From NCBI RefSeq assembly GCF_001613545.1, contig NZ_BDCO01000002.1, positions 2,852,001 through 2,916,000 of the forward strand: DNA of 64,000 nt, in the 5' to 3' direction. A program made the translations under genes and the position numbers. This document shows positions 1-64,000 of this stretch, in pieces; positions within the stretch are counted from its first letter, which is position 1; every line of letters starts with the position of its first letter. This DNA comes from Terrimicrobium sacchariphilum. Lineage in GTDB: Bacteria > Verrucomicrobiota > Verrucomicrobiia > Chthoniobacterales > Terrimicrobiaceae. A model generated the notes under the pieces. The model had not been told where the DNA came from. It saw only the letters and a list, made by a program, of their open reading frames with translations, and ran no database searches.

Positions 1-46
1 CGAGGACAGCTTTGGGAGAGACAATGGCAGTGGGATGAATCTTCAT
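1..46 (-). CDS. lpxA: LpxA-like UDP-N-acetylglucosamine acyltransferase, N-terminus only
   Basis: Only the first 15 codons lie in the window. They read MKIHPTAIVSPKAVL, the typical opening of LpxA, which acylates UDP-GlcNAc in the first step of lipid A synthesis and folds as a left-handed beta-helix of hexapeptide repeats. The start codon overlaps the radC stop as ATGA, so the gene is probably translationally coupled to radC. Other hexapeptide acyltransferases such as LpxD open in a similar way, so the exact paralogue is inferred. It fits the lipid A-bearing envelope implied by LptE elsewhere in the window. Confidence 0.68.
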   Translation of the reverse strand, partial: MKIHPTAIVSPKAVL

Positions 47-732
47 AGGAGACCGGAATCGCGAAAACTGAAATAGGGTGAGCGGCCGCCATCGGACGTG
101 CCGCAAATGACATGGTCGAGGAGCGTGATCTGCATGATCCGCGATGCCTCGGCGAGCTGGACGGTAAGGCGGCGGTCCGCCTGACTGGGCGACGGATCGC
201 CCGAGGGGTGATTGTGCACCAGCACCACCGCGTAGGCCGAGTGCAGCAGCGCGGGGCGAAGGATTTCGCGCGGATGCGCCACGCTTTCATTGATGGACCC
301 GAGCGAGATGTCCTCCACGCGGATGAGGCGCAGCTTCGTGTCGAGCAGGATGACCTTCACCGTCTCGCGATTCATCGCCTGGAGATCGGCCCCGACGTAG
401 GAAAAGATGGCTTCCGCGCTGTCGAGGACCGGGCGCTCGATGCCGCCGCGGGCGAGGCGCTTGCCGAGTTCAAAGGCGGCGGCGAGCTCCGCAGCCTTGG
501 CCGGGCCGACGCCGCAGGTGCCGCGCGAGAGTTCCGATGCGGTCGAGCGGGAAAGCCCGATCAAGCCGCCCTTTTGCTGGAGCAGGTCGGCGGCGACGCT
601 GATGGCGCTCTTGCCGCGAATGCCCGTGCGTAGAAAGATTGCGAGCAGTTCGGCATCGGTGAGAGATCCCGCGCCGCGCTCGGTGAGTTTCTCACGAGGG
701 CGGTCGGATTTCGGGATCTCCCGGATGCGCAT
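43..732 (-). CDS. radC: RadC family protein (JAB/MPN domain)
   Basis: The 229-residue protein has the normal RadC length. It has an N-terminal UPF0758/helix-hairpin-helix part (GVGPAKAAEL near residues 75-84) and a C-terminal JAB1/MPN metalloprotease-like domain with HNHPSGDPSPSQAD at residues 173-186, which carries the zinc ligands. RadC was once linked to DNA repair, but its molecular role is unsettled. The gene follows the polyprenyl synthase by 7 bases, so co-transcription is likely. Confidence 0.95.
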   Translation of the reverse strand: MRIREIPKSDRPREKLTERGAGSLTDAELLAIFLRTGIRGKSAISVAADLLQQKGGLIGLSRSTASELSRGTCGVGPAKAAELAAAFELGKRLARGGIERPVLDSAEAIFSYVGADLQAMNRETVKVILLDTKLRLIRVEDISLGSINESVAHPREILRPALLHSAYAVVLVHNHPSGDPSPSQADRRLTVQLAEASRIMQITLLDHVICGTSDGGRSPYFSFRDSGLL

Positions 733-739
733 TGCCGGG

Positions 740-1804
740 TCAGGCGAGAAGGGCCTTGATCAACACGCCGACGTGGTTGGCGATGGCCTGCAGCCCCTCG
801 ACGTAACGATTCGACGGGATGGAGGCGAGTTCCTGCGAGGCTTCAGCGATGAGCTTCTCGGCCACCTGCGCGGCGGCAGTCACAGAGCCGCTCTGTCGGA
901 TCATCTCGCGGAGTTCCGCCTCGCCGCCCTCTTCGCCGCTGACGAGCAGGGCGCGGAGGCGTTCGAGATCGGCACCCTCCGGCCCCTGCAGCATGAGCAG
1001 GATCGGCAGGGTGAACTTGCCCTTGCGGATGTCCGTCCCGAGCGTCTTGCCAAACTCCTCCTCCGTACCGGCGAGGTCGAGGCAGTCGTCGTAGATTTGA
1101 TAGGCGACGCCGATCTTTGAGCCAAAGGCCTTGAGCGCATCGATGACCTTCCGGTCGGCCTTGCTGATATAGGCTCCGAGTTCGCAGGCCACGGCAAAGA
1201 GCGCCGCCGTCTTCATCTCGATGACGCGGTAGTATTCCGCCGTGCTCAGATTCAGGTCATAGCGACGCTGGGTCTGGATGATCTCGCCCGAGCAGACCTC
1301 GGCGGAGGCATCGGCGATGCGCAGGCAGATGGTCGGGTCGCCATAGGCGGCTGCGAGCCGGAGCGCGTGGGCAAAGAGACAATCGCCGAGCAGCACGCTG
1401 AGCGAGTTGCCCCACTTCGCGTTGGCCGTGGGCTGGTCGCGGCGGATATCCGCGCCGTCCATGATGTCGTCGTGCACCAGCGTGGCGACATGGATCAACT
1501 CCACCACCACCGCGAGGTCGACATGCCCGGAGGTGATCTCCCCGGAGGCTCCGCCCGCCAGCAGCGCGAGGACCGGACGCAGGCGCTTGCCGCCCTTGTT
1601 GCTCACATAGGAGACATACCCTTCTATGGCCGGGTCAAATTCCAGCGCCTGGGCGCGGATTCGCTCCTCGACCGAGATCAGATGCGGATTGATCAGCTCG
1701 AGCGCGTCGGCAAAACGCGCCAGCCCGGGAACAGCCTTGGCCACCTCATGCACAAACGAGGACGGGGACTGGTCGACGGAGGTATCCTTATCGGTTGGTT
1801 TCAC
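740..1804 (-). CDS. ispB: Polyprenyl diphosphate synthase (trans-isoprenyl, IspB type)
   Basis: This trans-prenyltransferase condenses isopentenyl diphosphate onto an allylic primer to make a long isoprenoid chain, probably the quinone side chain. The GGKRLRP substrate-binding motif is at residues 71-77. The first Asp-rich motif DDIMD is at 112-116 and the second, DDCLD, at 239-243. At 354 residues it is slightly longer than typical because of a polar N-terminal extension. Its start overlaps the stop of the upstream SDR gene by 4 bases (ATGA). Chain length cannot be read from the sequence. It could equally be called octaprenyl or heptaprenyl diphosphate synthase. Confidence 0.93.
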   Translation of the reverse strand: MKPTDKDTSVDQSPSSFVHEVAKAVPGLARFADALELINPHLISVEERIRAQALEFDPAIEGYVSYVSNKGGKRLRPVLALLAGGASGEITSGHVDLAVVVELIHVATLVHDDIMDGADIRRDQPTANAKWGNSLSVLLGDCLFAHALRLAAAYGDPTICLRIADASAEVCSGEIIQTQRRYDLNLSTAEYYRVIEMKTAALFAVACELGAYISKADRKVIDALKAFGSKIGVAYQIYDDCLDLAGTEEEFGKTLGTDIRKGKFTLPILLMLQGPEGADLERLRALLVSGEEGGEAELREMIRQSGSVTAAAQVAEKLIAEASQELASIPSNRYVEGLQAIANHVGVLIKALLA

Positions 1805-2607
1805 AGCTTTTTGGAAAAGAGACGAAGAATTTCACGTGTGACGAAGAACGGAACCACGAGGGCCACGCCGACCGAGACGGCCAGCAGCAACCCCGGCACC
1901 ACGCGGGCGCGATCCCTGGCGACCGCATCCAGTCCGGTACGGACGGCTACGGCGGGAGTCACGACCACGGGACCCATGGTTTCGTAATGAGCCGTGGCAT
2001 CCTCGCCCCGGCGTGCGACGTCAAAGAATTCAGTGGGCACCGGACCCGGGCACAGCGCGGTCACGGTGATGCCCTTCGGGCGCAGCTCTATGGCGAGCGC
2101 CTCGGTGAGGCTGGTCACGTAGGCCTTGGTGGCTGAGTAGACCGCCATGTTGGGCAGCGGGAAAAAGCTCGCCACGGAGCTCACGTTGAGAATCGCCGCC
2201 CGGCCCGAGCGCAGCATCGAGGGCAGGAGCAGATGCGTAAGGTGCGTGAGAGCGCCGATATTCACGTCGATCATGGCGCGCACCCTCCCCCAGTCGGAGG
2301 AATCAAAATGTCCATGGTCGCCCAAGCCCGCATTGTTGATCAGAAAGTCGATGCCGATCGCGCGCTCCCCCAGCCATCCGGCCAGGCGGGTGCGTTGCTC
2401 CTCGACCGCAAGATCCGCGCCATAAATCTCCACCTGCAGCGAGGGCTGAAGCTCGAGCAGTTCCTCACGGAGGGCTTCCAGGCGATCTTCCCGGCGGGCC
2501 ACCAGCACGAGTCCCCGTGCCACCGGCGCAAGCTGCCGGGCAAATTCGGCTCCCAACCCGGACGATGCTCCGGTAATCAGTGCGGTACAGCCCTCGTAAA
2601 ACTTCAT
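1801..2607 (-). CDS. Short-chain dehydrogenase/reductase
   Basis: This is a classical SDR oxidoreductase of 268 residues. The NAD(P)-binding motif TGASSGLG is at residues 12-19 and NNAG at 91-94. Ser143 or Ser144 with Tyr157 and Lys161 supplies the catalytic residues (YSATK). The last 40 residues are hydrophobic and end in a basic tail (RLFSKKL), which suggests membrane association. I chose the ATG with AAAGG just upstream; an in-frame GTG four codons earlier is possible. The substrate is unknown. The gene is coupled to the downstream prenyl synthase. Confidence 0.9.
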   Translation of the reverse strand: MKFYEGCTALITGASSGLGAEFARQLAPVARGLVLVARREDRLEALREELLELQPSLQVEIYGADLAVEEQRTRLAGWLGERAIGIDFLINNAGLGDHGHFDSSDWGRVRAMIDVNIGALTHLTHLLLPSMLRSGRAAILNVSSVASFFPLPNMAVYSATKAYVTSLTEALAIELRPKGITVTALCPGPVPTEFFDVARRGEDATAHYETMGPVVVTPAVAVRTGLDAVARDRARVVPGLLLAVSVGVALVVPFFVTREILRLFSKKL

Positions 2608-2624
2608 AATCCTTTCCACCTTCG

Positions 2625-2978
2625 ATGATTGTCCAAAACCTATCCAGCCAAAAACCGTTTACGACCAAGGACGGCTCGCAGATTCGTAGTATTCTCGATC
2701 GCACCAACGCTCCCGTGGCCAACCAAAGTCTCGCAGAGGCTTCGGTGCCAGCGGGTTGCGTGACACAACGTCACTACCACAAGCTGAGTGAGGAGTTCTA
2801 TTTTATCCTCGAGGGCGAAGGCGAGATGGGACTCGGCGAGGAGACCCGGCAGGTCGGTCCGGGTGATGCGATCCTGATTCCGCCCGGTCAGTTCCATGAC
2901 ATTCGCGCGACCACGACGCTGCGGTTTCTTTGCTGTTGCGCTCCGCCGTATTCCCACGAGGACACCTATTTCGAGTAA
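2625..2978 (+). CDS. Cupin domain protein
   Basis: A single-domain cupin of 117 residues. The first metal-binding motif is represented by QRHYHKLSEEFYFILEGEGE and the second by PPGQFHDI, which together supply His and Glu ligands of the double-stranded beta-helix. It is divergent from the SDR gene, with only 17 bases between the two start codons, so their promoters must lie inside the neighbouring coding sequences. A Cys-rich stretch (FLCCCAPP) sits near the C-terminus. The substrate is unknown; such small cupins often bind sugars or small acids. Confidence 0.85.
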   Translation: MIVQNLSSQKPFTTKDGSQIRSILDRTNAPVANQSLAEASVPAGCVTQRHYHKLSEEFYFILEGEGEMGLGEETRQVGPGDAILIPPGQFHDIRATTTLRFLCCCAPPYSHEDTYFE

Positions 2979-2984
2979 CCGAGC

Positions 2985-4886
2985 CTAGTTCGACTCGTCA
3001 ACGGTCGGGGTGGCAGGTTCGTCGCTCGAGCCGGACTTATCCTTCTGCGACTCCGCCTGCTCGGCGTCCTTGCCCTCGGTCTTGAGCTTGAGGATGCGGC
3101 GAAACGCCTTGCCGATCATGGGCGCAGCATGCGAACCGCCGTGCACCGTGTTATCATTGGGTTCGCCCTCATAGACTGCGGCAAAGGCATACTGCGGTTT
3201 GTCGACTGGCAGGAAGCCGGTGAACCACGCCGCCGTACGCTGCTTGTTGGTCGGGCCCCACTGGGCCGTTCCGGTCTTGCCCGCGACTGTCGTACCTTTC
3301 ACCTGGGCGGAATGCGCGGTGCCCTGTCCATCGTACACGACGTCCTTGAGCGCCTCGCGAAGCGTCTTGTCGACCATCGGAGAGACCGGGATGGTTTCAC
3401 GCAGACGATCCGGGTAGGCCGCGACCACCTTGTTGTCGATGCTCTGAATTTGGGAGACCAGACGGGTGATGTGAAACTGTCCGCTTGAGGCGATCACACC
3501 CATGGCCTGCGCCATTTGCACCGGCGAGATCAGGATGTCGCCCTGCCCGATCGCCATGTTGGCGAGGTCACCTTTCTTGATCTCACGACGATGCACGCGG
3601 AGCATGTAGTCATCCGTGGGAATGTTACCCTCCTGCTCGGCGCGCAGCGGGATGCCTGTGCGTCGCCCGAGGCCGAGCTTGTGAGCATAGTCGATGAGCG
3701 AAGGCGCCCCGAGCTTGATGCCAACCTGGTAGAACCACGTGTTGCAGGATTGTGTAAGGGCCTCGACGAAGTTCAGGTTGCCCGAGCCGGTCTTTTTCCA
3801 GTTCTTGAAGGTATGGTCGCCGACCGTGAAGGCGGTCGGGCAGTCAAACTGACTCTTCGGCGTGATCGTGTTCGTCTCCAGAGCGGCAAATCCGACGAAG
3901 GTCTTGAAGGTCGACCCCGGAGGATACGCCGCCCGGTAGGCGCGCGGAATCAGAGGGTTGGCCTCGTCATTATTGTAACGGTCGAAGACATCGCGGCGCA
4001 CGATCGGCACGAATTCGTTCGGGTTGAATCCCGGTTGTGATGCCATGGCGAGGATTTCGCCGGTGTTCGGATCGATAATGACCATGGCGCCACGCTTGCA
4101 ACTCGCGGCGAGCACCTCTTCGCAGATCCGCTGCATGTCGATATCGAGCGTGGTAACGACGTTGTAACCCGGTACCGGCGGCTTCGCGATGCGCTCGGAG
4201 GTCTTGTTGCCATTCGCGTCGTAGGTGACGTAGAGCTGGCCGACCTGCCCTCGCAGTTCGTTGTCAAACATCTGCTCCAGGCCCTCGCGGCCTTCACTCT
4301 CGGAGAAAATCAGATCGCCGTTTTCGATCGGGCGCGTCGAGAGAGGAGCCTCCCGCCCTGTATACCCGACAATGTGGCCAGCAAGTGATCCCTGCGGGTA
4401 GGTACGTACATAGGTCTGGCGCAGGATCAGGTTGGGCGTGAGTCCTCGCTGGACGACTCCCAGCTCCTGCGGGGAAAGATCCTCGACGATGTCCATCGGG
4501 AGCACGCCGCGGTTCTTGTAGTGATTCAGTATGGCCTCGTCCGACACCTGGATGTCACGCCCGAGGAGCCCCTTGGCCAGCGTGATCTGCTGGCGGGCAA
4601 AGGCGAGGATGCGGTTGTCCGTCCAGTCGAGCGGAGCAGGAAAGCTGACGGCAAGGTTGTAGCTGAGCCGCGTCTGGGCGAGCGGCTTGCCATTGCGATC
4701 CACGATCTGCCCGCGGGGTGCGGGGATACCGAGTACAAACGTGCGCGCCTGCTTCTGGGTTTCCCAGGTCGGCTTGGGATTTTCAACCGACCCCGTGTTG
4801 TCGATGACCGGGGCGGCCACCTCCTGGGCGATCGCGGATGATGCCAAAACGGCGGCCGTAAAAACGACCGCCGCAAGATTCAGCAC
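2985..4886 (-). CDS. mrdA: Penicillin-binding protein 2-like transpeptidase
   Basis: A class B PBP that cross-links peptidoglycan in the periplasm. With the chosen GTG start it has 633 residues, the usual PBP2 length. It has a hydrophobic N-terminus (6-20), a PBP dimerisation region (about 55-235) and a transpeptidase domain carrying Ser325-T-F-K, Ser380-C-N and Lys537-T-G. The GTG lies 13 bases after the infB stop and has no clear Shine-Dalgarno. A TTG at 4925, inside infB, would add a basic segment typical of a signal anchor and is a real alternative. With the GTG start the N-terminus ends SAIA|QE and resembles a cleavable signal peptide. Linkage to nusA-infB is unusual. Confidence 0.92.
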   Translation of the reverse strand: MLNLAAVVFTAAVLASSAIAQEVAAPVIDNTGSVENPKPTWETQKQARTFVLGIPAPRGQIVDRNGKPLAQTRLSYNLAVSFPAPLDWTDNRILAFARQQITLAKGLLGRDIQVSDEAILNHYKNRGVLPMDIVEDLSPQELGVVQRGLTPNLILRQTYVRTYPQGSLAGHIVGYTGREAPLSTRPIENGDLIFSESEGREGLEQMFDNELRGQVGQLYVTYDANGNKTSERIAKPPVPGYNVVTTLDIDMQRICEEVLAASCKRGAMVIIDPNTGEILAMASQPGFNPNEFVPIVRRDVFDRYNNDEANPLIPRAYRAAYPPGSTFKTFVGFAALETNTITPKSQFDCPTAFTVGDHTFKNWKKTGSGNLNFVEALTQSCNTWFYQVGIKLGAPSLIDYAHKLGLGRRTGIPLRAEQEGNIPTDDYMLRVHRREIKKGDLANMAIGQGDILISPVQMAQAMGVIASSGQFHITRLVSQIQSIDNKVVAAYPDRLRETIPVSPMVDKTLREALKDVVYDGQGTAHSAQVKGTTVAGKTGTAQWGPTNKQRTAAWFTGFLPVDKPQYAFAAVYEGEPNDNTVHGGSHAAPMIGKAFRRILKLKTEGKDAEQAESQKDKSGSSDEPATPTVDESN

Positions 4887-4899
4887 GTTGGAGCGCCGA

Positions 4900-7029
4900 T
4901 CAGAGCTGCTGAGCGACTTTCTCAAGGGTGTAACACTCGATGATGTCCTCGGGCAGGTACTCGGTGAAATCACCGAGACGGATGCCGCACTCGAGACCCG
5001 CACGCACTTCCTTGACCTCGTCCTGGAAGCGTCGCAGCGTCGCCATGCCACCGTCGTAGATCGGCTGGCGCTTGCGCAGCACGCGGGCGCGTGCCGTGCG
5101 AGCGATACGACCATCCGTGACGTAGCAACCCGCGACCTTGCCCTTGGTGAGATCGAACACCTGGCGCACCTCGGCGTGACCGATGACGGTCTCGCGAAGC
5201 TCCGGAGCCAGCATGCCAGCCATGGCTTCCTTCACCTGGTCGATCAACTCGTAGATGATACTGTAGAGCTTGATCTGGACACCTTCGCGCTTCGACACCG
5301 TGGAGGCGTTGTTCTCCACCTTCACGCTAAAGCCGATGATGACGGCATCCGAGGCACTGGCCAGGAGCACGTCGGATTCCGTGACCGGACCGACTGCCGA
5401 GTGAATGATGTCGAGGGTGATCTTCGCTTGCGGGATGTCCTTGAGAGCCCCGACGAGAGCCTCCAGCGAACCCTGCACGTCGCCCTTGAGGACGATGCGG
5501 AGCGTGGGTTTCTGGCCCTCGGCGATGTTTGCAAAAAGGTTTTCCAGCGTCGTGCGCTGAGGTGCTGCGAGCTTGTTTTGACGGATGCCGAGGAGACGCT
5601 CTTCGCTCAGGGCGCGAGCTGCTCGCTCATCGTCCATGACTACGAGTTCGTCACCAGCATTGGGCAGACCGCTCAGGCCGAGCACCTTCACCGGCATGGC
5701 GGGGCCAGCCGATTTGATGGGCTTGCCGAGATCGTTGATGAGCTGCTTGATCTTGCCCCAGTAGTTGCCGCAGATGAAGGTGTCGCCCACGTGGAGCGTA
5801 CCCATGCGGACGATGACCGTGGCCGTCGGGCCGCGTCCCTGCTCGAGCTGTGCCTCGATGACGTTGCATCGGGCGAGCGCCTTGGGATCGGCCTTGAGCT
5901 CCAGCACTTCCGCCTGGAGGTTGATCATTTCCAGCAGGTCGTCGATGCCCGTGCCCTTGGTCGCGCTGACCGGCACGCAAATGATTTCGCCGCCCCAGTC
6001 TTCCGGCGTGAGTCCCTGCTCCTGGAGCTGGGTCTTCACTCGGTCGGGATTCGCAGCCGCGAGATCCATCTTGTTGATGGCTACCATGATCTGGACCTTG
6101 GCCGCCTTGGCGTGACTGATGGCCTCGATCGTCTGCGGCATGAGACCGTCATCCGCCGCCACGACGATGACGACGATATCCGTCACGTTGGCTCCACGGG
6201 CCCGCATCGCGGTGAAGGCCGCGTGACCCGGAGTGTCGAGGAAGGTGATCTCCTGCCCGTTGCGCTCGACGCTGTACGCGCCGATGTGCTGGGTGATGCC
6301 ACCCGCCTCACCTGCTGCGACGCGAGCCTTGCGAATGGCGTCCAAAAGCGATGTCTTGCCGTGGTCGACGTGGCCCATGAAGGTCACGATCGGAGCGCGT
6401 GGCTTGAGCGCCTCCTCCTTCGGCTTCTCCGGCTCCTTGGGAGCCTCGACTTTCACCTCGACCTTGTGATGGCCCTTGGAGGTGTCCTTCTTCTCGCGCT
6501 CGAGGATGAAGCCATGCTTCTCACACAGCTTGGCCACCGTATCCAGCTCGAGAGTCTGGTTGATGTTGGCAAAAATCTGCAGCTCCATCAGGTCCTTGAT
6601 GACCTGGAAGGGCTTGATGTTGATCAGAGGAGCGAGGTCCTTCACGGCGATGGACGCCTTGAGATGGATCACGTTTTTCGGCGTCTCCTCGACGACTTCC
6701 TCGACCACCGGAGCTTCTTCAGCCACCGAGGCGGGAGCTTCCTCGGCAGCGGGCTCGGGCTCGACGGGAGCCGGAGCGGGTGCAGGCTCGTTACGGGCCT
6801 GGATTTTGGAAATGGGAGGAAGAATGCGGCGGATTCCGACGGAATCGTCGCGCTTTTTGACCTTCTTCTTCGGTTCCAGGAGGTCCACAGCCTCCTGCTT
6901 CACCACGGGCTCCTTGGGAGCCTCGACGGCGGGTTGATTGGATGCGGGCGCGCCAGCGCCTCCGGAGCGCTTAGTGGTCTTTCCGGCTTTGTCTTCGGGT
7001 TTCTTGGCGATCGATTTTGGTGTGGCCAT
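4900..7029 (-). CDS. infB: Translation initiation factor IF-2
   Basis: IF-2 is the GTPase that places fMet-tRNA on the 30S subunit and promotes subunit joining. The protein has 709 residues. A short, low-complexity Ala/Pro/Glu-rich N-terminal region (about 1-115) is followed by an IF2_N domain and the GTPase domain, with GHVDHGKT at 219-226, DTPGH at 265-269 and NKMD at 319-322. Domains II, III and the fMet-tRNA-binding C-terminal domain follow. It lies 28 bases after nusA, the common nusA-infB order. Downstream, instead of rbfA or truB, comes a PBP2 gene. Confidence 0.98.
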
Positions 7030-7057
7030 TAAAGGGAAAAATTATCGTTTTCATGGC

Positions 7058-8323
7058 CTAGGAAGCGGCCGGTGCATGCTCGGCGGCCGCTTTTGCCGCC
7101 TCGTAAATCTTCTGTCCCCGATCTGCATCGCAGCTGAGGAGTTCAGCGATGTCCGAGGCATCGCCCGTCAAGATAGCTTCGATGGAGTTCATTCCATTTT
7201 CGGCCAGGATACCAGCTTCTTCCTCGCTGATTCCCAAAGCCTCGGCCACGGAATGCGCGGCCTGGGCCTTCTGGCTGGCGAGCACTTGCTCAGCCGTCTT
7301 GTCTTCCTCGATGTCGACATTCCAGCCCGTGAGCTTGGAGGTCAGGCGGGCATTCTGCCCACGCTTGCCGATGGCGAGCGAAAGATCTTCGCGCCCGACC
7401 AGCACGCGGATGGTGTGCGTGTTTTCATCGAGCGAAATGTTGCGGATGTTGGCCGGCTTCAACGCGGCCGCGGCAAACTTGAGCGGATCCGGGTCCCAGC
7501 GGATGATGTCGACCTTTTCATTGTTCAACTCGCGCACGATGTTCTTCACGCGGGCGCCGCGCATTCCGACGCAGGCTCCCACGGGATCGACCTTGGCGTC
7601 GGCGCTGTGGACGGCGACTTTGGTGCGATATCCCGCCTCGCGGGCGATAACCTTGAGCTCGACCGTGCGGTCTGCGATTTCGCTGACCTCGATCTCAAAG
7701 AGTCGGCGAACGAAATTCGGATGGCTGCGGGAGAGAATGATCTCCGGGCCGCGGACACCATTCTGCACCTCGACGACGTAAGCGCGCACGCGGTCGCCGA
7801 TGCTGTACTCCTCCGTCACGACACGCTCGGAGGACGGCATGGTGCCTTCAAATTTACCGAGGTCGACGATGACATTCGACTTCTCGAAACGGCGGACGGT
7901 GCCGCTCACGATCTCACCGGCACGATCTTTGAACTCCTCATAGATCATGTCCTTCTCGATCTGGCGGATACGCTGGTTGATCGCCTGGCGTGCAGCCTGG
8001 GCGGCGATACGGCCAAAGTCACGGGGCGTGACCTCGACCTCGATCTCCTCACCGAGCTGGATGTCGGCTTTCAGCGCCTTCGCCTTGGAGTGCAGGATCT
8101 CGTCATGCGGGTTGCTCACCTTTTCGACAGCGATCAGCTTCGCCAGCGCACGGATCTCCCCGTTCTTGGGATTGATGTCGATACGCAGTTCCCGGGTTCC
8201 CGAGGTGAAGCTCTTCTTTGACGCCGCAAGGAGGGCGTTGGAAATCGCCTCGACGAGAACTTCGCGTTTGATGCTACGTTCCCGCTCGAGGTAATCAAGC
8301 ATGGCAATGAGTTCGGAATTCAT
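7058..8323 (-). CDS. nusA: Transcription termination/antitermination factor NusA
   Basis: NusA binds RNA polymerase and modulates pausing, termination and antitermination. The 421-residue protein shows the N-terminal RNAP-binding domain, an S1 domain (EIVSGTVRRFEKSNVIVDLG) and KH domains with GACVGMRGARVKNI and AIGKRGQNARL. A short C-terminal helical repeat ends in an Ala-rich tail. A tandem second acidic repeat as in E. coli is absent. rimP is not upstream; a HAD gene begins there on the other strand. The leader carries a promoter and a terminator-like hairpin, annotated separately. Confidence 0.97.
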   Translation of the reverse strand: MNSELIAMLDYLERERSIKREVLVEAISNALLAASKKSFTSGTRELRIDINPKNGEIRALAKLIAVEKVSNPHDEILHSKAKALKADIQLGEEIEVEVTPRDFGRIAAQAARQAINQRIRQIEKDMIYEEFKDRAGEIVSGTVRRFEKSNVIVDLGKFEGTMPSSERVVTEEYSIGDRVRAYVVEVQNGVRGPEIILSRSHPNFVRRLFEIEVSEIADRTVELKVIAREAGYRTKVAVHSADAKVDPVGACVGMRGARVKNIVRELNNEKVDIIRWDPDPLKFAAAALKPANIRNISLDENTHTIRVLVGREDLSLAIGKRGQNARLTSKLTGWNVDIEEDKTAEQVLASQKAQAAHSVAEALGISEEEAGILAENGMNSIEAILTGDASDIAELLSCDADRGQKIYEAAKAAAEHAPAAS

Positions 8324-8342
8324 ATGTCAGGACCCCGAGATG

Positions 8343-8367
8343 AAAAAAGCGGGACTGTGCCCCGCTT
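8343..8367 (-). terminator. Intrinsic-terminator-like hairpin in the nusA leader
   Basis: On the minus strand AAGCGGG, a 7-base loop and CCCGCTT form a perfect 7-bp stem. The final TT runs into four more T residues, the form of a rho-independent terminator. It lies 20 bases before the nusA start codon and about 16 bases after the start point predicted from the promoter at 8390-8418. No minus-strand gene ends upstream, so it most likely acts as a leader attenuator rather than ending another transcript. Confidence 0.55.
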
Positions 8368-8386
8368 GCCGCATCGTTGGGAATAG

Positions 8387-9100
8387 ATGAATATGATCGT
8401 CCGCTCGCGGAAGGTCAAGGGTCAACCCCGAGCCATTTTTTTCGATGCCGCCGGCACCCTGATCCGGCTCACTGCCCCAGTTGGAACCACTTACGCAGAA
8501 ATCGCACGGGACTTCGGAGCCAAGGCCGATCCCGTAAAGATGGAAGCCGCCTTTCGCCAGAGTTGGAAGGAGCAACCGGCTCGCGCAACGATTGCAGGCT
8601 CCCGCGAGGAGGATGACCGCCCGTGGTGGCGTGCGCTTGCGCTGGGGGCCTTGCACCGGGGATGCGATCCCCTCCCCGCCTCTTTTGATGAGGAGGGATG
8701 GTTCGATACCGTCTACCGGCGCTACGCCGAACCCTCGAGCTGGGAGCTTTTTCCCGAGGTTCTCGGCTGCCTGGAGGCCTTGTCGGTGCGGTTTCCTCTC
8801 GGCGTGATTTCCAATTTTGACCGCCGCCTCGAGACGATCCTCTCGGGCCATGGCGTCATGCCATACTTTCAGTCCATCACGATTTCCAGCGTCTGTGGCG
8901 CAGATAAACCAGCTGCCGCGATTTTTGAAACAGCCGTGGTTTCTCTCGGGCTGACTCCGGCGGATTGCCTGCACGTGGGCGACGATCCGGTGCGCGACAG
9001 GCGGGGCGCGGAGGCTGCCGGCATGAAATGCTTCCTCGTCGACCGCCCCAAGGTCACCCTGCTCGCCCTCACCGCCCGGTTGGGGAGTTTCCTATCCTAG
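8387..9100 (+). CDS. HAD-superfamily hydrolase, DxA variant
   Basis: A 237-residue HAD protein with an alpha-helical cap inserted after motif I (class C1). Motif I is FFDAAGTL, with the nucleophile Asp but Ala where phosphatases have the second Asp. Motif II is VISNFD, and motif III/IV is represented by GADKPAAAIF and HVGDDPVRDRRGAEAAGM. The DxA pattern occurs in phosphonatase and HDHD3-like proteins. The gene ends by overlapping the GT4 gene by 9 bases, tail to tail. A role as a sugar-phosphate phosphatase for the adjacent glycosyltransferase pair is possible but weakened by the missing Asp and opposite strand. Confidence 0.85.
   Translation: MNMIVRSRKVKGQPRAIFFDAAGTLIRLTAPVGTTYAEIARDFGAKADPVKMEAAFRQSWKEQPARATIAGSREEDDRPWWRALALGALHRGCDPLPASFDEEGWFDTVYRRYAEPSSWELFPEVLGCLEALSVRFPLGVISNFDRRLETILSGHGVMPYFQSITISSVCGADKPAAAIFETAVVSLGLTPADCLHVGDDPVRDRRGAEAAGMKCFLVDRPKVTLLALTARLGSFLS
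8390..8418 (-). promoter_or_regulatory. Predicted sigma-70-type promoter for nusA
   Basis: On the minus strand TTGACC is followed by a 17-base spacer and CATATT. This matches the -35 consensus at 5 of 6 positions and the -10 at 4 of 6. A second TTGACC lies 7 bases further upstream. The site is inside the first codons of the divergent HAD gene. The predicted start near 8383 would give a leader of about 60 bases carrying the hairpin at 8343-8367. Confidence 0.45.
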
Positions 9101-10513
9101 CGCCCCGTGGCGAAGAGCGGAGAAATCTCCAAAATCCAACATCTCCAGTAGCAAGGCGCGGGTATCGAGAAAATCAACGGCGGAAGCAGGCTGCACAAGC
9201 AGGTCGCGATAAACCGACTCGAGTTTGGCCGCATAGGCTTCCGCTGAGTATTGCGAGGCAATCGTCGCGCGATTCCTTTCCATGACCCCGGAGCTTTCCG
9301 GGAGCAGGCAGACAGCCGCTCGGCCTCCCTCGTCCAGGATGCGCTCCTGCGCCGCCTCGGGCAGCCGTCCAAAATCCCCCAACTCCCCAATAAACACCGC
9401 CGCGCAGGCGGCAGCGACCATGTCGGCCTGAAGTGGCACCTGATAGCTCTCGCAGCTATGCCGCACGGCATCGCGGATCGCCTGCTCCACTGCCTGCCGC
9501 CGGGAGTCCGACACCGGGATGTCACATCGCTCGTAGAGATGGGAAAACTCGACTCCAGATGCGCGGAAGTCGTGTGTGACCTGAGGGAGATCACGCCCCG
9601 CCAGCGATACTCCCGCCAGCCAGGGTTCCAGAAACGCCATGCCAAACCCCTCGGTCACGCTCGTCGTCAGGCACAGGGAAGCCCCAAGCAAAAAATCCAC
9701 CGTGGTCCGCCCAAGCAAGGTCTGGCCTTCAAAGACAACCGGCAACCGCAGACGCTCGGCCACCGCTTTCCAACGGGCGTAGAGCGCCTTGTCCGAGGGC
9801 GTCATGGGCGGCGCGGTCAGCACCAGCTTTTCTCCTGGTCCCAATGCGGCGGAGAGAAGCAACGCCTCACCGATGTTTTTCCGGCGGATGCCGCGGCACG
9901 GGTAAACGATGAGCCGCTCGGCCTGAAGTTCCGACGCCTTCACCGGGGCTTGCGAGCGTGGCAGGATGACCGGATTCGGCAGCCAGTGGCAGCTTCGCGC
10001 CGCCTGCATGCGCTTAAGATCCGGATGGTTCAGCAAACCGTAGGCGATCCGGGAGGAAACCGGATAAAGCGTGCCGCGCAGCCCCTCCTCGCCGCCGAGT
10101 TGCTCAAGGAGCAGCCGGTAATTCTCGGGTCGGCCATTCTCTGCAAAATCATGAATATGGAGCAGCAAGCGCTGGCCGTCCCGCGCCCACGCCGCCACCG
10201 CCAGGGGCAGGGCGAAGTTCTTTCCGAGAGCGTGATTGTGGAGGTGCAGCACATCCGCACCGTCGGCCCAGATCGTCCGCACACAGGCCTCGACTTCGTC
10301 TTTCAGTTCCTCCCACCGCGAAGACGCCACTCCGTACCTCATCGCCGGGGCCACCGCCACCGCATGAGCTGGCAGGCGGCCCATCTCCGGCTGCGGCTCT
10401 CCGCTCACCACCAGCACCTCGTGCCCAGCCGCCACGAGGGCATCGTACGCCATTTCGATCACCCGGGTTACGCCGCCAGGGCGTAAATGAAAATGCAGGA
10501 TCGCTATCCTCAT
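9092..10513 (-). CDS. Glycosyltransferase family 4-like protein
   Basis: A 473-residue GT-B glycosyltransferase. The N-terminus reads RIAILHFHLRPGGVTRVIE, the usual donor-independent opening with the GGV loop. A C-terminal half with FEGQTLLGRT and SVTEGFGMAFLEPWLAG resembles the GT4 nucleotide-sugar site (E-x7-E pattern). The start shares one base with the stop of the glucosyl-3-phosphoglycerate synthase (TGATG), so the two are translationally coupled. A GTG one codon earlier is also possible. A role in extending a glucosylglycerate-type product is inferred from this coupling only. Confidence 0.83.
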   Translation of the reverse strand: MRIAILHFHLRPGGVTRVIEMAYDALVAAGHEVLVVSGEPQPEMGRLPAHAVAVAPAMRYGVASSRWEELKDEVEACVRTIWADGADVLHLHNHALGKNFALPLAVAAWARDGQRLLLHIHDFAENGRPENYRLLLEQLGGEEGLRGTLYPVSSRIAYGLLNHPDLKRMQAARSCHWLPNPVILPRSQAPVKASELQAERLIVYPCRGIRRKNIGEALLLSAALGPGEKLVLTAPPMTPSDKALYARWKAVAERLRLPVVFEGQTLLGRTTVDFLLGASLCLTTSVTEGFGMAFLEPWLAGVSLAGRDLPQVTHDFRASGVEFSHLYERCDIPVSDSRRQAVEQAIRDAVRHSCESYQVPLQADMVAAACAAVFIGELGDFGRLPEAAQERILDEGGRAAVCLLPESSGVMERNRATIASQYSAEAYAAKLESVYRDLLVQPASAVDFLDTRALLLEMLDFGDFSALRHGALG

Positions 10514-11463
10514 CACCGCACGTAACCGGGCACCTCCAGAAGCGGCGGCCTTTCAAAGTCCTCGATGCGCGTCTCATTCAGGCGCATCACTCCATCCTCG
10601 CGGACAAAGGAACGGTAGATCTCCGGTAGTACACCGGGAGCAGCCAACACTCCATCGGCCTGCGTCCTGCGGAGAAAAGCCTGGAGGATGGAGAAGCTCA
10701 TCCGCCCGAGGGATGCCGTATCCTGGTGACGGTGAATGCGCTCGTCGAGGTCGCACTGGGCCAGCCCCTCGGTTCCATGGATACGATAAATATCCAGCAG
10801 CAGCGCTGTCTCTATCCCGTAACCCGTCGGCATCGGAATGCGCTCCAGGACGGATCGCCGCGCGGCATACTCTCCGGCCAGCGGCTGCACAAAGCCTGCC
10901 AGCGCCGGATAGAAAAGAGAAAACAACGGCCGCACCAGCGCCTCGGTCACGCGCCCCCCTCCGGCCGGGCGCAATCCCAACTCCACCGCCGCATGCGGAC
11001 GGTCATAGAAGCCCTTGGCATAAACCACCCCGGACCTCGTCAAAAGAATGCCGAGGGGTCCGTAGACAAACCGCGGGTGCATATTGCGCACATCGCCATC
11101 GACGAAGCAGATGATGTCGCCCTTGAGCCGGGCAGTCGCCTTCCAGATATTCTCACCCTTTCCGCGCGCGGGTCCACACTCGGGGAGAATTTCGCTCGCG
11201 AGATAAACCTCCGCTCCAGCCGCTGCCGCCACCTCGCGAGTCCGGTCGCTGGAACCGGAGTCCACCACCGCCACCTCATCGAGCAGAGGTGTGTCATCGT
11301 GCAATGACGCTTTCAGGCACCGGATCACCTCGCCGATCGTATCCTCCTCATTGAGCACCGGCACGCAGAGAGAGACCGTTAACCCCTGTGCATGCTTGAG
11401 GCGCACGAGCTCCCCGAGGTCGGCAAACTCTCCATGGTGGCAGATGGCGATGTCGGGGATCAT
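10513..11463 (-). CDS. gpgS: Glucosyl-3-phosphoglycerate synthase-like GT2/GT81 enzyme
   Basis: The protein (316 residues from the chosen ATG; an ATG ten codons upstream at 11493 is possible) has the layout of GpgS, which transfers glucose from NDP-glucose to 3-phosphoglycerate to make the compatible-solute precursor glucosyl-3-phosphoglycerate. Seen features are VSLCVPVLNEEDTIGEVI, the metal-binding CFVDGDVRN (DxD-type), GGGRVTEALVRPLFSL, FVQPLAGEYAARR and GYGIETALLLDIY, all in family order. The N-terminal CHHGEF-K-QG segment also matches. It is coupled to a GT4 gene downstream. Confidence 0.85.
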   Translation of the reverse strand: MIPDIAICHHGEFADLGELVRLKHAQGLTVSLCVPVLNEEDTIGEVIRCLKASLHDDTPLLDEVAVVDSGSSDRTREVAAAAGAEVYLASEILPECGPARGKGENIWKATARLKGDIICFVDGDVRNMHPRFVYGPLGILLTRSGVVYAKGFYDRPHAAVELGLRPAGGGRVTEALVRPLFSLFYPALAGFVQPLAGEYAARRSVLERIPMPTGYGIETALLLDIYRIHGTEGLAQCDLDERIHRHQDTASLGRMSFSILQAFLRRTQADGVLAAPGVLPEIYRSFVREDGVMRLNETRIEDFERPPLLEVPGYVR

Positions 11464-11603
11464 TCGGCGTACGTTCAAGCACTTAACGCGCATGGAGTCA
11501 CGGATTGTCTGCCAGACCCGGCATCTTGCGCCCTTTGGGCATCCCGTTGTTTTTGCAGTGGCAAAACCGCCCCGATCCGAGTTATGGTTCCGCATTCGCC
11601 CCA

Positions 11604-14600
11604 ATGATCCGAGTCCTTCCCATTCTGCTGACCGCGGCCGTTCTGTTTTTTGGCGTTGCCGCTCCTCTCCAAGCTCAATCCCCCGGCGCGGCTCAGGCCA
11701 ACTCTGCTGCGTACGACATCTACTCGACCGGCGACTACAAAGCCGCCGCGGCCGCGTATGAGAAACTGATCAAGGACTACCCGACGGATCTCGTCATCCC
11801 GACGGCCCAGATCCAACTCGCTTTCACCTACTACTTCCTCGCCCGTTTCGACGACGCCCTTGCCATTCTCGACAAGGCAGTGAAGGGTCCGCCGCTCCCG
11901 GCCGAGCTCAAACAGGTGGTCGACAGCTTCATCCCGCAGATTCTCTCGGCCAAGGCCGCAGCCATGCCGATGAATGACCCCAAGCGCGTCACCACCTTCA
12001 ACGACGCCATCAAGAAGTTCACCGACTTCATCAATGCGTACCCGCAGGCCCCTGACCTCGAGGCCGCGATCTACGGTCGCGCCATCGCCGAGTACCAGAT
12101 CCAGAAGTACGACGATGTGGTGAAGGACCTGGAGCTGAATATTCAGAAGTTCCCCAACAGCAGCACGATCCCGGTGAGCAAAAACCTGCTCGCCATCGCT
12201 TATGCCACACAGGGAAGTCTCGAACTCAACAACCCCAACGGCGACCGCGCCAAGGCATTCGGCCTCTATCAGAAGGCCATCGCCTTGCTCCGCGCCATCA
12301 TTGATAACAAGAAGGACATCGCCCTCATCAACGAGGCAAACTTCCAACTCGGCGAAATCCTCTTCAACCAGGCCGCCTTCAGCCCGGAAGCCGATCGCGC
12401 CCCTCTCTATCAGCAGGCTCTCGATGCCTACCGCGCCGTCGCTCCGAAGGATGCGATCATTGCCCTCCAGCAGGCCAAGATCAAAGAATTCCCATCCCGC
12501 CGTCTCGCCGCCATTCAGGCTCGTGATCAAGCCAAGCTGAAACTCCTTGAGAAGGAAAACGAGCGGGAACTCAAGAAGCTCGCCGAACTCCAGAGCAAGC
12601 CAGACCAGGTGGCCACCGCACTTGCCAAGATGGGTGAGATTTTCTTCGGCCAGCAGCAGCTAAATGCCGCCCGCGTCGTGTTCCAGCATGTCGACCCGTT
12701 CCTCACCACGGATGACGACAAGAAGCGTGCCCTCTACTTCACCACGATGACCTACGCCCTCCAGGGTGTGACGGACAAGGCCGTGGCGGGATACAATCAG
12801 TTCCAGAGCAAATACAAGGGCGATCCCGTTGCCGACAACCTGCCTGTCGCTATCGGCAACATGTACCTCGCCCAGAATAATCTGCCCGAGGCGATCAAGT
12901 ACTTTGACGAGTCTCTCGCCATCTATCCGAAGGGACGGTTCGTCGGCATCAGCGTGGTCAGCAAGGCGGCCGCCGAGGCTCGCACCGGCAAGTACACCGA
13001 GGCAGCAAACACCTTCAAGGACTACCTCTCGAAGAATCCGCCACCGGAAGTCGGCGTCATCGCCCTGAGCGGACTCGCCGGAGTCTACAAGGATACCCAG
13101 AAGTGGGACGACGCCATCAAGAGCTACCAGGAGGTGCGCAGCAAGTACCCCAACACCCCGCAGGCTGACGAAGCCTCCTACTGGATCGCTATCGGAACCC
13201 AGCAAAAAGGTGACAACGTTGCAGCCATCCCGCTCCTCGACGAATACGTCAAGACGCACCCCAAGACCGTCTTCGCCCCCCTCGCCCTTTACACCAAGGC
13301 CGCCGCTCAACTCGCCGTCGGCCAGAAGGAGGAAGGCATCGCGACGATGGCTCAGGTCGCAGCCGAGTACCCCGACAGCCAGCCGGCTCCGTTCAGCTAC
13401 TTCATCCGCGCCCAGCTTCGCGCCCAAGAAGCCAAGAACGATGAGGTGATCGCCTTGATGAAGGCCTTCATCGAAAAGTATCCCAAGGACGACAAGGTCT
13501 ACAGCGCATACGATACCATCGCACAACTCCAGACCAGCGCTGGGCAGGCCGACGATGCGCTCGCCACCTATCGCGATTACGTGGCCAAATACCCGGACAA
13601 TCCCCAGGCCGCCCTCGCCCTCGTAAAAGTCGCCACCATGCAGCGCGCGAAGGCGGAAGGCCTCGGTCGCTACGGTGCGCTCAACGAGCAGGAGCGTGCG
13701 CTCTGGAAGACGCTCATCGACAGCAGCATTGCCGCCTCCGAGGAGCTGATTAAAAAGTATCCGGATAGCCCGGCCGTTCCCGAGACTCTGCAAAATCTCC
13801 TGCGCATCCAGCGCACAATGATGACTGCCGAGCTGAAGAAGGCCCCTGAGGTCCAGCAGTACTTCGAGGCTCTGGCTGAGAACGCCCCGAACGCCAACGC
13901 CAAGAGCAAGATCCAGTTTGCCCTCGCAAATTATGTCTCGGAAAGCGACAAGGCCAAGGCTCTTGAGATCATGACGGCCGCCTACAACCCCGATGTCGTG
14001 TACGCGCCGCAGGATCTCGATGTCTACGGCCTCGCGCTCATCGATGCGAAGAAATACAATGAGGCTACTGCTGTCTTCCAAAAGATCGCCAAGGACTACC
14101 CGACTCCGGCTGGCACCCAGCCGCAGGCCGCCCTTCCGCAGATCCAGGAGGCTCAGGCCATCTCGCTCTTCGGCCTCGGTCGTGCTGCCCAGGCCAGCGG
14201 CGATGCCGCCAAGGCCGGACAGCTCTTTGAGCAATTGAAGACCCTCTATGGCTGGTCGCCCAAGGTGCTCGAGGCCAACTACGGTATTGCCGTCGCCTTC
14301 AAGAACCAGGGCAAGCTGGATGAAGCACAGAACCTGCTCCGTGGTGTCATCGCCGGTCAGCAGGCTACGGCGGAGCTCCGCGCCAACGCGACTCTGCTCA
14401 CGGGCTATATCCTCGTCGAGCGCGCCAAGGCCGAGACGGATCCCGGGAAGCAGCGTGATCTCCAGGGTTCGGCCATCGACACCTTCTCCAAGATCGGCGA
14501 CTACTTCGAAGGCGTCCCGGTCGCTGCCGCCGAAGGTCTCTGGAATGCCGGGCAGTTGCTTGAGTTGCAGGCCGCAGGCATCACCGACCCGAAGCAAAAG

Positions 14601-14726
14601 GCGCTTCAGACCCAGCAGTTCAACCGCGCCCGCAGCACGTACGAGCAGTTGGTCAAGGATTACCCAAACAGCCAGTACGCGCCCAAGGCCCAGGAGCGCC
14701 TCACCGCTCTCGGACCGAAGCAATGA
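11604..14726 (+). CDS. Large exported tetratricopeptide-repeat protein
   Basis: The 1040-residue protein opens with a signal peptide (MIRVLPILLTAAVLFFGVAA, cleavage near LQA|QS). The rest is almost wholly alpha-helical TPR and tol-pal-type repeats with recurrent units such as YPxxPxAxEA and YxxAxxxFxxxxxxYP. The likely location is the periplasm, as a scaffold. A specific partner is not evident. The start ATG is preceded by a 140-bp divergent region shared with gpgS. Its stop overlaps the nth start. Similar large TPR proteins are common in Verrucomicrobiota and are not characterised. Confidence 0.85.
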   Translation: MIRVLPILLTAAVLFFGVAAPLQAQSPGAAQANSAAYDIYSTGDYKAAAAAYEKLIKDYPTDLVIPTAQIQLAFTYYFLARFDDALAILDKAVKGPPLPAELKQVVDSFIPQILSAKAAAMPMNDPKRVTTFNDAIKKFTDFINAYPQAPDLEAAIYGRAIAEYQIQKYDDVVKDLELNIQKFPNSSTIPVSKNLLAIAYATQGSLELNNPNGDRAKAFGLYQKAIALLRAIIDNKKDIALINEANFQLGEILFNQAAFSPEADRAPLYQQALDAYRAVAPKDAIIALQQAKIKEFPSRRLAAIQARDQAKLKLLEKENERELKKLAELQSKPDQVATALAKMGEIFFGQQQLNAARVVFQHVDPFLTTDDDKKRALYFTTMTYALQGVTDKAVAGYNQFQSKYKGDPVADNLPVAIGNMYLAQNNLPEAIKYFDESLAIYPKGRFVGISVVSKAAAEARTGKYTEAANTFKDYLSKNPPPEVGVIALSGLAGVYKDTQKWDDAIKSYQEVRSKYPNTPQADEASYWIAIGTQQKGDNVAAIPLLDEYVKTHPKTVFAPLALYTKAAAQLAVGQKEEGIATMAQVAAEYPDSQPAPFSYFIRAQLRAQEAKNDEVIALMKAFIEKYPKDDKVYSAYDTIAQLQTSAGQADDALATYRDYVAKYPDNPQAALALVKVATMQRAKAEGLGRYGALNEQERALWKTLIDSSIAASEELIKKYPDSPAVPETLQNLLRIQRTMMTAELKKAPEVQQYFEALAENAPNANAKSKIQFALANYVSESDKAKALEIMTAAYNPDVVYAPQDLDVYGLALIDAKKYNEATAVFQKIAKDYPTPAGTQPQAALPQIQEAQAISLFGLGRAAQASGDAAKAGQLFEQLKTLYGWSPKVLEANYGIAVAFKNQGKLDEAQNLLRGVIAGQQATAELRANATLLTGYILVERAKAETDPGKQRDLQGSAIDTFSKIGDYFEGVPVAAAEGLWNAGQLLELQAAGITDPKQKALQTQQFNRARSTYEQLVKDYPNSQYAPKAQERLTALGPKQ

Positions 14727-15382
14727 CGCGCGCGGCTGCCCGCGCCCAACACCTCACGCAGCGGCTTCCGGACATCTATCCGGACGCCCACTGCGAGTTG
14801 GACTACCGCACTCCGCTGGAGTTGCTCGTCGCTACGATCCTCTCCGCCCAATGCACGGACAAGCGGGTGAACATCGTCACGAAAGACCTGTTCGCCCGTT
14901 GCGAGACCGCGAAGGATTTCGCTGAAATTTCGCAGGAGGAACTGGAGGGAATCGTTCGTTCCACCGGCTTCTATCGCAACAAGGCAAAGAACATCCGGGC
15001 CATGGCCTCAGTACTCCTGGAGAAGTACGGTGGAGAAGTTCCCCGTACCTTGGAGGAACTCGCCGCCCTCCCCGGGGTGGGACGCAAAACGGCAAACGTC
15101 GTGCTCGGCAACGCCTTCGGCATCGACGAAGGCGTGGTGGTCGACACCCATGTGACGCGACTCTCCAACCGCCTCGGCCTCACCCGTCACACCGACGCCG
15201 TAAAGATCGAGCAGGACCTCATGAAGCTCTTCCCGCGTACTGTCTGGACCGTCCTGAGCCACTGGCTCATCTGGCATGGCCGCCGCCGCTGCGTCGCCCG
15301 CAAGCCCGATTGCGCGAACTGCGAAATCTACGACCTCTGCCCCACCGGGCCCAAGCTCCTGAAAGCCGCCGAAACCGCCTAG
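14723..15382 (+). CDS. nth: Endonuclease III (DNA glycosylase/AP lyase)
   Basis: Nth removes oxidised pyrimidines and cleaves the abasic site in base-excision repair. The protein has 219 residues. The helix-hairpin-helix ALPGVGRKTANVVL carries the lyase Lys122, and VVVDTHV carries catalytic Asp141. The 4Fe-4S ligands Cys190, Cys197, Cys200 and Cys206 have the canonical C-x6-C-x2-C-x5-C spacing. The ATG overlaps the stop of the TPR gene by 4 bases (ATGA), so translation is coupled although the functions look unrelated. Confidence 0.97.
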   Translation: MTRAAARAQHLTQRLPDIYPDAHCELDYRTPLELLVATILSAQCTDKRVNIVTKDLFARCETAKDFAEISQEELEGIVRSTGFYRNKAKNIRAMASVLLEKYGGEVPRTLEELAALPGVGRKTANVVLGNAFGIDEGVVVDTHVTRLSNRLGLTRHTDAVKIEQDLMKLFPRTVWTVLSHWLIWHGRRRCVARKPDCANCEIYDLCPTGPKLLKAAETA

Positions 15383-16212
15383 GCTAGCGGAAGCTGGTCT
15401 CCCCTACAGCAGGCCTTGTCGTGAATGGTCAGCACCTCCCTCACGGCTGGTAACGGCTCGGCATCACCCAAGATCACGGGAGTACGACACACAGCGTACC
15501 CTGTCGCCGCCTTCAGATACCCCTCGCTCCAGGAGGCAAACCTCTCCGCATCGCCACTTTTCTCGAAGGGGAATCTCGCCGGCGGCATACCCGTACCGGT
15601 CCGATATGGTTTAGGCGTCAGTCGAGCCCGGAAGCACGCCTGTCTCGCACAAAGTTGCCGATAATTTGCGTCATTGCACAGCTCTCGCAGTATCCGCCTC
15701 ACCTCGTCATGCTCCGGGCCGGCCAGGAAATTTCGAACGACCAGACGGAACCCGGCAAAGGTGCGGTAGCATGCGATGGAATACCGGGAATTTTTTCTCT
15801 GCCAGTCACGAATTTCCTGCTCCCGCGCAGCGAAAACCGCGGCCGGATCAACGCCCCGGCCGAAAAGCCCTTTCAGACGATCGATCAACGAGATGCGGAC
15901 TGAAACATCGGCATCAACAAAGATCACCCTTTCGGCATTCAGAACGAATGCCCCGTAGGCGTTACGGCTGATGGCATACCTGCCGCCATCGGAGAGGCTT
16001 CCCTCTTCGACCACAGGTTCTCTCAAGACACCATCAGAGCCGTAACCATACCGGTCCAGCGCATCCTTCCCCTCCCGCAGAAAGTTCAGGATGCGAGCCA
16101 GACGCCCCTCGGCATTATGCCCCGCCTCGGCTTCTGACTGGTCGGACCAGCCCCAGGCTTTTACCAAGCCGGAGGCATTCGTCCGACATTGCCAGAACCG
16201 TGCGAACCGCAC
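15379..16212 (-). CDS. Conserved protein of unknown function downstream of argG
   Basis: I do not assign this 277-residue protein to a named family. It has no signal peptide or membrane segment. The middle shows AFVLNAERVIFVDADVSVRI, then SIACYRTFAGFRLVVR, then CARQACFRARLTPKPYRTG. The last element resembles a recurrent C-x-x-Q-x-C-F-R-A-R-L-T-P-K pattern in uncharacterised proteins. It begins 6 bases after the argG stop and so is probably in the argG transcript. Its end overlaps nth tail to tail by 4 bases. Confidence 0.7.
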   Translation of the reverse strand: MRFARFWQCRTNASGLVKAWGWSDQSEAEAGHNAEGRLARILNFLREGKDALDRYGYGSDGVLREPVVEEGSLSDGGRYAISRNAYGAFVLNAERVIFVDADVSVRISLIDRLKGLFGRGVDPAAVFAAREQEIRDWQRKNSRYSIACYRTFAGFRLVVRNFLAGPEHDEVRRILRELCNDANYRQLCARQACFRARLTPKPYRTGTGMPPARFPFEKSGDAERFASWSEGYLKAATGYAVCRTPVILGDAEPLPAVREVLTIHDKACCRGDQLPLA

Positions 16213-16218
16213 GAAATG

Positions 16219-17490
16219 CTAGGCTCCGTGCACCTCGGCGGCCACTTTGAGCCGGAGGGCATTGAGGTGGATGAAGCCGGTGGCGTCGTCCTGGTTGTAG
16301 GCCTTGGTCGGGTCGGCTTCCATCGTCGCGATATGCGGGTTGTAGAGACTGACCGGGCTCTTGCGACCGGCGGCAATGATGTTGCCCTTGTAGAGTTTGA
16401 GGCGCACCGTACCGGTGACGTTCTTCTGCGACTCGGCGACCAGAGCCTGCAGGGCCTCGCGCTCGGGAGCGAACCAGAAGCCGTTGTAGACCAGCGTGCT
16501 GTATTTCGGGATGAGCGAATCACGCAGGTGCATCACCTCGCGGTCCATCGTGAGGGATTCCATCTGGCGATGGGCAAAATGCAGGATGGCTCCGCCCGGG
16601 GTCTCGTAGACGCCGCGGCTCTTCATGCCGACGAAGCGGTTTTCCACCATGTCGACGCGGCCGACGCCATGCTGCCCACCGAGCTTGTTGAGGACGCGCA
16701 TGATCCAGAGCGGTGTCAGGCTGGCGTCCTGCTCGCCATTGTAGTTGAGCTCGGAAAGGATTTCCCACAGGCGCGGGTGAGCGAGGCCGGTACAGATGCC
16801 CTGATCGAAATTCAGCTCCAGGTACTCCGGCGTATCCGGCGCGTCTTCCGGAGACACACTGAGCTTGTACATGCCCTTGTGCTCCGGCGCGCTGGCGTCG
16901 AACCACGGGTCCTCGAGGATGCCGCTCTCGTAGCTGATGTGCAGGAGGTTGCGATCCATCGAGTACGGTTTCTTGGCCGAGGCCTCAACGTTGATTCCGC
17001 GATCCGCGCAGTAGGCGATCATCTCAGCGCGGCCCGGAAATTCCGTACGAAAGCGCTCGTCACGCCACGGGGCGATCACCTGGAGGCGCGGAGCCAGGGC
17101 GGCGGCGGTCAGCTCAAAGCGGATCTGGTCGTTGCCCTTGCCCGTCGCGCCGTGAGCGATGGCGTCAGCCTCTTCAGCGAGGGCGATTTCCACCATGCGC
17201 TTGGCGATCAGCGGGCGGGCGATGCTGGTGCCGAGGAAGTACTGTCCCTCGTAAAGCGCTCCGGCCTGGATCATCGGGAAGATAAAATCGCGAGCGTACT
17301 CTTCCTGGAGATTGTCGACGTAGCAGCGGCTGGCACCCGTGTTGAGGGCCTTTTCCTCGAGGCCGTCAAGCTCCTCCTCCTGACCGACATCGGCGCAGAA
17401 CGCAACGACTTCTGCGGAGTAGGTGTCCTTGAGCCAGTTCAAAATGACCGACGTGTCGAGACCGCCGGAATACGCGACTACGATTTTCAT
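16219..17490 (-). CDS. argG: Argininosuccinate synthase
   Basis: ArgG joins citrulline and aspartate with ATP to give argininosuccinate, the penultimate step of arginine synthesis. The N-terminal ATP pyrophosphatase P-loop is [11 protein letters not shown]. Further family motifs are [13 protein letters not shown] and [15 protein letters not shown]. With the ATG at 17490 the protein has 423 residues. A TTG seven codons earlier adds only a His-rich stretch and was rejected. argH lies 2.9 kb away on the same strand, not in the same transcript. Confidence 0.97.
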
Positions 17491-17585
17491 GTGGTCGTGG
17501 TGATACAACAAGGTCGCGGTGACAATCCAGCCCGACGTTACGAAACCTCAGGCGATTCTCTATTGTCCCTCGCGCATTTTTCCCC

Positions 17586-18233
17586 ATGATCGCAGGCATG
17601 GGCGACTTCATCCAAATCGTGATCACCACCTATGCGGCGTTGTTTCCGATCTGCAATCCACTGGGCAACGCGCCGATTTTTCTCTCGATCACCGATGGTG
17701 AAAAACGCTCAACCCGGGCCGCGCAGGCGCTGAAGGGATCACTTTACGTATTTTTGATTCTGGCGGGCTTTCTCCTCGCCGGAACCTTCATCCTGAGCTT
17801 TTTCGGCATTTCGCTCTCCGGTGTACGCATTGCGGGCGGCTTTGTCGTGGCGACGGTTGGAATGAACCTCCTGCGTTCGGCCCATCACCAGACCCAGCAG
17901 CCGGATGAAAAGAGCGAGGCCGAGGACAAACCCGACATCTCCTTCACTCCCCTCGCCCTCCCTCTCATCGCCGGCCCGGGGTCCATCGCCGTCGTCATGA
18001 CTCGCAGCACGGAAACCCCGCATCTTCTTTCCATGACCACCCTGGCCGCCCTGGCGGGAATCTTCCTGATCAGTCTGACGTGCTGGATCGTCCTCCGGGA
18101 GGCCGACAAGGTGCTCTCCGTCCTCGGAGTGAATGGCGCCAATGCCCTGACCAAGATCATGGCCTTCCTCCTTCTCTGCATCGGTGTGCAACTCATCATT
18201 GACGGCGTCAGGCCTGTGCTCGGCCTCCACTGA
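17586..18233 (+). CDS. MarC family integral membrane protein
   Basis: A 215-residue polytopic membrane protein with about six hydrophobic segments. The N-terminal region FPICNPLGNAPIFLS and the later PLALPLIAGPGSIAVVM are the two internally similar MarC/UPF0056 half-motifs. The molecular function of the family is not established; the old link to multiple antibiotic resistance was withdrawn. The stop overlaps the next gene's start as TGATG, so the two membrane proteins are probably co-translated. Confidence 0.92.
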   Translation: MIAGMGDFIQIVITTYAALFPICNPLGNAPIFLSITDGEKRSTRAAQALKGSLYVFLILAGFLLAGTFILSFFGISLSGVRIAGGFVVATVGMNLLRSAHHQTQQPDEKSEAEDKPDISFTPLALPLIAGPGSIAVVMTRSTETPHLLSMTTLAALAGIFLISLTCWIVLREADKVLSVLGVNGANALTKIMAFLLLCIGVQLIIDGVRPVLGLH

Positions 18234-18982
18234 TGTCTGTACCGACCTTAGGACCCGAGACCTGGCTGCTGGCGGCGATGGCCGCACTGTGTATCGGGCT
18301 GGCCAAGGGTGGATTCGGCGGCCTCGGCATGGTCGCAGTCCTCCTCATGGCCCAGGTGCTGCCCGCCCGTGAGTCGACCGGGGCGATCCTGCCCATGCTC
18401 ATCACGGCCGATATTTTTGCTGTAAAGGCCTACCATCAGCATGCTGATCGGAAACTGGTCTTGCGCCTGCTCTGGCCCGCCCTGGCGGGCATCGTCTGCG
18501 GTTGGCTCCTGATGCCCCATATTCCCGCACATGTCTTCGGTCGCGTCATTGGCTGGCTCACGCTGGGCCTCATCGTGCTGGTGTTGCTCCAAAAGTACGG
18601 AGGTAACATGCTGAAATTTGCCGCCGAGCACCCAGGGGTCGCCTGGCCTTTTGGCTGGCTGGCCGGCATCACGACGATGCTCGCAAATGCTGCGGGTCCT
18701 GTGATGACGATCTACCTGCTCGCGTGCAAGCTGCCCAAGATGGAATTCGTCGGCACCGCCGCATGGTTTTTCCTCACCGTCAATCTCGTGAAGGTTCCTT
18801 TCAGCACCTCGCTGGGCCTGATCAATGGGAGCAGTCTTACCCTCAACCTGATCCTCGCTCCCCTCGTCATCGGCGGCGTCTTTGCAGGCCGCTGGCTGAT
18901 TAGAAAGGTGAATCAGCAGGTCTTCGAGTGGCTGATGATCCTCTTTTCCCTGGCGGGAGCCATCCGTCTGATCCTGAAGTAA
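18233..18982 (+). CDS. TauE/SafE family sulfite exporter-like permease
   Basis: A 249-residue inner-membrane protein with about eight hydrophobic segments in two inverted halves. The first half contains LCIGLAKGGFGGLGMVAV, the second AGITTMLANAAGPVMTIYLL; both are characteristic of the TauE/SafE (DUF81) family. Members are thought to export sulfite, sulfoacetate or other sulfur or carboxylate anions. No sulfur gene is adjacent to give the substrate. It is coupled to marC. Confidence 0.92.
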   Translation: MSVPTLGPETWLLAAMAALCIGLAKGGFGGLGMVAVLLMAQVLPARESTGAILPMLITADIFAVKAYHQHADRKLVLRLLWPALAGIVCGWLLMPHIPAHVFGRVIGWLTLGLIVLVLLQKYGGNMLKFAAEHPGVAWPFGWLAGITTMLANAAGPVMTIYLLACKLPKMEFVGTAAWFFLTVNLVKVPFSTSLGLINGSSLTLNLILAPLVIGGVFAGRWLIRKVNQQVFEWLMILFSLAGAIRLILK

Positions 18983-18988
18983 GGAACT

Positions 18989-19003
18989 CGCTCGGAACGA
19001 GCG
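18989..19003. other. Small hairpin between convergent genes
   Basis: CGCTCG, a GAA loop and CGAGCG form a 6-bp GC-rich stem in the 25 bases between the tauE and tatC stops. No T-run follows on either strand, so a terminator role is only possible. Confidence 0.25.
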
Positions 19004-19007
19004 TGAA

Positions 19008-19814
19008 CTATTCGCCTTCCAGGCTCAGGCGTTTTGCCCGCTCCTTCTCATATCTGATCCGCTCGCGACGATCGAGGTACCAGGCGATCCAGATGCAGCC
19101 CTCATAGAGGAGATACATCGGCCCGCCCATGAGGATGAGGGTAAAGATATCCGACGTGGGCGTGATGACGGCGGCAAAGAAAAAGATGATGATGACCGCA
19201 AAGGCGCGGGTGCGGTTCAGGATGCGGTAATCCAGGATGCCCAGCTTGACCAGCAGCAGTACCGCCAGCGGCAGTTCGAACGCGAGGCCGAAGGAAATCA
19301 CAAACTGCGACACAAAGGAAAAATACTCCCTCACGCTCCACTGCGGCTGCCAGTGCAGATCCTTGGAGTAGTTGAAGAAGTAGTTCAGCGTCGGAGGCAA
19401 TACCGCCCAGTAGGCAAATGCCACGCCCAGGAGGAAGAGGCCCAGGGCCGCCCCCGCAGCGGGATACAGCATGCGACGCTCGGTCGCTGTCAGCGCCGGG
19501 ACGATGAACTCCGCCAGGAAAAGCACGAGAAAGGGAAACGACAGGATGAGTCCCGCGTAAAAAGACAGCTCGATGGCGATGGAAAGCGGATCGCTGACGC
19601 CCAGATTGACCAGCGACCGCGTGGGGTCCACGGAAAGAAGCGGGTGCATGATGACCGCGATCAACTGCTCCTGGAAAACAAATGAGCCTCCCATCATCAG
19701 GACCAGCACGACGATCATCTTGATGAGCATTCGCCGCAGATCCTCGAGATGCTCGAGGAACGGCTTCGGCTCGTCGTTGATCTCGCGAAAGTCGAAAAAC
19801 TTGCGCCAGTTCAT
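19008..19814 (-). CDS. tatC: Sec-independent protein translocase TatC
   Basis: TatC is the signal-recognising core of the twin-arginine translocase that exports folded proteins. The 268-residue protein has the conserved N-terminal FLEHLEDLRRMLIK (family HLxELRxR) and six predicted membrane segments. The second-loop region with Glu and Pro follows (FGLAFELPLAVLLLV). No tatA or tatB lies beside it. Its start codon overlaps the stop of the Nudix gene by 4 bases (ATGA). Confidence 0.96.
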   Translation of the reverse strand: MNWRKFFDFREINDEPKPFLEHLEDLRRMLIKMIVVLVLMMGGSFVFQEQLIAVIMHPLLSVDPTRSLVNLGVSDPLSIAIELSFYAGLILSFPFLVLFLAEFIVPALTATERRMLYPAAGAALGLFLLGVAFAYWAVLPPTLNYFFNYSKDLHWQPQWSVREYFSFVSQFVISFGLAFELPLAVLLLVKLGILDYRILNRTRAFAVIIIFFFAAVITPTSDIFTLILMGGPMYLLYEGCIWIAWYLDRRERIRYEKERAKRLSLEGE

Positions 19815-20377
19815 GCCAGCAGGCCGCGAGCCGTCAGCCGGGCAAAGACAGACAGGGTATTCGCATCAAAAATCTCTCCAGTCGCCACCATCTGCCTCAA
19901 CTCATCCGCCGAAAAAGCGCGAACTTCAAGGATCGCTTCGAGTTCATCCGGCGATGCCCCCTTTTCATGCGGCACCACCTCTGTGGCCAGGAAGAGAAAA
20001 CCGCGTTCATCGGTGAAGCCCGCCGACGAGTAAAAAAAGTCCAGCGGGATGAGTTCCCCCGTGCAATGCAGGCCCGTTTCCTCGATCAACTCCCGGAATG
20101 CCGTATCGCGGATCGATTGTTCGGTGATCTCTCCTTCCACCTGCCCGGCGGGAAATTCCCACATGGCACGCTGGATGGGTATCCGTTCCTGCCGGATTAA
20201 TATATAGCGTCCATCGGGAGTCCTTGGCGCCACGACGGCTGCGGTCGGGCGGCGCGCCACCGTCCACTCGATCCCCTCGGGTCGGGACGGCGTGGCAACG
20301 ATTTCCTGCCAGACTGGCACATACGGGGACAGACAGATGCGCTCCCGTTTCAGTGTCTTCCAGCCCGAGTCCGACAT
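19811..20377 (-). CDS. Nudix hydrolase, ADP-ribose pyrophosphatase-like
   Basis: A 188-residue Nudix protein. The box runs from PAGQVEGE to RELIEETGL, with the REL-EE-G core intact but about four more residues between the GE and REL elements than the consensus. The region after it (GFTDERGFLFLATEV) matches ADP-ribose pyrophosphatases. Substrate is inferred. The ATG at 20377 has AGGA 4 bases upstream and lies 6 bases after the argH stop, so a longer in-frame start inside argH was rejected. It sits in an argH-nudix-tatC run. Confidence 0.88.
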   Translation of the reverse strand: MSDSGWKTLKRERICLSPYVPVWQEIVATPSRPEGIEWTVARRPTAAVVAPRTPDGRYILIRQERIPIQRAMWEFPAGQVEGEITEQSIRDTAFRELIEETGLHCTGELIPLDFFYSSAGFTDERGFLFLATEVVPHEKGASPDELEAILEVRAFSADELRQMVATGEIFDANTLSVFARLTARGLLA

Positions 20378-20382
20378 CGTTC

Positions 20383-21750
20383 CTAGGCCAGCACGGCCTT
20401 CCAATGAGCCAGACGGCGGGAAAGATTTTCCGGCGACGGAGCCCCGGGGGCCTTGCGCGCAGCAAGTCCGGTTTGCACGCAGAAGGTGTCGGCGATCACC
20501 GCAGGGGTCAGCACCGAACTGGCTGCGAGATAATCCGCGTCGGGCAGCTTGTGCAGGCCGACACCGCGCTCGGCGGCTAGAGCGACCAGCTTGCCCACGA
20601 TCTCATGAGCCTGCCGGAAGGGCACCCCTCCCAGCACGAGGCGATCCGCCAGATCGGTCGCCAGGAGATTCGGGTCCTTGGTGGCTTCCGCCGTTACTTT
20701 AGAGCGGAAGCTGGCGGCCTCCATCATCTCGGCAAAGATCGCGAGCGCGGCCTTGGCGGTATCGACGGAATCGAAGATCGCCTCCTTGTCCTCCTGCATG
20801 TCGCGGTTGTACGTAAGCGGCAGGCCCTTCATCGTGGTGAGAAGCGAGATGAGGTTGCCGTAAAGGCGGCCAGTCTTGCCTCGGGTCAGCTCCGCGATAT
20901 CGGGATTCTTCTTCTGCGGCATCAGGCTGGAACCTGTCGTGTGACGGTCGCTCAGCTCAATAAATCCAAACTCGGCCGACGCCCACAGGATCACATCCTC
21001 ACTGAGGCGGGAAAGGTGCATGCCCAGGATCGCCAGGGCGGAAAGCAATTCCAGTGCGTAATCGCGATCGGAGACGGCATCCATGCTATTCTGAGTCACC
21101 CCGGAAAAGCCCAACTCTTTGGCCACGGCCTCGCGGTCGAGTATGATGGTCGATCCCGCAATGGCGCCCGACCCAAGCGGCATCTGATCGAGACGGGTCA
21201 ATACATCCCCCAGCCTGCCATGATCGCGCTCCGCCATCTCGACATATGCCAGCAAGTGATGGCCGACGAGCACCGGCTGGGCGCGCTGCAGGTGCGTGTA
21301 GCCCGGCATCACGTCCTCTTCATGTCTGGCGGCAAGCCCGACGAGCGCCCGCTGAAAACTACGAACCAACCCGCGGATCACCTCGATCTCATCACGGAGA
21401 TAGAGCCGGAGATCGAGCGCCACCTGGTCATTGCGGCTGCGGGCGGTATGGAGCTTCGCCCCGGCCGGGCCGATGCGCTTTGTCAACTCGGCCTCGATGT
21501 TCATGTGAACGTCCTCGAGGTCGATGTCGAAGACAAACTCTCCCTCCGAGATCTCCTTCTCGATCTGGCGCAAGCCACCCTCGATCTGGGCAAATTCATC
21601 CGGCGTCAGGATGCCCGCGGCAGTCAATGCCCGGGCGTGGGCAATACTCCCGCGAATGTCATGGCGATACAACCTGGCGTCGAACGATACAGATTCCCCG
21701 TAGGATTTGAGCAGACTCGACTGAGCCTGCTTGAAGCGGCCTTTCCACAT
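20383..21750 (-). CDS. argH: Argininosuccinate lyase
   Basis: ArgH cleaves argininosuccinate to arginine and fumarate. The 455-residue protein belongs to the fumarase/aspartase superfamily. The signature GSSLMPQKKNPD with the catalytic Ser loop, the N-terminal SRNDQVALDLRLYLRDE and the HLQRAQPV segment carrying the conserved His are all visible. It lies 15 bases after the Fur-family gene and 5 bases before the Nudix gene, giving a likely fur-argH-nudix-tatC transcription unit. Confidence 0.97.
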   Translation of the reverse strand: MWKGRFKQAQSSLLKSYGESVSFDARLYRHDIRGSIAHARALTAAGILTPDEFAQIEGGLRQIEKEISEGEFVFDIDLEDVHMNIEAELTKRIGPAGAKLHTARSRNDQVALDLRLYLRDEIEVIRGLVRSFQRALVGLAARHEEDVMPGYTHLQRAQPVLVGHHLLAYVEMAERDHGRLGDVLTRLDQMPLGSGAIAGSTIILDREAVAKELGFSGVTQNSMDAVSDRDYALELLSALAILGMHLSRLSEDVILWASAEFGFIELSDRHTTGSSLMPQKKNPDIAELTRGKTGRLYGNLISLLTTMKGLPLTYNRDMQEDKEAIFDSVDTAKAALAIFAEMMEAASFRSKVTAEATKDPNLLATDLADRLVLGGVPFRQAHEIVGKLVALAAERGVGLHKLPDADYLAASSVLTPAVIADTFCVQTGLAARKAPGAPSPENLSRRLAHWKAVLA

Positions 21751-21765
21751 GGCTGAATAAAAAGA

Positions 21766-22248
21766 TTAGGAGGCTTTGTCCTTTTGATGGCGGCACGAGC
21801 CGTGCATCTTGAGTTCGTCGCAGTGACCCTCGATCTTCACCGCCTTCGAAGCGGGCGAAAACCCGAGACGGCGCGTGATGCAATTTTCCAGCAACTCCAT
21901 GTTGGTGTCCTCGAACTCGATGATTTTATTGCAGTCCACACAGATCAGGTGGTTATGGGTCGGATGCTCGACGAAATTCGGATCATACACCGTGACATCC
22001 CCGCCGAGATCGAGTTCGCGAAGGAATCCGCTTTCCACGAGAAGCGGCAATGTCCGGTAAACGGTCGCCCGGGAAACAGATTTTTCAATCTGCCGCGCCT
22101 TGTCCAAAAGCTCCTCTGCCGAAAAATGATCCTTGGTGGAAAAGGCGGCGGAAATAATGGCTTCCCGCTGGATCGTGCGACGCAGTCCCCTGGTGCCCAA
22201 AAAATCCATCAGGCTTCCACGCACGCGTTCTAGAGTTTCACAATCCAT
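21766..22248 (-). CDS. fur: Fur-family transcriptional regulator
   Basis: A 160-residue Fur/PerR/Zur-type metalloregulator. The N-terminal winged helix contains SRATVYRTLPLLVESG. The dimerisation domain has HPTHNHLICVDCNKIIEFED, with the metal-binding His cluster and a CxxC structural zinc motif. A second pair of Cys (GHCDELKMHGSC) lies near the C-terminus. Which metal it senses cannot be decided from the sequence. The upstream DNA is AT-rich (around 22250-22270) and might hold an autoregulatory site, but I see no clean Fur box. Confidence 0.93.
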   Translation of the reverse strand: MDCETLERVRGSLMDFLGTRGLRRTIQREAIISAAFSTKDHFSAEELLDKARQIEKSVSRATVYRTLPLLVESGFLRELDLGGDVTVYDPNFVEHPTHNHLICVDCNKIIEFEDTNMELLENCITRRLGFSPASKAVKIEGHCDELKMHGSCRHQKDKAS

Positions 22249-22540
22249 TGAAATTCAGAGTAATTATCTACGGGGAACAGGTCAAGCCGCCGACGACGAG
22301 CCGGCTCACCTCGAAAAGAAAAGTGCCAGAGAACTACGGCAAAGAGGAGCAAAATACCGTTGCTGCATTCCTGCCCTGGCGGGGTTCTTCCGTCCGCAGT
22401 CCATAGTCTCTGGCGACGCACAACCTACCGATTAAAGAACTGGACGCAAACCCAAAGATTTGCCAAAGTAATTGCCTCTTGCTCATCGGACTAACCCCTG
22501 CTAGCAAGAACCCTGCTGCCAAAATCGCCTCCAGTTAACT
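22249..22540. other. Divergent intergenic region without a recognised gene
   Basis: This 292-base gap separates the Fur-family gene and the coiled-coil gene, which diverge, so it should hold promoters for both. I find no open frame with coding character, no tRNA-like cloverleaf and no strong terminator. A possible plus-strand promoter is TTGCTC, a 17-base spacer and TAGCAA shortly before the coiled-coil gene; it is weak. Confidence 0.4.
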
Positions 22541-23323
22541 ATGGGAAAAATCCTGCTGTTCGCCTCCTTCGTGTTCGTAGTCGCTTCCGGAGTCCTCGGA
22601 TTCCTGAACAAGACCAAACTCGACGCCACCCGAGAATCTCTCGCCTCTGTTGAGGAAAAATCTTCTCAGACCCAACAAGCGCTGACTTCAACCAAGAAAG
22701 AGTTGAACGATGCCAATACGAATCTCGCCACCGTCAAGGCCGAACGTGACCAGGCGACCAGCCAGGTCACCTCGCTCCAGAGCGATGTCGAAAAGGCCAA
22801 GTCCGAGGTCGCCTCGCTGACGACTCAGAAGACAGCTGCCGAAAGCCAGGTCACCCAGTTGCAGGCCGACGTTCAGTCGAAGCAGCAGGAACTTGAAAAT
22901 CTCCGTAATGCCCAGCAGACCCCGGCGACCCAGGGTCCCTCGCAGGAGCAGCTTGCCATTCAGAAGGAGCAGGAAACGCTTATCGCCCAGCTCCAGCAGA
23001 AGGTCGACAACCAGACCAGCGAGCTGAGCAAGTACCGTCAGGCTGATGAGGATCGCAAACAGGGCCTCATGCGTCCCGGCACGGAAGGCAAGATCCTCGC
23101 CGTGAATCCCGCATGGAACTTTGTGGTTCTCAGCCTCGGTGACAAAAATGGTGTCGTAAACAACGCCGAGCTGCTCATCAAGCGTGGACGTCAGCTTATC
23201 GGTAAGGTCCGGGTGACCTCCGTTGAACCCTCGACCTCCATCGCCGACATCGTCTCGAACAGCGTTCCCCAGGGAGTTGTGATCAACCCCGGCGATCGCG
23301 TGATCTACCAGTCGGCCGAATAA
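22541..23323 (+). CDS. Membrane-anchored coiled-coil protein
   Basis: I do not recognise a named family for this 260-residue protein. An N-terminal hydrophobic segment (residues 4-20, ILLFASFVFVVASGVLG) anchors or exports it. Residues 28-160 form a long Gln/Lys/Glu-rich coiled coil with heptad character. The C-terminal 90 residues form a separate beta-rich domain (EGKILAVNPAWNFVVLSLG, later GVVINPGDRVIY) reminiscent of the beta domains of MreC-like envelope proteins. It is followed by a small lipoprotein gene 20 bases away. An envelope structural role is inferred. Confidence 0.8.
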   Translation: MGKILLFASFVFVVASGVLGFLNKTKLDATRESLASVEEKSSQTQQALTSTKKELNDANTNLATVKAERDQATSQVTSLQSDVEKAKSEVASLTTQKTAAESQVTQLQADVQSKQQELENLRNAQQTPATQGPSQEQLAIQKEQETLIAQLQQKVDNQTSELSKYRQADEDRKQGLMRPGTEGKILAVNPAWNFVVLSLGDKNGVVNNAELLIKRGRQLIGKVRVTSVEPSTSIADIVSNSVPQGVVINPGDRVIYQSAE

Positions 23324-23343
23324 GGAATCTTATCCAGTCGCTC

Positions 23344-23529
23344 ATGCTGCATCGTATATTCGCCTTCCTCAGTGCCGTCGCTATTGCGGCGGCCATCTCA
23401 GGTTGCGCCCCGATGAGCGACGAAGATCGCACCACCCAGGAAGCTGGCGGAACGGTGCCTTGGAACAAGCCCCAGAGCTGGGAAGGCGGCGGCGCCCTTG
23501 GCTCTCAGATGCAGCAGTTCAACCACTAG
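23344..23529 (+). CDS. Small lipoprotein
   Basis: A 61-residue protein with a signal peptide and lipobox AISGC, so Cys21 should be lipidated. The mature part is about 40 residues and polar, with PWNKPQSWEGGGALGSQMQQ at the end. The Trp-Asn-x-Pro-x-Ser-Trp-Glu element suggests a conserved short envelope peptide. It sits between the coiled-coil gene and a GT9 gene. Its function is unknown, but partnership with the coiled-coil protein is plausible. Confidence 0.75.
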   Translation: MLHRIFAFLSAVAIAAAISGCAPMSDEDRTTQEAGGTVPWNKPQSWEGGGALGSQMQQFNH

Positions 23530-23541
23530 GTTTCCGGCCTC

Positions 23542-24489
23542 ATGGCAGGCCGCATCCTTGTCATTCGCGGAGGCGCCATCGGGGATTTCATCCTCACTCT
23601 CCCCGCGATCGGTCTTCTCAGGGAAAGCTTCCCTGAAGCCCACGTCGAGATCCTCGGCTACAGGCATATCACATCCCTCGCAGAGCGAAGATATTACGCC
23701 AATGCTACCCGCTCCATCGAGTACGGTCCTCTTGCTGGTTTTTTCAATCCCAAGTCCGATCTCGACCGCGACCTATCGGAGTATTTTTCCGGATTCCATC
23801 AGGTCGTCAGCTACCTCTACGACCCCGACAAACTTTTCGAGTCGAGCCTCCGCAAGGCTGGAGTGAAGAATCTCATTACAATCTCCCCCAAGCTCGACGA
23901 CTCAGATCACGCCGCTCGTCAGCTCGCCCTGCCATTGCAGCAAATGGCTCTCTGGCTCGAGGACCCCGCCGCAGAGTTTTTCCCGGCAGATGACGACCTT
24001 GCCCTGGCCGATCAATTTCTCGTCCGCCAGCATCATTCCCGCGTTCTGGCGGTGCATCCTGGCAGCGGCGGGGAGCGAAAAAACTGGCCGCTGACCGCCT
24101 GGAGAGAGTTTCTTGTCGCGGAGCATCTTTCCGCTCGTTGGGAACGCATTTTCGTTGTCGGAGGAGAAGCCGATATTCCGCGCCTGGAGACGCTCAGGAG
24201 CACGCTACCCGACCACGGTTTCGCGTTTCTGGAACGACTTCCCCTTCCCGTTCTCGGGGCCATCCTTGGCCGTAGTACGCTCTTCGTTGGTCACGACTCT
24301 GGCATCTCCCACCTGGCTGCAGCTGCCGGGGCACAGTGTCTTCTCATGTTCGGCCCGACCGATCCGCAGATCTGGGCTCCAGCCAATGACCACGTAAGCG
24401 TGCTCGCCGCGCCCCAAGGCGATCTTTCGGCACTGGACGTTGCGACAGTTCGTCGTAGGCTGGACGAAATCCTGCAAGATGTCCGTTGA
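23542..24489 (+). CDS. Glycosyltransferase family 9 (heptosyltransferase-like)
   Basis: A 315-residue GT-B enzyme of the ADP-heptose:LPS heptosyltransferase family. It starts RILVIRGGAIGDFILTLPAI, the family's acceptor-side motif with catalytic Asp. It later shows VLAVHPGSGGERKNWP and LFVGHDSGISHLAAAAG, the nucleotide-sugar site. It probably builds the LPS core or another surface glycan. Its last 11 bases overlap ruvC. A second GT9 gene lies at 49956-50933. Confidence 0.9.
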   Translation: MAGRILVIRGGAIGDFILTLPAIGLLRESFPEAHVEILGYRHITSLAERRYYANATRSIEYGPLAGFFNPKSDLDRDLSEYFSGFHQVVSYLYDPDKLFESSLRKAGVKNLITISPKLDDSDHAARQLALPLQQMALWLEDPAAEFFPADDDLALADQFLVRQHHSRVLAVHPGSGGERKNWPLTAWREFLVAEHLSARWERIFVVGGEADIPRLETLRSTLPDHGFAFLERLPLPVLGAILGRSTLFVGHDSGISHLAAAAGAQCLLMFGPTDPQIWAPANDHVSVLAAPQGDLSALDVATVRRRLDEILQDVR

Positions 24490-24991
24490 GAGAATTGTTG
24501 CCATCGATCCCGCACTGAGATGCACCGGCTATGCCGTCCTCGTGCGTGAGGGGAAGAAAATCAGCTGCCCCGAGCATGGTACCATTCAGAACAAGCCACG
24601 CATCGCCCCCTCCGGGTGTCTTCTCGCCATCCGCGAAGCTGTTTCCAGCTTGATCAGGAAACACTCTGCGGAAGCCATGGCGGTAGAGGGAATCATCTAC
24701 GTCCAGAGTTACCAGACGGCGATCACGTTGGGAGCGGCCCGTGCCGCGGCGATTCTCGCCGCAGCCGAGAGCGGCCTTAGCGTCCACGAATACGCCCCCA
24801 CCCGGGTCAAGCAGGCCGTCGTCGGCCGGGGCGGCGCCGACAAACAGCAGGTCGCATTCATGGTGCGTGCTCTCCTGGGGTTGACCCAGACGCCACAGTC
24901 CGATGCCGCCGATGCCATCGCGATCGGACTTGCTCACTTTCATGCCGTCGACGCGGCCAAGTTAAAAAAGGTTCCCCTGGAAACCATCTGA
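24479..24991 (+). CDS. ruvC: Crossover junction endodeoxyribonuclease RuvC
   Basis: RuvC resolves Holliday junctions. The protein has 170 residues from the ATG at 24479. The four acidic catalytic positions are represented by AIDPALRCTGYA, AVEGIIY and the SDAADAIAIGLAH segment with two Asp. The first motif is AIDPALRCTG rather than the usual GIDPG-TG form. No ruvA or ruvB is adjacent. The stop overlaps the lipB start by one base (TGATG). Confidence 0.93.
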   Translation: MSVERIVAIDPALRCTGYAVLVREGKKISCPEHGTIQNKPRIAPSGCLLAIREAVSSLIRKHSAEAMAVEGIIYVQSYQTAITLGAARAAAILAAAESGLSVHEYAPTRVKQAVVGRGGADKQQVAFMVRALLGLTQTPQSDAADAIAIGLAHFHAVDAAKLKKVPLETI

Positions 24992-25632
24992 TGATCCCAT
25001 CTCTTTCCCATCCTGAAGTCCAGTGGCTGGGCAGTATCGAGTACGCCGCCGCTCTCGATCTGCAAAACCAGCTTGTTGACCAATGCCTGGAGGGCGGACC
25101 CGAAAAGCTCCTCCTGCTGGAACACGAGCCCGTCTACACCATTGGTCGCACCCGGGATCAATCCAGTCTCCGGCAGCCAACCTCTCTCCCTCACCCGGTT
25201 TTCGAGATCAACCGCGGTGGTCAGGCGACCTGGCATGGGCCAGGGCAACTCGTCGGCTACCCCATCCTCCGACTCGCCGAGCGCGGGCGTGACCTGCACC
25301 TCTATCTGCGGTTCCTTGAGGAAGTCATCATTTTAACCTGTGCAGAATGCGGCTTCACTGCTGGTCGCCGCGACGGCCTTACCGGCGTATGGGTCGAGGA
25401 TCGCAAGCTCGCCTCTCTCGGAGTGGGTGTCCGGAAATGGATTTCAATGCATGGTCTCGCCTTGAATGTGACTCTTTCCTCGCTGGAGGCATTCAACTAC
25501 ATCACCCCCTGCGGTATCGCGGGAGTTCAGATGACCTGCATTGAAAAGGAGGCAGCCCGCCCCTTCACTGTGCAGGAAGTCGGCGATATCCTTGCGCGTA
25601 TTTTCCTGCGCGATCTTCCGACCCTCGCCTAA
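24991..25632 (+). CDS. lipB: Octanoyltransferase LipB
   Basis: LipB moves octanoyl from acyl carrier protein to lipoyl domains, the first step of lipoate synthesis. The 213-residue protein shows LLEHEPVYTIGR, RGGQATWHGPGQLVGYPIL, the catalytic Lys in LASLGVGVRKWISMHG and the nucleophile Cys in TPCGIAG. The length is normal. No lipA is seen in the window. The gene is coupled to ruvC and ends tail to tail with the protease gene, sharing 4 bases. Confidence 0.97.
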   Translation: MIPSLSHPEVQWLGSIEYAAALDLQNQLVDQCLEGGPEKLLLLEHEPVYTIGRTRDQSSLRQPTSLPHPVFEINRGGQATWHGPGQLVGYPILRLAERGRDLHLYLRFLEEVIILTCAECGFTAGRRDGLTGVWVEDRKLASLGVGVRKWISMHGLALNVTLSSLEAFNYITPCGIAGVQMTCIEKEAARPFTVQEVGDILARIFLRDLPTLA

Positions 25633-26804
25633 CGAGCCGCGATACGCCTGCGAATAACAAGCGCCGCGAACAATCCGAGCCCCAGCAGCCAGCCGACAGC
25701 TGGTTCAGGAACCGAGCGCAGCCCGATGACGCCATTCTCGGTATCGAAATAAACATCGTAGTTGTAAAAGAGCGCGATCCCCGAGTTCAGGCTTCCACTG
25801 CTCGTTCCCGAGACAACTCCCACTTTGTCGACAAATTCCGTGCTTCCGGTCGGGCTGATGAGCCAATTGAGCGCCTGCGACAACGTGATGCCATCCACAT
25901 GTGTCTGGAAGCTGGCCCCGTCAACGATCTGCCCATCACTTACCATCGAGTCGGGCGGATTGATATCCGTGCCGGTCGTAATATGAGTGCCTAGACCGCC
26001 GGTATCGAGCAGGAGGTTGGCCACTGCCGTATAGGTCTCCTCGCCCTTAATGATCGTGTAGGTCGCAGTGGTCTGCGACTCGGGGTAAAGCGTGGCGGTC
26101 GTATGATTGTCATTCGTCACCGTGCCGGTCGAGGGATTCATCTGAATCTTGATGGGAAACAAATCCATCTCATCCTGGCTGAGACCAACGGTGAGCGTCG
26201 CCGAAGTGGAATTTGCTCCCCCGGTATGAATCATGAATCCCTTCGTTAACCCCGGGCCTGCGGGCATCTGGGCTAGTACGCTGACCAAGGAACCGGCCTC
26301 CGGCTTCGTCTGATAAAGCCCAGCTCCCAGTGTACCGTAAAAAAGGTGCGTCGTGGGACTCTCCGGTGGAATGGGATCAGCCACCCCGCCAGTCATGTGA
26401 TTGATATTGGCATCCCATCCCGTGTACGGCTCGTTGGTTATGACGCCCATCCTGACGTCATTAACCGCGTACTCGATCCCATTGACATCGGAAAAGGTGA
26501 TTCTGGTATTAGCCACCACCCCGCTGTAAGCGAGAGACCCCGTTCCATAACTCACGGAAAACGTCTCTCCCGTCACCGAGTCAATCGTATTGTCCCAGGC
26601 CGAGGTCGTTCCTTTCGCAGTGAAAAAGCCCGCGGAGCCTGTATCCAGGATGTAGGTAAAGTACCGGGTGTTGCTGCCCATCCGGAGATTGATCCCTAAT
26701 TGCCCGCTTGCGGATTCGTTGACCAACGGGATAACCGTCTGCGCTTTAAGAAGCCCATTGAAACCCAGTACCGCGAACGCCAGAAATGCCGTGGAGGTGC
26801 GCAC
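25629..26804 (-). CDS. Pepsin-like aspartic protease with PEP-CTERM sorting tail
   Basis: The 391-residue protein has a signal peptide (cleavage near LKA|QT) and a C-terminal VPEP motif at 366-369, then a hydrophobic span and a RRR tail: a PEP-CTERM signal for exosortase processing. Between them are two aspartic-protease lobes. Asp54 lies in TYILDTGSAGFF and Asp267 in ANLLLDTGGLGTHI. The flap motif ETFSVSYGTGS (Tyr86) matches pepsin. This layout indicates family A1 rather than a retroviral type. Bacterial pepsins are rare. The start is GTG with no clear ribosome binding site. Activity is inferred. Confidence 0.8.
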   Translation of the reverse strand: MRTSTAFLAFAVLGFNGLLKAQTVIPLVNESASGQLGINLRMGSNTRYFTYILDTGSAGFFTAKGTTSAWDNTIDSVTGETFSVSYGTGSLAYSGVVANTRITFSDVNGIEYAVNDVRMGVITNEPYTGWDANINHMTGGVADPIPPESPTTHLFYGTLGAGLYQTKPEAGSLVSVLAQMPAGPGLTKGFMIHTGGANSTSATLTVGLSQDEMDLFPIKIQMNPSTGTVTNDNHTTATLYPESQTTATYTIIKGEETYTAVANLLLDTGGLGTHITTGTDINPPDSMVSDGQIVDGASFQTHVDGITLSQALNWLISPTGSTEFVDKVGVVSGTSSGSLNSGIALFYNYDVYFDTENGVIGLRSVPEPAVGWLLGLGLFAALVIRRRIAAR

Positions 26805-26896
26805 GAGAAAAGGCTAATGGCAGATTCCAAACCCGCTGCAAGGAAAAAACCTCGCAGGCCCCTCAGGAATACCCTGTCAAACTATCGAACGCCCGT

Positions 26897-29303
<2,407 letters not shown>

Positions 29304-29307
<4 letters not shown>

Positions 29308-30239
29308 GAAGGTAATCCCACTCCTCCCGCGCAGAGGTAAAGCACGGCCATACGCACTGCCAGCCCATTCGTCACCTGCTCGAGGATGACACTGCGATCG
29401 CCATCGGCCACGTCGCTGTCGATCTCGACGCCGCGGTTGATCGGACCTGGGTGCATGATGAGGCACCCCGGTTTGAGGCGTTCTGCCCGGGCCTTGGTCA
29501 GACCAAAGAGCTTGATGTACTCACCGATGCCGGGGAAATACTCCTTGCGCTGGCGCTCGTGCTGGATGCGCAGCAGGTTCACCACGTCAGCCGTTTCAAG
29601 GATATCGTCAATACGATGAGCAACCTTGACGCCGAGCTTTTCAAAGGCCTTCGGCACGAGCGTGGACGGCCCGACCAGGGTCACCTTCGCGCCGAGCTTG
29701 TTGAGGGCGTAAATGTTTGAGCGAGCGACGCGGCTGAAAAGAATGTCGCCGATGATTGCCACCTCGGCACCCTCCAGGCTGCCGCGCTTTTCGATCATCG
29801 TGAAGATGTCGAGGAGTCCCTGTGTGGGATGCTCGTGAGCTCCGTCACCAGCATTGATGATGCTGGCCTGAAGGCGCTCCGCAAGAAACCGGGAGGCTCC
29901 GGCGGAGCTGTGCCGCAGCACGATGATGTCTGCGCGCAGGGCCTCAAGATTCAGCGCGGTATCCTTGAGCGATTCGCCTTTTTGCAGGCTGGAGGCGGTG
30001 GCGGAGATATTCACCACATCGGCACTGAGACGCATCGCGGCGAGTTCAAAGGAGGTACGCGTGCGCGTGCTCGGCTCGACGAAGAAATTCACCATCGTGT
30101 GACCACGCAGTGCGGGCACTTTCTTGAGACTGCGTTCGCCAACACCTTTGAAGGCTTTGGCCGTATCCAGGATGATGCGGAGTTCCTCCGCGCTGAGTTC
30201 ATCGAGGCCCAGGAGATCCTTGCGCGTCCAGCCACTCAT
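29304..30239 (-). CDS. pyrB: Aspartate carbamoyltransferase catalytic subunit
   Basis: This enzyme carbamoylates aspartate, the committed step of pyrimidine synthesis. The 311-residue protein has the carbamoyl-phosphate site [11 protein letters not shown] (Ser57 to Arg61), [14 protein letters not shown] and [12 protein letters not shown] near the C-terminus. No pyrI regulatory subunit gene follows, so control probably lies with PyrR. The start overlaps the pyrR stop by 4 bases. Confidence 0.97.
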
Positions 30240-30796
30240 GAATTTACCGCGCGAACGACGCGCACACTGTCCGGCACGGAATCGAGGTTTTCAAAGCGGA
30301 CGCGGATTTTCTCCTCCAGGGCCGTGGGAACATTCTTGCCAACATAATCGGCTCGGATCGGCAGCTCGCGGTGTCCCCGATCCACCAGCACCGCATACTG
30401 CACGCGCGCGGGCCGGCCAAATGAAGAAATGGCATCGAGCGCTGCACGGCAGCTGCGTCCGGTAAAAAGCACGTCATCGACCAGCACGATCACCCGATCA
30501 TCGAGATCGACGGGCAACTCTGTCGGCACCACTGCTGTAAGGCGGCCTCGTCGCCGCAGATCATCGCGATGCATGGCGACGTCGACCACGCCAAACTCGG
30601 GGCGTACTCCCTCGATCTGCTCGATATGGTCCAGGATTCGCTTGGCGACCTCCACCCCTCGGGTGGGAATGCCGGCAATGACCAGCCGGGAAAGGTCAGT
30701 ATTTCGCTCAACGATCTCATGAGCGATTCGTCGGATGGCCTTGCGGATCGCGTCCGCATCCATCACGAGCAAGGTTTCAGGGTGTTCTTGGCTCAT
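30236..30796 (-). CDS. pyrR: Pyrimidine operon regulator PyrR / uracil phosphoribosyltransferase
   Basis: PyrR binds UMP or UTP and pyr mRNA to repress pyrimidine genes, and often has uracil phosphoribosyltransferase activity. The 186-residue protein has the PRPP loop [20 protein letters not shown] and the N-terminal [12 protein letters not shown]. The first gene of the operon, it has a strong AAGGAG ribosome binding site 5 bases before the ATG. A hairpin resembling a PyrR recognition loop sits immediately upstream of this site, suggesting self-control at translation. Confidence 0.95.
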
Positions 30797-30801
30797 TAAG
30801 T

Positions 30802-30827
30802 CTCCTTGGCGGACTCTCCGGACCGCC
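30802..30827 (-). promoter_or_regulatory. PyrR-box-like hairpin abutting the pyrR ribosome binding site
   Basis: On the minus strand GGCGG and CCGCC enclose TCCGGAGAGT. The inner segment UCCGGAGAG fits the UCCNGNGAG core of the described PyrR-binding RNA consensus (ARUCCNGNGAGGYU), though the flanks deviate. The hairpin ends directly at AAGGAG, the pyrR Shine-Dalgarno. PyrR binding here would block initiation, as reported for mycobacterial pyrR. The regulatory reading is inference. Confidence 0.5.
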
Positions 30828-30839
30828 TTAAAGGATCGC

Positions 30840-30866
30840 GATGCCGGCTGCTAGTTCGCCGGCATC
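30840..30866. other. Strong hairpin between the small gene and pyrR
   Basis: GATGCCGGC and GCCGGCATC form a perfect 9-bp stem around a 9-base loop that contains the stop codon of the 75-residue gene. On the minus strand only CTTT follows later, so it is a poor classical terminator. It may limit read-through into pyrR or protect the 3' end. Confidence 0.4.
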
Positions 30867-31078
30867 CTTGGGGTTTGGGTTTTTGTCCGTTCGTTCCTCC
30901 AACCGGAACGATATTTCACAATCCAATCCAGCAAAGCTCTCTCAAATCCAATATCCTTGCCGGCTTTTTCACTCTCGATCCACTTGTGTCGCAGGATCTC
31001 TTCACGCTCGGCGAGGAATTCCTTGTACAAGATCGAATTCTTTACCAGGTCGGTACCTTCGGTCTTCTGGGGATTCAT
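30851..31078 (-). CDS. Small conserved protein of unknown function
   Basis: A 75-residue, soluble, highly charged protein. The core EEILRHKWIESEKAGKDIGF followed by ALLDWIVKYRSGWR looks like a short helical family seen in several bacterial phyla, but I cannot name a function. It precedes pyrR by 54 bases on the same strand. A perfect TTGACA lies 35 bases upstream of its start, though no good -10 element follows at standard spacing. Confidence 0.65.
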   Translation of the reverse strand: MNPQKTEGTDLVKNSILYKEFLAEREEILRHKWIESEKAGKDIGFERALLDWIVKYRSGWRNERTKTQTPRMPAN

Positions 31079-31196
31079 GCGCGATAAAGATAAGGGGCCA
31101 TCATTGCCTTGCTGTCAAACGGAAATTACGTTTTAACCGTCAGTCCCTGAACATATCTCACTATTGATAAGCAACTTGTGAAAAACATAGGTTTTC

Positions 31197-32252
31197 CTAA
31201 CGACCTAAAGCACTTTCGGCCTTCTGCCGAACTTGCGACGCAATCTTGATAAATTCCTGAGCAACAACTCCCTCCGGGTCGGCCGACACGATGGGTTTGC
31301 CGATATCTCCGGACTCGCGAACCGCGATCTGAATGGGGATCTCTCCGAGCAGCGGCACCTTCAAGCGCGCCGCCTCCCGCTGCCCTCCGCCTTCGCCGAA
31401 GATATTGTAGCGCACTCCATCACTGGGACAGAGAAAGTAGCTCATGTTTTCCACGATACCGAGGACAGGTACATTCGTACGCTCAAACATGCCCACCGCC
31501 TTGCGGGCGTCGATCAAAGCCACCTCCTGCGGCGTGGTCACGATCACAGCGCCGCTCAAGGCGATCGTCTGCACGATGGTGAGTTGGATGTCTCCAGTCC
31601 CCGGAGGCAGGTCAAGTACGAGATAGTCCAGCGGCGCCCATGTCACCTGACGGAGAAACTGCTGGGTATACCGCGTCACGATCGGCCCCCGCAGCACCGC
31701 CGGAGAGTCATCTTCCAGGAGGAAGCCCATCGACATGAGCTTCAGCCCTTCACGTTCGACCGGGATGATATTATTCTCGTCGTCCGCTGTCGGGCGTTCG
31801 TTGCTGCCAAACATCATCGCAATGCTCGGGCCGTAAAAATCACAGTCGAGGAGACCGACCTTGGCTCCTGTGGCAGACAGCGCAAGCGCGAGATTCGCCG
31901 CCACGGTGGATTTACCCACCCCGCCTTTGCCGCTCGCCACCGCGATCACATGCTTCACGCCAGGGATGCGCGCCGGGCCGGGAACTCCCGCTGCCTGAGC
32001 GGGGGCCTGAACATCGATCCGCACCTCCACTGCACGCACGCCCGGCAAACGCTTGAGCGCGGCCTCGGCCTCATCATGGATCGTCCGCGCGATTTTCTGG
32101 TCGGCCGTGGTGAGCGTCATCTGCACCTGAACGTCCCGCCCGTCGGTCTGAATATCTTTTACCAGACCAAAAGAGACGATATCCCGCGAGAATCCCGGGT
32201 ACTTGACGGTTTGCAGCGCTTCACGCAACGCCGTGACATCGATGGAAGACAT
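31197..32252 (-). CDS. apbC: Mrp/ApbC family P-loop ATPase
   Basis: A 351-residue iron-sulfur carrier-type ATPase. It has an N-terminal DUF59/FSCA domain (residues 1-80) and a MinD-like domain with the deviant Walker A VASGKGGVGKST. The family CxxC that normally holds a bridging Fe-S cluster is changed: MSYFLCPSDGVRYN keeps one Cys, with Asp in the place of the second. It may therefore not carry a cluster in the usual way. I chose the ATG over an upstream TTG. Confidence 0.9.
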   Translation of the reverse strand: MSSIDVTALREALQTVKYPGFSRDIVSFGLVKDIQTDGRDVQVQMTLTTADQKIARTIHDEAEAALKRLPGVRAVEVRIDVQAPAQAAGVPGPARIPGVKHVIAVASGKGGVGKSTVAANLALALSATGAKVGLLDCDFYGPSIAMMFGSNERPTADDENNIIPVEREGLKLMSMGFLLEDDSPAVLRGPIVTRYTQQFLRQVTWAPLDYLVLDLPPGTGDIQLTIVQTIALSGAVIVTTPQEVALIDARKAVGMFERTNVPVLGIVENMSYFLCPSDGVRYNIFGEGGGQREAARLKVPLLGEIPIQIAVRESGDIGKPIVSADPEGVVAQEFIKIASQVRQKAESALGR

Positions 32253-32335
32253 AGAAGGATCATTATGCACACCGGCGCCCGCACTACCAAGGGTCAACTG
32301 AAGGAGATTCGACTCGTCCCTCTATTCCCTATCCC

Positions 32336-33193
32336 TTACCGCTGCCAAACACGCACGTAATCCACGACAAACTCGGATGGCAGCATGCCCGGATCGACGC
32401 CCTCACGACCGCCCCACGTCCCTCCAATGGCAAGATTCATCAGGATGTATGCAGGATGATCGAACGGCCATTGCGATGCCCCGGCATGAGCGTTCGCATA
32501 GCGAAAGACCGGCTCTCCGTCGAAGAACCAGACCAGTTCATCGGCCATCCAAAGCAAACCGTAACGGTGAAACTCCTCGCTCAGCCTTTCCACCTCAAGC
32601 GTGGTGCCCTGTTGATTCTGGCGGGAGTGATTGAACGCATCCGTATGCACCGTGAAATGCAACACATCAGGCATGAACCCGACAAACTCCATGAGATCAA
32701 TCTCTCCACAGTGGGGCCAGCCTGCCTGTTCATAGTTGCTTCCCATGAGCCATAGAGCCGGCCAGGTTCCCCTGCCCTTTGGCAGCCTGGCCCGTATCTC
32801 CAGCTTACCGTGGCAGAAATCAAACTTGCCGAGGGTGATCAAGCAGGCCGAGGTCACATCTGCCCCCTCCCATGGCTCATGTCGGGCGGTAATGATCAGA
32901 TGCCCATTCTCCACCCGGGCATTTTCTCGCCGGTTCCGGACATAATACTGATCCTCGCGATTGCGGACGCGACCCTCCTCGTAGTTCCACTTCGCGGCAT
33001 CAGGCAAACCGGCTGTCTCAAACTCATCGGCCCACAGCGTTTTCCATCCGGGGGCTTCATAAGCTTCCTTCAGCTTGTCCCGGTCAGGAAACTCCACTTT
33101 CGCTTTTCCACCCAGAGAGGTGGTTGGTTCAGTCGCGAACCCGCCAGATGATACCAGGGCCAGGGCGAGACCCGCTGTGATTTCCTTCATCAT
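32336..33193 (-). CDS. Secreted GH16 glycoside hydrolase
   Basis: A 285-residue family 16 endo-beta-glucanase or related enzyme. A signal peptide (cleavage near GFA|TE) precedes the beta-jelly-roll. The active site is GEIDLMEF, with nucleophile Glu164 and acid/base Glu169 in the laminarinase-type spacing. The surrounding WPALWLMG and FHRYGLLWMADELVWFFDG are standard GH16 elements. Likely substrates are beta-1,3-glucans such as laminarin; the substrate is inferred. No transporter is next to it. Confidence 0.93.
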   Translation of the reverse strand: MMKEITAGLALALVSSGGFATEPTTSLGGKAKVEFPDRDKLKEAYEAPGWKTLWADEFETAGLPDAAKWNYEEGRVRNREDQYYVRNRRENARVENGHLIITARHEPWEGADVTSACLITLGKFDFCHGKLEIRARLPKGRGTWPALWLMGSNYEQAGWPHCGEIDLMEFVGFMPDVLHFTVHTDAFNHSRQNQQGTTLEVERLSEEFHRYGLLWMADELVWFFDGEPVFRYANAHAGASQWPFDHPAYILMNLAIGGTWGGREGVDPGMLPSEFVVDYVRVWQR

Positions 33194-33245
33194 CCGGTAC
33201 TAGAAGATGCTTCGCGGAGTCAGCAACCACCGCCCGACTCGTCCA

Positions 33246-34631
33246 TTAGAACGACTTGCGCAAATGGCTGGGCAGGATGCCGAGTTGCTCGCGGTATTTG
33301 GCCACCGTCCGTCTCGCGATCGGCACGCCGCGCTCGCCGAGCAGCTTGACAATATCCTGATCGCTGGGTGGTTTGCGCGGATCTTCATTTTTGATGATCT
33401 CGGCGATCGACTGCCTCACGCTTTCGTTGCTGACTGCCTCGCCTTCGGAGGTCGTGTAGCCGGAGGTGAAAAAGTACTTCAACTCAAAGAGTCCCCTCGG
33501 CGTGGACATGTATTTACCGGAGACCGCCCGGCTCACGGTTGTCTCATGGACGCCGACCGCCTGTGCCACCTGACTCATCGTCATCGGGTGAAGGTGGGCC
33601 GGCCCGAGATCAAAGAACTCCCGCTGGCGGTTCACGATCTCGCGGGCAATATTGAGCAGAGTGTGCTGCCGCTGCTCGATGCATTTGATGAAGAAACGGC
33701 CTCCCCGGATTTTTTCGCGCAGGTACTCCTTCACTTCACGATTGGCACCCGGTTGGGACAGCATGTCCTTGTAGTCATTGCCGATGCGCAGCGAGGGAAT
33801 CTCGGAGTTGTTGAGCGACAGCGTATACTCATCTCCATCCCGCTCCATGATGATATCGGCAACGACGGTCTGCTCTTCCTCGGCGGAAAAGGGACGTCCC
33901 GGGCGAGGCTCCAGATGGGAAATCTCCTCGGCGGCACGCTGCACCTCCGCCAGCGGCACCCGGAGCTGGCGGGCGATATCCCCCAGCTTTCTCCGACCCA
34001 GCTCTTCCAGATAATGCTGCGCGATTCTACTGGCGATACTGTACTGCTGGCCCTGTCGCTTGAGCTGAAGAAAGAGGCACTCCGAGAGCGAACGCGCACA
34101 GACGCCCGGAGGGTCGAGCTCCTGGATGATGCCGATCACCTCTTCCGCCTCTCCATCGGAACATCCGGCCTGGGCCGCGATCTCGACCGCGTCGGACCTC
34201 AGGTACCCGCGGTCGTCGATGTTTCCCACCACGACCATGGCGATTCCCTTGCGGTTGGGCGACAAGCCGATGGCACCGAGCTGCTCAAGCAAATGCTGCT
34301 GCAAGGTCTGGGGCCGGGTGTGCGAATCAAAAAAATGCTGACGCCGCTCGAGCGCCTCCGCACTCCATTGCTCCGTCGAGCCTCGCTGGCTGTAAACCTC
34401 ACGCCATTCATCATCCAGCGTCGACGATTGCTGGGGCGCCCCCTCATCCAGCGACGGCGAGGTGGTGCGATTCTCCTCTTCCAGCACAGGATTCGCCTGA
34501 AGCTCCGAGGCCACCAGCTGACGTAATTCCATCAGGGGTGCCTGGAGAATATGCAGACTCTGCTGCATCTGCGGCGACAGGGTTTGCTGAAGCGCCAACC
34601 CTTGAACCTGTTCCATGCCGATCATCGACAT
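33246..34631 (-). CDS. rpoN: RNA polymerase sigma-54 factor
   Basis: Sigma-54 directs RNA polymerase to -24/-12 promoters that need enhancer-binding activators. The 461-residue protein has the Gln-rich region I (LSPQMQQSLHILQAPLMEL), the core-binding domain and the C-terminal RpoN box ARRTVAKYREQLGI. The length is normal. No hpf, rapZ or ptsN neighbours are seen. A 14-bp palindrome lies 19 bases upstream of the start. Confidence 0.97.
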   Translation of the reverse strand: MSMIGMEQVQGLALQQTLSPQMQQSLHILQAPLMELRQLVASELQANPVLEEENRTTSPSLDEGAPQQSSTLDDEWREVYSQRGSTEQWSAEALERRQHFFDSHTRPQTLQQHLLEQLGAIGLSPNRKGIAMVVVGNIDDRGYLRSDAVEIAAQAGCSDGEAEEVIGIIQELDPPGVCARSLSECLFLQLKRQGQQYSIASRIAQHYLEELGRRKLGDIARQLRVPLAEVQRAAEEISHLEPRPGRPFSAEEEQTVVADIIMERDGDEYTLSLNNSEIPSLRIGNDYKDMLSQPGANREVKEYLREKIRGGRFFIKCIEQRQHTLLNIAREIVNRQREFFDLGPAHLHPMTMSQVAQAVGVHETTVSRAVSGKYMSTPRGLFELKYFFTSGYTTSEGEAVSNESVRQSIAEIIKNEDPRKPPSDQDIVKLLGERGVPIARRTVAKYREQLGILPSHLRKSF

Positions 34632-34649
34632 CCAAAATCAGGCACTCGA

Positions 34650-34663
34650 CTTGCTAGAGCAAG
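34650..34663. promoter_or_regulatory. Palindrome upstream of rpoN
   Basis: CTTGCT, AG and AGCAAG form a perfect inverted repeat with 6-bp arms, 19 bases before the rpoN start. It could be an operator or an mRNA hairpin. No regulator is assigned. Confidence 0.3.
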
Positions 34664-34735
34664 CAATTTCCGCGCCAATTATTTAGGACCCATCGTATTT
34701 TCAAAAAAATACACAAACTCGCCTCCGAGGGGTGG

Positions 34736-35626
34736 CTAGGCAAAGAGATCCGCCTGCGCAGGCAAAGCCTTGGCTGCCTCGTCTTCCACCTCTTTGAGCA
34801 AGCCCTTAAACTCACACTCGCGCAGGGCGCCAATCAATTCCGGATAGCGAGGACGAATCTCGAGATCCTGCCACCTGACAGGTAGGGGAAGATCCAGATC
34901 CAGAGCCACCATCTGTCGATTACTGACAATCTGGTCGCGATGTGTGGCGATTTTTTCCTGGAGGCGTCCAGGCACGATCGCCCCGATATTGGCGAGCATT
35001 TCATCGGTCGTCCCGTAGGTTCGCACCAGCTGTGCCGCAGTCTTTTCTCCGATTCCCGGCACGCCCGGGATGTTATCAGAAGAGTCTCCCGTGAGAGCGA
35101 GCACATCGGCAATGAACGCAGGAGGCACGCCCCATTTCTTTTCGACGTCCTCAGTACCGAGGAGGGCAAACGCGTCCTTGATCGTGGTGTAGATCGAAAC
35201 CTGCCCGCAGACCATCTGCATGATGTCCTTGTCATTGGTTGCGATGACGACATCAGCACCCTCACCCATGGCGGCCTGGGCGTAGGAGGCAATGAGATCA
35301 TCCGCCTCGGTGTTGGGAGTTTTCAGGCTGGCAAGTCCAAAGAGCGGCACATTCTTCTGCAACCACCCTTCCTGGGGGCGGAGATCGTCCGGCATCTCGG
35401 TCCGATTCTGCTTATACTCGGGCTGGAGTTCCGTACGCCGCGCTGGCAATCCGCAATCCCAGATCACCGCAGCGCGGTCCGGCTTCGTATCGGCGATCAT
35501 GCGTCGGATGGCTTTGGAAAAGCCATATATCGCATTGGTCGGCTCCCCCTTGGAGTTTGAGAGACCCCGAATGGCGAAAAAAGACCGGTAGAGATAGTAG
35601 TGACCGTCGATCAAAAGCAGACGCAT
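34736..35626 (-). CDS. Stand-alone 5'-3' exonuclease (PolA N-terminal-like)
   Basis: The 296-residue protein corresponds to the flap endonuclease domain of DNA polymerase I without a polymerase. It shows MRLLLIDGHYYLYRSFFAI, NTEADDLIASYAQ, VIATNDKDIMQMV, and the helix-hairpin-helix-containing LTGDSSDNIPGVPGIGEKTA with metal-binding Asp residues. It may process flaps and RNA primers in addition to a PolA elsewhere. A T-rich stretch follows its stop on the minus strand. Confidence 0.92.
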   Translation of the reverse strand: MRLLLIDGHYYLYRSFFAIRGLSNSKGEPTNAIYGFSKAIRRMIADTKPDRAAVIWDCGLPARRTELQPEYKQNRTEMPDDLRPQEGWLQKNVPLFGLASLKTPNTEADDLIASYAQAAMGEGADVVIATNDKDIMQMVCGQVSIYTTIKDAFALLGTEDVEKKWGVPPAFIADVLALTGDSSDNIPGVPGIGEKTAAQLVRTYGTTDEMLANIGAIVPGRLQEKIATHRDQIVSNRQMVALDLDLPLPVRWQDLEIRPRYPELIGALRECEFKGLLKEVEDEAAKALPAQADLFA

Positions 35627-35704
35627 CGACGCAGGTTAGCCACCAACCGGACGGATGCCAGCAGGAATCAGAATTTCCCGGACAACTCTCAGGGACTATT
35701 GCAG

Positions 35705-35733
35705 TTGACGCCAGCCGGGATGTTTCCTACGTT
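35705..35733 (+). promoter_or_regulatory. Predicted promoter for the BamD-like gene
   Basis: TTGACG, a 17-base spacer and TACGTT precede the ATG by 11 bases. The -35 matches 5 of 6 consensus bases; the -10 is weak. If used, the transcript would have a leader of only a few bases. It lies in a 118-base divergent gap. Confidence 0.3.
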
Positions 35734-35744
35734 GCGCCGCCTGC

Positions 35745-36902
35745 ATGTTATCTAAAATCTTCGCGCCCATTTTGATCGTGGCACTGCTCATCGCGCGCCC
35801 CGTCGCGGCGCAGGAAAGGCGTGAGACGCAAGCATCTACGCCGAGCGATGCCGCCACGGCCTTTGCCTCTGCCAAACAATACGACGAAGCCGGGCAATAC
35901 GAAAACGCCCTCGCGTCGTACCGGAATTTTCTAAAAATCTTCCCGGCGGCAGCCCAGGCCTCCAAGGCGCAGTTCCGCATCGCCCAGATCCTCGAGGAGC
36001 AGGGCAACGCGAGCAAGGCCTTCGACGCCTACCAGACTCTTGTGAGCCGTTATCCGGACACGCCGGAGTTTGAGCAGGCGGTCGCCCAGCAGGTCCTCAT
36101 CGCCAACCAGTATCTCCAAGGGAAAAGAGTTGTTTTCCTTGGTGTGCCAGTCATTCCAGGCACCGAGCGCGCTCAGCAGATGTACCGCTCGATCCTGAAT
36201 AATGCTCCCTACAGCAAACATGCCCCGGTCGCGCAGTTCAATCTCGGTCTGACGTACGAACGCCAGAAGATGCTGGCCGATGCCCGCAACGCCTACCAGA
36301 CCGTCCTCGACAAGTACCCAAACAGCGACGTGGCAGACGACGCTCTCTACCAGATCGGTTACATCTACATGCAGGCTGGAACGACTGGCGACACTCGCGA
36401 CCTCTCGGCCCTCGTCCAGGCCCGCGAGACCTTTGAAGATTTCCTCCTTCAGTTTCCCAAGAGCGAAAAGGCGGCACAGGCCCGTGACAATCTCGTCACC
36501 CTCGGCCAGTCCGAGGCTGGCGACTTGATGGCCATCGCGAAGTACTACGACTGGGCCCGCAATTACAAGGCCGCCGTCATCTACTACAACGACGTGATCC
36601 GCAAGCAGCCGAAGACCGCCGATGCGGAGTTTGCGAAAACTCGTCTGAATGAACTGCGCAACTCGGTCGGCGAAGACGCCCTGCGAGTCGGCTCCGAGCG
36701 TGCGGAATCCGGCGAGCAACAGGCTCTCCGCCGTCGCTTGCAGGCCCAGGTGGAAACCTCCGCTCTGGCCGACTACTCCGGTCCATCCAAGCGAGATGTC
36801 GTCCCGGATGAACTCCCGATCTCACGTGCTCCGAAGCTCCGGACCAATGTCCGCGACGTCCAGCCGCTTCCCGCCGTCGAACCCGCTCTGCCCAATCAAT
36901 GA
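35745..36902 (+). CDS. bamD: BamD-like outer-membrane assembly TPR protein
   Basis: A 385-residue exported protein with a signal peptide (cleavage near VAA|QE) and a YfiO/BamD-type TPR array (residues 35-290), including FKxAxxxYxxxLxxYPNS-type repeats. BamD normally is a lipoprotein of the BAM complex, but no lipobox Cys is present here, so membrane attachment must differ. The C-terminal 90 residues are Arg/Pro-rich and probably disordered. Overlap of 4 bases with the LptE gene supports an outer-membrane biogenesis operon. A different TPR role is possible. Confidence 0.75.
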   Translation: MLSKIFAPILIVALLIARPVAAQERRETQASTPSDAATAFASAKQYDEAGQYENALASYRNFLKIFPAAAQASKAQFRIAQILEEQGNASKAFDAYQTLVSRYPDTPEFEQAVAQQVLIANQYLQGKRVVFLGVPVIPGTERAQQMYRSILNNAPYSKHAPVAQFNLGLTYERQKMLADARNAYQTVLDKYPNSDVADDALYQIGYIYMQAGTTGDTRDLSALVQARETFEDFLLQFPKSEKAAQARDNLVTLGQSEAGDLMAIAKYYDWARNYKAAVIYYNDVIRKQPKTADAEFAKTRLNELRNSVGEDALRVGSERAESGEQQALRRRLQAQVETSALADYSGPSKRDVVPDELPISRAPKLRTNVRDVQPLPAVEPALPNQ

Positions 36903-37399
36903 GAACTGTCAGCCTCCTTCTTGTCGCCATCCTTCTCAGCGGTTGCGGATACAAGCTCGGCGAGATTCGCCCCACCCCGATGCGGTCGGTCAGGACGCTT
37001 GCCATCCCTACGTTCAAGAACAACACCTATGAGCCTCGCATCGAGGTGCTCATGGCAGACACGGTGATCAAGCAGTTCCAGCAGGACGGCACCTATACGA
37101 TCGTCTCCGATGATACGGCCGATGCCATCCTGTATGGCACCGTCACCAAGATCGAGCGACGGTCGCTGCGCTCGGTCCAGAACAACGTACTCGCGACGAG
37201 CGAGTTTGGCCTCACCGTGACCGTCAGCTATCAGGTGGTGGACCGCGTCACTGGAGCCGTCCTGATGAAGAGCGTCGTCCAGGGCGACACTTCCTTCTTC
37301 TCGTCGAACGACCTTCAAACCACCGAAAGACAGGCCATTCCGCTCGCCGCGCAACGGCTGGCTGTCGACTTGTCCGCCGCTCTCAGCGAAGGCTGGTAA
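36899..37399 (+). CDS. lptE: LptE-like LPS-assembly lipoprotein
   Basis: A 166-residue lipoprotein (lipobox LLSGC, Cys16) with the LptE fold signature: GYKLGEI after the lipid, IPTFKNNTYEPRIEVL and later alternating beta strands with ATSEFGLTVTVSYQV. LptE plugs the LptD barrel and helps insert lipopolysaccharide. The start overlaps the BamD-like gene by 4 bases. This supports an LPS-bearing outer membrane, in agreement with lpxA at the window edge. Confidence 0.85.
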   Translation: MRTVSLLLVAILLSGCGYKLGEIRPTPMRSVRTLAIPTFKNNTYEPRIEVLMADTVIKQFQQDGTYTIVSDDTADAILYGTVTKIERRSLRSVQNNVLATSEFGLTVTVSYQVVDRVTGAVLMKSVVQGDTSFFSSNDLQTTERQAIPLAAQRLAVDLSAALSEGW

Positions 37400-37405
37400 G
37401 ACGCT

Positions 37406-38068
37406 TTGCTGACTGTCATCCCGACTCCGATTGGGAACCTGCAGGACATCACCCTGCGCGCTCTCGACGCATTGCGCGAAGCCGACGTGATCGCGGCAGA
37501 GGATACCCGGCACTCCGGTATTCTGCTCCACCATCACGGCATCAGTAAGCCGATGGTGAGCTTTCACGAGCACAACGAAGCGGGAAAAACCGCTTCTCTG
37601 GTGGAAGAAATCGCCCAGGGTCGCAAAGTCGCACTCATCACCGATGCAGGAATGCCGGGAATTTCCGATCCGGGATTCCGCCTCGTCCGAGCCTGCCGCG
37701 AACGCGAGCTTCCCGTCACCGTATTGCCTGGCCCCAGCGCCGTCGTCACTGCATTGGCAGGCTCCGGACTGCCCAGTGACTCGTTTTATTTCGGCGGATT
37801 CCTACCCGTCAAAAGCGGCCAGCGTCGCAATGAACTGGAGGCTGCCATTGCCCGCGAAGAGACGAGTATCTACTTCGAGTCTCCCTATCGGCTGGCCAAA
37901 AGCCTGGGCGTCCTGGCCGAGGTGGCTCCCGAGGCGGCAGTCTGCGTCGCGCGCGAACTCAGCAAAAAATTTGAGGAATACCGCCGAGGCAAGCCCGCAG
38001 ACCTTGCGGCTCATTACGACGCTCATCCTCCGAAAGGCGAAATCACTCTGCTCATTTCCAACAAATGA
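37406..38068 (+). CDS. rsmI: 16S rRNA (cytidine(1402)-2'-O)-methyltransferase
   Basis: RsmI methylates the ribose of C1402 in the decoding centre. The 220-residue protein has the SAM-dependent tetrapyrrole-methylase fold with VIPTPIGNLQDITLRAL, AAEDTRHSGILLHH and LITDAGMPGISDPG. The start is TTG, 6 bases after the lptE stop. The last 4 bases overlap the DUF2752 gene. Confidence 0.96.
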   Translation: MLTVIPTPIGNLQDITLRALDALREADVIAAEDTRHSGILLHHHGISKPMVSFHEHNEAGKTASLVEEIAQGRKVALITDAGMPGISDPGFRLVRACRERELPVTVLPGPSAVVTALAGSGLPSDSFYFGGFLPVKSGQRRNELEAAIAREETSIYFESPYRLAKSLGVLAEVAPEAAVCVARELSKKFEEYRRGKPADLAAHYDAHPPKGEITLLISNK

Positions 38069-38562
38069 GTGTCCAGCCCCCGTTTCTGCCTGGAAGCCGG
38101 GGATCGCGGTTCCTTGTTGGGGCGGCGTTGCTGCTCGTTCTCGCTCTACTCCCTCTTCTCCCCACGAGTTCCGGCTCGTGGAATCCGACTACATGCGCGA
38201 TTCATGCCATGACCGGTCTGCCCTGTCCGCTGTGCGGTGGCACCCGCGCGGCCAAGGCATTGATGCACGGCGATGTCGCGACGGCTTTACGACTGAACGC
38301 GCTGGCATTGCCCGCGGTGGGAATGATCGCACTTATCGGCATCATTCTCGTCAGCGAGGCGATCCGCGGTCGTCCATGGATGGATTGGACGCCTTTTCTC
38401 CGGCGTATCGGGCGTTTTGCCCCTTGGGTCGTCCTCTTTCTCCTGATCTGGTGGATTCCTCAGCTTTTGGGAGCATTGCGAGGCTCCAAATCTGAATTGC
38501 TCGATACGCGAAATCCCGTAGCCCGCTACCTTCAGCAGCATCTCGGTCAATCTCACTTGTGA
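38065..38562 (+). CDS. DUF2752 membrane protein
   Basis: A 165-residue inner-membrane protein with three hydrophobic segments. It carries the DUF2752 signature MTGLPCPLCGGTRA followed by a short helix with ALMHGDVATALRLN. The Cys pair might bind metal. The function of the family is not known. The start overlaps the rsmI stop as ATGA. Confidence 0.85.
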   Translation: MSVQPPFLPGSRGSRFLVGAALLLVLALLPLLPTSSGSWNPTTCAIHAMTGLPCPLCGGTRAAKALMHGDVATALRLNALALPAVGMIALIGIILVSEAIRGRPWMDWTPFLRRIGRFAPWVVLFLLIWWIPQLLGALRGSKSELLDTRNPVARYLQQHLGQSHL

Positions 38563-38607
38563 TTTCCTCTCGACGACAATGTCGTAAAAACGCTACACGC
38601 TCGAGAC

Positions 38608-39246
38608 ATGAACTGGTTCTACGCCAAGGATGGACAGCAACTCGGCCCGGTAGCCTTCTCTGAGATTGAGCGTCTCCATGCGGAAGGTCAACTGACAGAC
38701 GACTCGCTGGTATGGCAGCAGGGTTCCCCCAACTGGATTAAATTCTCAGAAGCTCGCGCCACCGCCGCGGCTCCAGCGCCAGCAGCTCCAGCGGTCAGTC
38801 CCTCGCCGGCAATTTCGCCCGCAGCAACTCCCGCAACGGGATCGGCCGCTCCGGCCAAGCCCCTTGCCGACTATGGCGACTTCATCGTATGGGGCTACAT
38901 CGGCATGCTCGTGCCGTGCGTGAATTTCATCGTCTACGTCGTGCTCGTCGTGCTGAACATGCTCGAGTACTTCGAGCGCCGGAAGGAAGTCCAGGAGGGC
39001 CGCCTGCCAGAGAGCGACTATAGCAAGATGAACCCCGTGCTGTTCGTACTCGGGCTCATCTGCTGCTCGGGTCTCCTCTATCCGCTTTACATGTACTACC
39101 GCAACAAGTCGGGGTACTTCAAACCGCAGCCGAAAGCTGTACCGGTGACGATCGCCATCGTGATCCTGTCGATCATCATCAATGTCATCATCCAGCTCGT
39201 CTCCATGTCGGTGAATGGCGCTGCCCTCCACCACGACATGCAGTAA
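38608..39246 (+). CDS. GYF-like (DUF4339) domain membrane protein
   Basis: A 212-residue protein. Residues 1-50 form a DUF4339/GYF_2 domain (MNWFYAKDGQQLGPVAFSEI and later DDSLVWQQGSPNWI). An Ala/Pro-rich linker (52-85) leads to three hydrophobic segments in the C-terminal half. The GYF_2 domain probably binds peptides in the cytosol. The specific role is unknown. A 5-bp hairpin (ACGAC-GTCGT) lies in the gap before the gene. Confidence 0.85.
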   Translation: MNWFYAKDGQQLGPVAFSEIERLHAEGQLTDDSLVWQQGSPNWIKFSEARATAAAPAPAAPAVSPSPAISPAATPATGSAAPAKPLADYGDFIVWGYIGMLVPCVNFIVYVVLVVLNMLEYFERRKEVQEGRLPESDYSKMNPVLFVLGLICCSGLLYPLYMYYRNKSGYFKPQPKAVPVTIAIVILSIIINVIIQLVSMSVNGAALHHDMQ

Positions 39247-39252
39247 GGCGGT

Positions 39253-40608
39253 TTACTCCTCCGCCTTTTTCTCTCTCCCGCGCTGCCGTATGATGAGCGG
39301 CAGCCCGGGAAACTCCCACTTCTCCCGCAGGCGCGAACTGAGGTAGGTCAGATAGTTGTCCGTAAGCAGTCGCGTATCGTTGCCAAAAAGCACGATCTGC
39401 GGCGGCTCAAAAGCCGATGGTCTCTCAGGCGCCACCTGCGTGGCGTAGAGCAGCTTAAAGCGCCTTGTGCCGCGCATCGGCGGCTGCTGCTTTTCCATGA
39501 CCGTGCGCAGGAGGCGGTTCAACTCTCCCGTGCCAGCGCGTCGTGAAGCATGCTGGCGCACCTTCTCGATCATCGTGAACAGGCGTCGGACATTTTCTCC
39601 TGTCTTGGCCGAGAGCACGACGACGGGGGCGTACGGGAGGAAAAAGAGTTCCTCACGCACCCGGGCGATGTGTTCGCGCAGGGACTCGGCCTCGGTCATT
39701 TCGGGATCGGAAATCAGATCCCACTTGTTCAGCACGATGATCGCGGCCTTGTAGGATTTTTGGATCAAGCCAGCGATCTTTTTATCCTGGGCCGTGACAC
39801 CCGAGGTGACATCGATCACCAGTACGCAGAGATCCGCACGGCGGATCGTCTCCTCGGACCGCATCACGCTGAAGACCTCGACGGACGTGTTGTGCTTGGA
39901 GCGATGACGGATGCCCGCCGTGTCGCAGAGCACGTATTTGCGCCCTTCCCTCTCGCAAAGAATATCGACCGCATCGCGCGTCGTGCCCGGAATGTCGCTG
40001 ACGATGGCACGCTTGTCGTCGAGAATGGCGTTAATCAAGGAGGATTTGCCGACATTGGGGCGTCCCACCAGAGCCAGCTTCGGAAGCCGGGCAAGCTCCT
40101 CCTCGCCCTCCAAAGGAGGCGGGAGCAGCCGATCGACAGCCTCGATCAATTCATCAATACCTCGGCCATGGGCGGCACTCACATCCCGCACCTCAGCAAA
40201 TCCGAGTGATGCGAAATCAATGACAAAATCCTCGTGAGCATCGGTATCGACCTTGTTGACCACGAGGATGACCGGACGGCCGGAACTCCGGATCTTGTTC
40301 GCCAGTTCCTGGTCGAGCGGCGTGACACCCTGCTGTCCATCGACAACGAAAAGAAGGACATTGGCCCCGGCGATGGCGATTTCCGCTGCTTCCTGGGTCG
40401 GTTCCGCGAAATCCGGGTCTGGATCGGCCCCGATACCGCCGGTGTCGACGATCTCAAAAGGCTGCTGGCCGAGCTTGCACTTGGCTGTGATTCGGTCCCG
40501 GGTGACTCCTGGCTGATCGTGGACAATAGAAATCCTCCGTCCTGCGAGACGGTTAAAGAGAGCTGATTTTCCTACGTTCGGTCGTCCTACGATGGCAACG
40601 CTATGCAT
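39253..40608 (-). CDS. der: Ribosome biogenesis GTPase Der
   Basis: Der (EngA) is a double-GTPase needed for 50S subunit maturation. The 451-residue protein has two G domains, with GRPNVGKSALFN near residue 8 and a second GRPNVGKSSLINAI near 180. NKVD and NKWD supply guanine specificity. A KH-like C-terminal domain follows (TGELNRLLRTVMEKQQPPM). Its start overlaps the pgsA stop by 8 bases, so the two are coupled. Confidence 0.98.
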   Translation of the reverse strand: MHSVAIVGRPNVGKSALFNRLAGRRISIVHDQPGVTRDRITAKCKLGQQPFEIVDTGGIGADPDPDFAEPTQEAAEIAIAGANVLLFVVDGQQGVTPLDQELANKIRSSGRPVILVVNKVDTDAHEDFVIDFASLGFAEVRDVSAAHGRGIDELIEAVDRLLPPPLEGEEELARLPKLALVGRPNVGKSSLINAILDDKRAIVSDIPGTTRDAVDILCEREGRKYVLCDTAGIRHRSKHNTSVEVFSVMRSEETIRRADLCVLVIDVTSGVTAQDKKIAGLIQKSYKAAIIVLNKWDLISDPEMTEAESLREHIARVREELFFLPYAPVVVLSAKTGENVRRLFTMIEKVRQHASRRAGTGELNRLLRTVMEKQQPPMRGTRRFKLLYATQVAPERPSAFEPPQIVLFGNDTRLLTDNYLTYLSSRLREKWEFPGLPLIIRQRGREKKAEE

Positions 40609-41191
40609 GGGGCGTGTCGTGATGCCTGAGCTGGCTCACTCCATCAAGCACATAACCGAGGCCGCTGAGAAGGGTAAACGCTCCTGCGACGTAAATCGGG
40701 TACAGATGACCGGGGAATTGGAGCATCACCCAGGCCAGCGCCACCATTTGGGTCGCAGTGGCAGTTTTGCCGATCAGGCTCGGATGCACCTCGAGCTTGC
40801 CATTGAGGTGCTTGACCACCAGGCAGCCGGTCATGATGACGATATCCCGGGCGATCACCAGGACGAGAAACCAGAGAGGAAAGGCGTAGGTCCACTTGCT
40901 GAATGTCAGGGTAATGAGCGCAGTAAGGAGGAGCCCCTTGTCCGCGATGGGATCAAGCACAGCGCCAACCCGGCTCATTTGCCCAAACTTACGAGCCACC
41001 CAACCGTCAAGCAGATCGGTGACCGATGCCGTGATGAATACAATGATCGAGGCGATGCGCAACCACTCCTCCGGCCTGCCATCCTCGATGCTCCGCCCGT
41101 AGTAAACGGCAAAGAGGACGAAGACCGGTATGAGGAGGATTCGCACCACGGTGATGTGGTTTGCGAGTGTCATGATCTTCATTTTCATCAT
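40601..41191 (-). CDS. pgsA: CDP-diacylglycerol--glycerol-3-phosphate phosphatidyltransferase
   Basis: A 196-residue CDP-alcohol phosphatidyltransferase of the inner membrane with the family motif DGWVARKFGQMSRVGAVLDP and following DK. It probably makes phosphatidylglycerophosphate, the precursor of phosphatidylglycerol. The start is set at the ATG preceded by AGAGGAA; an upstream TTG was rejected. Other alcohol acceptors are possible for the family. Confidence 0.9.
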   Translation of the reverse strand: MMKMKIMTLANHITVVRILLIPVFVLFAVYYGRSIEDGRPEEWLRIASIIVFITASVTDLLDGWVARKFGQMSRVGAVLDPIADKGLLLTALITLTFSKWTYAFPLWFLVLVIARDIVIMTGCLVVKHLNGKLEVHPSLIGKTATATQMVALAWVMLQFPGHLYPIYVAGAFTLLSGLGYVLDGVSQLRHHDTPHA

Positions 41192-41235
41192 CAGTTCCTC
41201 TCGTTCCCAGCGCAAATTTATGCCTCACTCTGCGG

Positions 41236-42387
41236 ATGGATTCGCGCGTTTGGTTGATCGGCACCCCTGTCGTCCTGTTGGTGCTGGCTTCCGGAGTACC
41301 TTCGTTGCGACGCGCCTATCTGGATGGATGGCGGTGTGTACTGCGTCATGGAGGGCTTTGGAAGATTCCGGCGGGGTTTGCCCTCGCCTACGGCCTATTC
41401 GCTGGTGCGCTGGAAATGTGGCTGACCAATCTCGCCGGCCGCGACATGCAACCCGTGTTTCAATTCAATACCGCGCCTCCCGCCCTATCCCCCTTGATCG
41501 CGTCAAGCCTCGTCCCAGCCGCAGAGCAGCTTGCCGCCACCCTGACCTCTCTCGTCTCGGTATTTCCTCTTTCGTGTATCGCCGCCCTCCTCCTGTTGGT
41601 GAACTACCGCGGGTTGGCGCGGGAACTTTTCAAGATGGCTCGGGCGCGGTATGGCGCCGGCGTATGGATCATCCTGCCGATCGCCCTGATCTGCACACTC
41701 TCCGCCCTGGTCAAACCGGTTTCATTCCTCGCCCTGCCCTTCGTCTCCAAGGTGCTCGACACGCCATCCATTCTCGGGCTGGGCGCAACGATCAACCTCC
41801 TGTCTTTTATCTTCGAGTTCCTCCTCGGCACAACGATCCAGCTCTGCCTGCTCTTCACAGCCTACGGCTGGGTGCGCGGTCTGAGCCTCAATGACGAGCG
41901 GCTTTTGCCTTTCGCTGTGCGCCGGTTGGGATACGTACTGAAGTGGTCGCTTGTGATCGTCGCCGCCACACTTGTCATCTTCCACCTTCCATTCCTCTGG
42001 GATGCGCTACACTCAGGCAGCATGTCATGGAATCCCGAGAGCTGGGCGCGACTATTCCTCTCCGCCATGACATTGCTTTTCGGAACCGTGCAGATTCACC
42101 TCGCCTTTCACAACACGACACTCAAGCAAGCCATAATCGCCAATTTCCGCTTCCTGCGAACCAACGGGTTCCATTATCTGGGCTTCCTGCTCACCGCTTT
42201 TGGATTCCTCCTCATCGCACAGTTCGTCCCGATGTTTGGCCTGGAGATTTGCGAAGGTTCCCTCGTGGGCGTGGCGTTGGCCATATTTGCCCAGACACTG
42301 GCTGCGGGCGTAGGCGGCTGGCTGCTCGCTTCGTGGGTTTGTTTCTTCAAGCAGTATTCCCGCGGAGGAAAGGAGATTACGTATTGA
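41236..42387 (+). CDS. Polytopic membrane protein coupled to a degenerate ABC protein
   Basis: I do not recognise a family for this 383-residue protein. It has about nine hydrophobic segments, the last two close to the C-terminus, with short cytosolic loops rich in Arg (YRGLARELFKMARARYG, RGLSLNDERLLPFAVRRLGY). It lacks the FtsX or ABC-2 hallmarks I would look for. It ends in TTGA, which is also the start of the ABC-type gene, and a strong AAAGGAG precedes that start. The arrangement suggests the two products form one complex. Confidence 0.75.
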   Translation: MDSRVWLIGTPVVLLVLASGVPSLRRAYLDGWRCVLRHGGLWKIPAGFALAYGLFAGALEMWLTNLAGRDMQPVFQFNTAPPALSPLIASSLVPAAEQLAATLTSLVSVFPLSCIAALLLLVNYRGLARELFKMARARYGAGVWIILPIALICTLSALVKPVSFLALPFVSKVLDTPSILGLGATINLLSFIFEFLLGTTIQLCLLFTAYGWVRGLSLNDERLLPFAVRRLGYVLKWSLVIVAATLVIFHLPFLWDALHSGSMSWNPESWARLFLSAMTLLFGTVQIHLAFHNTTLKQAIIANFRFLRTNGFHYLGFLLTAFGFLLIAQFVPMFGLEICEGSLVGVALAIFAQTLAAGVGGWLLASWVCFFKQYSRGGKEITY

Positions 42388-43061
42388 AACCGCTCGCCCT
42401 CGCCTGCCGGCAGATCACGTGTCATCGCCCCGCCTGGAATGGAGCGGGGCCGGCCTCGGTCCATGATGTGACCGCATCCTTCACGTTCGGCGAGTTTTGC
42501 GCCATCACCGGCCCCGACGGAAGCGGCAAGGGCTTGCTCATGAATGTCCTCGGCCTTATGGAGCAACCGGACCACGGGGCCGTCGCCGTGGGCGAGTACG
42601 ATGCCTCTACTCTGGCACTCGAGGAAATGCGTCAACTGCGCAATGAAGCTTTCGGGTTCCTTTTTAATCATCCCTGCCTGCTTCCCTCCTTCTCCGTCGC
42701 GGAAAACGTCGCCATGCCGCTGTTCCGCATCTGCGGAGGCGAGGCAAAGGGCGTACGGGCCCGTACTCTGGAGGTGCTAGAGTTTTGCGGTATTGAGCAT
42801 CTGGAAAGTGCCCTGGCGGGCCGTCTGGACTTTTCCCAGCGGCGGACAGTGGCGCTCGCGCGGGCGCTGGCGCATGACCCGGATATCCTCCTCATTCTCT
42901 CTCCCTCTGCCTCGGAAGACCTGCTCCAGCTGGCCCGCCGCGCCGCTGTAGAACTCAACCGATGCGTGGTCTGGGCGGGAGGAGAAGAGCAGTTGCAACA
43001 TCATGCCCACCGGCTTATCCAGATGGACCGCGGCCGAATCCTCAGCGACTACCGCCAGTGA
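42384..43061 (+). CDS. Degenerate ABC ATP-binding protein (LolD/MacB-like, pseudo-ATPase)
   Basis: The 225-residue protein aligns along its whole length with LolD/MacB-type ABC ATPases, but the catalytic residues are replaced. Walker A is GPDGSGKG (residues 43-50), with Gly for Ser/Thr. The Q-loop has Asn95 (FLFNHPCLLPSFSVAENV). The signature is reduced to DFSQRR. Walker B reads ILLILSPS, with Leu172 and Ser173 for Asp-Glu. The H-loop His is replaced by Gly (WAGGEE). The frame is intact, so it is a maintained pseudo-ATPase, not a pseudogene. Start is TTG with AAAGGAG 8 bases upstream. It overlaps both neighbours by 4 bases. Confidence 0.85.
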   Translation: MKPLALACRQITCHRPAWNGAGPASVHDVTASFTFGEFCAITGPDGSGKGLLMNVLGLMEQPDHGAVAVGEYDASTLALEEMRQLRNEAFGFLFNHPCLLPSFSVAENVAMPLFRICGGEAKGVRARTLEVLEFCGIEHLESALAGRLDFSQRRTVALARALAHDPDILLILSPSASEDLLQLARRAAVELNRCVVWAGGEEQLQHHAHRLIQMDRGRILSDYRQ

Positions 43062-43885
43062 ACTCTCCCACCCTCACCCTGGCCTCCGATAGCGGTGCAA
43101 AAAGCTCCAACCTGGCCTTTGCCCTAGGCAGTCTCCCCGCTCCGCGACGCCGCGATGCCATGGTCTTCTACGCTTTTTGCCGCGAGATCGACGACATCGC
43201 CGACGAAGCTGGCAGGACTCCCGAGGAAAAGCACCGGCTTCTCGACGCATGGAAGAATGGCTTGCGGGGGAATCAGCCAATACCAGCCAGCCTGCGGGAC
43301 ATCATCATGCGCCACCGCATAGATCGGGAGTTGCTCGTGCAGATCGTCGAGGGGGTCGAGATGGATATCGAGCCAGGGGACTTTGAGACCTTCAACGATC
43401 TCCGTACTTACTGCTGGCATGTCGCCAGCGCCGTGGGGCTCGTCAGCATCAAACTCTTTGGCTGTACCGATGCCAAGAGCACCCGGTATGCGGAGGACCT
43501 CGGCTACGCCCTGCAAATCACCAATATCATCCGCGACGTCGGCGAAGATGCTGCCTTGGGCAGGATCTATCTCCCGGTTGAGGACACCGAGAGATTTGGG
43601 GTCGATCGTGCCCAACTCCGCAACGGTATGGCGACGGGGCGTTTCCGGGAACTCCTCGAGTTTGAAGCTGGCCGGGCGCGCGAATACTACGCCGGAGCGC
43701 GCCAATCCCTCACCGCGCAGGACGCAAAGGCGCTGCTGCCGGCAGAAACAATGCGGGAGATTTACTCCCGACTGCTGGACCGGATGGAAGGAGACGGCTT
43801 TCGTGTGCTGGAAACCCGCTACCGCCTCTCCAAGGTGGAAAAGCTTGCGATCCTGCTTAAGAAGCGAATCGGTTTTCCTTGGTAA
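43058..43885 (+). CDS. Squalene/phytoene synthase family protein
   Basis: A 275-residue trans-isoprenyl diphosphate synthase of the HpnC/HpnD/CrtB type, which joins two prenyl diphosphates head to head. The two Asp-rich motifs are REIDDIADE and RDVGED; NIIRDVGEDAALGRIYLP is the family signature. No hopanoid cyclase or carotenoid desaturase is adjacent. The GTG start overlaps the stop of the degenerate ABC gene by 4 bases, so the enzyme belongs to the same operon as the membrane protein. The end overlaps the stress-protein gene by 29 bases, tail to tail. Confidence 0.9.
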   Translation: MNSPTLTLASDSGAKSSNLAFALGSLPAPRRRDAMVFYAFCREIDDIADEAGRTPEEKHRLLDAWKNGLRGNQPIPASLRDIIMRHRIDRELLVQIVEGVEMDIEPGDFETFNDLRTYCWHVASAVGLVSIKLFGCTDAKSTRYAEDLGYALQITNIIRDVGEDAALGRIYLPVEDTERFGVDRAQLRNGMATGRFRELLEFEAGRAREYYAGARQSLTAQDAKALLPAETMREIYSRLLDRMEGDGFRVLETRYRLSKVEKLAILLKKRIGFPW

Positions 43886-44642
43886 CGAGCAAGCGTGTCG
43901 GGATGACGCTATAGAGCCAGTCGAGGTGCATCGGCAGGGGATTTCCCGCCGAACCTCCGCGAACTACGAAAAGATCCGCCCCTATCCCCTGGACGGCATC
44001 GAGCACAGCGTAACCCGTATTGGATGCGACGATCCAGGTGTCTACCTCGATATTGCAGCGCGCCCGCAATCCTTCGGCGACTTCCTCGCTCCATGTTCGG
44101 GGATCGGGCGCCTGTTCTCCTCGCGACGCGGCAAGGGCTGCGGCAAACGGCGTCTCCGCCGCGACGATGGTCACCTTTTTTGGTCGGAGCGCGCTCACCG
44201 CATCGGCCAGGAAGCTTGCGCAGTCCTCGCCGGGTTCAAAGGCAAATATCACATGCTCAATCGAGTGCGCCTCCATCGAGGCTCCGGGAATGAGGAGCAG
44301 GTCGGAGGAGACCCGCTTCATCAGGTCCCGGGCCACCCCGCTCGTGAACGGCTTGTCGCTATCCTCCCGGTGCAGGGCTCCGGCGATCAGCAGGTCGTAG
44401 CCAAACTCCTCCACCACCCGCGCGATCGCCTCGGCCGGGGTATCGGCCACAGACCAGCGAATCGGTACGTCGGGTCCCACGATTTCACGAAAACTCATTT
44501 CCTTTCCGGCATCGAAAGCCGCGGCGTGGATCACGTCGAGTTTGGCGGAACAACGCGTTGCCACTCGCTTTGCCTCCTCCAGGAGGGCGGCATAAGTCGG
44601 CGTAAATGCCGAAGCGACAGCAATGCGACCGTATCTTTTCAC
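43857..44642 (-). CDS. Tandem universal stress protein
   Basis: A 261-residue protein with two UspA-like domains. The first has YDLLIAGALHREDSDK and SSDLLLIPGAS, a degenerate G-x2-G-x9-G(S/T) ATP loop. The second has VEHVIFAFEPGED-like start and GADLFVVRGGSAGNPL. Nucleotide binding may be partial. It probably modulates stress survival, but no specific role is visible. Its 3' end overlaps the squalene synthase gene. Confidence 0.85.
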   Translation of the reverse strand: MKRYGRIAVASAFTPTYAALLEEAKRVATRCSAKLDVIHAAAFDAGKEMSFREIVGPDVPIRWSVADTPAEAIARVVEEFGYDLLIAGALHREDSDKPFTSGVARDLMKRVSSDLLLIPGASMEAHSIEHVIFAFEPGEDCASFLADAVSALRPKKVTIVAAETPFAAALAASRGEQAPDPRTWSEEVAEGLRARCNIEVDTWIVASNTGYAVLDAVQGIGADLFVVRGGSAGNPLPMHLDWLYSVIPTRLLVTKENRFAS

Positions 44643-44688
44643 GGCAGGGAACTTCGTTTGAGACGAGAAAGAGCGCCAGAAAGAAATT

Positions 44689-45096
44689 CTAGCCCTGTCC
44701 CATCGAGGTGATGAGTTCGTACTCCTCGGGCTGCAGCGGCATCACGCTCAGCCGGGACTGCCGGAGCAGGCCAATCTCCTTGAGCTTCGGCTCCGCCTTG
44801 ATCTCATCGAGGGAAACCGGACTCTTGAACGGCTTGCGCGGCTTCAGTTCGACACAGGACCAGTCTCCTGCCGTCGCCGTGGGATCGGGAAACGCAGTCC
44901 GCGCGACCTCGGCTTCTCCAACGACGCATTTCCCCGTGACGCTATGGTAGAAGAGGACGCGGTCCTTCAGCTTCATTGAGCGCAGATGATTGCGAGCCTG
45001 GAAGTTGCGCACGCCCGTCCAAAGCGTCTTGCCATCGCGGACAAAATCGTCCCACGAATACGCGGAGGGTTCCTGTTTAACGAGCCAGTAGTTCAT
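44689..45096 (-). CDS. EVE domain protein
   Basis: A 135-residue EVE (PUA-superfamily) protein of the thymocyte nuclear protein 1 type. It begins MNYWLVKQEPSAYSWDDF and continues with WTGVRNFQARNHLR and DRVLFYHS, all typical. EVE domains bind modified bases in DNA or RNA. The ATG has a strong AAGGAGG upstream, so the longer frame into the divergent region was rejected. Confidence 0.93.
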   Translation of the reverse strand: MNYWLVKQEPSAYSWDDFVRDGKTLWTGVRNFQARNHLRSMKLKDRVLFYHSVTGKCVVGEAEVARTAFPDPTATAGDWSCVELKPRKPFKSPVSLDEIKAEPKLKEIGLLRQSRLSVMPLQPEEYELITSMGQG

Positions 45097-45199
45097 GAAT
45101 ATCGCCTCCTTCCTATCGTGAAATCGCAAGAACTTCAGCAAAATCCGATTTCCTGCTTTGCACAGGGGGGCGAGTCGTCGAAAATTCTCCGCTTCCAGC

Positions 45200-45865
45200 A
45201 TGTTGTCGGAGAGTCAAAACGGTTTTTTCATCAGCTTTGAAGGTTCGGAAGGGTGCGGCAAGAGCACACAGATCGCCCTGCTGGTGAATGCCTTGCGCGC
45301 TGAGGGCCGGGACGCCCTGCTGGTGCGTGAACCCGGCGGCACTCCGCTCGGGGAACAGATTCGACATCTCCTCAAGCATGCACCGGAGGGGCGGAACATG
45401 ACCCCCGAAGCCGAGCTCCTGCTCTTCGCCGCCAGCCGGGCCCAGCTTGCCCGCGAGATCATCCAGCCCGCCCTCGCTGCAGGCCGCATCGTGATCTCAG
45501 ACCGCTTCCTGGATTCCACCACCGTCTACCAGGGCGTCGCGCGCCGGATTCCCTCGGAAGCCGTGGACCTCATCAATCACTTTGCCGCCGGAGACCGCCT
45601 TCCCGATGTCACTTTCCTCCTCGACATGGACCCGGTTGCCGCCATGGAACGAGCCCGGCGTCGCAACGAGGCCATCGATCGCATGGAACAGGAGCCGCTC
45701 GATTTCTTCCACGCCGTGCGAGACGGATATCTCGCACTTGCCCAAAGGCATTCCGACCGCATCTGCGTGATCGATGCGAGCCAGGATCAATCCACCGTCT
45801 CAACCTCCATCCGTCAGGAACTGCTGCAACGCTGTCATGGCCTTTTCTCACCAAACGGCATTTGA
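45200..45865 (+). CDS. tmk: Thymidylate kinase
   Basis: Tmk phosphorylates dTMP to dTDP. The 221-residue protein has the P-loop FEGSEGCGKST, the dTMP-binding REPGGTPLGEQIR with a following E, and a lid region with RARRRNEAIDR. Length is normal. Its last 29 bases overlap holB, so the two replication genes are translationally linked, as often seen. An in-frame upstream TTG was rejected in favour of the ATG. Confidence 0.96.
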   Translation: MLSESQNGFFISFEGSEGCGKSTQIALLVNALRAEGRDALLVREPGGTPLGEQIRHLLKHAPEGRNMTPEAELLLFAASRAQLAREIIQPALAAGRIVISDRFLDSTTVYQGVARRIPSEAVDLINHFAAGDRLPDVTFLLDMDPVAAMERARRRNEAIDRMEQEPLDFFHAVRDGYLALAQRHSDRICVIDASQDQSTVSTSIRQELLQRCHGLFSPNGI

Positions 45866-46796
45866 ACGCCTCCAGTCCGCACACGCAAACGGCCGCCTGG
45901 CACATGCGTACCTGATCACGGGTCCCATCGGATCAGGGAAACGCGAGCTGGCCTTAGCGCTGGCAGGTATGATCCTCGGTTGCCGGGCAGACGAGGTGCC
46001 ACACCATCCGGATGCCCATTTTGTCCAGCCGGAGTCCAAATCCCGCCGCATCGTCATCGACCAGATCCGCGAACTGGAGCAGGCGATACAGAGAAAGCCG
46101 CTCATCTCAAGCAACAAAGCCGTCATCATCTCCGATGCCGAGCGGATGCAGCCCCAGGCAGCCAATGCGTTTCTGAAAACCCTCGAGGAGCCGCCTCCTG
46201 GCTCGCTCATCCTGCTGCTGAGCGCCCTGCCCGAGGCGATTCTGGAGACGGTACTCTCTCGCTGCGTGGAAACCTCGCTGCGCCCGACCTCCGCCATGGT
46301 GGCCGCTCCCGAGCACGCCCCCATTATCTCCGCGCTGGAGCAGGCTCTGCTGCAGCCCCACCCGCCCACCGCGGGAGATGCCTTTCGTTTCACTCGTGTG
46401 GTCCAGGCGCTCATCGTCTCGGCCAAGGAACGCATTTCCGACGAGAATGACTCCCTGCTCAAACAGGAAACCTCAAAGTACAAGCAGGCATCGGAAGGTT
46501 CCAGCTGGCTGCAGGAGCGTGCCGAGCAGGTCAAAGCGATGACCGAGGCGGGATCTGTCCGGGAACGCGACCGCATCCTGCAAATCGTCGTCGATGTGCT
46601 CGGCCAGGCCCTGCGGGTTCAGCATGGCGCCACGGCGACGCATGCGTCCATCCAGAAGCTGGCCGATAAGTACCCCCCCACCAACATTCTGAAGCGGCTG
46701 GATGCCATGGAAACCCTCCGCCGCCGCCTTGCCCTCGGGGTGCAGGAAGCGCTTTCGCTGGAAGGAAGCTTCCTGGAAATGATAATGATCAAGTAG
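45837..46796 (+). CDS. holB: DNA polymerase III delta' subunit-like clamp-loader ATPase
   Basis: A 319-residue clamp-loader protein of the gamma/delta' family. It has HAYLITGPIGSGKRELALAL as P-loop region and IQRKPLISSNKAVIISDAER, followed by ANAFLKTLEEPPPGSLILLL and SRC (sensor 1). Lys is followed by Arg, not Ser/Thr, in the P-loop, which suggests non-hydrolytic delta'. No zinc-binding Cys cluster is present. Confidence 0.9.
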   Translation: MAFSHQTAFERLQSAHANGRLAHAYLITGPIGSGKRELALALAGMILGCRADEVPHHPDAHFVQPESKSRRIVIDQIRELEQAIQRKPLISSNKAVIISDAERMQPQAANAFLKTLEEPPPGSLILLLSALPEAILETVLSRCVETSLRPTSAMVAAPEHAPIISALEQALLQPHPPTAGDAFRFTRVVQALIVSAKERISDENDSLLKQETSKYKQASEGSSWLQERAEQVKAMTEAGSVRERDRILQIVVDVLGQALRVQHGATATHASIQKLADKYPPTNILKRLDAMETLRRRLALGVQEALSLEGSFLEMIMIK

Positions 46797-46803
46797 TCTC
46801 TCT

Positions 46804-47577
46804 ATGTCTCGCATCGTCTTGAAGTTTGGCACAGGTGTGCTTTCCCGCCTCGATGGCCGCGCCCTCGACGCAGCCCAGTTCCGTCGTATTGCCGATGAGG
46901 TTTCCGTCCTCGTGAAAGCCGGCAAATCCGTAGTCATCGTCAGCAGCGCCGCCATTGCGGCAGGCATCCCGGTTCTCGGGCTTTCCAAGCGCCCAGACGA
47001 CCTGCCAGGCAAGCAGGCTTGTGCAGCTGCGGGCCAGCCTGAGCTGATGCGAATGTGGTCCACCGCCTTCCGCCGTCATGGCCTCAATGTCGCTCAGATG
47101 CTGCTCACCCACGAGGATGTCGACAGTCGCATGCGCCGCAAGAATGCCCGCAACACCATTGAGCGCCTGCTGAACAGCCATGAGATCATCCCCATCGTAA
47201 ACGAGAATGACTCCGTCGCGGTGGAGGAGTTGCGTTTCGGGGACAATGATCGCCTCTCCGCCGAGGTCGCCCTCCTCGTCCGCGCCAAACGCCTGATCAT
47301 TCTTACCAGTTCCAATGGCCTGACCGACAATACCGGCCGCCGCCTCCCCATCATCCGCAAAATGGAGGACGCCCTGCGCCATGTGCGCCCCGAGAAAGGC
47401 GAACTCTCCGTCGGCGGAATGAAAACCAAGCTCGAGGCGGTGCAACTCGCCCTTTCCGGAAACATCCCCGTCAGCATCATCGACGGAAAGAAACGCGGAC
47501 AGATTGCCGAAGCCGCCGTTTTCGGCGATGTTGGCACCCGGTTCCCGGTCCCCCGGGCCCCCCGCAAGGCATCCTAA
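46804..47577 (+). CDS. proB: Glutamate 5-kinase without PUA domain
   Basis: ProB phosphorylates glutamate to start proline synthesis. The 257-residue protein contains only the amino-acid-kinase domain (IVLKFGTGVLS, VSSAAIAAG, NENDSV, FGDNDRLSAEVA and GGMKTKLEA). The C-terminal PUA domain of E. coli ProB is absent, as in shorter family members. proA is not adjacent. Confidence 0.93.
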   Translation: MSRIVLKFGTGVLSRLDGRALDAAQFRRIADEVSVLVKAGKSVVIVSSAAIAAGIPVLGLSKRPDDLPGKQACAAAGQPELMRMWSTAFRRHGLNVAQMLLTHEDVDSRMRRKNARNTIERLLNSHEIIPIVNENDSVAVEELRFGDNDRLSAEVALLVRAKRLIILTSSNGLTDNTGRRLPIIRKMEDALRHVRPEKGELSVGGMKTKLEAVQLALSGNIPVSIIDGKKRGQIAEAAVFGDVGTRFPVPRAPRKAS

Positions 47578-47586
47578 ACCATCCAC

Positions 47587-48447
47587 ATGCTGAACTCGGT
47601 CCTCCCCATCGCGAAGAATACCCTGACGGATCTGATCCGGCAGAAAGTCTTCAACATTCTCCTCGTCTTCGCACTCTGTGCGATCGGCAGCTCGATCTTC
47701 ATGGCGAAGCTGACCTTCCAGGAGGAGTTTCAAATGCTCAAGGACGTGTGCCTCGGAGCGATGTCGATCTTCACATCGCTCCTGGCCATTCTCGCGACGG
47801 CGGGTTTTCTCCCAAAGGATCTGGAAGACCGGACCATCTATACCCTCCTGTCCAAGCCTGTGCCTCGGTATGCCTACCTCATGGGCAAGCTACTCGGGAT
47901 CATCTCGCTCCTTTTTATCTTCACCGTGTTGATGAGTGTCGTCTTCTGCGTGGTTCTCTGGACACGCGAGCAGACCGTCCTGGCCGAAACCCGGAATGCA
48001 ACCGCCGGGATGTCCGCCGAGGAGATCAAGGCCGCCCTCAAGCAGATCACCGATGCCACGTTTAACCTCAACCTGCTGCCCGGCATCGCGATCATCTTCA
48101 TCAAATCGGCCCTGCTCGCCTCGATGACGCTGCTCATTTCCACATTTGCCACCTCCCAGCTCTTCACTGTGATGGCAGCTGCGGCAGTCTACTTTATCGG
48201 CCATCTCCAGGCGACCGCCCGCGAAGCTTGGGTCGGAGACGTGACCACACAGTGGTGGAGCAAGATCCTCGTAGCGATCGTTGCCCTCCTTTTTCCGGAT
48301 CTCCAGGCATTCAACCTGACCGATGATGTCATCGCCGGTGCCGCCATCCCGCTCGGTATTTTCTTCCAGACGTTCGGCCTCGGCGTGTTTTACGTCATGA
48401 TCTACTACGCTGTTTCGGCCTTCATTTTCTCAGGACGCGAGCTATGA
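47587..48447 (+). CDS. ABC-2 type permease subunit
   Basis: A 286-residue membrane protein with about six hydrophobic segments. The DLEDRTIYTLLSKPVPRYAYL segment is the classic ABC-2 coupling region before the second membrane helix. An ATPase partner is not next to it; its substrate is unknown. The stop overlaps the next gene's start by 4 bases, so the following anchored helical-repeat protein is probably a partner. Confidence 0.88.
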   Translation: MLNSVLPIAKNTLTDLIRQKVFNILLVFALCAIGSSIFMAKLTFQEEFQMLKDVCLGAMSIFTSLLAILATAGFLPKDLEDRTIYTLLSKPVPRYAYLMGKLLGIISLLFIFTVLMSVVFCVVLWTREQTVLAETRNATAGMSAEEIKAALKQITDATFNLNLLPGIAIIFIKSALLASMTLLISTFATSQLFTVMAAAAVYFIGHLQATAREAWVGDVTTQWWSKILVAIVALLFPDLQAFNLTDDVIAGAAIPLGIFFQTFGLGVFYVMIYYAVSAFIFSGREL

Positions 48448-49190
48448 TTCGCAAAGGCGCTGCGATTTTGATCCTGCTGGCGATCGGAGCTCTGCTCATG
48501 CCGGTCGAGCGCCAAATCGACGCCGACCAGCGCGCAGCCCACCTTCGCAAACCAACGCTGAACCTGGAGTTGCGCGAGCGCATCGGCCAGATGGGTTTCC
48601 TCGCCGCCCTGAGCGGTTTTCGCTCGCCCTTGGCCGCCATCCTGTGGATCGAAGCCCACAACGCGTGGGAGCGCACGGAATGGGGCCGCATGGCGGGACT
48701 GTTCGATACCGTCACCACACTCCAGCCACGCTCTCCTCTCTACTGGGACATGGCATCCTGGCACATGGCCTACAATGCCTCGGTCGCCGCACGCGAAGAT
48801 CCCAAGCAGCCCAGCGAGATCCTCCGCCAGCGTGCGGAACGTCAATACATCCAGCTCGGCAAGGAAATCCTCGAGCGAGGCATCCGCAACAATCCGGACA
48901 ATGCCTACCTCCAAAATCAGCTTGGTATCATTCTGCGGGACAAGCTGAGCGACGACTGCGGTGCCGCAGATGCCTTTCTCAAAGCATCCGAGCTGCCGGG
49001 AGCTCCGCCGTTTTACGCACGGGCGGCCGGATATTCCATGGCCAAATGCCCGGGAAAGGAGAAACAGGCGTACGAATTGCTGAAGCATTTGTACGACAAG
49101 GGGGAGGATGAGAGGAAGCCAAGCCTCATCTCCAACATCAAGGAACTTGAAAAGAAACTGGATGTCCCCCCGGCTGAACGGATACCGTAG
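48444..49190 (+). CDS. Membrane-anchored helical-repeat (TPR-like) protein
   Basis: A 248-residue protein with one N-terminal membrane helix (residues 6-18, AAILILLAIGALL). The rest is helical with TPR-like features (AHNAWERTEWGRMAGLFDTV, ERGIRNNPDNAYLQNQLGII). No catalytic motif is seen. It is co-translated with the ABC-2 permease and may be an accessory subunit exposed on the periplasmic face. The function is not known. Confidence 0.75.
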   Translation: MIRKGAAILILLAIGALLMPVERQIDADQRAAHLRKPTLNLELRERIGQMGFLAALSGFRSPLAAILWIEAHNAWERTEWGRMAGLFDTVTTLQPRSPLYWDMASWHMAYNASVAAREDPKQPSEILRQRAERQYIQLGKEILERGIRNNPDNAYLQNQLGIILRDKLSDDCGAADAFLKASELPGAPPFYARAAGYSMAKCPGKEKQAYELLKHLYDKGEDERKPSLISNIKELEKKLDVPPAERIP

Positions 49191-49223
49191 AAACCCTTAG
49201 TTTCAGCTGTCCTCTCTCCTTCC

Positions 49224-49946
49224 ATGCGATTTGCGATTTTCGGCGATATTCACGCCAATCTCCATGCCCTTGAGACCGTCTTGGCCGACGCCAAGGCTCA
49301 AGCCTGCACCCACTATGTCTGTATGGGGGATATCGTGGGCTACAATGCCTTTCCCAAGCAGTGCCTCGACATCGTCCGCAATCTGGAGTGCCCCGCCGTC
49401 AAAGGCAACCACGACGAGCAAGCCTCGATGATCGGTGAGCAGGAAGGCTTCAACCCCCTGGCAGAGGAGGCCATGCACTGGACCAGGGAGCAGCTCAGCC
49501 GTGAGGACAAGGACTGGCTGCGCTCCCTGCGGCTCCAGCGGCAGGTACGCGATTTCACCATCGTTCACGCCACGCTCGATACCCCGCACAAGTGGGGATA
49601 TGTATTCAACCAGCTCGATGCAGCGGCCAGCTTCAGCTACCAGCATACCACCGTATGCTTCATCGGCCACACGCATACGCCCAAGGCCTATATCCGCGAT
49701 GGAAGCGTGCGCACGACCCCACTGGACGTGCTCGCCATCCAGCAGGGAAAGAAATACCTGGTGAATGTCGGAAGTGTCGGCCAGCCGCGCGATGGCGACT
49801 GGCGCTCCGCCTATTGCATCTACGATACGAATACCAACGAGATTCATCTGCGACGTCTCGAGTACGATATCGAGGGGGCCCAACGCGCCATCCTTGATGC
49901 CGGGTTGCCTCGCCGGCTCGCGGAGCGTCTCGCCGTCGGGCGGTAG
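49224..49946 (+). CDS. Calcineurin-like metallophosphoesterase
   Basis: A 240-residue phosphoesterase with motifs FGDIHANLHAL, MGDIVGYNAFP, KGNHDE, IVHATL and GHTHTP, which bind two metal ions. It resembles the YfcE/DevR-type group. Substrate is unknown. It precedes the second GT9 gene by 9 bases. Confidence 0.92.
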   Translation: MRFAIFGDIHANLHALETVLADAKAQACTHYVCMGDIVGYNAFPKQCLDIVRNLECPAVKGNHDEQASMIGEQEGFNPLAEEAMHWTREQLSREDKDWLRSLRLQRQVRDFTIVHATLDTPHKWGYVFNQLDAAASFSYQHTTVCFIGHTHTPKAYIRDGSVRTTPLDVLAIQQGKKYLVNVGSVGQPRDGDWRSAYCIYDTNTNEIHLRRLEYDIEGAQRAILDAGLPRRLAERLAVGR

Positions 49947-49955
49947 GATCGGCCC

Positions 49956-50933
49956 ATGACTTCCAAGGGCGAGGCACCGCAGGACATCCTCTTGATAAAG
50001 CCCGGCTCGATGGGCGATGTGATCCATGCCCTGCCCTGTGCCGTCGCCATCAAGAATCACTGGCCGGCGGCACGCCTGACATGGCTCATCGATGATCGCT
50101 GGCAACCGCTGCTCGGTGGGCTGACATCGCTTGATGCCGAGGTGGTATTTCCCCGCAGGAAATTCCGGGGAGTTCTTGGCATTTTGAAATCGCTCCCCTG
50201 GATTGCCAGCCTGAGCCGACTGTCACCCGATCTGGTCCTGGACCTGCAAGGCCTGCTCCGCAGTGCTCTCATGGCGAGATTCAGTGGCGGACGACGCATC
50301 GTTGGTCTCTCGGATGCCCGGGAAGGCGCCACCGGCTTCTATCACGAGACTGCACTGGTGGGAGAGCCATGCCATGCCGTTACCCGCTATCTGCGAGCTC
50401 TTCCGACCCTGGGCGTCCCAATTCCGGAGAAGGCGGATTTTCCCTTACCCGCTGGCATCGAACCCGAGGGCGCCCCCCGACAGGCTTTCGTGCTCCTGCA
50501 TCCGTATTCCCGCGGAGAAGGCAAATCGTTAACGCCAGCTCAGGTCACCGAGTTTTGTCATGCCCTTGCTCACCGCAGAGTGGTCGTCGTCGGCACCGGA
50601 TCACCTCCTGATCCCATGCCCGCCAACGCCCTCTCCCTCCTCAATCGGACAAGTCTGGATGAGTTGATCTGGCTGACGCGCCGGGCGGATTTCGTCGTAA
50701 GCGTCGATAGCGGTCCCATGCACATTGCCGCCGCATTGACCGACCGTCTGCTTTCGATCCACACTTGGAGCGACCCGGGACTCGTCGGTCCGTATAATCC
50801 AGCGGCTCACATCTGGAAGGACGGCCACATCCTTCCCCAGGATTTCGTGGTGGGTCGCGCAGGCAGCCAGCGCACCCCGACCTCCGAGGATATGCAGGCG
50901 ATGGCGGCGTGGGTGGACCGGCAGCTTGGCTAA
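49956..50933 (+). CDS. Glycosyltransferase family 9 (heptosyltransferase I-like)
   Basis: A 325-residue GT9 enzyme. It opens ILLIKPGSMGDVIHALPCAV and continues with ADFVVSVDSGPMHIAAAL, the nucleotide-sugar site. The middle VLLHPYSRGEGKSLTP corresponds to the family's HP-S-G-K-WP element. It likely adds heptose or a related sugar to the LPS core. A weaker similarity to WaaC suggests the first heptose, but this is an inference. Confidence 0.9.
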   Translation: MTSKGEAPQDILLIKPGSMGDVIHALPCAVAIKNHWPAARLTWLIDDRWQPLLGGLTSLDAEVVFPRRKFRGVLGILKSLPWIASLSRLSPDLVLDLQGLLRSALMARFSGGRRIVGLSDAREGATGFYHETALVGEPCHAVTRYLRALPTLGVPIPEKADFPLPAGIEPEGAPRQAFVLLHPYSRGEGKSLTPAQVTEFCHALAHRRVVVVGTGSPPDPMPANALSLLNRTSLDELIWLTRRADFVVSVDSGPMHIAAALTDRLLSIHTWSDPGLVGPYNPAAHIWKDGHILPQDFVVGRAGSQRTPTSEDMQAMAAWVDRQLG

Positions 50934-51430
50934 ACGTCGGAGAGAATACGCTTTTTCGTATCCTCAAACTCTTCTGCGCTGATCAGCCCATCGTCGCGAA
51001 GCTTTTGCAGGCGGCGCAGCTTTTCATCAAAGGTCAGGACTTCACTCTCCGGTTTGGCGCCTGGAGAGATGCCAGCTTCGTCCAGGATATCCCTCACCAC
51101 GCCTCCTCCCATTCGCGCCCAAGGTTCGACATCCCGCCGGGCCTCCTCGGGATCAAGCTTCAATCCGGAACCAGCCAGACCAGCACGCCCGACGGACTGA
51201 AGCACGCCCCCGACGACAATCATCAGCGCTCCAACGACCGCTCGCAGAATCATCGAACGCGAACGGTCAGCGAAGTTTGAAAAATCGCCAAAATGGAGAG
51301 CCGCTGAGAGAAACGTCGACAAAAAGAGCAACGCACCGGCAACTAGCAACGCCATGCCGATATAAAATACCACCTTTCGCTGGGGTGAAATCTGTCTCCG
51401 CACCATCTCTCGGGCCTTATAGATTGCCAT
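50930..51430 (-). CDS. SHOCT-domain membrane protein
   Basis: A 166-residue protein with two hydrophobic segments (VVFYIGMALLVAGALLFLST and MILRAVVGALMIVVGGVLQS). The C-terminal SHOCT motif is EKLRRLQKLRDDGLISAEEF. The N-terminal start is uncertain: an ATG at 51520 adds 30 residues and lies against the opposite start codon, so the internal ATG was preferred. SHOCT is a short oligomerisation domain; the role of the protein is unknown. Confidence 0.75.
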   Translation of the reverse strand: MAIYKAREMVRRQISPQRKVVFYIGMALLVAGALLFLSTFLSAALHFGDFSNFADRSRSMILRAVVGALMIVVGGVLQSVGRAGLAGSGLKLDPEEARRDVEPWARMGGGVVRDILDEAGISPGAKPESEVLTFDEKLRRLQKLRDDGLISAEEFEDTKKRILSDV

Positions 51431-51518
51431 GTAAGGTAGCACAACCCTTAATACATAGTATCGATGCCCTCTCACCAGCCGCAGATTGAGGCGAGGCAAA
51501 TTCACCCAGAACCTCACC

Positions 51519-51836
51519 ATGGCTCTCGCTGGAAAATTCTATCTATCGCTGGGAGCCGGAGTATTGCTAATCTCAGCGATCATCTTTGCTTATAACCGGA
51601 TTACGTTTAACACTCAACAGTGTCAAAGCGACCGACCGGAGCATCGCCATTGAAACAACACCCGGCCCCCGCATGAGCTCCTATCATCACGTGATCGAGT
51701 ACACAGACGACACAGGAACGTCCGTTACGTCTATCTCGACAGCATCGGCTCCCGCACTCCTGATGAAGGATGCATCGACCGCCATGTGACTGTCCGTTAT
51801 CAACCCGGCGCACAGAAGCGCAAGGCCCAACCATGA
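51519..51836 (+). pseudogene. Broken DUF3592-like membrane protein gene
   Basis: The parts of a DUF3592 protein are present but in two frames. Frame 1 starts MALAGKFYLSLGAGVLLISA (membrane helix) and stops at 51653. The +1 frame then holds SSYHHVIEYTDDTGTSV, and frame 1 resumes with IGSRTPDEGCIDRHVTVRYQ to the stop at 51834. Two compensating frameshifts are therefore needed to read the family's usual course. It could be a decaying gene or reflect sequencing errors. The neighbouring SHOCT protein has a similar small-membrane-protein character. Confidence 0.55.
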
Positions 51837-51849
51837 ACGATTTCCTACC

Positions 51850-52410
51850 TCACACTCGGTCCGCGTGCGACTTTTTCTGAGCGAGATAATACTCAATCGC
51901 TCGCATCGCATCCTCTGAGGAAGCAGCAAGTCCACACATCTCGATGCGCAGTGCATACACGGGCGGATTCATAACTCCGGGGATCGCCATGAGGGCGCCT
52001 CGATACCATCTGGCCAGCCAGCCGGTCGCGTATTTATTGAGATCGAGCACCACGAGGTCAATGGGCCGCCAAGCCTCGGAGAAACAGGTCCGCACACCCT
52101 TTCCATCCGGTCCATTTACCATCTCGCTCCGCGGAGCACGCACTGCCGAGACGACGGCATCCCAGGGGATACGGGAGTAATACGCCCGGTAACAAAGTAT
52201 CCCCGTCTCATCGATCTCTATGGCAGCACGACCGCCAGTCAGATTCACGACGGTCAGCGCGATCAAGCCACCAAAGACCAGAACTGCCGCAACTTTTCCC
52301 CAAAGAGGTAACCCGGTGTAGGCAAACACCCCAAATACACCCCCGAATAAAAGAATGAGAATGAGTATCCCGAAATTCCAGAGCTTCGAAGAATAAGCCA
52401 CGAACCGCAC
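51850..52410 (-). CDS. Membrane protein with PH-like domain, unknown function
   Basis: A 186-residue protein with two hydrophobic segments near the N-terminus (LWNFGILILILLFGGVFGV and WGKVAAVLVFGGLIALTVVN). The remainder looks like the beta-strand part of a bacterial PH-like domain (IDETGILCYRAYYSRIPWDAV, a typical I-x-W-x-x-I/V turn). It is probably on the cytosolic side. No named family is assigned. Confidence 0.72.
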   Translation of the reverse strand: MRFVAYSSKLWNFGILILILLFGGVFGVFAYTGLPLWGKVAAVLVFGGLIALTVVNLTGGRAAIEIDETGILCYRAYYSRIPWDAVVSAVRAPRSEMVNGPDGKGVRTCFSEAWRPIDLVVLDLNKYATGWLARWYRGALMAIPGVMNPPVYALRIEMCGLAASSEDAMRAIEYYLAQKKSHADRV

Positions 52411-52438
52411 GCTTCAGCCCTATCTCAGGCACCGTGCC

Positions 52439-53092
52439 TTAGCGATCATTTCCTGCATCTATCGAGTCCTGCACCATCACGGGAACCATCCATCTCCAGC
52501 GGATCGCGGCCAGACGCAGGAGTAACACCGTGGCCATGCAGACCGCAGGAATAACCCATAAGGGCTGAATCTTGAATGCGTGCAGCACCACATACAGCAC
52601 GGCTCCAGGGATACTGGCAGCGGCATATAGCTCGCCTTTGCGCATGATGTTCGGAATCTGTGCACTCAGCACATCGCGAATCAGACCACCCGCCGTCCCC
52701 GTAACGACTCCGAACAAAGCCACGATGATTCCAGAAAATCCCAGCAGGGCGACCTTTTCGCATCCCAGCCAGGTAAAGAGCGCCAGACCGACAGCGTCCG
52801 GGAAGACCAGCACCCTTTCCGGAAACCGGATGCGATGCAGGATCGGCAGCATGACCAGCGCCGTACCCACCGCAACCCAAAGATAAAGCGGCTGGCGAAT
52901 CCAAAATACGGGCAATTGCCCGGTTAGAAGATCTCGCAGGGTTCCCCCGCCTATCGACGTCACAATGGCCAGCACGATGGCGCCGACCCAGTCCATTTGT
53001 CTCCGCGCGGAAGCCAATACCCCCGTCGCAGCGAAAACCGCCACCCCGGTATAGTCGGCGATGGTCAGGAGCCAGTTTTCGAAAATGCCCAT
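52439..53092 (-). CDS. TRIC-type cation channel (UPF0126)
   Basis: A 217-residue membrane protein with seven predicted segments. TGVAVFAATGVLAS and TSIGGGTLRDLLTG, later GFSGIIVALFGVVTGTAGGLI, are the duplicated UPF0126/TRIC glycine motifs. Homologues form trimeric, mainly potassium-conducting channels. No regulatory clue is present. Confidence 0.92.
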   Translation of the reverse strand: MGIFENWLLTIADYTGVAVFAATGVLASARRQMDWVGAIVLAIVTSIGGGTLRDLLTGQLPVFWIRQPLYLWVAVGTALVMLPILHRIRFPERVLVFPDAVGLALFTWLGCEKVALLGFSGIIVALFGVVTGTAGGLIRDVLSAQIPNIMRKGELYAAASIPGAVLYVVLHAFKIQPLWVIPAVCMATVLLLRLAAIRWRWMVPVMVQDSIDAGNDR

Positions 53093-53174
53093 GGAAGAAA
53101 TCCCGACGATATCCTCCCGGCGAAATTTGGCAACGCGAACCCCTTGGTCAGTTCACCCGACGGGTGGCATTTCG

Positions 53175-53867
53175 CTAAAGCGATTCCGTGCCCAGCAGCA
53201 GAGCCTCGGCTCGCTCCTGTGTCATCGGAAGAATGTGTCCATCCACGAAGAGATAATTGGCCGTCGTTCCATGCCTGATGGGATCGCCTGAGCCAAATCG
53301 ACCCTGGCCATCCGGGCCGTTCGCCCACGTCCTCGAGTCTATGGCGAGGTGATAATCGTCGCTATCACCTGCGAGGATGGTTGACGAAGGGTTGGCGATC
53401 GTCGCCATGGCGGTGCGGCTATCATAAGCATCCTTGGAGATCTTTGCCATGCCATACCCGCCGGTCTTGAGCGTCTGCGCACTGGTGTTTTGCTTGAACT
53501 CCCGAATATATGCCGGACAGAACACCCCCTGGCCGCCGTACTTTTGCGAGATCGTTTTAAAGGAGGTGCTCTCTACATCGAGGTACGGAATAATCTCAAA
53601 CTGCCAGTTATTTTGCCCCGGGTTGGGATTGCCGCCCACGGAGGAAGCTCGGTATCGCATGGCCGGGAGCAGGCCGTTGTTTTCCGCCGCATAGAGATGA
53701 AAAGCCGAGCCGATATTTCGGAGGTTACTCATGCAGGCTCCGGAAGCCGCTTGCTGCTGCGAATGGCGCAGCATGGGTACTAGCAGTACCGCCAGGACAA
53801 AGACCAGCGAGACAACAGCTATGAGTTCCAGAAGAGTGAAGCCGCTGGGGTGGAGGCTCTTGTTCAT
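53175..53867 (-). CDS. Prepilin-like DUF1559-type secretion protein
   Basis: A 230-residue protein with a type IV prepilin N-terminus: SGFTLLELIAVVSLVFVL, cleavage after Gly9 and Glu14 at position +5. The body shows NLRNIGSAFHLYAAENNG and NYLFVDGHILPMTQERAEAL, typical of the H-x9-DG-type pseudopilins that are expanded in Planctomycetes and Verrucomicrobiota. It probably assembles at or crosses the inner membrane through a type II-like system. It lies 5 bases after the deacetylase-like gene. Confidence 0.9.
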   Translation of the reverse strand: MNKSLHPSGFTLLELIAVVSLVFVLAVLLVPMLRHSQQQAASGACMSNLRNIGSAFHLYAAENNGLLPAMRYRASSVGGNPNPGQNNWQFEIIPYLDVESTSFKTISQKYGGQGVFCPAYIREFKQNTSAQTLKTGGYGMAKISKDAYDSRTAMATIANPSSTILAGDSDDYHLAIDSRTWANGPDGQGRFGSGDPIRHGTTANYLFVDGHILPMTQERAEALLLGTESL

Positions 53868-53872
53868 TGAGG

Positions 53873-55240
53873 TCAGTTGGCTTGAGCGGTCTTTTGTTCC
53901 ACCGCGGCAGCGCACTCCGTTGGGGTGACAAATACAGCGTTTTGCTGTTGTAGAAAATCGAGGATCTTCTCGAATTGAACGAAACCCTCGTCCTTCCAAT
54001 GGGTCGGATGGCCCTGGAGAACAAAGTATGCTCGTTGAGGGTACTTCGCATATCCCCTCTCCAGCTTCTCCGCATTGGGAACAAACAGCGGTTGCTCGAT
54101 ATTGACCGGCCATTCTCGATCGAGGATCACGACCTTGCCTCCCGCCACAACCTGCCGCCCGGCCTCGTCCAGAGGCTGGGGATAGAGCCACACCTTCATC
54201 TCAGGCACATCATTCATCACCCGGATCGTCGCCTCATCAAAGCTGCCGACAGTGCCGCCTCCCGGAGGTCCGAACGTGACGAGCGTAAACCCCAGCTTCT
54301 CTCGTACCAGGGACTCGGACTCCTCAAAACGCCGCTTCTGTTCATCGTACGGACGCCCCTTAAACTCTGCCATTTGCACACCATTCTCCGTGCGAACGTC
54401 GTGGTTGAGGCCGTGAAACCAAAACTCGACGAGTCCGCTCTGGTGGGCGTCCTTGATCCACTGGATGACCGAGGGATCGGCTTTCGCCAAAGAGTCGCAG
54501 ATGATGCCAAAGCTGGCCTTGATATTGCGAACCTTGAGAATGTCGAGGACACGTTGCCACTCGGTCGGCAGCCGTCCGCCGCCGCTGACTTTGAGATCGT
54601 CAAGCTTGAGCACGATCATCGCGGGCTTTTCACGGGTGATCACAGCTGTCGGCTCGCTCGGTTTTGACGCGGGAACCACCGACGCCACCGGTACCGAGGC
54701 CGAGGATGTCGAGGCCCCGCTCCCGCCCACTTCCTCCAGCGAAAAATCATCAAACTCGATGGTTCCGGTCGCGCCGCTCCAGCTGTGAATCCAGATCGCA
54801 ATGGCGGCCGTCCCTGCCGGAGCAACGGCGTCCAGGGTATAATTTTCCCAATCCCCGGCTTTGCTTATCGCAACATTCGGAAGATTCTGAGGATCGATGA
54901 TCTTTTGCGAACTGTCATAGAAACGGAGGTAGACTGCGCCCTTGTTTGCGCCTTTGGCTCGGGCGTAGAAAGCGAGTTTGTATGTGAGCCCCGGCGAGGC
55001 GGGCATCGGCTGGCTCACCAAGCTCGATCCTGCTTGCTTGTTGGTATCCTCGACACGCAGGCCTGCACTTCCCTCGCGCGCCGCATCAGTCGCGACCGAA
55101 GTCATCTGGTCCGGCAGGTCGCGCTCGAGGAGTATCCAGCCCTCAAGACCGTTCTCAAAGCCGGGATTCTGCAGAGGCATGGCCATCGCACAGGAAACAA
55201 GGGCGAGACCAACAACGAAGCGAGAGAGGAATCGGATCAT
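53873..55240 (-). CDS. Secreted polysaccharide-deacetylase-like protein with CBM
   Basis: The 455-residue protein has a signal peptide (cleavage near AMA|MP). Residues 25-170 form a CBM4/9-like galactose-binding fold (NPGFENGLEGWILLERDLP and TGTIEFDDFSLEEV). A Ser/Pro linker (172-205) precedes a NodB/DUF2334-type domain: MIVLKLDDLKV, FWFHGLNHDV and TFGPPGGGTVGSFDE. The D-D and H-x3-H pattern suggests metal-dependent hydrolysis of an acetylated glycan. It is divergent from the dehydrogenase-pectate lyase operon. Confidence 0.82.
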   Translation of the reverse strand: MIRFLSRFVVGLALVSCAMAMPLQNPGFENGLEGWILLERDLPDQMTSVATDAAREGSAGLRVEDTNKQAGSSLVSQPMPASPGLTYKLAFYARAKGANKGAVYLRFYDSSQKIIDPQNLPNVAISKAGDWENYTLDAVAPAGTAAIAIWIHSWSGATGTIEFDDFSLEEVGGSGASTSSASVPVASVVPASKPSEPTAVITREKPAMIVLKLDDLKVSGGGRLPTEWQRVLDILKVRNIKASFGIICDSLAKADPSVIQWIKDAHQSGLVEFWFHGLNHDVRTENGVQMAEFKGRPYDEQKRRFEESESLVREKLGFTLVTFGPPGGGTVGSFDEATIRVMNDVPEMKVWLYPQPLDEAGRQVVAGGKVVILDREWPVNIEQPLFVPNAEKLERGYAKYPQRAYFVLQGHPTHWKDEGFVQFEKILDFLQQQNAVFVTPTECAAAVEQKTAQAN

Positions 55241-55301
55241 AAGAAAAAACTATCGGGGTGCTGGGGCAGGATTGATTTGCTTATCGCCCTGTTCTCCATC
55301 T

Positions 55302-55319
55302 TTCGCAAACTTCGCAAAG
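55302..55319. repeat. Tandem 9-bp repeat in a divergent promoter region
   Basis: TTCGCAAAC is followed directly by TTCGCAAAG. The pair lies between the deacetylase-like gene and the dehydrogenase gene, 4 bases before a palindrome, and may be part of a regulator site. Confidence 0.35.
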
Positions 55320-55322
55320 CTC

Positions 55323-55336
55323 TTACTGTATAGTAA
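55323..55336. promoter_or_regulatory. Palindrome TTACT-GTAT-AGTAA
   Basis: A perfect inverted repeat with 5-bp arms and a 4-base centre. It lies in the AT-rich middle of the divergent region between 53873-55240 and 55406-56455. The sequence differs from the LacI-gene palindrome but has the same 5-4-5 spacing. The TATAGT it contains could also serve as a -10 element. Confidence 0.4.
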
Positions 55337-55340
55337 ATAA

Positions 55341-55356
55341 GCTCTACAGTTACAGT
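55341..55356. promoter_or_regulatory. Candidate operator related to the LacI-gene palindrome
   Basis: CTCTA, CAGT and TACAG form an imperfect 5-4-5 palindrome, one arm base from a perfect repeat. The 16-mer matches the palindrome at 59245-59260 at 12 of 16 positions, including all of CTCTACA. Shared sites suggest control of this divergent cluster by the LacI regulator. Confidence 0.4.
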
Positions 55357-55405
55357 TGCAGGACCATTGGGCGGCGGGAGATTCCATCGGAGAATAGTCC
55401 CACGT

Positions 55406-56455
55406 ATGACACGCCTTCTCACTCCGGCCGGCGAAAGCCTCATGGCCGAGCCGGCGAATGATCTCTCCCCCATCCGCACCACCCGGGTGCTCTTCGCCCT
55501 TACAGAGACCGAACTGGGAATCTTTTTTAATGGAGAGTTACCCTCGCCCGATCCGGACCATATCCAGGTTTTTCGATATCCGGAAGGTCATGAGGACTGG
55601 CAATCGGTGCTGGAGGACGTGCAGCCCGATATCCTTGTTTCCTGCTGGAAAACGCCCACCCTTCCCGAGGCGTGGTTACAACGGCTGGACTGTCCGCTCC
55701 GGTATGTCTGTCACCTGACGGGCTCTGTGCGACATGTCGTTCCGCGCAGCTTTCTGGAGGATGGCGGACTGGTGACAAACTGGGGAGGTATTGCAGCGCC
55801 CCAGGTGGCGGAGCACGCTTTGCTCCTGGCGCTGGCGGCCCTTCGTAATCTGCCTACATGGAGACGGTGGGACAAAACCCAGATACCGGCGACCCAGACC
55901 CTGTTTGAAAAATCGGTCGGCATCCATGGGTTTGGCAAAGTTGCCCGCTGCCTGGTCGATTTACTGCGTCCCTTTGGAGTGCGTGCGCGGGCGTATTCGG
56001 ACGGCGTACCGGCATCGTTGATGCAGAGCCATGGAGTCACACCCGCCGCCTCACTTCAGGAGCTATTCTCCCAAAGTGAGGTGCTCTTTGACTGCGAGGC
56101 TCTCAATGAACTCACCGAACTCAGCGTCTCCGATGCTCTCCTGGCCGCGCTCCCGGACAATGCGGTCTTCGTCAACGTCGGTCGCGGCCGTATCGTGGAT
56201 GAGGACGCGCTCGCCCGCGAAGCGGCCTCCGGTCGGATCACCGTGGCCATCGACGTGGTCACACACGAGCCACTTCCGCCCGATTCCCCATTAGCCACTC
56301 TGCCCCGGGTCATTTATTCTCCGCACATTGCCGGACCGACTGGAGATCAGTTTCCTCATTGCGGAAAACTCGCACTGGAGAACATCCGGCATTATATCAA
56401 CCACGCCCCCCTCGATGCCCGCGTCACTCTCGATATCTACGATCGTGCAACCTAA
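55406..56455 (+). CDS. D-isomer 2-hydroxyacid dehydrogenase family protein
   Basis: A 349-residue NAD-dependent dehydrogenase. The Rossmann loop is VGIHGFGKVARCL; the catalytic Arg region is VNVGRGRIVDEDAL, and SPHIAGPTGD carries the catalytic His. The substrate is unknown. The chosen ATG lacks a good ribosome binding site; a second ATG 12 codons downstream is possible. Its end overlaps the pectate-lyase-like gene by 11 bases, linking it to polysaccharide degradation. Confidence 0.88.
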   Translation: MTRLLTPAGESLMAEPANDLSPIRTTRVLFALTETELGIFFNGELPSPDPDHIQVFRYPEGHEDWQSVLEDVQPDILVSCWKTPTLPEAWLQRLDCPLRYVCHLTGSVRHVVPRSFLEDGGLVTNWGGIAAPQVAEHALLLALAALRNLPTWRRWDKTQIPATQTLFEKSVGIHGFGKVARCLVDLLRPFGVRARAYSDGVPASLMQSHGVTPAASLQELFSQSEVLFDCEALNELTELSVSDALLAALPDNAVFVNVGRGRIVDEDALAREAASGRITVAIDVVTHEPLPPDSPLATLPRVIYSPHIAGPTGDQFPHCGKLALENIRHYINHAPLDARVTLDIYDRAT

Positions 56456-58088
56456 GCAAACCTCACGTCTGCGTACCAGCCTCCTGCTTGCCGCCTCCGC
56501 GCTCGTCATTTCCGCTCCGCTGCAGGCAGGATGGAGGTCGACCTTGTACCCTGAGGACTGGAAGCCAGGATACCATGACGAAAAGGACCGCTTCCTCCAT
56601 GACTTTTCCTACGCAGGCTACCACCGCGGAGAGGTCGATATCCCCGCTCGTACCGGCGAGGTGATCGATGTCACCGCTGCTCCTTACAAGGCTGATCCAA
56701 GCGGCAAAACCGACTCCACGGCCTCCATCCAGTCCGCTCTCGACGCAGCAATGGCTGCGGGAGGCGGCATCGTCTTTCTCCCCCCGGGAACCTACCGGGT
56801 TTCTCCACCCGAGAACCAAAAAGTCGTTCTGCGTGTGGAAGGCGACAATATCGTCCTGCGCGGAGCAGGAGCCGACAAAACGCATATTTTCAATGACTCC
56901 TTCCAGATGCGGGAAAAGACCATCATTGAGGTCAAATCTCGCGATGCAACGTGGTGGTACGCCAATGGCAAAAACTCACCGGCTACTGCGGACTTTGCCA
57001 ATGGCAGCCTTGTGCTTCCTGTCGCCGATGTATCCATCTTTCAGCCGGGAGACGCTATCGCGATACGGAATGATCCCACGGATGCCTTCATCGCATCCCT
57101 GGGTATGACTGGAAAATGGACCAGTCAAAACTTGAAGAATCGCGCACTCGTCTTCTTCCGGAGAGTTGTCTCGATCAACCCGGCGGCTGGCACGCTCACG
57201 ATTGATGCGCCCATCCGCTATGGCTTGCGCAAAGACGATGGCGCCCGGGTGGTCAAGCTTGGCGGACACTCGATCTCCGAGGTCGGTCTGGAGGATTTCT
57301 CGATAGGAATGGCTGCCCATCCAGGCGAAGGCTGGGGCGAGGAGGATTTTGGCCAGGAGGGTACGGCCGCCTATGACGTCCATCAGTCGCATGCGATCGT
57401 CTTTACCTCCGCCGAAAACTGCTGGATGCGAAGGGTGAACTCCTGGAATCCACCCGAAAATCCACCCGACCTCCATATCCTCTCGAACGGCGTGAAATTT
57501 GAAAAGAGCCGTCAGATCACAGCGGTGGATTGCGACTGGCGTCACCCTCAATATCGCGGCGGCGGAGGAAATGGCTATCTTTACACGCTACATGGAAACG
57601 AATGCCTTGTTACAAAATGCAAGGCGACCGGTGGACGTCATAATTATGACTTCGGCACAATGTCGGCCTCTGGCAATGTGCTCTTCGACAACCTCGCCAA
57701 GGATGGAAGACTCGGCTCCGATTTTCATATGTTTTTCTCTGTGACCAATCTGCTCGACAACATGACGTGCGACGGAGATTTCCTTGAGGCTATTTATCGC
57801 CGGTGGGGAGGCAATCCCGTGCATGGCGTCACAACCACCGAATCCGTTTTCTGGAATACGAACGGCCTGCGCTATATTGCGTCGCCTTTTGAATTTGGGG
57901 GCACGATGCACGATCGTCCGCAGATCCTTGTGGAATCCGAGCAGTTCGGCAACGGCTATGTCATCGGCACGCGAGGGCCGGCTTCGAAGGTAAAAACCAG
58001 CAACTTCCTGGAGGGAGAGGGACTCGGAGATACTCTGGAGCCGGCATCCCTCTACAAGGATCAGCTTAAGCGTCGACTCGGGCGATAG
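56445..58088 (+). CDS. Exported pectate_lyase_3-type beta-helix protein
   Basis: A 547-residue secreted protein. The GTG start gives a basic n-region then LLLAASALVISAPLQAGW, a signal peptide. Residues 65-130 contain the Pectate_lyase_3 entrance AAPYKADPSGKTDSTASIQS and GGGIVFLPPGTYRV, followed by right-handed beta-helix turns (DIGRL-like GRLGSDFHMFFSVTNLLDN). It is probably a polysaccharide lyase or hydrolase; the exact reaction is not clear. It shares a transcript with the dehydrogenase. Confidence 0.82.
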   Translation: MQPKQTSRLRTSLLLAASALVISAPLQAGWRSTLYPEDWKPGYHDEKDRFLHDFSYAGYHRGEVDIPARTGEVIDVTAAPYKADPSGKTDSTASIQSALDAAMAAGGGIVFLPPGTYRVSPPENQKVVLRVEGDNIVLRGAGADKTHIFNDSFQMREKTIIEVKSRDATWWYANGKNSPATADFANGSLVLPVADVSIFQPGDAIAIRNDPTDAFIASLGMTGKWTSQNLKNRALVFFRRVVSINPAAGTLTIDAPIRYGLRKDDGARVVKLGGHSISEVGLEDFSIGMAAHPGEGWGEEDFGQEGTAAYDVHQSHAIVFTSAENCWMRRVNSWNPPENPPDLHILSNGVKFEKSRQITAVDCDWRHPQYRGGGGNGYLYTLHGNECLVTKCKATGGRHNYDFGTMSASGNVLFDNLAKDGRLGSDFHMFFSVTNLLDNMTCDGDFLEAIYRRWGGNPVHGVTTTESVFWNTNGLRYIASPFEFGGTMHDRPQILVESEQFGNGYVIGTRGPASKVKTSNFLEGEGLGDTLEPASLYKDQLKRRLGR

Positions 58089-58104
58089 CAGGGTTTCTAG
58101 CAAA

Positions 58105-58127
58105 GGTGTGGTGATGAATACCACACC
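58105..58127. terminator. Hairpin between convergent genes
   Basis: GGTGTGGT and ACCACACC form a perfect 8-bp stem with a 7-base loop in the 54 bases between the pectate-lyase-like gene and the LacI gene. Only TTTG follows on the minus strand and no T-run on the plus strand. It could end transcripts from both sides with weak efficiency. Confidence 0.45.
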
Positions 58128-58142
58128 GCCGTTCAGGATCGG

Positions 58143-59243
58143 CTATACCTTTGCGGAAAGCTCATTGGATTTTCTGCGCTTGCCCGCCGCGGGTCGGGTC
58201 CGCTGGTCTCGCAGAGTCGTCCCTTCAATCCACTCGCTCTCCACCAGAATGCGGGTCGGAGTGCGAGGGATACCTCGCTCACCGCTGTGGAGCATGGAAA
58301 TGATGAAATCCACCGCCGCCTCTCCGATGCGAACATTGTTCTGATAGATCCCTGAGATGCTTGATATCTCCTGGGCGAGGCTCAGGCTGGCAAAGCCAAG
58401 ATCCTCGGGAATCTTGTATCCCAGTTGATGGAACCACTCACTGGCACCGGTATAGGAGATCACCACGTCCGGGCGATTGACCTTGAGCCATTGACGCAGT
58501 TCCCGGTCGCTGGGTTCTCGCTTGAGTAAAGGAGGTACCTCCATCATGCCGGGATTCAACGCTCTGGCCATGGCCATGCCTCCCACCCAGCTATGCTCCA
58601 CTTTGTCGTCCCAGGCCTGCTCTCCAAAAAACCCCACGCGTTTGTAGCCGCGCTGAAACAGATTGCTCAGCGTAAGATTAATCGAGTGAAAGTGATGGTT
58701 CGTCACCACGTGAAAGACCGATGGCTGAAGGCTATAGCCAAACGACAACACGGCAAAATTCTCATAGCTGAGTGCCGGGAACATATTGGGAGCCGGCTGA
58801 GGAGCGAGCAACAGCCCCTCAATGTTTCTCGCCTTGAGGATACCAACGAGGCGCTCCGGCGTCATGCCCGGCTCGGCCAGCCAGAACTCCTCAAGTACAT
58901 AGCCCATCTTCTCCGCCCTACGCTGCGCCCCGGCAAAATACTCCTGAAAGCACTCATTGCGATGCAGAGCCTCGCGGTCAGGCCAGTTATTGATCCAGGC
59001 GAGCGTCGCTTGATAGCGCCGAGGTTGATTGGCTCTCCGATAGACATTGAGCGCCGCGAGCATGGGGTCGGGGCGATAACCCAGGCGCTCGGCGATATCT
59101 CGTATGCGCTGCCGCGTGCCCTCTGGCAGTTGCGCGCTGCCTCTCAAGGCAAGTCCCACCGTCGTGAAATGAACTCCTGCCACTTTGGCGATATCGCGAA
59201 TCGTAACCCGCTTGACGGGACCGGAGGCGTCTGGAGATGACAT
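58143..59243 (-). CDS. LacI-family transcriptional regulator
   Basis: A 366-residue LacI/GalR regulator. The N-terminal helix-turn-helix is VTIRDIAKVAGVHFTTVGLA (residues 13-32) and the hinge reads AERLGYRPDPMLAALN. A periplasmic-binding-protein-like sugar domain follows (VGFFGEQAWDDKVEHSW, VISYTGASEWFHQLG). The start lies one base downstream of a 16-bp palindrome, consistent with autoregulation. It is divergent from a surface beta-repeat gene and near a glycan-degradation cluster, which it may control. Confidence 0.92.
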   Translation of the reverse strand: MSSPDASGPVKRVTIRDIAKVAGVHFTTVGLALRGSAQLPEGTRQRIRDIAERLGYRPDPMLAALNVYRRANQPRRYQATLAWINNWPDREALHRNECFQEYFAGAQRRAEKMGYVLEEFWLAEPGMTPERLVGILKARNIEGLLLAPQPAPNMFPALSYENFAVLSFGYSLQPSVFHVVTNHHFHSINLTLSNLFQRGYKRVGFFGEQAWDDKVEHSWVGGMAMARALNPGMMEVPPLLKREPSDRELRQWLKVNRPDVVISYTGASEWFHQLGYKIPEDLGFASLSLAQEISSISGIYQNNVRIGEAAVDFIISMLHSGERGIPRTPTRILVESEWIEGTTLRDQRTRPAAGKRRKSNELSAKV

Positions 59244-59244
59244 T

Positions 59245-59260
59245 ACTCTACACATAGAGT
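59245..59260. promoter_or_regulatory. Palindrome at the LacI-family gene start
   Basis: ACTCTA, CACA and TAGAGT form a perfect 16-bp inverted repeat. It sits where the Shine-Dalgarno of the LacI gene would be and in the 72-base divergent gap with the beta-repeat gene, so repressor binding could affect both. A similar site occurs at 55341-55356. An mRNA hairpin is an alternative. Confidence 0.5.
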
Positions 59261-59315
59261 TGAGCGTTCGTTGCTTCAAGCAGGGAAAAGCGAAAGCGTT
59301 GCAAAAACCCCGACC

Positions 59316-60722
59316 ATGAAGCCCTTCCACATCCCTCTCTTCCTCGCCATCGCCTCCCTGCCCTTGACATCCCTCCGCAGTTCGACGCTGACCTGGGATG
59401 CGAGTGGAACCAGTCCCTCCGCTCCGACAGGAGGGGGAGGCACATGGAGTTCCACCAATTCCAACTGGAGCAATGGAACAACAGACACTGCATGGAATAA
59501 CAGCGCCGACAATAGCGCCTACTTCCTGGGAAACCTCACTGCCTACGCCGCGATCACCCTGGGTGAACCCATCACGGTAAATTCCCTCACTTTGGGAGCC
59601 GGGGGCACGAACGGATACACGATCATCGGGAGCGGATCAAACACGCTCACCGTCTCCAGCGGATTGATTACAGTGGGCAGGAGTTCCACCATCCAGGCCA
59701 ACATCGCGGGCTCCAACGGCCTGACCAAGGGAGGAGTCTCCTCCGTGACACTCACCCTGGGGTCCGTCAATACCTACACCGGCGCCACCCAGATACAAAA
59801 TGGAAACCTGAGACTCGACGCCGCAGGAGCACTCCCCACGGGTACCACGCTGGTGCTGGGAAAGGCTGAAACCACAAACAATACCAGCATCGATCTGCGC
59901 ACCAGTCAGACGATATCAGGGCTTAGCAACGTGGGTACCGGCTCGGCAGTCATTACCAACAATCGCTCAAGCGCGGGAACAGCCACTCTGACCATCAACC
60001 CCGACAGCGGAAGCGGCGCGGCAGATTCTGTGTTCTCAGGTACGATTCAGGACGGATCATCCGGCGGCTTGGTCGCATTGACCAAAGCCGGCAGCCATGC
60101 GCTCACCCTGACCGGTACAAACACCTACACCGGGGCAACGACCATAAGCGGCGGCACACTCGTGATCGGGGTGTCCGGTGTCGGCTCGGTCGCCAGCAAT
60201 ATCACAGTGAAGAGCGGAGCGACGCTTGCCGGATCAGGCGGCACCTCAGGCAGTGTCACCGTCGAGTCCGGAGGCAATCTCGCACCGGGAAACAGCGCCG
60301 GGCAGTTTACGATCGGCGGCTCCCTCTCGCTCGCCTCGGATGCCATTTATCAGTTTGAACTCAATGGCGCTACAGGCACCGCCGACAAGGTTGCCGCAAA
60401 TGGCATCTCCATCAATGCGTCTGCCGATTTTTCCTTCACGCTGTTGGGTGGTTTGAGCGGGCTTTCCGTGGGCAACCAATTTATCATCCTCGATAATACC
60501 GGTGCGGGTTCCATCGTGGGTACATTCGGCAACCTCACGGCAGGCGGCATCTTCAACGCGGGGAACGGCCTTCTTTTCTCGGTGAGCAGTGATGGACTCG
60601 GCGGATACGGCAATGATCTCGTGCTTACGGTCACCGCAGTGCCCGAGTGCTCGACAGTGATGTCATTAGCCTTGGGAGGCTCCGTTCTCTGGCTGGTCAT
60701 TCGCCGCCGCAGAAACTCCTGA
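59316..60722 (+). CDS. Exported autotransporter-associated beta-repeat protein with PEP-CTERM-like tail
   Basis: A 468-residue secreted surface protein. After a signal peptide come Thr/Ser/Gly-rich beta strands with PATR-type repeats, for example NTYTGATTISGGTLVIG and NTYTGATQIQNGNLRL. The C-terminus is VPECSTVMSLALGGSVLWLV then RRRR, a PEP-CTERM tail in which Pro of the sorting triad is replaced by Cys. It is likely anchored or released after exosortase processing. It is under the LacI-gene divergent promoter. Confidence 0.85.
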   Translation: MKPFHIPLFLAIASLPLTSLRSSTLTWDASGTSPSAPTGGGGTWSSTNSNWSNGTTDTAWNNSADNSAYFLGNLTAYAAITLGEPITVNSLTLGAGGTNGYTIIGSGSNTLTVSSGLITVGRSSTIQANIAGSNGLTKGGVSSVTLTLGSVNTYTGATQIQNGNLRLDAAGALPTGTTLVLGKAETTNNTSIDLRTSQTISGLSNVGTGSAVITNNRSSAGTATLTINPDSGSGAADSVFSGTIQDGSSGGLVALTKAGSHALTLTGTNTYTGATTISGGTLVIGVSGVGSVASNITVKSGATLAGSGGTSGSVTVESGGNLAPGNSAGQFTIGGSLSLASDAIYQFELNGATGTADKVAANGISINASADFSFTLLGGLSGLSVGNQFIILDNTGAGSIVGTFGNLTAGGIFNAGNGLLFSVSSDGLGGYGNDLVLTVTAVPECSTVMSLALGGSVLWLVIRRRRNS

Positions 60723-60745
60723 GCTATCCGGCTTCCGCAAAGGAG

Positions 60746-61144
60746 CTACAGCTTCTCGTTCTGGAACAACTCGACGATCTCGCCACTCGGCCCTTTGAAG
60801 AAAGCAATACGCACGGGAATGGGGCCGATGTTGGAGGGAATATCGAGATCCTTCGATTCCATCGTCACCTCCATTCCTGCGCTACGAACGGTCTCCAGCA
60901 ACGCAGCGCAATCATCCGTACGCAGCGCAAAATGCAGGATGGCACCCTCCTCGCGCGAGGCCTCGGCCCGCTCGAAAATCTCAACATAGTTTCCGTCGCC
61001 GGAATCGATCATGATCGCCCGTGACGGCTTTTCGCCCCACGTGATCTTTTGCGTCATGCCCAGCACGTCGATGTAAAACTTTACGCTCGCGTCGAAGTCG
61101 AGAGAGGGAATCGCGACGTGATGAAAACCGGAGATTTTTGCCAT
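60746..61144 (-). CDS. VOC family protein
   Basis: A 132-residue vicinal-oxygen-chelate protein with two beta-alpha-beta-beta-beta units (ISGFHHVAIPSLDFDASVKF and AILHFALRTDDCAALLE). The metal ligand set His/Glu is represented by HHVAI and EIFERAE, and GEIVELFQ at the end. It could be a glyoxalase, dioxygenase or epimerase-like protein; no reaction is assigned. The ATG at 61144 was chosen and a longer frame rejected. Confidence 0.85.
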   Translation of the reverse strand: MAKISGFHHVAIPSLDFDASVKFYIDVLGMTQKITWGEKPSRAIMIDSGDGNYVEIFERAEASREEGAILHFALRTDDCAALLETVRSAGMEVTMESKDLDIPSNIGPIPVRIAFFKGPSGEIVELFQNEKL

Positions 61145-61214
61145 GCCCCGGACTCGCAGATTTTTCCCGTCTGATAAAGAAAATGCTGCGGACTTCCTCA
61201 CTGGGAAGGCCTGC

Positions 61215-61781
61215 TCAGCGTACGATCTCGACCGGAGTGCCGATCTGCACCCGCTCGAAGAGGGCCGCCGCCATCTCATCCGGCAGGCGGATGCAGCCAT
61301 GCGAGGCAGGCGTGCCCGGCTCCGGAATCGGGCCTGCATGCATGCCGATGCCCGTCCACGTCAGGCGCATCCAGTTCGGCATCGGAGCAAAGACAAACTG
61401 GCCTCCCTGCGGCGGACGGTCCCGGCGGACATCCGCGTCGGGCTTGATGGTATTGCCGTAGGCATCGACGATCTTGCCGTAGATGGTGGAGTGCTTGTCG
61501 GCGACCTTCTCGACGATAGTGTAGTCGCCTGCCGGGGTTCCAAATCCCGCCTTGCCAGTCGCAACTGCGGTCCAACCGGCGTATTGCCCGCCGATGTAAA
61601 TGTCCGCCCGCTGGGTGGTGAGATTGATGACGATTTTCACTGGGCCGGTGAGACCGTAGCCCTGCCAGTCAAAGAGGTCCGCCTGCGAGGGCTGGGCGTA
61701 GGCACCCGGCGTGTATGCGACCTGCTCCGAGGCGCAGGAGCAAAGCATCAATGCTCCAAGCAAACCTGCCAAACACCGCAT
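61215..61781 (-). CDS. L,D-transpeptidase lipoprotein
   Basis: A 188-residue YkuD-domain enzyme that makes 3-3 cross-links or attaches proteins to peptidoglycan. It starts with a lipoprotein signal (LLGALMLCSC) and has IHxG-type GMHAGPIPEPGTPASHGCIRL with catalytic Cys. The chosen ATG has AAGGGTGA about 10 bases upstream; an ATG seven codons earlier is possible. Confidence 0.9.
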   Translation of the reverse strand: MRCLAGLLGALMLCSCASEQVAYTPGAYAQPSQADLFDWQGYGLTGPVKIVINLTTQRADIYIGGQYAGWTAVATGKAGFGTPAGDYTIVEKVADKHSTIYGKIVDAYGNTIKPDADVRRDRPPQGGQFVFAPMPNWMRLTWTGIGMHAGPIPEPGTPASHGCIRLPDEMAAALFERVQIGTPVEIVR

Positions 61782-61898
61782 CGAGAAAAAATCACCCTTC
61801 ATGCTGCACGCCAAAACGCTCTTTGTTGAAGATACTACGTCTCCCGGAGGGGGACTGGTCGCAGCTAATGACAGGTTTTTTCCCGAAAACAAGTCCGG

Positions 61899-62120
61899 TT
61901 AGCGCTTCTTCGTGATCACCTGGGCGAAGATCATCGCCCCGCCCGCCGCGATGGCCACGACTCCCAGCAGAGGAAAGACAGACATGCTCTCGCCGTTCTC
62001 TGCCCGAATCTCCAGCGGATCGAGGCGTCTCTCCTTATCATGGCTGAGCGAGGAGAGAACAACGGGCGCGATGAAGGACAGCACGCCCACGACGATCATG
62101 ATGATGCCAAAAACCCTCAT
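61899..62120 (-). CDS. Small DUF3185-like membrane protein
   Basis: A 73-residue protein with two hydrophobic helices (GIIMIVVGVLSFIAPVVLSS and FPLLGVVAIAAGGAMIFAQV) and a Lys-rich C-terminus. It resembles the small two-helix DUF3185 family. It is followed by the 134-residue gene upstream in transcription by 3 bases. No function is known. Confidence 0.65.
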   Translation of the reverse strand: MRVFGIIMIVVGVLSFIAPVVLSSLSHDKERRLDPLEIRAENGESMSVFPLLGVVAIAAGGAMIFAQVITKKR

Positions 62121-62123
62121 GGC

Positions 62124-62528
62124 TCAGGCCGTCTTGAGAAATGCCTGGAGCGCCGGGATCTTGGCGATCACGCCGTCGATGACCTCCGGCCCGGCCACCT
62201 CGCGGGATTTTTCCACGAAAGCCTGCACAAAAGCGGTGATCTGCGGGGTCGAGAGACCGGCGGCTTGGAGATTGGCAAAGGCTTTCGCGGCATCGGCGGT
62301 CTGGCCGCCGAGGAAACCGCCGAGCAGTCCACCGAGGGGATTCGAGCCTTCGGATTTGACGGGTTCGCTAAGGAGCTCGGTAGCGCCGGGAATCTGTGCG
62401 ATCAGTTTCTCGAAATCCGTTCCGGCTGCGTATTTCTGGGCAAACTGGAGGAGAATCTTGACGGCTTCGCGCGCCGCTTCGGGAGCCACGTTGAGACGGG
62501 CGCTCAGGGATTCGATGAACTGGTCCAT
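62124..62528 (-). CDS. Helical DUF2780-like protein
   Basis: A 134-residue helical protein (IESLSARLNVAPEAAREAVK, then a Gly-rich turn GGLLGGFLGGQ and AFVQAFVEKSREVAGPEVID). The Gly-rich linker in the middle and the IxGLLGG motif resemble DUF2780 (VcgC/VcgE) proteins, but the match is weak. It is the first gene of a two-gene unit with the DUF3185-like gene. Confidence 0.65.
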   Translation of the reverse strand: MDQFIESLSARLNVAPEAAREAVKILLQFAQKYAAGTDFEKLIAQIPGATELLSEPVKSEGSNPLGGLLGGFLGGQTADAAKAFANLQAAGLSTPQITAFVQAFVEKSREVAGPEVIDGVIAKIPALQAFLKTA

Positions 62529-62627
62529 GGCTTTATATGCGGCGGAATGCGATCCGTGGCAAGGGCAGGCTGAAAGTGAATCTTACCGCTTGCCATTCCC
62601 GGCCCGGCGGCCCATGTATCTGCCGCG

Positions 62628-63560
62628 ATGGGAAATGACCGCCAGAAGTCACAGGGAGACTTGGAGTCCGGCATCGCGCTGATCACGGCGGCATTCTTCT
62701 GCGCGTCCGTCATGAGCGCCTTCAGCAAGGAAGCCACCGGCGTGTCTCCCCTGCTCCTCCTGTTTCTGCAATACGGCATCAGCTTTCTCGTCTTCGTGCC
62801 TCCCGTCCTCAAGCAGGGACCGGGACTGCTGAAGACCTCGCACCTCAGGCTGCACGCTTTTCGCAGCATCGCGGGCTCGATCTGCCAGCTCCTCTTTTTC
62901 ATCGCGGTGAAGTCGATCTCCCTCCTCGACGCCGTACTGCTCTCCAATGCCGCGCCGCTCTTCATCCCGCTGGTTGTCCTGATCTGGTTCCGCAAGACCG
63001 TGCAGCCGCTCGTGTGGCTCAGCCTGTTCATCGGCCTCGTCGGCATCTGTCTCATCATCAAGCCGGGCCCGGAGATGTTTCGCAATCCGGCCTCCCTCAT
63101 CGCGCTGGCCGCCGCCGTCTTCTCCGCCATCGCGCTCGTCGCGACGAACAAGCTTTCGGAAACAGAGCCGCCCACGCGCATCCTGTTCTATAACTTCGGC
63201 ATCTCCACCGTGCTCCTCGCCCCGGTCTGCGCCTTTGCCTGGAAGCCGCCGACGGCTCAGGAGTGGATGCTGCTCGTGGCGGTGGGCCTTTCGTATGCCC
63301 TTACCCAGTATCTCATCATCCTCGCCTACCGCCATGCCAGTGCGGCGCAGATTTCGCCCTTCAACTACACCGTGGTGATTTTCTCCGGCATCCTCGGCTG
63401 GATTTTCTTCGGCAATGTCCCGGATTTCATCTCGCTCCTCGGCACCCTCCTCATCTGCGCAGGCGGCATCCTCAGCATCCGCGCCGGACATCCGGAAGGC
63501 CGCGGCCATGCGTTCGGCAGTGGCCACTGGCATCTTTTCGGAAAACCCAAGACCTCATGA
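62628..63560 (+). CDS. EamA/DMT family transporter
   Basis: A 310-residue inner-membrane protein with ten predicted helices in two EamA repeats. The first repeat has SVMSAFSKEATGVSPLLLLF and the second SYALTQYLIILAYRHASAAQ and PFNYTVVIFSGILGWIFFG. Such proteins export metabolites such as amino acids or sugars. The stop overlaps the next gene's start by 4 bases, linking it to a sugar lactonase-like gene. Confidence 0.92.
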   Translation: MGNDRQKSQGDLESGIALITAAFFCASVMSAFSKEATGVSPLLLLFLQYGISFLVFVPPVLKQGPGLLKTSHLRLHAFRSIAGSICQLLFFIAVKSISLLDAVLLSNAAPLFIPLVVLIWFRKTVQPLVWLSLFIGLVGICLIIKPGPEMFRNPASLIALAAAVFSAIALVATNKLSETEPPTRILFYNFGISTVLLAPVCAFAWKPPTAQEWMLLVAVGLSYALTQYLIILAYRHASAAQISPFNYTVVIFSGILGWIFFGNVPDFISLLGTLLICAGGILSIRAGHPEGRGHAFGSGHWHLFGKPKTS

Positions 63561-64000
63561 AACTCGATCCCCGCTCGCTCCCCGCTGTCTCCACCCTGCG
63601 CGCTGATCTCGTGCATCAGCACGACTCCATCCTCGGCGAATCGCCCCTCTGGGAAGAGCGCGAGCAGGTTCTCTACTGGGTCGACATCGATCGCGGGCAG
63701 ATTCATCGCTTTGATCCCGCAAAGCGCACAAATACGACGCACACCCTGCCCACCAAGGTCAGCTCGATCGTGCGGCGTGCGTCGGGTGGCCTCGCTGTCA
63801 CCCTGAAGAAAAACTTTGGGTTCTTCGATCCGGCCTCCGGGAAGCTGGAGGAACTCGACGTGGTCGAGGGCGATCAACCGGAGAACCGCTTCAACGATGG
63901 CAAGGTCGACCGCCAGGGGCGTTACTGGGCCGGTACGATGAACGAGGTGCATATCGGCAGACCCGACGCGGGGCTGTACCGCTTTGAGGGGCCGGGCCGG
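63557..64000 (+). CDS. SMP-30/gluconolactonase family protein, 5' part
   Basis: The first 148 codons of a six-bladed propeller lactonase run to the window edge. Motifs seen are ILGESPLWEE and RFNDGKVDRQGRYWAGTM, which carry Glu and Asn ligands of the divalent metal. It would hydrolyse a sugar lactone. It overlaps the EamA transporter gene, hinting at uptake or export and catabolism of a sugar acid. Confidence 0.9.
   Translation, partial: MKLDPRSLPAVSTLRADLVHQHDSILGESPLWEEREQVLYWVDIDRGQIHRFDPAKRTNTTHTLPTKVSSIVRRASGGLAVTLKKNFGFFDPASGKLEELDVVEGDQPENRFNDGKVDRQGRYWAGTMNEVHIGRPDAGLYRFEGPGR

Follow-up and report, generated by a model that had tools for sequence, protein, structure and literature searches.

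Within a 64,000-nucleotide stretch of the Terrimicrobium sacchariphilum genome (the window), we identified an ABC-fold protein, here called a pseudo-NBD, that lacks the residues of a working ATPase and is encoded directly upstream of an HpnD-like squalene/phytoene synthase. Its relatives in the same order (Chthoniobacterales; in the NCBI taxonomy, Terrimicrobium has its own order, Terrimicrobiales) form a single clade, share the degraded motifs, evolve under purifying selection and are most conserved in one segment of the helical subdomain. Because a dead version of the domain is kept beside a squalene-making enzyme, it probably has a structural or regulatory job there. We put the probability that it is a maintained pseudo-ATPase that acts in the squalene module as a docking or regulatory subunit at about one half. 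The genes and motifs discussed are:

41236..42387, + strand: multipass membrane protein of 383 aa without a Pfam family; CTL/PNS1- and CysZ-like by predicted fold, a patchy partner
42384..43061, + strand: pseudo-NBD (ABC-fold protein, 225 aa) with TTG start and TGA stop (43059-43061), supported by Pfam, AF2 and structural matches
42510..42533, + strand: degraded Walker A GPDGSGKG, residues 43-50; Lys49 kept, Mg-binding Ser/Thr replaced by Gly50
42666..42668, + strand: Q-loop Gln replaced by Asn95
42672..42731, + strand: the family's most conserved segment, PCLLPSFSVAENVAMPLFRI, in the helical subdomain (conservation over 42 sequences)
42825..42839, + strand: lost signature, LSGGQ replaced by LDFSQ, residues 148-152
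42897..42902, + strand: Walker B Asp/Glu replaced by Leu172/Ser173
42978..42980, + strand: H-loop His replaced by Gly199, placed by alignment
43058..43885, + strand: HpnD-like squalene/phytoene synthase with DDIADE and DVGED Asp-rich motifs; proposed GTG start, overlapping the pseudo-NBD stop by 4 nt (GTGA)

An ABC domain with an intact frame and degraded motifs

The frame of the pseudo-NBD is open over the full 225 aa, and its TTG start overlaps the upstream stop codon (TTGA, 4 nt). The protein matches Pfam ABC_tran at 1e-15 (59 bits; cut-off 25), and the same domain was found in 30/30 members of a set of pseudo-ABCs (set A1). Its AF2 model has a mean pLDDT of 93.7 and a pTM of 0.91. The top structural match of the model is MJ0796 (Z 29.5 over 217 residues), followed by Aquifex aq_297 (Z 29.4), the ABC domain of E. 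coli MacB (29.1) and a LolCDE chain (27.2). By domain match and predicted fold, the window protein is thus an ABC NBD.

None of the motifs of a working ATPase is complete. The Walker B Asp-Glu pair and the H-loop His are gone (Leu172/Ser173 and Gly199), LSGGQ and the Q-loop Gln have become LDFSQ and Asn95, and Walker A (GxxGxGK(S/T)) retains the Lys and lacks the Ser/Thr. A sequence-only reading of this DNA had described an ABC protein with an intact frame and every catalytic motif degraded. The intact frame, the ABC assignment and the loss of Walker B, Q-loop, signature and H-loop are confirmed, but Walker A is only half lost, as Lys49 remains. That reading also gave the signature as DFSQRR, a string that begins one residue late relative to the aligned motif; that the signature is lost is correct.

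In fold, length and motif order, the pseudo-NBD resembles the LolD/FtsE/MacB-type NBDs, and its best NCBIfam scores are to LolD (TIGR02211, 93 bits) and FtsE (TIGR02673, 87.7 bits). However, the LolD score is far under the equivalog cut-off of 307.75, so the protein does not qualify as LolD. It further differs from this group in having lost Walker B, Q-loop, signature and H-loop, and in adjoining HpnD.

Loss of the catalytic residues across the order

An order-wide search (E 1e-46) identified a pseudo-NBD in 65 of 213 genomes, and all 65 are degraded. The Walker B Asp and the H-loop His are absent throughout (0/65 each), the Walker B Glu is kept in 8/65, and the Q-loop Gln and the first signature Gly are each kept in 1/65. 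In Walker A, the Lys is kept in 45/65 (lost in 20) and the Ser/Thr in 4/65 (lost in 61). Degraded motifs are therefore general among the homologs, and relatives with an intact Walker B and H-loop, which the sequence-only reading had named as a sign of recent decay, do not occur among the 65 matches.

The 65 sequences comprise two sets. The first includes 42 sequences (30 loci from the 58 relatives searched, seven lower-ranked matches beside HpnD, L180 and four further loci). It retains the Walker A Lys in 30, Ser/Thr in 2, Q-loop Gln in 1, Walker B Asp in 0, Glu in 5, H-loop His in 0 (the His of L073 sits one residue off the H-loop column and was scored as lost), signature Ser in 6, and the first and second signature Gly in 1 each. 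In 16/42 the change at the Walker B Asp is mild, with Glu in its place. The second set came from the order-wide search, and none of its members contributed to the search profile; 27 loci were fetched, and L277, L281, L282 and L284 were left out as repeats of L102, L106, L144 and L114. The remaining 23 genomes retain the Walker A Lys in 15, Ser/Thr in 2, Q-loop Gln in 0, Walker B Asp in 0, Glu in 3, H-loop His in 0, signature Ser in 6, first Gly in 0 and second Gly in 3. The least degraded members overall are L074, L266 and L269 (f6, genus g10), in which the Lys, the signature Ser, the second Gly and the Walker B Glu are kept. One genome has a second, partial and broken pseudo-ABC copy (L086, on G009:C136) in addition to an open copy (L008), which could represent a mixture of strains in the MAG.

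A search at the level of the class returned 30 loci, 23 of which were read (L180-L202). Six of these, from the same order, are pseudo-ABCs adjacent to HpnD; the other 17 are intact ABCs, and HpnD is not matched within 1.5 kb on either side of them (less at contig ends). We used the 17 as controls (16 from other orders and one, L195, from the same order): every motif residue scored is intact in 17/17, and none is degraded (0/17). In an IQ-TREE phylogeny, a 100/100 branch separates the 42 degraded sequences from the 17 intact ones; several of the sequences are long-branched. We propose a clade of free-standing pseudo-NBDs, whose members group together (tree based on 42 of the 65), have lost the motifs, lie upstream of HpnD and are under purifying selection.

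Which canonical residues persist varies by lineage; for example, both Lys and Thr occur in L010, L011 and L274 (f9). From the distribution of these residues, we infer that the loss of catalysis probably came first, close to or at the root of the order, and that erosion of the nucleotide site may have followed separately in each lineage. This pattern bears on the possibility of a conditional nucleotide binder or sensor in the lineages that keep the Walker A Lys (45/65, including that of the window). Lys49 is present in the window protein and its Walker A is confidently modeled by AF2, but across the family the Ser/Thr is lost in 61/65, the Walker B Asp in 65/65 and the Lys in 20/65, and Walker A conservation is 0.51 compared with 1.00 in the controls. 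Such erosion of nucleotide-binding residues argues against a family-wide nucleotide sensor, a role that the sequence-only reading had suggested and for which we find no support at this scale. We consider conditional sensing very unlikely even in the lineages that keep the Lys.

Searches for intact orthologs and remnants

No intact ortholog was found among the 23 class loci read or upstream of 20 HpnD genes from outside the order (0/20); in all 20 of these loci, neither an ABC nor a relative of the membrane protein lies upstream. As a control for search bias, we began from HpnD in 27 order genomes that lack a pseudo-ABC match and found HpnD in 22. Fourteen of these 22 loci show no ABC. The other eight, all from genus g119, carry an upstream ABC from a different family whose LSGGQ, Asp-Glu and His are all intact; this holds for 8/8 g119 loci with HpnD, and the pseudo-ABC is missing from them.

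Two of the g119 ABCs were examined in full (L309:3217-5852, and L308, on the reverse strand). They are 576-579 aa long and combine an NBD with an intact Walker A and an ABC2_membrane domain, and the HpnD start lies in an ATGA overlap with the stop of this ABCG-like half-transporter. Other g119 loci with intact ABC motifs are L291, L292, L294-L296, L299, L301 and L304. The ABCG-like gene is not an intact ortholog of the pseudo-NBD but represents a second instance, from a different family, of an ABC gene coupled to HpnD.

In 12 HpnD loci without an ABC, we searched for pseudogene remnants and found none above noise (best E 4.2). A limited literature search found no described free-standing pseudo-NBD, none tied to squalene synthase, and no link between an ABC protein and HpnD.

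Purifying selection on the pseudo-NBD gene

Within the genus, dN/dS of the pseudo-NBD is 0.044 (vs L002) and 0.077 (vs L003). The values in the same two comparisons are 0.059 and 0.086 for HpnD, 0.064 and 0.094 for HolB, and 0.111 and 0.142 for the membrane protein, and Der, PgsA, USP and ProB are more constrained than the pseudo-NBD (0.015-0.047). Across 15 close pairs of pseudo-NBDs, dN/dS ranges from 0.044 to 0.417 (values for pseudo-NBD pairs are NG86). The highest value (L014-L015, 0.42) was obtained at a dS of only 0.064 and is from genomes without the membrane protein; raised values were also found for L010-L011 (0.35) and L010-L013 (0.24). Nine pairs are from genomes that show no membrane protein, and eight of them give 0.074-0.186, the ninth being L014-L015.

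With degradation in 65/65 and within-genus values far from the dN/dS near 1 expected of decay, the sequence comparisons support the earlier suggestion of a maintained pseudo-ATPase. Recent decay to a pseudogene is ruled out, as the members read are degraded throughout and dN/dS is low. A related scenario is that of a slowly dying remnant, retained only through translational coupling to HpnD. The overlapping genes in the window, the patchy presence of the gene in the order and the broken partial copy in G009 are in line with it. Yet dN/dS is like that of HpnD and HolB, the frames are open in the members read, and one specific segment is near invariant across the order, so that we regard the remnant scenario as extremely unlikely.

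Conservation of the presumed docking segment

The most conserved stretch of the pseudo-NBD family is LLPSFSVAENVAMPLF. The five best 19-residue windows all fall within residues 94-117, and the top one, PCLLPSFSVAENVAMPLFR, scores 0.83 against a mean of 0.535 for the protein (42 sequences). In canonical NBDs the matching segment follows the Q-loop and forms the groove in which the coupling helices of the membrane domains dock. Conservation at the motifs is 0.51 for Walker A, 0.44 for the signature, 0.46 for Walker B and 0.45 for the H-loop, and the N-terminal, C-terminal and outer helical parts vary at least as much (0.41-0.46). Values of 0.67-0.73 are found around the Q-loop and in the stretches that follow Walker A and the signature. 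At the four motifs, the intact controls score 0.71-1.00, with Walker A at 1.00.

Intact ABCs, too, conserve the docking segment (0.76, vs 0.82 in the pseudo-NBDs). Nineteen positions are more constrained in the pseudo-NBDs than in intact ABCs, and six of them lie in residues 97-116 (hypergeometric P 0.004, which is only indicative because these residues were picked after the data had been seen). Ala110 is invariant in the 42 pseudo-NBDs and variable in the controls, and Pro101 and Phe114 likewise vary less than in the controls. Given that the docking segment is kept and the motifs have eroded, the transducing surface has been retained and the engine lost.

A retained docking surface might also belong to a regulator of a canonical ABC transporter, which would dock a LolCE/FtsX/MacB-type permease or pair with an intact NBD as a decoy or asymmetric subunit, its adjacency to HpnD being historical. 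Both the fold and the best-scoring profiles point to the LolD/FtsE/MacB type, and the docking segment is the part kept. A partner may be encoded elsewhere in the genome: the window genome (G000) has 37 ABC matches, and another genome, G005, has two other ABC matches 2-6 kb upstream. However, the three-gene operon in the window includes neither a permease nor a second NBD, and adjacency to HpnD in 64/65 genomes would be left unexplained. The asymmetric ABC exporters (Pdr5, TAP, CFTR; TM287/288) resemble the pseudo-NBD in having non-consensus motifs kept for a structural role, but they have one degenerate composite site, with one working site left, and Pdr5 is damaged at one of two such sites (PMC7756269). 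The pseudo-NBD, in contrast, is a free-standing single NBD without a canonical partner or ABC permease in its operon, and, having lost both the Walker B/H-loop half and the signature half, it would damage both sites of whatever dimer it joined. Taken with the gene order, these differences make a transporter regulator unlikely. Degenerate ABC sites have been described within asymmetric transporters that still have a working site; the pseudo-NBD is instead a free-standing NBD without both site halves, conserved over a large part of an order next to a lipid-synthesis enzyme.

Linkage to an HpnD-like synthase

The preferred reading, a subunit of the squalene module, draws on the gene order. An HpnD-like gene lies downstream of the pseudo-NBD on the same strand in 64/65 genomes (42/42 in the first set, where the HpnD match begins within 250 nt of the pseudo-NBD stop, and 22/23 in the second). 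The one exception is G242 (L264), in which the membrane protein and the pseudo-ABC occur without HpnD beside them.

The neighbor in the window matches SQS_PSY at 223.4 bits (cut-off 26). Its best NCBIfam match is HpnD (TIGR03465), at 252.3 bits, which is below the equivalog cut-off of 278.6. Despite this score, it is most likely the HpnD of the squalene pathway. SQS_PSY was matched in 58/58 relatives and squalene-hopene cyclase in 32/58, including the window genome (three of the 32 matches are weak). An HpnE-like match is weak (122 bits, cut-off 283), and the same model matched 14/14 control genomes. The locus therefore resembles the HpnCDE pathway in its SQS_PSY protein and in the cyclase match of its genome, and differs from it in the sub-threshold HpnD score and in the ABC gene upstream, which is lacking in the HpnD loci from outside the order (20/20).

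The pseudo-ABC is dispensable, as a match at E 1e-46 was obtained in only 65/213 genomes of the order, and four relatives of the same family (G008, G015, G018 and G019) keep HpnD without it. When 64 linked HpnDs were compared with 49 others, no positions marked the linkage at the cut-offs used. This speaks against HpnD having a strong, specific interface, and we rejected a dedicated one.

A patchy membrane protein upstream

The model of the membrane protein encoded upstream is most similar to PNS1/CTL1 (choline-transporter-like; Z 14.3-15.4) and to CysZ (Z 9.4-9.7), values that helical proteins can reach without being related. No sequence relative in the PDB is significant (best E 0.4). The 50 structural matches listed include no ABC permease at a Z of at least 8, and an entry for a SUR-containing KATP channel matches at Z 3.9, a result that does not argue against an ABC permease fold. 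A GPDPase_memb match is weak (E 0.052) and was obtained for 1/19 members of the family, in which K160, E194 and R230 are invariant.

The membrane protein was found in 10/188 sampled class genomes, all of the same order, and sits upstream of HpnD or the pseudo-ABC. It lies within ~1.6 kb upstream of the pseudo-ABC in 17/42 loci and in the fetched stretch of 12/23 more, and in the window the two genes share the TTGA overlap. These associations would suit a scaffold for the CTL/CysZ-like protein, and the sequence-only reading had proposed a scaffold for the membrane protein to which the gene is coupled. Against this, no copy of the membrane protein was found in the assemblies, some of them incomplete, of 23/37 relatives that carry the pseudo-ABC, and 7/21 membrane-protein genomes have no pseudo-ABC. 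In six of these seven, we read the membrane protein directly upstream of HpnD; the seventh (G044), with the membrane protein split over two contigs, was judged by coordinates only. We infer from the mismatches in both directions that the pseudo-ABC and the membrane protein are independent and that both track HpnD. In addition, eight of nine pseudo-NBD pairs without the membrane protein remain at dN/dS <=0.19. As a general role, scaffolding of the membrane protein is thus unsupported, and we rate it as quite unlikely; the near-constant neighbor is HpnD (64/65).

A proposed non-hydrolyzing subunit of the squalene module

Dead catalytic folds are known to be kept as scaffolds or regulators of pathway enzymes, and the pseudo-NBD resembles such pseudoenzymes. 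In the history we favor, a LolD/MacB-like NBD would have become fixed early in the Chthoniobacterales, immediately upstream of the HpnD-like gene, and would have lost catalysis there. The loss of the Walker B Asp and H-loop His, now seen in all members read, would have been followed by erosion of the remaining nucleotide site in individual lineages, and purifying selection would have kept the folded protein as a non-hydrolyzing subunit of the squalene module. Its coupling-helix groove may hold a helix of a partner, which could be HpnD, a resident ABC permease or, in genomes that have it, the CTL/CysZ-like membrane protein. Docking of this kind might place the synthase at the membrane or regulate it there.

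A more specific version is offered tentatively. An ABC ATPase domain may have become a permanent non-hydrolyzing subunit of a membrane-bound squalene-synthesis complex, with HpnD or a lipid-handling membrane protein held in the coupling-helix groove, and may thus work outside any transporter. If so, the ABC fold can be co-opted purely for docking. The gene would also provide a handle on how HpnD is organized at the membrane, toward squalene and hopanoids, in Verrucomicrobiota. Annotation based on the ABC_tran match alone names such proteins “ABC transporter ATP-binding protein,” which is misleading for pseudo-NBDs.
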